NCBI GenBank assembly: GCA_001805245.1
Contig: MHEU01000073.1
Location: forward strand, 3,389-35,880
Length of the DNA stretch: 32,492 nucleotides
Source: Nitrospirae bacterium RIFCSPLOWO2_02_FULL_62_14
GTDB lineage: Bacteria; Nitrospirota; Nitrospiria; Nitrospirales; Nitrospiraceae
Direction of reading: 5' to 3'
Positions 1-32,492 of this stretch are shown here, one piece after another. The first letter of the stretch is position 1, and every line of letters starts with the position of its first letter. Position numbers and translations under genes: made by a program. The notes beneath the pieces are model-generated. The model made no database searches. It worked only from the letters and a program-made list of their open reading frames with translations, and was not told where the DNA came from.

Positions 1-834
1 CGGTGTCGGCTCTATCCCCGTTCCCAGCGGCTGCGAGTGACTGTCCAGCGACCGGGGATCGTTGTCCGGCAAGGTCTGCAAGAAATCCTGTATCTGCTGC
101 TGGGTCGGCTCCGGTGGAGGGGGAGGCGGGCCGAACGGCCGTGTGTGTCCATACACCCACCGACCACCTCGGGTTGATCCTTCACGTGCGAAGGTCACCG
201 GGTTTAGTAAGTCCACATTCTCAACGGTTAATTCAATAATCACCACATACGGAGGATTAGGAGGAAATACAGGTGGATTTAAGTTCGGCCTCTTGGGAAC
301 CTCTAACACCAACATGCCATCGTAAATAGTCGGATCACCGAAATAGAGATTCCCGTTATAGTTCACATAGCAGCTGCCCGGAACGGTCGGCGTCGTACAG
401 GCCTGAGAAGCAGGCACATTGATACCGGCCGGCACATCGGCGATGTAGGCCGGTGTCGCTGCCGCCTGCCCCGCCGCGTTTTTCACATCTTGCAAATCGT
501 TTGCGGAGTAGTAGGTCTGGTAGAGATACAGACCGGCTTGGACGCCTATGGCTGCCCACCCGACCGGCCCCGCGACTACCCGCATGGCGAGGGATACCGG
601 CGACACCGCTTTGGCCGCTGCCGCCACCGCGGCCGCCTTCGCGATCTTGTTCGCATGTTGATTCGCGATCCGATTCGCTTGATTGATGATCAGATCGTAT
701 TTGTTTGTCGAGCTGACCAGCGCGAACACAGGGCTGGCGATCAGCATCACGCTGACACCAGCCACCAGCCCTGCGTACGCCGCGATGGCTATGAGCGCCC
801 GGACAGGGCGCCGAAGATAAACGCCATGAGCCAC
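1..834 (-). CDS. Secreted inovirus-like structural/adsorption protein, 3' end outside window
   Basis: The frame is open from a GTG at 834 to the left edge (278 codons seen) and its end is missing. It starts with a clear Sec signal peptide: a basic n-region (LRRPVR), a long hydrophobic stretch and an A-x-A-type site (SPVFA) near residue 38. Next come an Ala/Lys/Asn-rich helical segment (residues 45-70), a hydrophobic segment near 75-95, a small Cys pair (QACTTPTVPGSC) and Pro-rich linkers (PPPPPPEP). The GTG lies inside the tiny upstream gene in another frame, as packed phage genes often do. By position after Rep, ssDNA-binding protein and a small membrane protein it matches the coat/adsorption slot of filamentous phages. 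I recognise no specific family, so the role is inferred from signal peptide and synteny. A non-phage secreted protein is possible. Confidence 0.6.
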   Translation of the reverse strand, partial: MAHGVYLRRPVRALIAIAAYAGLVAGVSVMLIASPVFALVSSTNKYDLIINQANRIANQHANKIAKAAAVAAAAKAVSPVSLAMRVVAGPVGWAAIGVQAGLYLYQTYYSANDLQDVKNAAGQAAATPAYIADVPAGINVPASQACTTPTVPGSCYVNYNGNLYFGDPTIYDGMLVLEVPKRPNLNPPVFPPNPPYVVIIELTVENVDLLNPVTFAREGSTRGGRWVYGHTRPFGPPPPPPEPTQQQIQDFLQTLPDNDPRSLDSHSQPLGTGIEPTP

Positions 835-869
835 AGCATCACCAATTGCAGTTCTTGATCAACGGTCAC
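789..869 (-). CDS. Tiny inovirus-like membrane protein, 26 aa
   Basis: This 26-residue ORF begins at a GTG that overlaps the stop codon of the ssDNA-binding protein gene (GTGA overlap), so translation is probably coupled. After a short polar start (MTVDQELQ) it is almost wholly hydrophobic (LVMLWLMAFIFGAL) and ends SGRS. One short transmembrane helix in exactly this place, between the ssDNA-binding gene and the coat genes, is what pVII/pIX-type minor coat proteins look like in filamentous phages. The start of the next gene lies inside it in another frame. It is too short for homology to settle; the call rests on position, overlap and hydrophobicity. Confidence 0.5.
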   Translation of the reverse strand: MTVDQELQLVMLWLMAFIFGALSGRS

Positions 870-1132
870 TTGCCGCTCAACGGCTGCAACGCCGCCAAGT
901 CCACGTAGAGCGTGCCCTTGAACTCCCGGAGATTCAGCGTCGCCGTGCAGACTTTCCCGACATGGTCCGTCACGGCCTTGGCCAGCACGAGCGAGTCCTG
1001 CGGAATGCTCGCCTGCAGCGATCCGGGATCTTCCCCTTGAACGAACAGATGGGCTCGGCGATACGTCTTGCCGTCCTTCCGGCTCACGTTCTCACCGATC
1101 CCGTTGACCATCACTTGCGCCACACATCGCAT
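866..1132 (-). CDS. Phage-type ssDNA-binding protein (helix-destabilising, pV-like)
   Basis: This 88-residue protein has a strong ribosome site (AAGGAGGGTG) just before ATG. Its composition suits a small OB-fold ssDNA binder: alternating beta-rich segments, basic patch SRKDGKTYRRAH near residues 17-29, and a second strand pair around LNLREFKGTLYVDLAALQ. It lies 15 bp downstream of the replication initiator and overlaps the next small gene, which is the gene II-V-VII order of filamentous phages. In that family the protein coats single-stranded progeny DNA and moves the phage from replication to packaging. The fold is inferred from size, charge and neighbours, since no invariant motif marks this family. 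Confidence 0.6.
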   Translation of the reverse strand: MRCVAQVMVNGIGENVSRKDGKTYRRAHLFVQGEDPGSLQASIPQDSLVLAKAVTDHVGKVCTATLNLREFKGTLYVDLAALQPLSGK

Positions 1133-1147
1133 GACACCCTCCTTTGG

Positions 1148-2140
1148 TTAGAATGAACTGCCCTGCAACACGTACACACGACCCGGATCAATGCGCTGCA
1201 ACAGATCGTAGTGGCGGGTCTTCCACCGATCTTTTCCCGCAGCGATCACCACATCCAAAAATTCGCGTCCGGCTCCTGGCGCAGCCTCCAGAACGGCAAG
1301 CATGGGACCCAGGGAATGCGCCGCCCACTGTTTGACGTCCTCAATCTTTTTCTGCGTCTTCTGAATCAGCAGCCGGGCCTTCGCAAACCCCTCCGTCAGC
1401 TCCTGCCACCACGACAAGACCGGCGCGGCACAGCGCATCCAAGCCTCGTCTTCCCGGCAGGTGTCCCGAAAATCCACGGACGACCGCAGCACCCCCACAA
1501 CAAATTGTCGGTATTTGTCCTCCGGCAAATGGGCCAGCGCGAGGCCGCAGGCATGGGCGCGGGCGTCCTTCAATTCCATTTCCCACCGCACCCAGGGGCC
1601 TTCGACCTCAACGCCCTTGCCGCGTTGTTCCAGAGCTTTGTCGTAGATTCTGATGAGGGTGTTGGACTGACGGGAGCCGAGATAGAGGGTGTACCCGGTG
1701 ATCTGATCTAACTCGTCGTTGCTCTCTTCGACTTTTCGCCACTTCTTGGACCGTTTGACCGCCTGGCCGGCCTTCACCGCACTTTCGACCTGTTCGACCG
1801 TCACGACGCCCTTGCGGTCATCCAGGGCGTTATCAATGCGGCCGAACTTGCCCCGCTGGTTAACGGTCCAACGGGCCAGAGCCTGCAATTTCTCAAACGA
1901 CCAGCCGGACACGACACCGCCCGAGCAGTCCACATGAACTTCCTGCGGGTTCCCTTTCTTTCCGGTCCCGATCCGAATTAGGCCACGGTTGCCGGCCGTT
2001 TGAAGATAGCCGATCGTATAGCCAAGGAAGCCCGAGGAGGCTTGAATGAAATCCCCCCCGAGCTGTTCCATGACGGTCTGAACCGCCATGGATGGGATCG
2101 TGAACCGGAGCCAATCGACTGATAGGCTGAATCCGCTCAT
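1148..2140 (-). CDS. Replication initiation protein, Rep_trans family (inovirus pII/RstA-like)
   Basis: The 330-residue protein begins at an ATG behind a strong ribosome site (AAGGAGGGCCT). Motifs typical of the Rep_trans (replication initiation factor) family are visible: N-terminal VDWLRFTIP, a GRIDNALDD segment near residues 99-107, the TLYLGSRQS...RIYDKALEQ block near 151-172 holding the likely catalytic Tyr, and VRWEMELKDARA near 184-195. Members nick one strand at the phage or plasmid origin and start rolling-circle replication. It is the second gene of the leftward phage operon, behind the HTH gene and before the ssDNA-binding gene. The gene looks intact and of normal length. A plasmid-type Rep is the alternative, but the following secreted protein points to an inovirus. 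Confidence 0.85.
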   Translation of the reverse strand: MSGFSLSVDWLRFTIPSMAVQTVMEQLGGDFIQASSGFLGYTIGYLQTAGNRGLIRIGTGKKGNPQEVHVDCSGGVVSGWSFEKLQALARWTVNQRGKFGRIDNALDDRKGVVTVEQVESAVKAGQAVKRSKKWRKVEESNDELDQITGYTLYLGSRQSNTLIRIYDKALEQRGKGVEVEGPWVRWEMELKDARAHACGLALAHLPEDKYRQFVVGVLRSSVDFRDTCREDEAWMRCAAPVLSWWQELTEGFAKARLLIQKTQKKIEDVKQWAAHSLGPMLAVLEAAPGAGREFLDVVIAAGKDRWKTRHYDLLQRIDPGRVYVLQGSSF

Positions 2141-2174
2141 AGGCCCTCCTTACTAATTTGCGCCCCCGTCTTAC

Positions 2175-2417
2175 TCACCGGGGGCGTTGGCGGGTCCCGC
2201 GCGGTCGGCTGTCGCCGACCCGCACGGCACCCTCTGCGCGTTTCCTCGGCGATCCGTTTGACCGCATCGCCTGGCGAACCACCTCCAGGTCGAACAGGAT
2301 CATCCGGCAGATCCGTTCCGCTGGAATTTCGCCTTTCCAATAGGCGCGACGAATTGACTTCTCACTGATCCCCAGCTCAAGCGACAACTCCTTCACTGAC
2401 ATGAGACTCTTTCTCAC
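2175..2417 (-). CDS. Excisionase-like MerR/HTH_17 DNA-binding protein
   Basis: Eighty residues from a GTG preceded by GGAGG. The first 55 residues are a textbook excisionase/HTH_17 fold: MSVKELSLELGISEKSIRRAYWKGEIPAERICRMILF, with the recognition helix in KSIRRAYWKG. The tail (RKRAEGAVRVGDSRPRGTRQRPR) is strongly basic and probably disordered. Such proteins act as excisionases or as regulators of phage early genes. It is the first gene of the leftward phage unit, 34 bp before rep, and an inverted repeat lies 20 bp upstream of its start, so autoregulation is likely. Whether it excises or represses cannot be told from sequence. Confidence 0.7.
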   Translation of the reverse strand: MRKSLMSVKELSLELGISEKSIRRAYWKGEIPAERICRMILFDLEVVRQAMRSNGSPRKRAEGAVRVGDSRPRGTRQRPR

Positions 2418-2437
2418 TTGTGTCCTCCGTGTTATTG

Positions 2438-2458
2438 CTCACACCCTATCGGCGTGAG
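2438..2458. promoter_or_regulatory. Operator-like inverted repeat upstream of the excisionase-like gene
   Basis: CTCACACC and GGCGTGAG form an 8-bp inverted repeat with one mismatch around a 5-bp centre (CTATC). It begins 20 bp upstream of the HTH start codon, where a dimeric regulator would control the leftward phage operon. Binding by that HTH protein is inferred. Confidence 0.4.
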
Positions 2459-2483
2459 CGTGAAAATGGAATTTGACTGTTTG

Positions 2484-2533
2484 GGCCGGTTGAGGCCGGT
2501 TCTGGACCGTTCGGGACAGTCGTGGACAGATCG
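2484..2533. repeat. Array of five degenerate 10-bp direct repeats (iteron-like)
   Basis: Five units follow each other without gaps at exactly 10 bp: GGCCGGTTGA, GGCCGGTTCT, GGACCGTTCG, GGACAGTCGT, GGACAGATCG. Every unit starts with GG, and each resembles its neighbour more than distant units. A 10-bp period puts all copies on the same DNA face. The array sits upstream of the rep operon and touches a 14-bp palindrome, as replication or recombination protein sites do. Function is inferred. Confidence 0.55.
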
Positions 2534-2544
2534 CGCATGCGCGA
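2531..2544. repeat. Perfect 14-bp palindrome beside the repeat array
   Basis: TCGCGCATGCGCGA is its own reverse complement. It overlaps the last bases of the 10-bp repeat array and is flanked by GGAC (2524-2527) and GTCC (2545-2548). It could be an origin hairpin or a recombinase or regulator site of the neighbouring phage element. Confidence 0.5.
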
Positions 2545-3096
2545 GTCCACACCGCGTTGCTCCCGAGACTACTGGGCCATCAAGAAATGAAAGGAATAGG
2601 GGTTAGGGGGTTTCAATACTCCTGATCGGACTGAACCGAGTCGCTTCGATGCCTTCTCCACACTCCTCCTTTCTGCAAGCTCATAGCTCGCACGATAGCG
2701 CCAACGATCTGTGAGAGAAAATCAGCAGATGTGGGTAGATATGTACAGATGTCGCAGTTGACATGAGCGCGGTAGCAAGTTTGGTGCGAGAGAATGCCGC
2801 ACCAAATTTGTTAGTATTGTGAACTATCTAGAAAAACTCTGACTCGGGAGAGTGACTACTTTGCACAGAAAGATACGTGGATAGGACGAAAAGATACCGA
2901 GCTTTATATGCCTATAAAATCGCGTGGCACCTTGTCACTGAATGATGGAGATACCGACAAGTTCTTGCTCAGTATCTGCTAAAAGTACTATTCTACGCCC
3001 GCATTTAGCTTCTCCTGTCTTTAGATGTGACCGTCGGAGGCAATGCCACTATCCCCCCTGTGAGATCAAAAAAACTGACATCCAGCCAAAAATACT
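2545..3096. other. Gene-free stretch between prophage edge and restriction system
   Basis: I see no convincing coding frame here. The composition changes from GC-rich phage DNA to AT-rich DNA at about 2.6 kb, which probably marks the prophage edge. It holds one strong inverted repeat (2776-2810) and presumably the mod promoter. I could not identify a good -35/-10 pair; TTGCTC followed by TATTCT around 2967-2995 is only weakly promoter-like. No dif-like or tRNA-derived attachment site was recognised. Confidence 0.5.
2776..2810. repeat. 12-bp inverted repeat (hairpin) upstream of mod
   Basis: CAAGTTTGGTGC and GCACCAAATTTG pair at 11 of 12 positions around an 11-base loop. There is no T-run after it, so it is not a classic terminator. 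It may be a regulatory hairpin, a protein site, or an end feature of the neighbouring element. Confidence 0.5.
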
Positions 3097-5208
3097 ATGG
3101 CAAAACTGACGCACGAACAAATCGAGGAAATCAAATCCTATCTCAACGTAGGGAAAGAACTTCCCGACGATTACAAGTATCTCCTCTTCCCGCCTGAAAA
3201 GTCTGAATGTGACCTTGTCTACAAGAGCAAAGAACGAGTCGAAGATGTCCTCTCTGAAACGTGGAGTGTGCCACTTCAGCCTATCAGAACCTTCAATCTG
3301 CCAAAAGGAAAGCCTGCACCGGAATGGAGTAATAGACTCATCTTTGGCGATAACTTGCAGGTTATGAAGAGGCTCTTAGACGATCCACAAATAAAGGGGC
3401 AAGTAAAACTGGTCTACATTGACCCACCATTTGCTACGAAACAAGAATTTCAAGGATCACATGAACAGAAAGCATACCAGGATAAGATCGCCGGTGCCGA
3501 GTTCATCGAGTTCCTTCGCAAGCGCCTCATCTTCCTCAAAAAACTACTTCATAGGGAAGGCAGCATTTTTGTCCACCTTGACCAGCGCAAGGCCCATTAC
3601 ATCAAGATTGTACTCGATGAAGTTTTTGGTGAAGAGAACTTCCGCAATGAAATAACCCTCCCAGGAAGAGCATCCAAGAACCTCCAGCAACAGTTCGACA
3701 CAATTACTCGATTAAATGTTAGGCACGACACCCTTTTTTGGTACAGCTCAAGCTCCGCCACACGCTTTAGTCAGCTATGGATTGAGAAACACAACGCAGG
3801 GAATCCTGAAGGCCACTGGCATCACTTCTGGAGTACAGCTAACCGGCCGTCAATGAGGTATAGGCTTTTTGGTCACAAGCCAACTACCGGTCAATGGACT
3901 TGGAAGGAAGAGCGGGCGAAACAAGCGGCTCAGAACCATGAGCGCTATTTCAGGGAAGGTGGCGGGAGAACACTTGCTGAGTACTGGAGAGATACAGGTT
4001 GTGCTCTGGAGTTCATCAGAAAGGATCCTGAAGACGGAAAGCCTCAATACTGGCGTTCTCCCGCAGAGACCCGACTTGCAGACACAGTTTGGGCTGGAGT
4101 GCCCATCTATGATAACTCCACGAAGTACCCAACTGAAAAGAACGAGGCACTACTTGCCCAAATCATCGAGTTAGCGTCTAAAAAAGACGACATCGTCCTC
4201 GACGCATTTGCCGGCTCTGGAACAACTTGCGCAGTCGCAGAGAAGCTTGGTAGGCAGTGGATTGGAATTGACTGCGGCAAGCTAGCCATTTACACAGTCC
4301 AGAAACGTCTGCTTAACCTTACCAGTAAAATTGGGAGTAAGGGACGACCGCTGTCTGCTAAACCGTTCACGCTCTTCAATGCCGGCCTATACGATTTCGC
4401 CCGTGTTCGTGATCTTCCGTGGGAAGACTATAGACTGTTTGCACTGCAGCTCTTTCAGATTCGTGATGAACCCCACAAACTCGCTGGCATACAGCTAGAC
4501 GGCTACAAAGCAACCAATGATGCACTTGTCTTTAACTTCAAAGAAAAAGAAGGAGTCCAGCTCGACGAAGGCTTTGTTGTAGATCTTCATCGACATTTGG
4601 GAGGTAAGGCTAGGAAGGAATTTTTCATCGTCGCGCCTGCTGCATGCGTCACATTTCTAGAAGACTACATAGATCGCGATAAAACACGTTATTATATTCT
4701 TCGCATTCCATACTCCATTATCGACGAATTGCACGACCGCCCCTTCCAGGAAATCCGCCAACCAGTGGATGAAACCCACGTCAATGATATTGTCGATGCT
4801 GTTGGGTTCGACTTTATCCAACCGCCAACACTCGAAGCGAAATACGTGCTATCAAAGTCCAAAAACGATCTCATCAGCTTAGCAACGATCAAGATCAGCC
4901 GGTTCGAAAGCCATGCCATGACAAAGAATCCGCGCGAGTTCAAGAACCGCGAAACGCTCTCGATGGTCATGGTCGACTACGACTACAAAGGCAATGGGGA
5001 TGGAATATTCAACCTAGATGCAGTCTTTTATCGAGATCAACTCGAAGAACATGGATGGGAAGTACGCTTGAATTCACGACTATTTGGGAAAAAGATAATG
5101 ATTATCTACATTGACATTTTTGGCAACGAGCTTCGCGAAATCAAAACCCCCGCCGACTTCGGAATTAAAAATCACACCAGGCTAAAAGACGCTAAGACAA
5201 ACGAATGA
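3097..5208 (+). CDS. mod: Type III restriction-modification methyltransferase (Mod)
   Basis: This 703-residue N6-adenine DNA methyltransferase has the beta-class motif order: LIFGDN (81-86), catalytic YIDPPF (107-112, DPPF variant of DPPY) and, much later, the AdoMet-binding DAFAGSGTT (369-377). Target recognition should lie in residues about 180-340 between the motifs. Residues 400-703 form a long extra C-terminal region of unknown role. Mod methylates the recognition sequence and gives the complex its specificity; its partner is the helicase-nuclease encoded 48 bp downstream on the same strand. Length and partner fit Type III systems, whose Mod proteins are usually a little shorter. Base composition is lower in GC than the core genes to the right, which suggests acquisition by transfer. 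Confidence 0.9.
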   Translation: MAKLTHEQIEEIKSYLNVGKELPDDYKYLLFPPEKSECDLVYKSKERVEDVLSETWSVPLQPIRTFNLPKGKPAPEWSNRLIFGDNLQVMKRLLDDPQIKGQVKLVYIDPPFATKQEFQGSHEQKAYQDKIAGAEFIEFLRKRLIFLKKLLHREGSIFVHLDQRKAHYIKIVLDEVFGEENFRNEITLPGRASKNLQQQFDTITRLNVRHDTLFWYSSSSATRFSQLWIEKHNAGNPEGHWHHFWSTANRPSMRYRLFGHKPTTGQWTWKEERAKQAAQNHERYFREGGGRTLAEYWRDTGCALEFIRKDPEDGKPQYWRSPAETRLADTVWAGVPIYDNSTKYPTEKNEALLAQIIELASKKDDIVLDAFAGSGTTCAVAEKLGRQWIGIDCGKLAIYTVQKRLLNLTSKIGSKGRPLSAKPFTLFNAGLYDFARVRDLPWEDYRLFALQLFQIRDEPHKLAGIQLDGYKATNDALVFNFKEKEGVQLDEGFVVDLHRHLGGKARKEFFIVAPAACVTFLEDYIDRDKTRYYILRIPYSIIDELHDRPFQEIRQPVDETHVNDIVDAVGFDFIQPPTLEAKYVLSKSKNDLISLATIKISRFESHAMTKNPREFKNRETLSMVMVDYDYKGNGDGIFNLDAVFYRDQLEEHGWEVRLNSRLFGKKIMIIYIDIFGNELREIKTPADFGIKNHTRLKDAKTNE

Positions 5209-5256
5209 CATCTGCCCAACAATATAGAGTCAATATATGTAGAGGCATGACTCAAC

Positions 5257-7824
5257 ATGCGTGATGCTTCGCTTTTCAAGAATGCAGATCTTGTATTGAA
5301 GGTCACCTCTAACATTGACTCAACGATCTTTGACGTCACTAATTACGAAGCATTCCTGGAAGCTCTATGTGGGGAGCGCGAATATCAGCATCAGGCAATT
5401 CAAACAGCATGCAATTACCTCTTTGGTGGAGCGTATCGAAATCAGCGAGAACTTGCTGAGGAAAATTACAATGCCAACCCACACTTGCAAGAGAAATATG
5501 TAGATTTCCGAAGAATGGCTGCGCTGTTAGGATTTCCTAACCAGCTCGCTTGCTCGTTGGACCTCGCCACTGGTACAGGGAAAAGCTATGTGATGTATGG
5601 CATCGCTCGCATTGCTCTTGCTGCAGGTGTTGTTGACCGTGTTCTTGTCCTCTGCCCATCCAACACAATTGAAGCTGGGCTAGCCGATAAATTTACCTCG
5701 CTCTCTAGCGACAGAGACTTCACGAAGCTTCTTTCTAAGGAGGCAGTCTTTCGCAACCCACACATCATCCACGCAACTGAGACCGTCACACCGGGCGATA
5801 TCTGCATCGAGAACATCCACGCTACGTACAAACGCACAAAAAGTGCGATCGACAATTCATTTAATAATGGCAAGGGTGCACGCACCCTGGTGCTCTGCGA
5901 TGAAGCCCACCATATCTATACGTCCGAAGGTGACCAAGGTCTCAAAAAATGGAAAGAATTTCTGCTATCAGCTGATTTCGGATTCCGCTACATCGTGGGA
6001 CTATCAGGTACATGCTACATCGGCGATGAATACTTCCGTGATGTTGTCTATCGGTACTCACTGCGCCAGGCCTTCGAGGATGGAGTTGTTAAGGTAATTG
6101 ACTACGTCGCAGAAGACTCATCGGGCGATCAAAATGAAAAATTTCAGAAAATCTACGCTAATCATAAGGAAAACCAACGCAAGTACCGTCGCGTCAAACC
6201 GCTGACTGTCCTTATTACCAAGGACATCGCAGCATGTAAAAAACTTGAAGATGATCTCGTAGCATTTCTTGCTATGAAGGAGAAGATGCCCCGTGAGAAA
6301 GGAGCCAAAAAAATTCTACGAGTCCACACACCAAGAACGTCAGGACACGGCGCTAAGGAAGATAAGGCCATTGCGACAAACATCGAACGGCTCCGTAACG
6401 GCGAACCCGATACTAAGAACAGCCCAGTTGAATGGATAGTATCGGTAAGCATGCTGACTGAAGGATGGGATGCACAGAACGTCTTTCAAATTGTTCCTCA
6501 CGAGGAACGTGCCTTTAATTCTAAGCTTCTTGTAGCTCAAGTCCTCGGTCGCGGTCTCCGTGTTCCCCGCGAGTATAAGGGAGAACGCTCCGTAGTAACG
6601 GTATTCAACCACGACGCATGGAGCGGAAAGATCAAGCATCTAGTCGACGAGGTTCTCGAAGTCCAGAAGCGTATTTTTTCATTTCCGATCAGAAAGGAAC
6701 CGTCCTACGACTTTTCCGTTCACAGCATCAAATACGATAAATCCGAAGATGTTGTTGAGACCAAACAAACTTCCGAGTACGATTTTGACATGGAGTTTGT
6801 TAACTTTTCTGCTCAGAGAAAATCAGTCGATAAAACTACAACCTATCAACGAGCCGTGACTGAAGAACATCGTGAAAAGGTCACCCGCGTCGAACTGGAG
6901 ATGTTCGACATCGAACAAGTTGTTACAGACGTCCATAACAAGTTCAAAGCGATTGACCTAGAAACTAAGTCAAGTTATGCCAAGCGGTATCCGCGAGAAG
7001 CCATCCGCAAGCTCATACGGACATCACTTGACCGAATCGGGTATAGAGGCAACGAGATCAGTAAGGAAAATCGTCAGCGTGTCCTCAGCGCGTTTGGCAA
7101 TCTCAGGCGGCCTGGCAGCAAGAGCATTCGTTACCGTGTAACTGCGAAGAGTCTAACCATAGTTCACGCAATGGACAGGCACAAGGATAGCACCGCAATT
7201 GGTGCGGTTCGCCGCGGATGGGTAACTGTCTTTTATGATGATAATTCCAAGAAAGCTGACCCTGAACTTCAGCAGCTTCTTGAAGAACTGGAAGAAGATG
7301 AATCTAGACCAGTTTCAGCACTTCATAAGATTGAGAATGCCTTCCATTTCAAGACCTGCCTTTCGGTCGTTCTAGCAACATCCGAACCTGAGCGCCGTTT
7401 TGTACATAGGCTCGTGAACCCAGAGAATGCTTCTCGAGTCTCTGCATGGATTAAGAATGCCGACACTGGTTTCTATGGCATCGAATACTCCTACTCACGT
7501 GGAGAGTACTCGAAGCGAGCAGTCTTCAATCCAGACTTCTTCATGCAGCTCGGCGAGTCGGACATCTTGGTGGTCGAAATCAAAGCCAACGAGGAGATTT
7601 CCGATCCCTCACCCGATAACAAAGGAAAACGCCGAGCGGCTATCGAGCACTTCGACAATCTCAATAATCTCCAAAAGGACATCCGTTATCATTTCTGCTT
7701 TTTAACACCCAATGACTATGATCTTTTCTTTGCAGAACTTCGTGAAGGTAGAGCAATGAAGTTCCAGAGCCAACTTGACGTTGCCCTCAACGGGAGCGGT
7801 CCGGCCCGCGTTCGCAATACCTAG
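5257..7824 (+). CDS. res: Type III restriction enzyme helicase-nuclease subunit (Res)
   Basis: The 855-residue protein is a superfamily 2 translocase fused to a nuclease. Visible motifs in order: Walker A ATGTGKS (104-110), DEAH box (215-218), SGT motif III (250-252), SMLTEGWD motif V (398-405), motif VI QVLGRGLRVPR (428-438), and a C-terminal PD-(D/E)xK nuclease with D760, E774 and K776 (NPDFF...VVEIKANEE). With Mod it cuts DNA having unmethylated, suitably oriented sites. All key residues are present, so the system looks active. The ATG has a modest ribosome site (AGAGG), and the 48-bp gap to mod implies one transcript. It ends 33 bp before the convergent TPR gene, with no terminator seen between them. 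Confidence 0.9.
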   Translation: MRDASLFKNADLVLKVTSNIDSTIFDVTNYEAFLEALCGEREYQHQAIQTACNYLFGGAYRNQRELAEENYNANPHLQEKYVDFRRMAALLGFPNQLACSLDLATGTGKSYVMYGIARIALAAGVVDRVLVLCPSNTIEAGLADKFTSLSSDRDFTKLLSKEAVFRNPHIIHATETVTPGDICIENIHATYKRTKSAIDNSFNNGKGARTLVLCDEAHHIYTSEGDQGLKKWKEFLLSADFGFRYIVGLSGTCYIGDEYFRDVVYRYSLRQAFEDGVVKVIDYVAEDSSGDQNEKFQKIYANHKENQRKYRRVKPLTVLITKDIAACKKLEDDLVAFLAMKEKMPREKGAKKILRVHTPRTSGHGAKEDKAIATNIERLRNGEPDTKNSPVEWIVSVSMLTEGWDAQNVFQIVPHEERAFNSKLLVAQVLGRGLRVPREYKGERSVVTVFNHDAWSGKIKHLVDEVLEVQKRIFSFPIRKEPSYDFSVHSIKYDKSEDVVETKQTSEYDFDMEFVNFSAQRKSVDKTTTYQRAVTEEHREKVTRVELEMFDIEQVVTDVHNKFKAIDLETKSSYAKRYPREAIRKLIRTSLDRIGYRGNEISKENRQRVLSAFGNLRRPGSKSIRYRVTAKSLTIVHAMDRHKDSTAIGAVRRGWVTVFYDDNSKKADPELQQLLEELEEDESRPVSALHKIENAFHFKTCLSVVLATSEPERRFVHRLVNPENASRVSAWIKNADTGFYGIEYSYSRGEYSKRAVFNPDFFMQLGESDILVVEIKANEEISDPSPDNKGKRRAAIEHFDNLNNLQKDIRYHFCFLTPNDYDLFFAELREGRAMKFQSQLDVALNGSGPARVRNT

Positions 7825-7857
7825 CTCGAACAGCAGAACCGGTACCGAGAGTCTTTT

Positions 7858-9666
7858 CTAGCTAATATTTCTTAAAAGATCAGCGGCCTGCTTCTTGTAA
7901 AGCTCCGTCTGACTGCGCGTGGAAAGAACTTCCTCAAGAAGCTTCTTAGCCCTTGCCGTCTTGCCTTGATCTAGAAAATATCGGCCCAATTCGAGGTTCT
8001 TCTTCTGACGAACTTGCGTTCTTACTTCTTCATCTTTGGCAATGTTGATCGCGCGGTTGTAAAACCGAGCGCCTTCTTCTAGGGCACCCTCTTTAATTAG
8101 AAGAAGACCACGGGTTGCATTGATATGCACGCTCTCCACAGCATCTTGCTCGTTAATACGATCCAAAACCTCCCTCGCCTTTTCTATATCTCCTTTCATG
8201 AGATAATTGTAGGCGAGGTTATTCAAAAGCATTGAGTTCGTCGGAGCATAAGAGAGTCCCTCTTTGAGAGCCGTAATTGCGCCACCATAGTCACTTTTTA
8301 CCTCCGAGAGAATGTAGCTAATTCCAGAGCATGAACTCGTATCCCTCGGCTCTAGCGTTTTGACTTTAATAAGGTAACGAGAAGCGGTCTCGTAGTCCCC
8401 AAGATAGAAGTAGTAGCGGGCAAGCAAGTTATTGAAGCGCGCTTGTCTGCCTGGACGCTTGGAAACCTCTGAAACATCCTTCTCTAAGACCTGGATTAGA
8501 GGCAAAGCCTCATCGTACCTATTGTCCTTTAAGTAGAGAGTGACCAGATTATAATGAGCATCAACCACTACCCCGGGAGATTCCTTAACACCTTTCCTAA
8601 AGAACTCCTCCGCTTTTTCTCTATTTCCCAAGGCTGAATATACACAACCGAGGTTGTTGTAGTTCCGCGCCAGATCCCTAGCCCTCGCTTCTGTACATTC
8701 ATAGAGATCCTGAACTCGCAATAAACATTTCAGGCAAGCACGGTAATTCTTGGAATAGAATAACGCCTCTCCTAAGATTCCTAGAAGCTGAACGTCTCCA
8801 CTGTTTAATCCTTCATATTCACTCAGCAACTCCGCCGCTTGAGTGTATTGCTTTCCAAGCAGATAAACCCTCGCCAACCATTTGGCTGCCTCAATATTCT
8901 GCCTATCCGAAGACAAGCTTGAGGCGAAGTGTCGAATCGCCTTCTCGTAATTCCTCTCCTTTACGTAGCAGATGGCGATATTGAAATTGGGCTTTGATGC
9001 CCCAGGTTCCAAAGTGAGCGCTTTCTTAAAATAGCCTAGCGCAGCTCTCACATTGCCTTTGAGTGTGTAGACTATCCCAAGATTGTTGAGAGCCGAGGGA
9101 TTGGTTTCAACAGACTCTTTAAGCTGCTGCTCCGCCTTTTCAAGATATGTCTTATCCCCTCGAGCAAGTGCCAAACGAAGATAAATCTCACCAAGACTCT
9201 CGTGAATGACAGATCGACGAGGATATTGCTTTAGAAGATCTGCATAAATGGACAACGCACCTTCAAGATTCCCCCTCACTAACTGTGCCTTGGCTAAATT
9301 AAGACGAGCCGAAGTTAAATCACTCTTTATGCTAAGCGCTTTTTCAAAGTAGCGGATCGCTTCACCAACTTTTCCAGCATTAAGATAATTGAGGCCAACA
9401 CTATTCAGAAGAAAAGGACTGTCCGGGACCCTCTCTAACGCATGTTGAGCTGAGCGAAGTTGTTGATTAACTATTTCCAAAACAAGAGTACGCTTTGCTG
9501 TTCTCTCTCCAGCTTCGACCCACACTGATTCCGCTTGATCAGAATCCGAGACTAGCCGACTGCTTGGCATAAATGGATTTCCAGGAGTGGAAACGAGAGA
9601 GAACGTTTCCCTGGAATCTCGTGTCAGTTCTCTTTGCTCGTTTGCTTCATCTACAAGTTTCAACAT
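7858..9666 (-). CDS. Cytoplasmic TPR-repeat protein, third gene of the XRE-kinase-TPR operon
   Basis: A 602-residue protein built almost wholly of tetratricopeptide repeats, by eye about 13-15 from residue 55 to the end. Examples are NSVGLNYLNAGKVGEAIRYFEKALSI, NNLGIVYTLKGNVRAALGYFKKAL and NNLGCVYSALGNREKAEEFFRKGV. There is no signal peptide or transmembrane segment. The first 50 residues are Ser/Thr-rich and not TPR-like (RDSRETFSLVSTPGNPF), a plausible target for the kinase encoded upstream. ATG follows AGGAAG at good spacing, 21 bp after the kinase stop, so the two are co-transcribed. TPR arrays bind partner proteins; here it is probably a scaffold, sensor or substrate acting with the kinase. 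No enzymatic domain is visible. Confidence 0.85.
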   Translation of the reverse strand: MLKLVDEANEQRELTRDSRETFSLVSTPGNPFMPSSRLVSDSDQAESVWVEAGERTAKRTLVLEIVNQQLRSAQHALERVPDSPFLLNSVGLNYLNAGKVGEAIRYFEKALSIKSDLTSARLNLAKAQLVRGNLEGALSIYADLLKQYPRRSVIHESLGEIYLRLALARGDKTYLEKAEQQLKESVETNPSALNNLGIVYTLKGNVRAALGYFKKALTLEPGASKPNFNIAICYVKERNYEKAIRHFASSLSSDRQNIEAAKWLARVYLLGKQYTQAAELLSEYEGLNSGDVQLLGILGEALFYSKNYRACLKCLLRVQDLYECTEARARDLARNYNNLGCVYSALGNREKAEEFFRKGVKESPGVVVDAHYNLVTLYLKDNRYDEALPLIQVLEKDVSEVSKRPGRQARFNNLLARYYFYLGDYETASRYLIKVKTLEPRDTSSCSGISYILSEVKSDYGGAITALKEGLSYAPTNSMLLNNLAYNYLMKGDIEKAREVLDRINEQDAVESVHINATRGLLLIKEGALEEGARFYNRAINIAKDEEVRTQVRQKKNLELGRYFLDQGKTARAKKLLEEVLSTRSQTELYKKQAADLLRNIS

Positions 9667-9687
9667 AAAATTTCTTCCTATGCAGCA

Positions 9688-10788
9688 TCAGTTGATGACT
9701 TGAGCAACAGCCCTGCGGCGAGCCTTGAATTGAGCTCTCCTGGTTCGCACAAGATCGGCAAGTAATATTCTTGTCATAATCTCGATCTGCATGAATACCC
9801 AGTCAAATCGCACCATCCGTTTTCGATAGTCCAGAGCAGCCAAGCCCTTATACAATCGGTTCAGTCTGATCCGTATGGACTCCGGCACTGTTCCATCCGG
9901 CGCAATATCTTCAATGTTTGGCAAGGGACATGCCGCCTCTAACGCTCCAATCGATGCGTCGAAGTATTGCTTCCTCTTGCTAACATCATCGACTTTACTA
10001 AATGGCTGAATCATTGTGTCAGTGATCTCTTGGATTGAGTACAGGTACCCACTTAGTTCAGCCTTGGTAAACAACTCGAAGAGTATCGCTCCCAATGAAT
10101 ATATATCCGAGGCAAACACAATGTCTGCATTTGAGTCCAGACAGCATAACAACTCAGGAGCAGTATGCGTCAAAGCTCCGACCGGTTCATGGTAGATGGC
10201 CATTGGCGAAGGAACTGCTTTATCCTCGAAGAGCACTTTCGCAGTCCCTAGGTCACCTACCACAACGTAACTTCCTGTCATGACAAAACAATTCTGCGGC
10301 CTCAAATCCCTGTGACAGACCTTGGCTGCGTGCAGTCGCTGAACACCTTTGCATACCTCCCTGAAATAGATCAGACTCCGCAGAGGACCATACTTCTTCT
10401 TCGGTTGCTGGATATATTCGAATAAGCTAAACCTCGCCTGCTCCAATGAGAAAAAACGGAGCGGAATGGGCAACACTGCACCTCCGGGAAGGGAGACAGA
10501 AAAGTTAAAGGCACTAACCCCCTCAAACAACTGAACAACGTTTGGTTCACCCTTAAATTTTGCAAGAATCGCTGCCTCTCTATCAAAGCACTCGTGACGA
10601 TATTTTTCTGGCACCCAGGGATCATCGAACTTAAGCACCACGGTCTGTGCCATCACCTGGTCATACGCAGTAAATGTGAGTGAAAAGTTTCCCCCGCCCC
10701 CTGGACTTGTGCTAATCCGTTGGAGCTTGCTGTACCGACCATTAACGGAGGCTTGATTTTCGAGAAGCTGCAGAAGAGTGTCGTTCAT
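9688..10788 (-). CDS. Serine/threonine protein kinase (Hanks type), second gene of the operon
   Basis: A 366-residue soluble protein with a near-complete eukaryotic-like kinase domain: glycine-rich loop SPGGGGNFS (28-36), ATP-binding Lys in VLKF (K53), helix-C Glu near E71, catalytic HRDLRPQN (159-166), metal-binding DLG (179-181, in place of DFG), TAPE (209-212) and ASDIYSLGAILFELF (226-240). The invariant residues are present, so it should be active. The last 90 residues are helical with no recognised domain, and no membrane anchor or PASTA repeat is seen, unlike most bacterial housekeeping kinases. The start ATG has GGGGAG upstream and lies inside the end of the XRE gene (47-bp overlap), implying coupled translation. 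The target is unknown; the adjacent TPR protein is the obvious candidate. Confidence 0.9.
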   Translation of the reverse strand: MNDTLLQLLENQASVNGRYSKLQRISTSPGGGGNFSLTFTAYDQVMAQTVVLKFDDPWVPEKYRHECFDREAAILAKFKGEPNVVQLFEGVSAFNFSVSLPGGAVLPIPLRFFSLEQARFSLFEYIQQPKKKYGPLRSLIYFREVCKGVQRLHAAKVCHRDLRPQNCFVMTGSYVVVGDLGTAKVLFEDKAVPSPMAIYHEPVGALTHTAPELLCCLDSNADIVFASDIYSLGAILFELFTKAELSGYLYSIQEITDTMIQPFSKVDDVSKRKQYFDASIGALEAACPLPNIEDIAPDGTVPESIRIRLNRLYKGLAALDYRKRMVRFDWVFMQIEIMTRILLADLVRTRRAQFKARRRAVAQVIN

Positions 10789-11083
10789 TCAGTCGGCTCC
10801 CCAAGCCAGAAAATTCCTTCCTTAGGAAAGCAACAGCCTCCGTAGGATTATCTCGAAGGATCTTCAAAACATCTTCCGGTATCTTATTCGCTGAAAGAAG
10901 TAGCTCTTCCTTGCTGTATTTAAAGTAATGAGACATTCTCTCTACAAGTTCTTCGGACGGGTTCACTTTATTATTCTCAAGCTTGCTCAAATAGGTATAG
11001 TTGACGTCTAGCTCTGGAGCCAAACGCTTAATACTCAAGCCAGATCTTTCCCTCAACATCTTCAGAAGCGAGGCAAAATTCAT
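10742..11083 (-). CDS. XRE-family HTH regulator, first gene of the kinase-TPR operon
   Basis: This 113-residue protein opens with a lambda-repressor-like HTH: FASLLKMLRERSGLSIKRLAPELDVNYTYLSKLENNKVNPSEELVERMSHYF (residues 3-54). A short helix IPEDVLKILRDNPTEAVAFLRKEF follows, a tail seen in many XRE regulators of accessory genes. It probably binds the perfect 22-bp palindrome 17 bp upstream of its own start and so represses the operon. The ATG sits only about six bases after the -10-like TATAAA and has no ribosome site, which suggests a leaderless message. Its 3' end overlaps the kinase gene by 47 bp. Confidence 0.88.
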   Translation of the reverse strand: MNFASLLKMLRERSGLSIKRLAPELDVNYTYLSKLENNKVNPSEELVERMSHYFKYSKEELLLSANKIPEDVLKILRDNPTEAVAFLRKEFSGLGSRLNERHSSAASRKSSLR

Positions 11084-11122
11084 GGTTCTTTTATACTACG
11101 GGGTTGACAATGTTGTCAACCC
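11084..11122 (-). promoter_or_regulatory. Promoter with perfect 22-bp palindromic operator, XRE-kinase-TPR operon
   Basis: GGGTTGACAA-TG-TTGTCAACCC (11101-11122) is a perfect 10-bp inverted repeat with a 2-bp centre. On the minus strand it contains a consensus -35 (TTGACA), followed after 18 bases by TATAAA and then, six bases on, by the XRE ATG. Transcription would start at or near the A of ATG. The palindrome covers the -35, so a bound dimer would block RNA polymerase. It also carries TTGACA on the plus strand, facing the short gene at 11182. Confidence 0.75.
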
Positions 11123-11181
11123 ACACGAGAAGTGGGTACTGGGTCCCCTTGAATAACTTGACCATTTGAAAGGAGATCAAG

Positions 11182-11415
11182 ATGGAGCTTTATGTATTTG
11201 CTGATTCACTAAAAATGGCTTTTCGCCAGGACATAAAAATATTCCTCCTCGAAAAGGAATTGAAGATAACGATTGCCCGTAAAACCGCCTGGATCGGTAG
11301 TGACGGTCGACTGACGGGCGAATCAGGGGTCGGTACGGGTGCTCTTGAGATAGGCGTAGACGTAGGTCGTGTCGTCGTCCCCACCACCGGGGCCGCCATC
11401 GTGGCCAGCGTCTAG
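11182..11415 (+). CDS. Short hypothetical protein divergent from the XRE operon
   Basis: A 77-residue ORF with an excellent ribosome site (GAAAGGAGATCAAG-ATG). Its N-terminal half reads like a real protein (MELYVFADSLKMAFRQDIKIFLLEKELKIT). Its last 31 codons lie antisense to the better supported gene at 11323-11622 and are rich in Gly/Val, so the true 3' end is doubtful. It is divergent from the XRE gene and shares the 22-bp palindrome region. No family is recognised. It may be a genuine small accessory gene, or the start of one truncated by rearrangement. Confidence 0.4.
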   Translation: MELYVFADSLKMAFRQDIKIFLLEKELKITIARKTAWIGSDGRLTGESGVGTGALEIGVDVGRVVVPTTGAAIVASV

Positions 11416-11622
11416 ATAAGCCTTTTCGACCGTTCGTGCGACCTGGTGGGCGGTAGCTTGTCGAAAGATCCAAGAGTCTTTTACTTTATCAACACTGTGA
11501 TCGTTAAAAAGCCTTGCGTTAGCGTCTGAGGCGATTCCGACATACCATGAGGCGTTGGTTCCACCACACTGTTTCATATGAGCATTGATATCCGCAATGA
11601 TTTGTTGTGCGCTGTAAGTCAT
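11323..11622 (-). CDS. Small protein with GIY-YIG-like core
   Basis: A 99-residue protein with a strong ribosome site (GGAGGACAGCAACA-ATG). It contains ASWYVGIASDANARLFNDH (residues 24-42), which resembles the YVGI...R...H core of GIY-YIG domains, then ATAHQVARTVEKAYLDAG and a glycine-rich HDGGPGGGDDDTTYVYAYLK. The Glu in ARTVEKAYL could be the family's catalytic Glu, but this is unproven. Proteins of this style appear to me to be conserved small accessory proteins. It lies within the island between the XRE operon and a tRNA-like gene, alone on its transcript. Function is unknown; a nuclease or nucleic-acid-binding role is a guess from the core motif. Confidence 0.65.
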   Translation of the reverse strand: MTYSAQQIIADINAHMKQCGGTNASWYVGIASDANARLFNDHSVDKVKDSWIFRQATAHQVARTVEKAYLDAGHDGGPGGGDDDTTYVYAYLKSTRTDP

Positions 11623-11695
11623 TGTTGCTGTCCTCCGTTTATTGTAAAGTGCAAGACATACCAGTCGCGTGCAGCGTCTAATCAGCCTCTACATG

Positions 11696-11727
11696 GGGTT
11701 GACAAACAGGCGGGAATACGGGATAAT
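11696..11727 (+). promoter_or_regulatory. Consensus sigma70-type promoter carrying the XRE half-site
   Basis: TTGACA (11699-11704), exactly 17 bases, GATAAT (11722-11727). The -35 lies in GGGTTGACAA (11696-11705), identical to one arm of the 22-bp palindrome at 11101. It points rightward, antisense to the tRNA-like gene, and no plus-strand gene follows closely, so its product, if any, would be an antisense or short RNA. Confidence 0.45.
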
Positions 11728-11751
11728 TCCACTACCTGTAGCGTATTTAGG

Positions 11752-11823
11752 AGCCCCTGGCGGGATTCGAGCCCGCAAAAACCCCCTGCGAGGGAGGGTG
11801 CTTTATCATTAAGCTACAGGGGC
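11752..11823 (-). tRNA. tRNA-Arg(UCG)-like gene with unusual loops
   Basis: A 72-base cloverleaf folds fully: acceptor GCCCCTG/CAGGGGC, D stem GCTT/AAGC, anticodon stem CCCTC/GGGGG with one G-U pair, T stem GCGGG/CCCGC. The anticodon loop CCTCGCA gives UCG (Arg) if positions are counted normally. Several conserved bases are off: C33 instead of U33, a pyrimidine at 37, no GG in the 7-base D loop, C54 in the T loop, and no encoded CCA. Perfect stems with odd loops suggest an element-borne tRNA or a tRNA mimic rather than a housekeeping gene. Confidence 0.65.
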
Positions 11824-11834
11824 ATTCAGTTCTT

Positions 11835-11870
11835 GAACGGCGTTCTGGACGGCAATCCGGGACGCCGTTC
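11835..11870. terminator. Hairpin after the HARE-HTH-like gene
   Basis: GAACGGCGT (11835-11843) and ACGCCGTTC (11862-11870) pair perfectly, with a second short GGA/TCC pairing inside. It begins just past the stop codon of the leftward gene at 11875. On the plus strand it is followed by GATTTTAT, so the T-run serves the rightward direction better. It may be bidirectional or an RNA processing hairpin. Confidence 0.45.
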
Positions 11871-11874
11871 GATT

Positions 11875-12357
11875 TTATATAGGCTCCTCCTCGTACAGGT
11901 GGTCCTCTTCCGGTTCCGGCCCTTCATCGAACGGATTATCGTCAATAAGCGTCCATCCGATCAGTGCGAAAACGCCAGGCCTCGCCAGCTTAAACCGCTT
12001 TTTCTGTTTCACGAGTCCATACAGCGTGCCCCGCACGGACGGCACGGCAGCCGAACATCCCAAGGCGCGGATCAGTGGAATGATCTGCTGCATGTTCAAC
12101 GGCTTTCCGGCCTGTTTGAGAACTTCCTCGCAGGCATTCGGAATGCTCGGCGGTGTTTTCTCGACTGGTTCACTCTTGACGATGGACTCTATGACTTGCC
12201 TGATGCCAGAGGGCTTGAACAGCACAGGCTCTTTTTCTTGTTCAGTTTCAAGAATACGGAGAGTCCGCTCGAGGGCAGTAATGTCCGCTTCGAGTTTAGA
12301 AACGAGATTTTTTTTACGGCTGATCTGGACTTCGATCTGATCACGGTATGAAGGCAT
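11875..12357 (-). CDS. HARE-HTH-like winged-helix protein with N-terminal coiled coil
   Basis: A 160-residue protein with a good ribosome site (GAGGAGCAGCC-ATG). Residues 1-42 form a charged coiled coil (QISRKKNLVSKLEADITALERTLRILETEQ). Residues about 73-133 (PNACEEVLKQAGKPLNMQQIIPLIRALG...VRGTLYGLVKQKKRFKLARPGVFAL) match the layout of HARE-HTH/winged-helix domains, found in RNA polymerase delta subunit and in some restriction and chromatin proteins. The tail is acidic (DDNPFDEGPEPEEDHLYEEE), also recalling delta-like proteins. The role is probably DNA or RNA-polymerase binding. It stands alone near the right end of the island. The domain call is by eye. Confidence 0.65.
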   Translation of the reverse strand: MPSYRDQIEVQISRKKNLVSKLEADITALERTLRILETEQEKEPVLFKPSGIRQVIESIVKSEPVEKTPPSIPNACEEVLKQAGKPLNMQQIIPLIRALGCSAAVPSVRGTLYGLVKQKKRFKLARPGVFALIGWTLIDDNPFDEGPEPEEDHLYEEEPI

Positions 12358-12382
12358 GGCTGCTCCTCATGTCCACGGAGGA

Positions 12383-12413
12383 AGTATAACATGAAAGTGG
12401 GAGTGTAGTGCAA
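12383..12413 (-). promoter_or_regulatory. Probable promoter of the HARE-HTH-like gene
   Basis: On the minus strand TTGCAC, 19 bases, TATACT, 26 bases upstream of the start codon. The spacing is slightly long, but the -10 matches five of six consensus bases. Confidence 0.4.
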
Positions 12414-12500
12414 GCGTTACTTACACTGCGTGGAAAAAATCATGCCTACAAGATATTGTACCACGGATTAAGTGTGTCCAAAATGATACTATTTAGTGTG

Positions 12501-12590
12501 TCAGCGGGCGGCGGCAGCGTTCTTGGCGATCTTGATACGCTGTTTTTCGGTAAGGGCTTTCTTGCGGGCTGGTCCACCTTTCAATCCACC
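12501..12590 (-). pseudogene. Fragment of a KGG-repeat-type small basic protein
   Basis: In one minus-strand frame the sequence reads GLKGGPARKKALTEKQR followed by IKIAKNAAAAR and a stop. This resembles the conserved C-terminal motif of small basic proteins with KGGxARAxxLTPEERxEIAKKAAxARW. No start codon or plausible N-terminus joins it, and the open frame upstream is not protein-like, so only the tail seems to remain. Confidence 0.35.
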
Positions 12591-12890
12591 AAAGGCGACC
12601 GAGTGCGGCGGCAGCAGCGTTAATGGCGGGATTGGTCTTAGGAGACTGCGTGGCAGCCTCAAGCCTACCGCGAAATCTCACCAAGGAACAAAAGAGTGGG
12701 TACGAGGACAGACAGGAAGGAGAAACGAATCTTCCTCAGTTGAGATTCAAAATCAAATTAGAAACTGTGCCCAAATTGTGCCCAACTCAATCAAATTTTA
12801 GCTGACTCATCCCAATCCCAGCCAACCTGAAGTTATTCATAATCAATAAGTTACAGATTCGTCAATCGGTTAAGAAAGGCTCTTTTCTGA
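12591..12890. other. Gene-free island end with tandem 11-bp repeats
   Basis: No coding frame here looks real. The stretch is AT-rich beyond 12.7 kb and holds two abutting 11-bp repeats, ACTGTGCCCAA and ATTGTGCCCAA (12764-12785), about 100 bp from the broken tRNA-Lys. Short repeats at such a distance resemble the arm sites of tyrosine recombinases. No integrase gene is present within the window. Confidence 0.4.
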
Positions 12891-12897
12891 TTAAAAG
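12882..12897. other. Putative recombination core of the island right end
   Basis: CTTTT-CTGATT-AAAAG: 5-bp inverted arms around a 6-bp centre, lying exactly where tRNA-Lys homology ends, in the anticodon loop. Tyrosine recombinases commonly use anticodon-loop symmetry of this size as the crossover site. The boundary is seen; the mechanism is inferred. Confidence 0.45.
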
Positions 12898-12928
12898 GGC
12901 GATGCTCTACCGACTGAGCTACCGGCTC
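12891..12928 (-). pseudogene. tRNA-Lys(UUU) 5' half, truncated at position 38
   Basis: Reading leftward from 12928, bases 1-38 of a tRNA-Lys are intact: acceptor strand GAGCCGG, D arm GCTC...GAGC, then anticodon loop CTTTTAA with UUU. The next bases (TCAGA) do not pair with the TCGCC stem strand, and no T arm or 3' acceptor strand follows. The gene is cut immediately 3' of the anticodon loop. It probably marks the point where the island to the left entered the chromosome. Confidence 0.75.
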
Positions 12929-13004
12929 TTCGAACAATAGCTGACAGCGTTCAGCAATCAGCCTTCATCTGGGCAAGCTAGCTTACCATCGGCGCGGTTC
13001 TTTG

Positions 13005-13056
13005 GCCAACGGCTTTTTCCTGGCTTAACGGCGCGCGGACGGCGGGTATTCATCGG
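13005..13056 (-). pseudogene. Decayed copy of the purA 3' end
   Basis: AACGGCTTT, 8 bases, TTAACGGCG, then TTCATCGG occur here in the same order and nearly the same spacing as at the true purA end (13956-14008). The homologous TTA is the purA stop codon on the minus strand. The copy abuts the end of the PIN toxin gene, so vapBC-like genes lie between relic and intact purA tails. Confidence 0.5.
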
Positions 13057-13460
13057 TTCTCGTCTTGGCGCTTGCGCAGGTATCGAGCAGGAGGAAGGAT
13101 CAACACTCCTTCTACCGTCTGACCGTAGTAACGGCCAAAATCCCTGACGTCCCCGCTCAGAAGATGAGTTGCGCGAGCATTGATGGCAGCCGCAAAGATC
13201 GGACGGTCGCTCTCCGGCAGGTCAATGCCGGCCAACTGCGGCGGATCGGCAGCGGCAACAGAAACTATCTCCATGGACGCACAGAGCTGTTCCAGATCTC
13301 TTCGTTGCCGGTCAGTCGAAAGGTTCCGGCGAGCTTCCTCCACTGCATAGGCAGACGTAATCAAGGCGACATGATGCAGCTTGAAGAGTAGACGAAGGCC
13401 GGCAGCATGCCGGTAGGCGGCCGAAAACAGCACGTTGGCATCCAGGAAGACCCGATCCAC
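13050..13460 (-). CDS. PIN-domain ribonuclease toxin (VapC-like)
   Basis: A 136-residue PIN-domain protein. Acidic residues expected for the metal site are visible: D7 in FLDANVLFSAAY, the Glu pair in YAVEEARRN (about 41-42), D in LPESDRPIFAAA (near 85), and D in LLSGDVRDFGRYYG (103 and 106). Such toxins cut RNA, often tRNA, and are held in check by a DNA-binding antitoxin. The gene begins 38 bp after the AbrB-type antitoxin gene, so the pair forms a toxin-antitoxin operon. Its stop codon lies within the decayed purA tail, which suggests it arrived with the insertion that made that relic. Confidence 0.85.
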   Translation of the reverse strand: MDRVFLDANVLFSAAYRHAAGLRLLFKLHHVALITSAYAVEEARRNLSTDRQRRDLEQLCASMEIVSVAAADPPQLAGIDLPESDRPIFAAAINARATHLLSGDVRDFGRYYGQTVEGVLILPPARYLRKRQDENR

Positions 13461-13498
13461 GCGCTAGCCCACAGTATTCATGATGGTAATAAGGCGGG

Positions 13499-13795
13499 CT
13501 AGGCTTTGGTCGGGTTGTGGTGAGGAATGGTGTCTGGGTCGAGGCCGAGCTTTTGGACTTCCTTTCGCGCGCGCGCGTAGTCGTTCACGTCAACGGCGTT
13601 GGATAGCAAAAACTCCGCACGGCGTTCTGCTGTATATATTTCTACCGGCAGGGCTGCAGCCGGACGGATCAACACCCCCTCTGCGCGTTCTTCTGCGATC
13701 ACAAGAGAGCCTTCCTTGATCCCGTATCGGCGACGCAGCGAGGCAGGGATCACCACCGTTCCTCGCTTTCCGACCTTGCTTGTCTCGGCAGACAT
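13499..13795 (-). CDS. AbrB/MazE-type antitoxin
   Basis: Ninety-eight residues from the ATG at 13795, chosen because GGAGGTG precedes it; an upstream in-frame ATG would add an unlikely 42-residue extension. The N-terminus SKVGKRGTVVIPASLRRRYGIKEGSLVIAEERAEGVLIRPA is a classic SpoVT/AbrB swapped-hairpin DNA-binding domain. The C-terminal half (AEFLLSNAVDVNDYARARKEVQKLG) should wrap the PIN toxin. It probably represses its own promoter alone or with toxin. It directly follows purA on the same strand and is absent from usual purA surroundings, in keeping with acquisition as a cassette. Confidence 0.85.
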   Translation of the reverse strand: MSAETSKVGKRGTVVIPASLRRRYGIKEGSLVIAEERAEGVLIRPAAALPVEIYTAERRAEFLLSNAVDVNDYARARKEVQKLGLDPDTIPHHNPTKA

Positions 13796-13972
13796 GATGA
13801 CGCACCTCCGGAGAACGACTGAATATCTGAATGTCTGACTTTCAGGCACATTCTGCCTTTTCTGGGAGAGAACTGCAAGCAGGAAAGAATTCGATATGGC
13901 CCCGCAAGGGAGGAGCTTCATGGCAAAGCCCTCCGAACTTTGCGACGGTCCGCTGAACGGCTTTGTCTGGGA

Positions 13973-15286
13973 TTAACGGCGTGAACGAGAGCGGCTGATC
14001 TTCATCGGACTGCGGAGCAGGATGGTCTCCCCGCGCTTCGACCCGGTGGAGATGATGTCGATCGGGCAGGCGGCCACTTCCTCGATTCGCGCGAGATACC
14101 GCTTCGCCTCTGGCGGCAGCTTCTTGTAGGAGGTGATGCCGGTGGTCGGGGTCGCCCAGCCCTTGAAAGTTTCATAGACCGGCTCGCAGTCCGTCAAGAC
14201 TTGCAGGTCCGCCGGCATGTCCCGATAGTTCCTGCCGTTGTGCCGATAGCCGGTGCAGAGCTTGATCTCCTTGCACCCGTCGAGCACGTCCAGCTTGGTG
14301 ACGGCCAGCGAGGTCAGTCCGTTCACCCGCGTGGCATAGCGCACGACGACCCCGTCGAACCAGCCGCAGCGCCGCGGCCGTCCGGTGGTGGCGCCGAATT
14401 CCTTGCCCCGCTCCTGCAAGCCGCCTCCCACGTTATCTAATAGTTCGGTCGGGAACGGTCCGCCGCCCACCCGCGTCGTGTAGGCCTTGGTAATGCCCAC
14501 GACCCCATCGATTTTCGTCGGCCCTACGCCGGTTCCAGTACAGGCCCCGCCGGCCGCCGCGCTGGAAGAGGTCACAAAGGGATAGGTTCCGCAATCCACG
14601 TCCAGATGCGTGCCCTGCGCGCCCTCAAACAGCACGCATTTTCCGCGTTCGATGGCGTTGTTCAGCAACACCGTCGTGTCGGCGACATGGTCCTTCAACC
14701 GGTCGGCATAGCCCCGGTACTCCTGAAATATCTTTTCGACCTGGAAGCCTTCCATCTGGTAGAGACGTTGTAGAAATGTGTTCATCTCCGCCACGTTTTC
14801 CTCCAGCTTGCGCCGGAAGAGCTGCGGGTTGAGCAGATCGCCCATGCGGATGCCGATGCGGGCCATCTTGTCGGCGTAGGAGGGCCCGATGCCGCGTCCC
14901 GTCGTCCCGATTTTCCGCGAGCCCTTGGACTGCTCGGAGGCCTTTTCGATCGCCTTGTGGTACGGCAGGATCACGTGCGCCCGTTCGCTGACGACGAAGT
15001 TTCTCCCGATCTTGATGCCCTTGGCCTGCAGCCCGTCCATTTCCTCGATCATCGAGGCCGGATCGATGACGACGCCGTTGCCGATCATGCAAATCTTGCC
15101 GCGATAGAGAATGCCGGACGGAATCAAATGGAACACGAAGGTTCCGTGGTGGTTGATGACCGTATGGCCGGCATTGGACCCGCCCTGATAGCGCACGACG
15201 ATGTCCGCGTCGCGCGACAGGATGTCCACGATCTTGCCTTTTCCTTCGTCACCCCACTGGGTGCCGACGATGACTAAATTAGACAC
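13973..15286 (-). CDS. purA: Adenylosuccinate synthetase
   Basis: This 437-residue cytoplasmic enzyme joins IMP and aspartate with GTP to make adenylosuccinate in AMP synthesis. Family hallmarks: N-terminal GTQWGDEGKGKIVD (8-21) with the GDEGKGK P-loop, GGSNAGHTV (35-43) with catalytic His, GTTGRGIGPSYADK (near 127), FEGAQGTHLDVDCGTYPFVTSS and the CGWFDGVV region. The length is normal. The start is GTG at 15286 with GGGAG upstream. The C-terminus ends in an Arg/Ser-rich tail. It is flanked by decayed copies of its own head (upstream) and tail (downstream of vapBC), so this copy may be a replacement for an older purA. Confidence 0.97.
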   Translation of the reverse strand: MSNLVIVGTQWGDEGKGKIVDILSRDADIVVRYQGGSNAGHTVINHHGTFVFHLIPSGILYRGKICMIGNGVVIDPASMIEEMDGLQAKGIKIGRNFVVSERAHVILPYHKAIEKASEQSKGSRKIGTTGRGIGPSYADKMARIGIRMGDLLNPQLFRRKLEENVAEMNTFLQRLYQMEGFQVEKIFQEYRGYADRLKDHVADTTVLLNNAIERGKCVLFEGAQGTHLDVDCGTYPFVTSSSAAAGGACTGTGVGPTKIDGVVGITKAYTTRVGGGPFPTELLDNVGGGLQERGKEFGATTGRPRRCGWFDGVVVRYATRVNGLTSLAVTKLDVLDGCKEIKLCTGYRHNGRNYRDMPADLQVLTDCEPVYETFKGWATPTTGITSYKKLPPEAKRYLARIEEVAACPIDIISTGSKRGETILLRSPMKISRSRSRR

Positions 15287-15447
15287 AGGTCATACTCCCG
15301 CAACCGTTCTCTTGGTCCATGGATGTCCGATTCGATGGCCCTGATCTCTCTCACGCAACCCCCGTATGTACCGTGGACCAGACTGTCCACGATCTTGTTC
15401 TTGCCCTGACAGCCCCTCTGGGTGCCAACGATTACGAGATTGGCCAT
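15274..15447 (-). pseudogene. Decayed copy of the purA 5' end upstream of purA
   Basis: An ATG at 15447 opens a 57-codon frame starting MANLVIVGTQRGCQGKNKIVDSL, a clear match to purA MSNLVIVGTQWGDEGKGKIVDIL but with W, D, E and G of the P-loop region replaced. Homology stops near codon 22 (about 15382). The frame then runs without homology and ends in a TAG inside the first codons of the real purA. It may be translated as a leader overlapping purA, but it cannot be an active enzyme. Confidence 0.75.
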
Positions 15448-15449
15448 TT

Positions 15450-15545
15450 CTTAGCTTTCAGCGAATAGCTGATAGCTAATAGCAGGTAGCCAGAGCTGAA
15501 GCCTCTTTGCTATTCGCTATTTGCTGCTCGCTACTCGCTTCCCCC
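15450..15545. repeat. Imperfect inverted repeat of GCTATT/AATAGC units
   Basis: The stretch is built from short related units (AGCGAATAGCTGATAGCTAATAGCAG, here in two parts, and its approximate reverse complement CTATTCGCTATTTGCTGC). The halves can fold into a long imperfect hairpin between the purA head relic and the terminator at 15548. It is low-complexity intergenic repeat DNA of unknown role. Confidence 0.45.
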
Positions 15546-15547
15546 AC

Positions 15548-15570
15548 AAAAAAAGAGCCCTGACCGGGCT
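15548..15570 (-). terminator. Intrinsic terminator
   Basis: On the minus strand AGCCC-GGTCA-GGGCT (15556-15570) makes a GC-rich 5-bp stem, followed after two bases by seven T (15548-15554). It stops leftward transcription upstream of purA, directly behind the promoter at 15602-15630. Confidence 0.65.
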
Positions 15571-15594
15571 TGCAGGCACCAATCAGAGCGTGGT
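15548..15594 (-). ncRNA. Candidate very short transcript (sRNA or purA attenuator)
   Basis: A strong promoter (15602-15630) would start RNA near 15594. Only about 45 bases later lies an intrinsic terminator. The product would be a roughly 45-50-nt RNA containing CCTGCAAGCCCGGTCAGGGCTC. If the terminator is sometimes read through, the RNA would continue through the repeat and head relic into purA, so it could serve as an attenuator. No known RNA family is recognised. Confidence 0.45.
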
Positions 15595-15601
15595 GCACTC
15601 A

Positions 15602-15630
15602 ATAGTAGGATGCACCGCCATGCTTGTCAA
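15602..15630 (-). promoter_or_regulatory. Near-consensus sigma70-type promoter facing purA
   Basis: TTGACA (15625-15630), exactly 17 bases, TACTAT (15602-15607), read leftward. A GGTGCA/TGCACC inverted repeat surrounds the -10 region (15594-15618), a possible operator. It could drive the short RNA just downstream and, on read-through, purA. Confidence 0.6.
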
Positions 15631-15708
15631 GCAAGGCGAGCCCATGTTAGCATCCCTTCCGTTCCAGCCGTTCTCCCTGTTTCTTTTGACTATTTACGTC
15701 GGTCGGGT

Positions 15709-15784
15709 GGGGCTGTGGCGCAGTTGGGAGCGCGCCTGCATGGCATGCAGGAGGTCGCCGGTTCAATCCCGGCCAGCTCCACCA
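15709..15784 (+). tRNA. tRNA-Ala(GGC)
   Basis: A 76-base complete cloverleaf: acceptor GGGGCTG/CAGCTCC, D stem GCGC/GCGC, anticodon stem CCTGC/GCAGG around loop ATGGCAT (GGC, Ala), T arm GCCGG-TTCAATC-CCGGC, and an encoded CCA end. All conserved bases (U33, GG in the D loop, TTC in the T loop) are present, unlike the odd tRNA at 11752. Confidence 0.95.
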
Positions 15785-16101
15785 AACCAAGCGCGGCATG
15801 TAGTCCAGCGGCTCTTTCCCATCTCTGCGCCGCGCTTTTGGCGCGACTGAGGCATAGAGACTACATCCCTCGGGCAATGGCGCGCCAGTAGTACCAGCAG
15901 GCCGTGGCGTTTGACTGCTAAGCAAGGTGTCGCTGCGCGACTTATTATAAATCTCGATTGCCGCCGCCGGATAAACACCCTAATTCGATTATGTTCATCC
16001 TGAAAATCTCCCATATGGAGTTCTTCGTCCTCCTCCTCTGAGCCTCTCCGTTTTCTTTTTCATTCTTTCTTTGAAACAGACCCGGAAGGAACCGGTTTGC
16101 C
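15785..16101. other. Gene-free stretch between tRNA-Ala and the ABC-F gene
   Basis: No supported gene, promoter or terminator is seen. A short GCGCC/GGCGC inverted repeat lies near 15828-15846, with T's in its loop rather than after it. A GGAAGGA ribosome site before the ABC-F start lies at its right end. Confidence 0.4.
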
Positions 16102-17946
16102 ATGCTTCAGATCGAACACGTTAATAAACAATTCGCGACGCGCATCCTGCTGAAGGATGCCACCGCGCATCTGCGCCCCCACACCAGAACCGGCCTGGTC
16201 GGACCCAACGGCAGCGGCAAAACCACGCTGCTGCGCATGATCCTCGGCGAGGATTCGCCGGACGAGGGCACGATCCGCAAACGCCCCAAGCTGAAAATCG
16301 GCTACCTCCCGCAGGAACTGGAAACGCTTTCCGGCAAAACCGTGCTGGACGCGGCCCACCGCGATCTCTATCCGGAACATGAGGCCAAACGCATCCTGGC
16401 CGGGCTGGGTTTTGCCCAGCAGGATTTTACGCGCCCCGTCGAGACGCTCTCGGGCGGCTACCGCATGCGCGTGGCGCTGGCGCATCTGCTGCTGTCGGAG
16501 CCCGACGTCCTGATGCTCGACGAGCCGACCAACCACCTCGACAAGCCCACGCAACAATGGTTCGAGGATTTCCTGGTCAACTCCCAGATGACGATCCTGG
16601 TCATCAGCCACGACACGAAATTTCTCGACCGGATCGCCACGCACATCTGGGAGCTGAGGCACCACACGATCCAGGAGTACCGCGGCAACTACACGAGGTT
16701 CCAGGAAATGCGAGCCGAGCGCGATACGCATGAACAGCTCGCGGCCAACCGGCAGCAGAAGGAAGTCGCCCGGGTTCAAAAATTCATCGACCGGTTCCGC
16801 TACCAGGCGAACAAGGCCAGCCAGGTCCAGTCCCGCATCAAGCAGATCGAGAAGGTGAAGCTGATCGAGATCAAGCGCGACACGAGACGCGTGCGGTTCA
16901 AATTCCCTCTGCCCGCCGCCAGCGGCCGGCACGTCATCGAACTCAGCCACGTCGCCAAGAGCTACGGCGAGACCGTCGTGTATGCAGACTTGAATTTTTC
17001 CATCGAGCGCGGCCAGCGGGTGGCGCTGGTCGGCGAGAACGGCGCCGGCAAGAGCACCCTGCTGAAAATGCTGGCGGGCGTCCTGCCGTTCGAGAAGGGC
17101 ACGCGGACCGTGGGGCACGGTGTGACGGTGCACTATTTCGCGCAACACCAGGCCGAGACCCTGAACCCCGAGCACACGGTTCTGGAATCGCTCGAGGACG
17201 TGTCGACCCGGGCGGAGCGGAATTTCCTGCGCGGGCTTGCCGGCGCGTTCCTGTTTTCGGGTCCCGACCAGAAAAAGCCCATCAAGGCCCTGAGCGGCGG
17301 CGAGCGGAACCGCGTGGCCCTGGCCCGCATGCTGGTCGAACCGGCGAATACGCTGTTGCTCGACGAGCCGACCAACCATCTGGATCCGGCCTCGGTGGAC
17401 GTCTTGACCGACGCCCTGACCGATTTTCCAGGCACGATCGTGTTTATCTCGCACGACCCGACGTTTCTCATGCGCGTCTCCACGCGCGTCGTGGAAATCG
17501 ATGACGGCAAGGCCCGCGATTTTCACGGTGACTACGAGTACTATCTCTGGAAGCGGGCGCAGGAACTGGAATCCATCAAGGAAAGCAGCGAGGACCTGCG
17601 GCCGACGGCCGCCCAGCAGCGGGCTCAGAAGTCCGGCCAGAACGCCCCGAAGACTGCGCCAGCGCCGCACACTCCGAGCGGGCCGAACCGGCGCGATCTC
17701 ACGAAATTACGGGACCGACTGGCGAAACAGGTCTCGCAGGCCGAAGCGGAGATCGCCGAACTGGAGACGCGTATCAAGGAACGCGATCAGGAGCTGGCCG
17801 ACCCGGCTCTGTACCAGAAATTTTCCCGCTGGAACGAACTGCACCATGAACAGGAGAAATGGAAGAAAGACCTCGAACGACTCACATCACGCTGGACCGA
17901 CTTGTCGCAGGAATTGGAAGACGTGAAAAAGAAACTGGCTGGTTAG
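16102..17946 (+). CDS. ABC-F family ATPase (Uup/YheS type)
   Basis: The 614-residue soluble protein has two ABC domains and no membrane segments. Domain 1: Walker A GPNGSGKTT (34-42), signature LSGGYRMRVALA, Walker B VLMLDEPTNHLD. An interdomain linker (about 205-265) is highly charged, as in the tRNA-contacting arm of ABC-F proteins. Domain 2: Walker A GENGAGKST (311-319), LSGGERNRVALA, LLLDEPTNHLD. A C-terminal coiled coil follows a Pro/Ala linker (about 535-614, KLRDRLAKQVSQAEAEIAELETRIKERDQ), like Uup. ABC-F proteins act on ribosomes in translation or antibiotic protection. This is a housekeeping-style member; the exact subclass cannot be fixed. The ATG follows GGAAGGA. It stands alone, convergent with the PilZ gene. 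Confidence 0.93.
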   Translation: MLQIEHVNKQFATRILLKDATAHLRPHTRTGLVGPNGSGKTTLLRMILGEDSPDEGTIRKRPKLKIGYLPQELETLSGKTVLDAAHRDLYPEHEAKRILAGLGFAQQDFTRPVETLSGGYRMRVALAHLLLSEPDVLMLDEPTNHLDKPTQQWFEDFLVNSQMTILVISHDTKFLDRIATHIWELRHHTIQEYRGNYTRFQEMRAERDTHEQLAANRQQKEVARVQKFIDRFRYQANKASQVQSRIKQIEKVKLIEIKRDTRRVRFKFPLPAASGRHVIELSHVAKSYGETVVYADLNFSIERGQRVALVGENGAGKSTLLKMLAGVLPFEKGTRTVGHGVTVHYFAQHQAETLNPEHTVLESLEDVSTRAERNFLRGLAGAFLFSGPDQKKPIKALSGGERNRVALARMLVEPANTLLLDEPTNHLDPASVDVLTDALTDFPGTIVFISHDPTFLMRVSTRVVEIDDGKARDFHGDYEYYLWKRAQELESIKESSEDLRPTAAQQRAQKSGQNAPKTAPAPHTPSGPNRRDLTKLRDRLAKQVSQAEAEIAELETRIKERDQELADPALYQKFSRWNELHHEQEKWKKDLERLTSRWTDLSQELEDVKKKLAG

Positions 17947-18078
17947 GCTAGGACTTCTTAAGAATTCAGGCGAAGGAGGCGCGGCCGGAGGCGAGAAAAA
18001 CCGGAGGCGCATGCTCAGAAATACGTTGAGGATTGTTTCGAGCCGAGAACGAAGCAGATGGCCGTGGATCATTCGCCG

Positions 18079-18444
18079 TCAAGCGGTCTGCTGCAGGCTG
18101 TAGTCAAGAAACGACGCAAGCCAGGGACTCGTCTCCTGCGCCACCAGGCGGTCCCACACCACTCCGATCAAGTGTCCCTTTTCCCACGGTTTGACCCACG
18201 CGATACGCCCGTGAAGTTTTTCCTGATGGTCCACGCCATGCTGATCGAGAAATGCGAAACAGACGGTCACCGGCTCGTTGGCCATCAGCGCTTCCCTGGC
18301 ATGGAAGCCGGCTCCGGCCCGGTTGGCGTTATCCAGCACGGCTGAGACGGCACGCTGAGTCGTCCTGGACCCGACCCGCGCCGCGCCGATCAGCGTGATC
18401 CGCACCGCCCGCCGACGCTCCTGGTTATTCCAATTCACTTCCAT
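18079..18444 (-). CDS. PilZ-domain protein
   Basis: A 121-residue protein with the cyclic-di-GMP binding marks of a PilZ domain: an N-terminal ERRRAVR (RxxxR) near residues 9-15 and DNANRAGAGFHAREAL (N-x-S/N-x-x-G type) near 38-53, followed by beta-rich text (VTVCFAFLD, GRIAWVKPWEKGHLIGVVWD). Stand-alone PilZ proteins bind cyclic-di-GMP and regulate motility, surface or secretion functions. The start ATG has AGAGGA upstream and a good promoter 28 bp before it. The second motif is not the canonical DxSxxG, so nucleotide affinity is uncertain. Confidence 0.75.
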   Translation of the reverse strand: MEVNWNNQERRRAVRITLIGAARVGSRTTQRAVSAVLDNANRAGAGFHAREALMANEPVTVCFAFLDQHGVDHQEKLHGRIAWVKPWEKGHLIGVVWDRLVAQETSPWLASFLDYSLQQTA

Positions 18445-18471
18445 AGTTGTCCTCTTGTTAATGGAATCCCC

Positions 18472-18499
18472 AGTATAGCCAATGATTTGTATTTGTCCA
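18472..18499 (-). promoter_or_regulatory. Promoter of the PilZ gene
   Basis: On the minus strand TGGACA (18494-18499), 16 bases, TATACT (18472-18477); each hexamer matches five of six consensus bases. It lies 28 bp upstream of the PilZ start. Confidence 0.5.
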
Positions 18500-18563
18500 C
18501 AGTGAAAGCGGAAAAAGTCAACCCAATCTTGTCCGTCAGAATCGTCGTGAAGCTATTTTTATC

Positions 18564-19871
18564 CTACAATGGCTTGGGACGATAATACCTTTTGTTTTTA
18601 AGGGGTTCGGGAAGATGATGTTGTTCTTTTTTAGCGGCGGGGTCATCATGCACATACCGGTAGCCCTTCCCGTAGCCCAGGTCCTTCATCAACGACGTCA
18701 CGGCATTACGGAGGTGCATCGGCACGGCCAGATTGCCGTGCTCCCGGGCATCCCGCAGGGCCTCAACCAATCCGACATAGGAGGCATTGTCCTTCGGACG
18801 CGTGGCCAGGTAGGTCGTCACGTGGGCCAGATTGATCCGGGCTTCCGGTAATCCGACGGACTCCACCGCCTGAAACGCGGCGACCGCCAGAACCAGCGCG
18901 AAGGGGTCCGCATTGCTGATATCCTCCGACGCGAAGATCACCATGCGCCGCGCGATGAACTTCGGATCCTCCCCGCCCTCCAGCATCCGTGCCAGCCAGT
19001 AGAGCGCGCCGTCCGGATCGGAATCGCGCAGGCTCTTGATATAGGCCGAGATGAGATTGTAGTGCTCCTCCCCGGCCTTGTCATAGCGCAACGCCTTCTT
19101 GAACAGCGCCGCATCCATCGCCTGCTCGTCAACGACGACGCGGCCGTCAGGACCGGGCGGCGTTTGCATGACGACGAATTCCAGCGCCGTCAGGGCCGCG
19201 CGGGCATCGCCATTGCCGAAGCCGATCAGCCGGCGTCGCGCTTCCGGCGCCAGCGCGACGTTCATCTGTCCCAGCCCGCGCTCACGGTCGGCCACCGCCC
19301 GATCGAGGATGGCCCCCATCGCCTCATCGGACAAGGGCTGCAGCACGACCACGAGGGAACGGGAGAGCAGGGGGGAGATCACTTCGAACGACGGATTTTC
19401 CGTCGTCGCGCCGACCAGAATGACCGTGCCCCGCTCGACGTGCGGGAGAAAGGCGTCCTGCTGGGCCTTGTTGAACCGGTGGATCTCGTCCACGAAGAGA
19501 ATCGTCCGCTGCCCGCTCACCGCCGCCCGCTGCTCGGCCTCTTTGATGATCTCCCGCAATTCCGGCACACCGCTCGTGACGGCCGAAAAAGCCACGAACT
19601 CGGCCTTGGTTGTGTGCGCAATCAGACAGGCCAGCGTCGTCTTGCCGGATCCCGGCGGGCCCCAAAAAATGACGGACGACAGGGTGTCGGTCTCGATCGC
19701 GCGGCGGAGCGGACGGCCCGGGGCAATAATCTCATCCTGGCCGACGAAATCCGTAAGGTCGCACGGGCGCATCCGCTCGGCAAGCGGCGCGGAGGCATCA
19801 GCCTGCGCACCGGGCGCGCGTTTTTTCTGGAAGAGGTCGGACTGGGTTTCCCGCCGGCGTGACACACTCAT
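18564..19871 (-). CDS. rarA: Replication-associated recombination protein A (AAA+ ATPase)
   Basis: A 435-residue RarA/MgsA family protein, a clamp-loader-like AAA+ ATPase acting at stalled replication forks. Visible: LAERMRPCDLTDFVGQDEI near residues 30-48, Walker A GPPGSGKTT (71-79), Walker B FVDEIHRF (126-133), sensor GATTENPSF (near 154), then the family-specific C-terminal part with YDKAGEEHYNLISAYIKSLRDSDPDGALYWLARML and YLATRPKDNASYVGL, ending RYYRPKPL. The start at 19871 is chosen for its GAGGA site and because it matches the usual N-terminus; the frame is open further upstream but is not protein-like. An 8-bp inverted repeat lies just upstream. Confidence 0.95.
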   Translation of the reverse strand: MSVSRRRETQSDLFQKKRAPGAQADASAPLAERMRPCDLTDFVGQDEIIAPGRPLRRAIETDTLSSVIFWGPPGSGKTTLACLIAHTTKAEFVAFSAVTSGVPELREIIKEAEQRAAVSGQRTILFVDEIHRFNKAQQDAFLPHVERGTVILVGATTENPSFEVISPLLSRSLVVVLQPLSDEAMGAILDRAVADRERGLGQMNVALAPEARRRLIGFGNGDARAALTALEFVVMQTPPGPDGRVVVDEQAMDAALFKKALRYDKAGEEHYNLISAYIKSLRDSDPDGALYWLARMLEGGEDPKFIARRMVIFASEDISNADPFALVLAVAAFQAVESVGLPEARINLAHVTTYLATRPKDNASYVGLVEALRDAREHGNLAVPMHLRNAVTSLMKDLGYGKGYRYVHDDPAAKKEQHHLPEPLKNKRYYRPKPL

Positions 19872-19897
19872 CGTGATTCCTCGTAAAGATTGTATAC

Positions 19898-19920
19898 GTT
19901 TGCGGATGGATGCCGCAAAC
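19898..19920. promoter_or_regulatory. Operator-like inverted repeat upstream of rarA
   Basis: GTTTGCGG and CCGCAAAC form a perfect 8-bp inverted repeat around ATGGATG, 27 bp upstream of the rarA start and next to a TATACA/TACAAT -10-like sequence. It is well placed for a dimeric regulator or RNA hairpin at the rarA promoter. Confidence 0.45.
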
Positions 19921-20032
19921 ACCCGCCCGGCGCAGACGGTTGACGAGCTTTCAGACCCTGTGTTAGCACAAGGCGGGCCCCGGCTTCGCGCGTGGAAAAC
20001 GGGGCTCGATTCCCGCAAGTCGCGCCCGTCCC

Positions 20033-20068
20033 CCTCGACTATGCTCAGGGCCGTGAGCTTGACGAAGG
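20033..20068. repeat. REP-like dispersed hairpin repeat
   Basis: TCGAC..GCTCA-GGGCCG-TGAGC..GACGA folds into a hairpin. Sequences of the type CTCGACTATGCTCAGGGC...GAGCTTGACGAAGGG are familiar to me as dispersed intergenic repeats in environmental bacterial genomes. It lies between the divergent rarA and hydrolase genes. Confidence 0.5.
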
Positions 20069-20092
20069 GTCGCACGTCACGCGGAGTGTGGC

Positions 20093-20884
20093 ATGATTGC
20101 AAAGATCAACGGCATCAATCTCGCCTACACCGACGAGGGCCGTGGCACACCGGTGGTCCTGCTGCACGCCTTCCCCCAGAACCGGGCCATGTGGGCGCAG
20201 CAAGTGGACGCCCTGTCAAAGTCCTATCGGATCATCGCCCCGGACTTTCGTGGATTCGGCGAATCGGACGCGCCGCTCTGGCATTACACGCTGGACCAGT
20301 TCGCCGACGATGTAAACGGCCTCCTGAATCACCTTTCGATCCGGCAGGCGATGCTGGTCGGCCTTTCAATGGGCGGCTACATCGCGCTTGGGTTCTATCG
20401 GAAGTATCGTGATCGGATGAAGGGGCTCGTGCTCGCCGACACGCGGGCGCAGCCCGACACCGAGGAGGGCCGCGCGGGGCGATTTGCCATGGCCCAGACG
20501 GCGTACACGAAGGGGGCCGGCGCCGTTGCCGACATCATGCTGCCGAAGCTGCTGTCGCCGATCGCGCTCCGGACCAGGCCCGACCTGGTTCAGCGCGTAA
20601 GGGCGGCCATCGAGCAGACCCAGATCAGCGGCATTGCCGGGGCATTGATGGCAATGGCCGAGCGGCCTGATTCTGTGCCGCTGCTCGCGCAGATTGCCTG
20701 CCCCACGCTCGTGATCACGGGCGAACTGGACGGGCCGACGCCGCCGGCAGACGGGAAGCTCATGGCCGGGACCATCCCGGGCGCCAGGCTGGAAATTATC
20801 CCGCAGGCCGGACACCTCTCCAACCTCGAACAGCCGGACGCGTTCAATCGCGCGCTGCTCGATTTCCTGGAAGGGATTTCCTGA
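20093..20884 (+). CDS. Alpha/beta hydrolase
   Basis: A 263-residue soluble alpha/beta-hydrolase. Motifs: oxyanion strand VVLLHAFPQNRAMW (21-34), APDFRGFGESD (49-59), nucleophile elbow VGLSMGGY (89-96, Ser92), acid in VITGELDGPTPP (Asp near 216-218) and catalytic His in PQAGHLSNLEQP (near 240). The catalytic triad is complete. It most resembles small esterase or 3-oxoadipate enol-lactonase-type hydrolases; the substrate cannot be named from sequence. It is divergent from rarA and convergent with folE, probably on its own transcript. Confidence 0.88.
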   Translation: MIAKINGINLAYTDEGRGTPVVLLHAFPQNRAMWAQQVDALSKSYRIIAPDFRGFGESDAPLWHYTLDQFADDVNGLLNHLSIRQAMLVGLSMGGYIALGFYRKYRDRMKGLVLADTRAQPDTEEGRAGRFAMAQTAYTKGAGAVADIMLPKLLSPIALRTRPDLVQRVRAAIEQTQISGIAGALMAMAERPDSVPLLAQIACPTLVITGELDGPTPPADGKLMAGTIPGARLEIIPQAGHLSNLEQPDAFNRALLDFLEGIS

Positions 20885-20926
20885 GAGGTATCGCCAGAGG
20901 TCTGAGAGCGATACTCTGCCGTCCGC

Positions 20927-21556
20927 CTATTCGCGGATGCGGCCGCGGCCAATCAGTTTGAGGAATTCCTCGCGGGTCTGCTGCTGGGTGCGGAAGTCGC
21001 CGAGCATGTGGCTGGTGACGGCGATCGTGTTCTGCTTTTCCACCCCCCGCATCATCATGCAGAGGTGCTGTGCTTCCATGACCACGCCGACGCCATGGGC
21101 CCCGAGCTTCTTCATGAGAATTTCGGCGATCTGCACCGTGAGATGCTCCTGCACCTGAAGCCGGCGGCTGAAGGCGTCCACGATCCGCGGGATCTTGCTC
21201 AGCCCCACCACCTTCTTGTTGGGAATGTAGCCGACGTGGCACTTGCCGAAAAATGGGAGAAGGTGATGTTCACACATTGAAAAAAAATCGATGTCCTTGA
21301 CGATGACCATCTCGTCGTATTCCATCGGGAACAGCGCGCCGTTGAGCAGATGGTCGGCATCCTGCTGATAGCCATGCGTCATGAAGCGGAGCGCCTTCTC
21401 CACCCGTCCCGGCGTGTTGAGTAAACCGTTCCGTTTCGGATCCTCGCCGAGCATGACCAGCATCTGCGCGACCAGATCGCGCAGGCCGGGCTTGCCGGAC
21501 GCACGCCCCTTCCCCTCCACCGCGGCTCGCGCCCTTGAGACTTTCTTCGCCGGCAT
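20927..21556 (-). CDS. folE: GTP cyclohydrolase I (FolE)
   Basis: A 209-residue type I GTP cyclohydrolase, converting GTP to 7,8-dihydroneopterin triphosphate. Zinc ligands and active site are visible: [28 protein letters not shown] (94-121, with Cys95 and His98), [15 protein letters not shown] (132-146) and [11 protein letters not shown] (161-171, Cys166). The first 25 residues are a basic extension. It is the last gene of the nuoF-ferredoxin-PTPS-folE operon, with only two bases between the PTPS stop and its ATG. Next to a Cys-type PTPS it points to tetrahydropterin-like cofactor synthesis, though folate or queuosine supply is also possible. Confidence 0.95.
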
Positions 21557-21558
21557 GC

Positions 21559-21990
21559 TTATCGCGCTCCCACCGCCGCCGGGCCGGCATATTCGAAATA
21601 GTTGTCCCGCGTTTCGACCACGCCGACCCTGGCCAGCCGGCCGGATGAAATCCTGTCCACCAGCAAGTCCCAGATCAAAATCGCCAGGTTTTCACCCGTC
21701 GTCGTCTTGTCGGCAAAGGCCGGATCCTGATTCAGATCGTGGTGGTCGAAGCGGTTCACGACCGTCTCCCGGACAATCCGGTCCAGAGCGTCCACGTCGG
21801 CGGCCGCGCCGGTGCGCTCCTGGATGGCTCCCTCCACGGTCACCAGCACCACATAATTATGCCCGTGCCCGTTGGGATTGTTGCACTTGCCGAACACCTT
21901 CCAGTTGTCGGCCTCCGACAACTGGTCGGTATGCAACCGGTGCATGGCGGCAAATTTGTACCGCCTGGTGATGCGGGCATGCGCGGTCAT
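21559..21990 (-). CDS. 6-pyruvoyl-tetrahydropterin synthase family protein (PTPS/QueD)
   Basis: A 143-residue protein whose ATG overlaps the ferredoxin stop (ATGA), implying coupled translation. The zinc and catalytic core is complete: His20, [12 protein letters not shown] (35-46) with Cys36, His42 and His44, then NRFDHHDLN and a [13 protein letters not shown] helix, with Glu in [11 protein letters not shown]. The [11 protein letters not shown] form is the one found in animal 6-pyruvoyl-tetrahydropterin synthase, whereas typical QueD has a shorter spacer. The substrate is the product of FolE, encoded next. It may make a tetrahydropterin, or 6-carboxy-tetrahydropterin for queuosine. The start at 21990 is chosen because of the ATGA overlap and the family N-terminus. 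Confidence 0.9.
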
Positions 21991-22334
21991 CGGCGCTCCG
22001 CCTTGGCCTTGTCCGGAACGGACGTGGTCGGCGCCTCCCACTTTTTCTCCGGTACCCGCACGATCACGTCGCCGTGAATGCGCGCCTGGCAGCCCAGCCG
22101 ATGCCAGGGTTCGGAGAGCGCTTCCCGGTCCAGCAGATCCTGCTCGTCGAAGTCGATGTCCGACAGGTGCTCCTGCCCGCTTTGCACTTCCACGCGGCAG
22201 GTCGTGCACGAGGCATTGCCCCCGCAATCGTGGGGCAGCGGAAACCCGAGATGCTCCGCCGCTTCCAGCAGCGACAGGTTCTCCGGCACGTCTCCGCTTT
22301 TACCTTCGGGATGGAGAAAGGTCACCTTGGGCAC
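21987..22334 (-). CDS. 2Fe-2S ferredoxin (adrenodoxin-type)
   Basis: A 115-residue plant/vertebrate-type ferredoxin. Cluster ligands are Cys37, Cys43, Cys46 and Cys82 (HDCGGNASCTTCRVEV ... HRLGCQAR), with the C-x5-C-x2-C spacing of adrenodoxin-like and Isc-type ferredoxins. The C-terminus has a short charged extension (VPEKKWEAPTTSVPDKAKAE). The GTG at 22334 is the best start: it begins directly with the family strand (PKVTFLHPEGK), 25 bp after the nuoF stop, though its ribosome site is weak. Between an NADH-oxidising NuoF-like protein and pterin genes, it probably carries electrons from NADH to an unknown acceptor. Confidence 0.9.
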   Translation of the reverse strand: MPKVTFLHPEGKSGDVPENLSLLEAAEHLGFPLPHDCGGNASCTTCRVEVQSGQEHLSDIDFDEQDLLDREALSEPWHRLGCQARIHGDVIVRVPEKKWEAPTTSVPDKAKAERR

Positions 22335-22359
22335 AGCCGTGTTCTCGCTTCGGGGGTGA

Positions 22360-23661
22360 TCAATGGCCGGCTGCGACCGCAGCCATCTGGGAGTTGTAGG
22401 GACAGCGTTTCCTGGCAATGTGTTCGTCGAACTCGTGCCGGAACAGCTTGAGGCTGCTCTGGACCAGCACGGCCGCACCGGTGACCAGCGTGCAGTAGCC
22501 GGTCCCCTTCACGAACCCGCAAAGCTGCAGCAGGCTGTCGAGATCCTTCTGCGTCCCCTCGCCGTTTTCGATCTTGGTCATGAGGGTCGCCAGATTGTTC
22601 GTGCCCATGCGGCAGGGCGGGCATTGGCCGCAGCTCTCGGTCTTGAAAAAATTGGAGAACTTGAGCGTCTGGGCCACCATGCAGGTGGCGTCGTCCACGA
22701 CGATCACGCCGGCCGACCCCAGGCCCGTGCCGGCTTTCTTGAGCGCGTCGAACTCCATCGGCAGATCCAATTGATCGTCCGTCACCATCGAAAACGACGG
22801 CCCGCCGGGAAACACCGCCTTCACCTTGCGGCCGCCCGGCACGCCTCCGCCGCATTCCTCGATCAGCGTGCGCAGGGGCGTTCCCATCGGCAGCTCGTAG
22901 ACGCCCGGCTTGGTCACCGCACCGCTGAGCGAAAACAGCATCGTGCCGGGGCACTTTTCCGTTCCCACCTGCGTAAACCAGCTCGCGCCCATGTGGAGAA
23001 TGCGCGGGATGTTGCACAGCGTTTCGACGTTGTTCACCAGCGTTGGTTTCCCGTACAGCCCGAAGTCGGTCGGATAGAACGGCGGTTTCTGGCGCGGCAT
23101 GGCGGGACGGCCCTGCATGGACTCCAACATGGCGGTTTCCTCGCCCGCCACGTAGCTGCCCATGCCGGTGAACAGTTCGATCTCCAGGTCCACGCCCGTG
23201 CCGAGGATGTTTTTCCCCATCAGCCCCTTGGCCTTGGCCTGGGCCATCGCCTGCTCCAGATGCTTCCGTTCTTCGTTGTAATCGTGGTTGATGTATATGA
23301 AGGACGCCTTGGCCTGGGCCGTGTGGGCCGCGATCAGGCAGCCTTCCAGCAATTGATGCGGGTGGTGCTTGAGCAGATAGCGGTCCTTGAACGTGCCCGG
23401 CTCGTGCTCACCGGCGTTGCAGACGAAATAGTGTTCCGGCGTCCGGTGGTGGATGATTTTATCCCACTTGATGCCGGTCGGGAATCCCGCGCCGCCGCGC
23501 CCGCGCAGCCCGGATTTTTTCAGCTCGTTGACCACGTCCTCGCGGCTCATCCCCGCGAGATACTTCTTCCAGGCCTCGTATCCGCCGGTGCGGATGTAGG
23601 CCTCGATGTCCCACGGTTGGCCGTCGAGCTTCTCCAAGAGTCTGGGTCCTGCAGCCGTCAC
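22360..23661 (-). CDS. nuoF: NuoF-like NADH dehydrogenase flavoprotein (51 kDa type)
   Basis: A 433-residue NuoF family protein. Visible: NADH/FMN-binding GRGGAGFPTG (54-63), GMGSYVAGEETAMLESMQGRPAMPRQKPPFYP, KPTLVNNVETL, and the 4Fe-4S site SCGQCPPCRMG (Cys344, 347, 350) with a later Cys. It oxidises NADH with FMN and passes electrons to iron-sulphur clusters. Neither nuoE nor nuoG is adjacent; a 2Fe-2S ferredoxin gene follows instead, so it may act outside Complex I. The GTG start at 23661 is preferred to a TTG three codons earlier, because GAGGAG lies at proper spacing and the same layout is kept in the decayed copy at 26439. Confidence 0.92.
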   Translation of the reverse strand: MTAAGPRLLEKLDGQPWDIEAYIRTGGYEAWKKYLAGMSREDVVNELKKSGLRGRGGAGFPTGIKWDKIIHHRTPEHYFVCNAGEHEPGTFKDRYLLKHHPHQLLEGCLIAAHTAQAKASFIYINHDYNEERKHLEQAMAQAKAKGLMGKNILGTGVDLEIELFTGMGSYVAGEETAMLESMQGRPAMPRQKPPFYPTDFGLYGKPTLVNNVETLCNIPRILHMGASWFTQVGTEKCPGTMLFSLSGAVTKPGVYELPMGTPLRTLIEECGGGVPGGRKVKAVFPGGPSFSMVTDDQLDLPMEFDALKKAGTGLGSAGVIVVDDATCMVAQTLKFSNFFKTESCGQCPPCRMGTNNLATLMTKIENGEGTQKDLDSLLQLCGFVKGTGYCTLVTGAAVLVQSSLKLFRHEFDEHIARKRCPYNSQMAAVAAGH

Positions 23662-23770
23662 GTCGCGCAACTCCTCATTAGAGGGAGATCGTACTATAAA
23701 GCCGCCCCTCGCGCGGCGTCAAGCAAACGGACCGGGAGATCGCCCTATCTTAATGGTTTACGAACGCCGC

Positions 23771-26143
23771 CTAGTACGCGGCGGGCGCCGAGAGCGGCTG
23801 GTTTGAGACCAAGTTCAAGGCATGCAAACGGTCGAATTTCACCGTGACTGCCCCCCTCGTAGCCAGGCCGATACGATCCAGATTTGGAATGGCATCATCG
23901 GTGACGGCGGCCACTTCCCGGCCATCCACAAACACCGACAGGCGTGGCTTGCTGACGTGAGCAAAATTGATGCGCTGCACGCGGAGAAGATGCCAGGGTC
24001 GTTTGGTCAACTGGACGGAGGTACGGTCAAGCAGGGTCGCCTGCCCCTCCGCCAGGCGATGGATGGCCAGCGTCCCCGCAGACTCGTTGAGCGTCACCAC
24101 ATAATAGAGGCGGCGATCGGAGGCGGCCATCACAATACCAGCCCCACCCTCGGCGGCGCTGTCGATCGTCCGCAGATGGACGGTCACATCCGGATAGGCA
24201 AACCCCGTGGCCTCTGCGAGGAGGACATCAAAACAATCGGCTGTCGAACAGCCGGCGCTGTGCGCCAGCACATGCGGCGACGTCGGCGCCTCGGCATCCG
24301 TCTGCACTGTCCAGCGGGAGTTTCCGCCGGCGGCAGTCGCCGCCGATGAGAAGCCTTGCGGCGCGGCGCCGGATGAATCCTTGTCGAACTCCCACGTCCG
24401 GAGCAGATCCTGGGGCGGAGGCGTGGCGTGAATCCGCACATCGACCACCTCGGACGAACGGGCGGTCGTCGGCAGCGTGACCGTCGCGCTTTCGGCCACG
24501 AACGCCTTCACCAGGTCGTTGGCGATCAGGTATTCCCACAGACCGCCGACCTTCTGAAGCCGGCCGTGCAGCTGCCGGACCGATTCAAGCGACGCCTGCA
24601 CGCGCGCCGGCTGGCGCGGAACGGCCAGGGCCTCCGCCACCAGCACCGCCTCTGCGGCCAGCAATTTGTCCATCGGCATTTCCGCCATCGCCTGCGCCTG
24701 CTCCGCCTCCTGCCTGGCCTGCGCCAGCCACGGATGCTCGTAGCGGCGGGTCCAGAAGATCCATTGCAGACGGTCCCACGCGATTTCCGTCAGCAGGGTC
24801 GCGCGCCAGCGCGACGGTTTCGGATCGAGGCGGCGCAAGGCGCCTTCATGATTCTCGAGCGCCGCTTCGGAGTCGTTATTCCAGCGCTGCAAGGCGCCGA
24901 GACGGCGGACCGTTTCCAGATCGGCGCGGCCGCTTTTGGCGACGATCTCCAGCGACTGCGCCGCGCGATAGAATGATTCCGCGACATCCGAGTGTCCGAC
25001 GGCCACCTCCGTCAATTCCTGCCGCCAGGTTGCCCCCTGAAGCGTCCAGTAGAATTCGGCCAGCCGGCGGCGCGTCCCGTCATCACCCGCGCTCATGCCG
25101 CTCCGGGCCAGTCCGGCCTTCAATAGATTGGCGTAGAGATCGTCGCCCAGCAGGCGGTTCAGTTCACGATCCGTCTCATCCAGTTGCAGCAGCCGCAGCA
25201 TCCGCGCCAGCCGGTCGGGCGACGGGGACAGGCCCCGGATGTCGCGCAGCTCGGTGGCAAATTGACTGCCGGCTGAAGCCCGATCCCACCAGCGCACGGA
25301 GCCGAGCAACAATCCTCCCGCCAGCTCCTGCCCTCCCGTCTGTTCGCCCGGACGATCGGAGGTCCGCCCGATCTCCGACGGACCGCCGCCTCCGGTCCCG
25401 AGCAGCGTCGGCGTCTCCGGCAGTCCCGCGCTGAGCACGGCCTGATCCACCGGGTAGCCGGCCGCCTTGAGGCCAGACACGACGGGCAGACGAACGACCA
25501 GATCCCGGACCGGCCCGTAACGTCTGATGGTCCCGCTCGCCCACCAGGGCTCGCCGGGCCGCAGCGCCGGCGGCGCCGTGAGCGGATCGGGATAGGTCAC
25601 GGAGAGCTCGACGAGCGTGACGCGCACGGAATAGGGCTCGGGACTGCCCGCAATCTGCAGTCCGGTCACGCGGGACGGAAGAATTTTCACGAATTTGATC
25701 CGGGGCGGCAGACCGCCGCCGTGCTGCCAGACGGACGGGGACAGGAACAGGGCCGGAGGATAGTCGCGCCACAGATCGGCTTTCCGGTGCGACTCGTGCA
25801 GCAGGCCGAATCCAACGCCTCGACCCTGCGCGCCGAAAATGCCCTTTTCGGGCTGGTCGGCCAGCAGCTTCACGTGGATCGCGAGCGTGTCCTTCCAGCA
25901 GGCGTCACGCGAAGCGTCCGCCGCGGTCTTCGCCAGCCGGTTTGTCAGACACCCCAGGTCGAGATCCGCCCAGGCCGCCACGCGCCCGCCCGCCATCGCC
26001 TCCGCATACCGCAGCGCCGTGCGGCCGGACGGATCTGCGGTGGGATTGGAGGCTGCGGCATGAACGGTTCGGTCGAACACTCCCGCACCGTTGATCAGGA
26101 GAATCACGCCAAATATTTTTGAGGCAACTTGCAAAAGACGCAT
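23771..26143 (-). CDS. Secreted protein of unknown function with C-terminal jelly-roll domain
   Basis: A 790-residue protein starting at the ATG at 26143 (GAGGAAAAGATA before it). The N-terminus MRLLQVASKIFGVILLINGAGVF...VHA is a signal peptide, so it is exported. Residues about 25-200 are a mixed domain with several Cys (LGCLTNRLAKTAADASRDACW). The middle (about 320-560) is helical and repeat-like (TLLTEIAWDRLQWIFWTRRYEHPW). The last 190 residues (TWEFDKDSSGAAPQGF ... GAGIVMAASDRRLYYVVTLNE ... LSVFVDGREVAAVTDDAIPNLDRIGLATRG ... KFDRLHAL) have the layout of a concanavalin-like beta-sandwich, as in DUF1080/LamG-type domains that bind or cut sugars. No catalytic motif is identified. It is flanked by intact nuoF and a decayed nuoF head. 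Confidence 0.8.
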   Translation of the reverse strand: MRLLQVASKIFGVILLINGAGVFDRTVHAAASNPTADPSGRTALRYAEAMAGGRVAAWADLDLGCLTNRLAKTAADASRDACWKDTLAIHVKLLADQPEKGIFGAQGRGVGFGLLHESHRKADLWRDYPPALFLSPSVWQHGGGLPPRIKFVKILPSRVTGLQIAGSPEPYSVRVTLVELSVTYPDPLTAPPALRPGEPWWASGTIRRYGPVRDLVVRLPVVSGLKAAGYPVDQAVLSAGLPETPTLLGTGGGGPSEIGRTSDRPGEQTGGQELAGGLLLGSVRWWDRASAGSQFATELRDIRGLSPSPDRLARMLRLLQLDETDRELNRLLGDDLYANLLKAGLARSGMSAGDDGTRRRLAEFYWTLQGATWRQELTEVAVGHSDVAESFYRAAQSLEIVAKSGRADLETVRRLGALQRWNNDSEAALENHEGALRRLDPKPSRWRATLLTEIAWDRLQWIFWTRRYEHPWLAQARQEAEQAQAMAEMPMDKLLAAEAVLVAEALAVPRQPARVQASLESVRQLHGRLQKVGGLWEYLIANDLVKAFVAESATVTLPTTARSSEVVDVRIHATPPPQDLLRTWEFDKDSSGAAPQGFSSAATAAGGNSRWTVQTDAEAPTSPHVLAHSAGCSTADCFDVLLAEATGFAYPDVTVHLRTIDSAAEGGAGIVMAASDRRLYYVVTLNESAGTLAIHRLAEGQATLLDRTSVQLTKRPWHLLRVQRINFAHVSKPRLSVFVDGREVAAVTDDAIPNLDRIGLATRGAVTVKFDRLHALNLVSNQPLSAPAAY

Positions 26144-26269
26144 TATCTTTTCCTCTCGCCGACTATTCGTCCCGCACATTCTCTCACGATCATGGGGAAA
26201 ATTTCGAACCTGTTGAGCGCCTAGCGGCAGCGCGCGTGCGTCTTGGTCCTAACTGTGACGGGCACCCCT

Positions 26270-26510
26270 GTGGCCCAGGGGCACGACTCGCATGGATCAG
26301 CGTACTGACCACAACCTCGCGGCTCATTCCAGTGAGACACTCCATCCGGGCCTCGTATCCACCGGTACGGGAGATAGGACTCGATGTCCCACGGCGACCC
26401 ACCGAGCCTATCTGAGAGTCTAAATTCTGCTACTGTCACGTCGCACGCTCCTCATCAGCACGAGGCTGTACAAAAAATCTACCCCCTCGCGCAGCGTCAA
26501 GCAAAACGGC
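26270..26510 (-). pseudogene. Decayed copy of the nuoF 5' end and its upstream region
   Basis: From the GTG at 26439 it reads VAEFRLSDRLGGSPWDIES, then after a frameshift RTGGYEARMECLTGMSREVV, against nuoF PRLLEKLDGQPWDIEAYI and RTGGYEAWKKYLAGMSREDV. Homology continues upstream of the start: the GAGGAG ribosome site and a CCCCTCGCGC...CGTCAAGCAAA stretch (about 26484-26509) match 23705-23730. The two copies are 2778 bp apart in direct orientation and bracket the secreted-protein gene. The relic probably carries that gene's promoter. Confidence 0.8.
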
Positions 26511-26559
26511 TGGAATTAGGCCTGAATCTCAAGCAGTTAGGGCTTGCGGCCTATGAGAG

Positions 26560-27486
26560 TTACGGGCGCGGGACTAAGCATTCCAAGGCTTCCCGGTATC
26601 TCAGGCTGGTTTGCCGGATGACTTCTTTCGCCAGGTTCGGGGCAGGTGGTTCGCGGTTCCAGCCGATGGAGTCCAGATGGTCCCGCACGTACTGTTTGTC
26701 AAAGCTGGGCTGAGGGCCTCCCGGGACGTATGTATCTTTAGGCCAGAATCGGGAGGAATCCGGGGTTAGAACCTCGTCTATTACCATGAGTTGCTGTGTG
26801 CGCAGATCCAGGCCAAATTCAAACTTGGTATCCGCAATGATGATCCCACGGCTTTCCGCATGGACAGACGCCTGCTGATAGAGCTTCAGACTGATCTCGC
26901 GAACCTCATTTGCCAAACTGCCTCCTATCATCTGCTTCATCTGTTCAAAGGAGATGTTGACATCATGCCCTTGGGTGGCCTTGGTGGACGGGGTAAAGAT
27001 AGGTTCCTGCAGTCGATCAGACTCTCTCAGGCCAGTCGTTAAAGATTCTCCACTTACCTTTCCGGTCTCCCGATACTCCTTCCAGGCGGAACCTGAGAGA
27101 TATCCCCGGACAATGCACTCCACCGGCAGCGGTTTAACCTTGTGAACCAGCATGCTCCTTCCCCAAAGGATCTCCTTGTAACGAAGACAGGGGTCCGGGA
27201 ATTCGTTTACTTCCGCAGTGATAAGGTGGTGGGGAATGAAGTCTTCCGTCGGCCAGAGCCTCTCAAACCAGAACCGCGACATTTGCGTGAGCACATACCC
27301 CTTGCCTGGAATTCCATCCGGCAGAATAACATCAAAGGCCGAGATCCGGTCTGTGGCCACCAGCAGGAGCTTATCTCCCAGATCATAGATGTCCCGAACC
27401 TTGCCTCGCTGCCTGGAACCCAGGCTTTCCAGGCGTGTCTCAAGCACAACCGGCACATCCGACAACTTTTTCATTTCAGTACCCAT
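26560..27486 (-). CDS. purC: SAICAR synthase
   Basis: Phosphoribosylaminoimidazole-succinocarboxamide synthase, the purine-pathway step joining CAIR and aspartate with ATP. It has about 308 residues from the ATG at 27486, chosen because GGAG precedes it at 10 bases; the frame is open further upstream. It is the longer, yeast/Thermotoga-type family. Motifs: [91 protein letters not shown] and [15 protein letters not shown]. All nucleotide-binding segments look intact. It lies upstream of the nuoF relic and downstream of the PII gene on the same strand. Confidence 0.96.
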
Positions 27487-27629
27487 GCTGGGCTTCTCCA
27501 TCATTCTGTATTTTCTAAAAAGGGACAGGACAATTGAGACAAGCACGGCTTATGCGATCTCTGCCGCAGTCTGTCATCTATCACTCGGAGAGTGGAAAAG
27601 TGCTCACGACGGGTCATGTACCGGCATCC

Positions 27630-27956
27630 TTACTTGCCGAAATACTCCTGCCGGCTCACGGCCACGTCGGAGACGAACATCACGCCGGAGTGCCGTTCGA
27701 ACAACGGCCGCAGCCCGGCCAGGATCGGCTCCACTTTGTCCGCCGGGACCACCGCCATGATCATGACCTGGCTCTCCTGCTCGCTGAACATGAAGTGGGC
27801 TTCGCGCAGTCCATGGTGGCCCTTCCCGGAGATATTGCCGATGATCGTGTAGCCGCTCGCCTGGACTTTATCCAGCAGTTCCGTCACGAACGGCCGGTGC
27901 TCGCCCGCCACAATCACACGAATTTCCTTCATTGGATGCAGGGTCAATTCGCCCAT
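27630..27956 (-). CDS. PII-like regulator of the DabAB carbon uptake operon
   Basis: A 108-residue ferredoxin-fold protein of the PII superfamily (MKEIRVIVAGEHRPFVTELLDKVQASGYTIIGNISGKGHHG ... MIMAVVPADKVEPILAGLRPLFERHSGVMFVSDVAVSRQEYFGK). The GKGHHG segment sits where the PII nucleotide-binding loop begins, and the strand order fits. The canonical T-loop with uridylylated Tyr is not seen, which suggests a carbon-sensing (SbtB/CPII-like) rather than a nitrogen PII. It lies 31 bp after dabA on the same strand, behind an AGGAG site. It probably senses adenylates or bicarbonate and tunes DabAB. Ligand and target are inferred. Confidence 0.82.
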   Translation of the reverse strand: MGELTLHPMKEIRVIVAGEHRPFVTELLDKVQASGYTIIGNISGKGHHGLREAHFMFSEQESQVMIMAVVPADKVEPILAGLRPLFERHSGVMFVSDVAVSRQEYFGK

Positions 27957-27987
27957 GTCTGAACTCCTTTTCTCGGCCTCGAACTCA

Positions 27988-30900
27988 TTATACCTGAACG
28001 GGCGCGATCGGACTCCATGTACCCGACGGCAGATAGCGGTACCACGCTCCGTCCGCCGGGTCCAACGCGATCAGGTGCACCCATTCGTGATGATAATAAT
28101 GCTGCAGCACTTCATGCCGCGCAATCAATCTCTCGATGCGCGCGCGCGGTGCCTCGATGACAGTCAGCAGTCGCATGGGTTCATGGTACGGCATTTCGCC
28201 GTTCATCATGGTCTGCCAGGCCAGTCCGAGACGGAGATCGCTCCAGGGCCCGGACATGATGCCGACCCGCCCCACCACGTTATGATAAATCTTGCTGCCG
28301 CCGCCGTAGACCTCGTTGTCCGCAGCCGAGAAATAATGCTCCATGTTGATCCATTGGGCCACGACCTGCGGGGCGGTCATCAAGACTTCGAGTAGACGCT
28401 CGGTCGGGTCTTCGCGATAGTCATAGGAGTGGAGAAAGACGCGGCCGTCCAGATTGAGCGTTTTGGTGAGTTCGCGCCGGCCGATGATGAAGGCGGCGTT
28501 CCCTGACAGCCCCCACTCCGGCCGGGTCTGGCTCCAGTCACTGCTGCGCCGGCGCACATGCGCCGACGCCCGCTCCGGCGTCAGCGGGACCGGCGCGTCC
28601 GGAAACCGGGAGCCGCGCTCCAGGCTGGTGAGCCGCCCGGCCTCTCTCAAACAGTCGAGCAATCGCAACAGGTCTCCAGCATGCGTGACCGGCACATCCT
28701 CCCGGTCGAATAGCCGCACATCGTCCGTCGTCGTGTCCACCTGGCCGGCAAGAAAGTGCGTGTCGGCGGGAATCACAAGGCCGTTTTTCGCCAGTCGTTC
28801 CCTGACGCGCGGATTGTTGGCCATGCGGGCGAGCACGCGGGCGTTGGGGCTGCCTTCGTTGCCGCCGCAGGCGCCACAGTCCAGCGCGGCCTCGAAGGGG
28901 TTGTTCTCCGACGTGCTCCCGTGCGCGCAGAAGAGCACCAGCCGGGCGAAGTTGCGGGTCAGGCCCATCATGCGCAGCGCCGTGTCCACCGTGAGCACCT
29001 GCTCGTCGAGCGTGAAACCGGTCCGCGTGATGCGCTCCTTCTGCGCCTCCGACCAGCGCTGATCGATCCGGTACTGCCGGCGCAGGACGTCCACGAACGC
29101 GGCCAGCTTTTCCGCCGACATTCCCGCGCGCCGAGCCGCCTCGATCAAGGACGGATCAGGCGCCCCCTCTCCGTTCAACGCCTCCCGCCGCAACGCCTCG
29201 ACGAACTTCAGCGTCACGCGCGAGCCATGGAGACCGAGGTGCTCGCGCAAGGCCCGCTGAATGACGGCGCCCTGCTCATCCGCCAGTACCATCTCCATTT
29301 CCGCTTGGGCCAGCTTGTCCACGGTCACGCAGGTAGCCAAGGGAGGGATGAGGAGCCGGCGCAGCCAGTCGGCCCAGCGCCGGTAGGGCACCGGCAGCAC
29401 CGTTTTGCCGACGATGGGCAGGCTGTAAAACCACCCCAACGATTCCACCATGACATACGGCGTGACCACGTTCTCCTTCAAATCATGCAGGAGGGTATGG
29501 CCCGCGTGAACGAGCCTGGTTCTCGACGCGTGCCTGGACACCTCGTGATCGAGGAAGCTGCGCGGAATCTCGCGCACCTCGTTCCTGACGCGCATGATCA
29601 CCGGGAACTGTTCCGTGTCATGCTCCTTGCCCCACGCCCGGAAGCGGATGAAGACGGCAAAGAACCCGGCGAAACCGTAGGTTTCGTGCGTGCCGGTCGC
29701 CTCCAGGTGGCGGCGAAAGGGCTCCGACCGCACGTCGATGCAAAACACCGACTGCGTCTGCGGGCGCGCTATTGCAGGGGCTCGCATCGCCCCCTCCTCC
29801 GGCTTCGCCGGATGAGCCTTCCCCTCACGCGCGCTGTGCGCGCTGGATGGTCCATGCGGGAATGCCGCTGAACGCATATTGCTGGCGAGCTCTCCCAGAA
29901 GCCGCTCGTGGTAGCCGGCCTCAAAGGCCTTGAGCCAGACCGGACCATGGTCCGATTCCGGAAACGCGTCCATCCACTCCACCAAAACCGCGAGATCGTT
30001 CGGGGGCGTGGCCGTCACGACAGACTCGCTCAGATCCACACTGCGGGCCAGCGCGAGCACGCGCCTCGCCGCGGTGCGCTGCGCGGCCCGATCGTGGCGC
30101 GCGCCGAATTCCGTCTGATAGTGATCGGCCAGCCATCTCCACCCGTCCCGTTTATTCTGCGCCAGCCGATCGACCTGCTCGGCGTAGGTCGCCGGCAGGC
30201 GTCCGGCCACGCGCTCCCTCCTCAGATAGTAGGCATGCGGATGCGCCTGCATATAGGTCATCACCGCGGGATACGTCCCCGCGATCCCGAGAGTCTTGCG
30301 GCAGGCTTGTTCGACCATCTCCCGCACGTACCACAGACGGACGGCGAGAAATTTCACGAGGCCGACCGGATAGGCCCGCTGCCATTCGTAGTCCCGCTGA
30401 TCGCCCCGCCATTTGATGAATCCGGCCCAGCCGGGCAGCGCCGCAAGCTGGAGCGAGAGGTAGTCCTGCCTGAATTCCCGTGGAATCTCGAGGAGCGCCA
30501 GGCTGTCGAGCACCGCGTCCTCGGGATGCCCGGGCAGGTTCGCGATTTTCTTCCGGCCGTCCGCGATCCCGCAGGGCGACCACTCGTGCGCGGCGAGCGA
30601 TTTCCACGCCCCGTAAAAATCCTGCTCCCGCCCGGGCATGGGCCACGTGGCGTGCCCTTCGTCCAGAAAGGCTTCGCACCATTTGATGAGTTCGCCGTTC
30701 ACCTGCTCGACGATCTCGGTGCCGAACGTGCGATCACACCATTTGGAAAGGGTGAGGGACCGCCCCAGCGAAGCCCGATCTTCCTGCACGGCCGCGGCCA
30801 TGCGCTCGCCGACGCTCGGACAGGTCACGACGGGAGCCAGATGGCCGGCGAGCGTCTCGATCAGGGCATGGTCCGCGCTATGCGCCAGCAGCGCATCGAA

Positions 30901-31284
30901 CGGTTCTTCGACGGGAGCGCAGAGTCCCTGCGTCAGGCAGGCGCGCAGGACCTCGCCGTGCGACACGCGGCGTGATCCCAACGTCACGTGCGTGTTGCGG
31001 ATAAGCGGCTTCAAGGCTTCCTCAAGATGATGGAGGCGAATTCTCCCCGTCCGGACATAACTCCGATACGCCTCGCCGGGCAGGTAGCCGTTCCCGCCCA
31101 GCAACCGCCGGCCGCGTTCCACCGTCTCATCGAAATGGAGATACTCGAGGCTGTGCAGCGGATTGTGATGCACAAACGTCCGCATCGGCCAGTACTGGGC
31201 GATGACCTCGCTCGAGAGGCGGATCAATCCGCGCAGCTCCATCCGCTGCGTATCGGTATAGAATGTGGCGGTCACCGGTTCCAT
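27988..31284 (-). CDS. dabA: Inorganic carbon transporter subunit DabA (DUF2309)
   Basis: The 1098-residue DabA is the cytoplasmic, carbonic-anhydrase-like half of the DAB system, which turns CO2 into bicarbonate using energy from its membrane partner DabB. The zinc site is complete: VFCIDVRSE gives Cys515 and Asp517; CAHGSTSENN gives His788; LDCGACGG gives Cys803. The Cys-x-Asp and His-x14-Cys spacings match those known for DabA. The N-terminal FVHHNPLHSLEYLHF and ERLLEVLMTAPQVVAQWINMEHYFS near the C-terminus are also family text. It is long for the family, with an extra low-complexity segment just before the CxD motif. The true start is the ATG at 31284, overlapping the dabB stop; the longer open frame upstream is an artefact across dabB. 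Confidence 0.95.
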   Translation of the reverse strand: MEPVTATFYTDTQRMELRGLIRLSSEVIAQYWPMRTFVHHNPLHSLEYLHFDETVERGRRLLGGNGYLPGEAYRSYVRTGRIRLHHLEEALKPLIRNTHVTLGSRRVSHGEVLRACLTQGLCAPVEEPFDALLAHSADHALIETLAGHLAPVVTCPSVGERMAAAVQEDRASLGRSLTLSKWCDRTFGTEIVEQVNGELIKWCEAFLDEGHATWPMPGREQDFYGAWKSLAAHEWSPCGIADGRKKIANLPGHPEDAVLDSLALLEIPREFRQDYLSLQLAALPGWAGFIKWRGDQRDYEWQRAYPVGLVKFLAVRLWYVREMVEQACRKTLGIAGTYPAVMTYMQAHPHAYYLRRERVAGRLPATYAEQVDRLAQNKRDGWRWLADHYQTEFGARHDRAAQRTAARRVLALARSVDLSESVVTATPPNDLAVLVEWMDAFPESDHGPVWLKAFEAGYHERLLGELASNMRSAAFPHGPSSAHSAREGKAHPAKPEEGAMRAPAIARPQTQSVFCIDVRSEPFRRHLEATGTHETYGFAGFFAVFIRFRAWGKEHDTEQFPVIMRVRNEVREIPRSFLDHEVSRHASRTRLVHAGHTLLHDLKENVVTPYVMVESLGWFYSLPIVGKTVLPVPYRRWADWLRRLLIPPLATCVTVDKLAQAEMEMVLADEQGAVIQRALREHLGLHGSRVTLKFVEALRREALNGEGAPDPSLIEAARRAGMSAEKLAAFVDVLRRQYRIDQRWSEAQKERITRTGFTLDEQVLTVDTALRMMGLTRNFARLVLFCAHGSTSENNPFEAALDCGACGGNEGSPNARVLARMANNPRVRERLAKNGLVIPADTHFLAGQVDTTTDDVRLFDREDVPVTHAGDLLRLLDCLREAGRLTSLERGSRFPDAPVPLTPERASAHVRRRSSDWSQTRPEWGLSGNAAFIIGRRELTKTLNLDGRVFLHSYDYREDPTERLLEVLMTAPQVVAQWINMEHYFSAADNEVYGGGSKIYHNVVGRVGIMSGPWSDLRLGLAWQTMMNGEMPYHEPMRLLTVIEAPRARIERLIARHEVLQHYYHHEWVHLIALDPADGAWYRYLPSGTWSPIAPVQV

Positions 31285-32492
31285 AAGATATCTCCCGTCG
31301 CCACGTGGGCCGGCAATGCGTGCCCGCCGGATTCGAAGACACGGGTCGGCGCCACGCCCATGACCAGCAGGATGAGGACGAGCGCCAACAGCGCGGCGAA
31401 TTCGGTCCGATGGAGATCCTCGTAGCGGAGATCTGTCCGGTGCCGGCCGAAGAGCAGCCGTTGCAGAAGGTCGAGCAGGTACCAGGATGCGGCAAGCCAG
31501 GCGACGACGACCACGAACAGGCCCCCGGACAGCGGAAGGGCCGGGGCCAGGAGCAATCCCATAAAACCGGCAAACACGCCGAAGGGCGGCAGGCCCATGG
31601 CGGCAAGTGCCAGCAGCATGAAGAGCACGGCAAAGCGGGGCATGACATGGGCCAGCCCGCGGATGGCGCGCAAGTCCATGTCGCCGTAACGGGCCCGAAT
31701 CGCGTACCAGGCCAGCAACAGTCCGTTGGTCGCCAGCCCGACGGCGCTGAGATAGAGCGTCGTCTGCGGAGAGGCCGCCTGCACGACCGCGACATGCCAC
31801 CACAGGATGGAAAAGAATGACAGGTTGGCATAGGCCAGCAGAGCCCGGACGCGCGACTGCGCCAGGGCCTTCAGCGCGCCGTAGGACGCTCCCGCGAGTC
31901 CCAGCACCGGCAGCACATCGCGCACCGTGTCGGGCAGATGGGGCAACACCGCCAGCAGGCCGTGAAACCCGAGCACGGGCAGCAGCAGCGAGAGAAATGC
32001 AGGCAGGTTGCCCGGCAGCCCCGCCAGCGCCGCGACATAGCCCGCGTGCAGAGGCGCAAGCGGCAGCAGCATCGCGCAGACGGCCAGCACCGCGACCGCG
32101 GACACCGGAGGCACCGTGGCCAGCGCTGTCGCAAGGCAGATGACGCCGACGCCATACATCCCGATGCCCTGCCACAGATGGGACACGGACAGGGCACGAT
32201 ACCGGTAGAGCAAGGCGACGAGCAGGATCAGCAGGAGCGCCAGCAGGGTCAGGCCCATGCCGCCATGGCCCACCATCGCGCCCAGGCCCACACCCAGGAG
32301 CAGCAGCGTCATGATCCAGGCGGCGCGGTTGTCCTCGTGCGGCGGCTGTCCCAGCAGCGACAGGAACGCGGCGATCGGCAGCAGCGCTGCCAGCGGCCAT
32401 TGCAGTGCCGGCCTCATCGGGTGTCCGGCCAACGCCGCGAGCGCCGACAGGCTCGCCAGCGACACCAGCAGCACCCAGATCTTCAGCGCCGT
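31272..32492 (-). CDS. dabB: DabB-type membrane subunit (NuoL/NuoM antiporter family), 5' end may lie outside window
   Basis: At least 400 residues of a proton-antiporter-type membrane protein with many transmembrane helices. Characteristic text includes PLHAGYVAALAGLPGNLPAFLSLLLPVLGFHGL, SYGALKALAQSRVRALLAYANLSFFSILWW and RFAVLFMLLALAAMGLPPFGVFAGFMGLLLAP. It ends ...SGGHALPAHVATGDILWNR, overlapping dabA by 13 bp. DabB passes cations down their gradient and powers DabA. A GTG at 32474 could start it, but the frame stays open to the window edge and the protein would lack the first helices of the family, so truncation by the window is more likely. Confidence 0.85.
   Translation of the reverse strand, partial: TALKIWVLLVSLASLSALAALAGHPMRPALQWPLAALLPIAAFLSLLGQPPHEDNRAAWIMTLLLLGVGLGAMVGHGGMGLTLLALLLILLVALLYRYRALSVSHLWQGIGMYGVGVICLATALATVPPVSAVAVLAVCAMLLPLAPLHAGYVAALAGLPGNLPAFLSLLLPVLGFHGLLAVLPHLPDTVRDVLPVLGLAGASYGALKALAQSRVRALLAYANLSFFSILWWHVAVVQAASPQTTLYLSAVGLATNGLLLAWYAIRARYGDMDLRAIRGLAHVMPRFAVLFMLLALAAMGLPPFGVFAGFMGLLLAPALPLSGGLFVVVVAWLAASWYLLDLLQRLLFGRHRTDLRYEDLHRTEFAALLALVLILLVMGVAPTRVFESGGHALPAHVATGDILWNR

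Follow-up and report, generated by a model that had tools for sequence, protein, structure and literature searches.

Organisation of the operon

The window, by which we mean the whole analysed stretch of 32,492 nucleotides, contains genes for an XRE-family repressor, a Hanks-type Ser/Thr kinase and a TPR protein. They form one tight operon on the minus strand in the order XRE-kinase-TPR. The XRE and kinase genes overlap by 47 bp and the kinase gene is separated from the TPR gene by 21 bp. The same trio in the same order is carried by G049, a Hainich groundwater Nitrospiraceae bin from another genus of the same family. The operon and its control region comprise the following features.

7858..9666, minus strand: TPR protein, 602 aa (many TPR models in Pfam; PDC-M71B 3e-23 in PADLOC)
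9688..10788, minus strand: Hanks-type Ser/Thr kinase, 366 aa (Pkinase 2.5e-23, Pfam)
10742..11083, minus strand: XRE-family repressor, 113 aa (HTH_3 1e-11, Pfam; orthologue in G049)
11090..11119, minus strand: promoter, TTGACA (11119-11114), 18 bp, TATAAA (11095-11090), read from the sequence
11101..11122, no strand: perfect 22-bp palindrome GGGTTGACAnnnnTGTCAACCC = GGGTTGACA-nnnn-TGTCAACCC, presumed XRE operator, conserved in G049

A previous sequence-only reading had described a tightly coupled trio, and its coordinates, overlap and gap were all confirmed. The top PADLOC matches of the XRE protein were HTH_VI and a control protein; CapH was matched with an E-value of 3.5e-6.

Promoter and presumed operator

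The ATG of the XRE gene lies 6 nt after the TATAAA box as read from the sequence, which implies a near-leaderless mRNA. The palindrome overlaps the -35 box of this promoter. In G049 the promoter spacing is identical, the flanks of the palindrome have diverged and the DNA upstream is at background identity. A search of 175 family genomes with the 22-bp pattern resulted in exactly two exact matches, one ahead of each trio, and the reversed control of the pattern gave 0 matches in the same genomes. The inner 18-bp form occurs once in its own genome, even at 2 mismatches. No operator copy was found at the restriction genes or the inovirus genes described below.

Such a dedicated, conserved putative operator on the promoter makes it very probable that the XRE protein represses its own operon, as the sequence-only reading had supposed, and we consider it strong evidence for self-regulation. 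Binding of the XRE protein to the palindrome is what we infer from this arrangement.

The second copy of the trio

In G049 the XRE and kinase genes overlap by 50 bp and the kinase-TPR gap is again 21 bp. The kinases are 71% and the TPR proteins 58.5% identical between the two copies, and the XRE orthologue is present. The G049 kinase frame is interrupted near codon 81, either by a real frameshift or by an assembly error. The trio adjoins cstA on a 9-kb contig, on which no defence gene and no phage gene was recognised and whose end cuts off the 3' side of the trio.

Among 100 relatives and 396 phylum genomes, an orthologous kinase was found in G049 only, giving a very patchy distribution (2/396 phylum genomes). 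A scan of genome contigs with two narrow peptide patterns also retrieved only G049, the absence elsewhere being weak evidence. This brings the known copies of the divergent form to two. With the same partners, order and near-identical spacing in a second genome, the trio is, judged by its sequence, a real conserved unit beyond chance.

The island and its other genes

The operon is located in DNA with a GC content of 0.44-0.50 (approximately 2.5-12.9 kb of the window), compared to 0.57-0.65 beyond. The main features around it are listed below; the two restriction genes are given as context and lie outside the operon.

1..2417, minus strand: inovirus-like prophage end with an attachment-type protein, an SSB-like protein of 88 aa, a Rep_trans initiator (5e-38, Pfam) and an excisionase-like HTH protein
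3097..5208, plus strand: N6/N4 DNA methyltransferase (N6_N4_Mtase 2.3e-40, Pfam)
5257..7824, plus strand: ResIII-type restriction helicase, converging on the TPR gene (ResIII 4.8e-16, Pfam)
12891..12929, minus strand: right island edge, 5' half of a tRNA-Lys, 39 nt (100% match to the intact tRNA-Lys of G002)

A Zot-like ATPase is encoded just outside the window (Zot phrog_197, 5.9e-26), and the replication initiator corresponds to phrog_453. The prophage on contig C73 (1-5805, L015) also has a Xer-type recombinase, and several of its genes are partly N-masked. In G002, which belongs to the same genus, the tRNA-Lys is whole (L059, 1670-1745) and has, by eye, another phage-type integrase beside it, so this tRNA gene looks like a recurrent insertion site. 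A search for direct repeats on either side of the island gave none, as the contig begins within the element. An inovirus prophage lodged in tRNA-Lys is accompanied by the operon and by what is probably a type III restriction system. The AT-rich island ending at a broken tRNA that had been noted before is thereby traced to an inovirus element.

The earlier assignment of the adjoining genes to a type III restriction system was borne out for the methylase and the ResIII helicase; the type itself is only likely, the single best PADLOC match of the methylase being a type II model. No close relative of the helicase was found in 60 relatives searched, a set that did not include G049. Nothing indicates that the restriction system belongs to the trio, as it has no operator copy and is read in the opposite direction.

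Some further elements were seen nearby. An odd tRNA at 11750-11823 (minus strand; Rfam 52.5 bits) was assigned a two-base anticodon by ARAGORN; its loop, CCTCGCA by eye, lacks U33, and it is possibly decayed or element-borne. A 99-aa frame at 11323-11622 (minus strand), WYVGIASDANARLFNDH, appears faintly GIY-YIG-like by eye and was matched by nothing in Pfam, NCBIfam or PHROG. The region from the cut tRNA to purA contains what by eye is a VapBC-type pair (13050-13921, minus strand), made up of a PIN-domain gene and an AbrB-like gene; G002 lacks this stretch.

Canonical PDC-M71 loci

The PADLOC candidate system PDC-M71 consists of a kinase (PDC-M71A) and a TPR protein (PDC-M71B). The PDCs reportedly originate from Payne et al. 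2024 (bioRxiv). They stem from a guilt-by-embedding study, and the class is reported to be largely unvalidated (PMC12988326). A literature search for PDC-M71 by name returned nothing, and no mechanism was found.

We read seven canonical loci, a small sample, locus by locus: four in Nitrospirota (G006, G037, G300 and G353) and three on plasmids of Arthrobacter, Deinococcus and Rhizobium. In all seven the kinase gene precedes the TPR gene and the two are coupled, with spacings from a 4-bp overlap to a 7-bp gap. G006 has an XRE gene directly ahead of the kinase gene (XRE-kinase-TPR) and the Rhizobium plasmid a MarR gene (MarR-kinase-TPR). The other loci have no regulator gene ahead of the kinase gene, G353 being cut by the contig end.

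The pair of G037 is located between a G2P-type Rep gene and a tyrosine integrase gene, and that of G300 neighbours a serine recombinase gene. On the plasmids, the neighbours are a PDC-S02 nuclease (Arthrobacter), a Pycsar cyclase and effector (Deinococcus), and an integrase and TniQ (Rhizobium). For G353 and G006, no neighbour was clearly a mobile or defence gene. The Pycsar cyclase and its 2TM effector (L029, 12654-14982) are IS-split and approximately 3-5 kb away from the Deinococcus pair. In L024 a protein with SH3 and metallo-beta-lactamase domains (11272-12570, minus strand; best PADLOC matches LmuA and PDC-M48B) adjoins a canonical pair.

The kinase

The catalytic residues Lys53, Glu71, His159, Asp161, Asn166, Asp179 and Gly181 are all present and nearly invariant across a ten-row family alignment, so the active site is intact, as previously proposed. 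The G049 kinase, split in two by its frameshift, entered this alignment and the tree as one sequence spliced at the overlap; what is said here of the window kinase's active site does not depend on it. The motifs comprise HRD (159-161) and DLG (179-181), the latter being DFG in G049. The glycine loop has the unusual sequence GGNFS, near the GGxFS of most PDC-M71A kinases, and a C-terminal extension of about 100 aa follows the kinase domain.

Housekeeping kinases of the PknB/Stk1 type carry PASTA repeats and a membrane segment. In contrast, no PASTA or other extra domain of the window kinase was matched in Pfam, in agreement with the earlier reading, and the protein is soluble-looking, a membrane segment having been judged by eye only. 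It reached 55 of 450 bits with the NCBIfam model PknB_PASTA_kin.

With the PDC-M71A profile the window kinase scored 43.5 bits and the G049 kinase 53.2, compared to up to 48.9 for ordinary kinases. The window kinase is therefore not above ordinary kinases, and the match covers 112/352 profile positions. In the kinase tree both divergent kinases group with PDC-M71A, apart from the housekeeping kinases, with support of 92/78 and a long-branch warning. By these measures the kinase is too diverged for firm placement. Its best-scoring PADLOC models were MAD6 and PD-T4-6. A sequence search against the PDB retrieved the catalytic cores of RAF and JAK, which was uninformative. Viral contigs yielded no relative, and phage and plasmid searches yielded only generic kinases of <35% identity. 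An AlphaFold model calculated from a 7-row alignment had a pLDDT of 39.

The TPR protein

Residues 1-64 of the TPR protein are predicted to be disordered and the remainder to form a TPR superhelix (model pLDDT 77). The alignments for folding were made without the plasmid loci. The fold of the model matched generic TPR superhelices only, e.g. OGT, and a plasmid search with the protein returned only generic TPR proteins. In both the window and G049 the N-terminus is rich in Ser and Thr (22-25% versus 9-10%); such a segment is absent in the canonical PDC-M71 relatives. Ser/Thr richness in both copies and the predicted disorder make residues 1-64 a possible kinase substrate, the role that the earlier reading had suggested for the N-terminus.

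Because TPR proteins match one another, a null distribution over 100 genomes was taken for the PDC-M71B profile scores. The window protein scored 75.8 bits and the G049 protein 65.2, whereas the best ordinary TPR protein reached 28.9; true PDC-M71B proteins score 424-521 bits. The match comprises TPR residues ~416-584 and positions 321-497 of the 515 in the profile, i.e. the C-terminal third. By these scores the relationship of the TPR protein to PDC-M71B is a specific one and exceeds general TPR likeness.

Relation to PDC-M71

The trio shares with PDC-M71 the order of kinase and TPR genes on the same strand, a kinase of similar length (351-367 aa) with its catalytic residues kept, the GGxFS glycine loop of most members, the C-terminal TPR homology and a mobile context. 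A regulator gene is sometimes found ahead in PDC-M71 as well (XRE in G006, MarR in Rhizobium). However, the matches cover no more than about one third of either profile (112/352 and 173/515 positions), with no full-length match to either. PDC-M71 kinases are mostly HQD, whereas the window kinase is of the HRD/RD type. The window TPR protein is ~65-105 aa longer and has a different, disordered and Ser/Thr-rich N-terminus, and both divergent copies carry an XRE gene and operator.

On these comparisons the trio is a diverged, previously uncatalogued relative of PDC-M71; as it fails to match over most of both profiles, we do not file it as a member. The sequence-only reading had not recognised the trio as a named system. 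Its TPR score of 75.8 bits now ties it to a PADLOC candidate, and the order XRE-kinase-TPR already exists in the canonical locus of G006. 'Undescribed system' is too strong a term, because a kinase-TPR candidate of the same kind had already been catalogued.

Comparison with known kinase and repressor systems

The KKP module (PfkA-PfkB-PfpC) of Pf prophages defends against lytic phages and acts through MvaU, a host silencer, so kinases on filamentous elements can serve both defence and prophage control (PMC11341870). Like the trio, it is a Ser/Thr kinase module that filamentous-phage elements carry in the vicinity of restriction and TA genes. KKP has two kinases with CSD and FHA domains and a PP2C phosphatase antitoxin, whereas the window operon has a single kinase; a scan of the operon and its neighbours showed no CSD, FHA or phosphatase.

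PD-T4-6, Stk2 and the MADS component MAD6 (PADLOC, NCBIfam) share the Hanks kinase domain but have neither a TPR partner nor an XRE gene, and MAD6 is a single component gene within a large methylation system. The kinase scored 57 bits, far under the NCBIfam cut-off of 460. Membership in HipBA was rejected: an XRE gene is present, but the kinase is a Pkinase (PF00069) with no HipA match in Pfam.

In CapK/CapS the kinase phosphorylates a repressor and thereby releases it ahead of an immune operon; CapK/CapS and CapH/CapP share with the trio a repressor on a promoter palindrome (PMC13373217). CapK is a GHKL protein, CapS a STAS-wHTH protein and CapP a peptidase, whereas the window has a Pkinase and an XRE protein whose function is predicted only. 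In their defining parts, KKP and CapK/CapS are not homologous to the trio.

Proposed function

Most likely, the operon encodes a self-repressed kinase switch with a TPR sensor or adaptor, probably anti-phage and directed against phages or at prophage control. The XRE protein would bind the palindrome and keep expression low. The TPR protein would bind the kinase as a sensor or adaptor and present it with targets or a phage cue. Infection, prophage activation or loss of the repressor would tip the balance, and the kinase would then phosphorylate host (or phage) proteins until growth or phage production stops, as for KKP or Stk2. We infer that phages can trigger the operon.

The defence reading draws on the trio and operator in a second genus, the PDC-M71B score, canonical loci on plasmids or near recombinases and defence genes, the grouping of the kinase with PDC-M71A and the precedent of KKP on filamentous prophages. 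Counted against it are the PDC-M71A score of the kinase, which lies within the range of ordinary kinases, the long-branch warning of the tree, the largely unvalidated status of the PDCs, the frameshifted kinase of G049, the existence of only two copies and the lack of a recognised defence gene on the G049 contig. Neither a phosphatase nor another antitoxin can be seen in the operon and neighbouring genes. On balance we give only slightly better than an even chance to a mobile regulator-kinase-TPR module of PDC-M71 type, a kinase switch that would stop growth or phage production.

An alternative to cell defence is prophage control: a host silencer could be the substrate of the kinase, and the module would then tune the resident inovirus or rival prophages in the way that KKP acts via MvaU (PMC11341870). 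The inovirus genes directly beside the cargo and the G037 pair between Rep and integrase genes speak for this idea; against it, the G049 contig has no recognised phage gene, the remaining canonical loci are plasmid-borne or neighbour other defence genes, and the phage genes have no operator copy. We regard it as rather unlikely, though the best of the alternatives. A more elaborate form of the switch appears doubtful. Here the trio would be a separate subfamily whose three proteins make up one phosphorylation circuit. The substrates of the kinase would be its own XRE repressor and/or the disordered TPR tail, so that a phage cue, sensed by the TPR protein, would both switch the kinase on and lift the repression of the operon; inovirus islands would carry the circuit as protection against competing phages.

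Housekeeping signalling also makes use of kinases that pair with TPR scaffolds, e.g. PknG. The operon might be ordinary signalling cargo, its kinase and TPR scaffold serving in stress signalling without any role in phage defence, and no defence phenotype is known. Its very patchy distribution (2/396 phylum genomes), the low-GC mobile island and relatives that travel with mobile and defence genes make this improbable. Much the same holds for a HipBA-like addiction module that stabilises the island, with the XRE protein as antitoxin and repressor and the kinase as toxin. The leading XRE gene that overlaps the kinase gene by 47-50 bp, the promoter palindrome typical of autoregulated modules and the island location would suit it. 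The kinase fold is nevertheless Pkinase and not HipA, the large TPR partner is unexplained, and most canonical relatives have no XRE gene, so the XRE protein looks like an add-on regulator and not a necessary neutraliser; we find this improbable too. It is highly improbable that the operon is an accessory of the adjacent, convergent restriction genes that controls methylase and helicase, since the operator lies only ahead of the XRE gene, canonical relatives have no restriction partner and none is present on the 5' side of the G049 trio, whose 3' side is cut by the contig end.

As a relative of PDC-M71, the diverged trio widens this family, itself a computed candidate. A DNA-binding regulator is repeatedly found ahead of the kinase-TPR pair (three loci with XRE, one with MarR), and the defined 22-bp putative operator allows direct tests of the regulation. 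Being carried on a filamentous-phage island, the operon may be a second kinase-based system of such elements, beside KKP.
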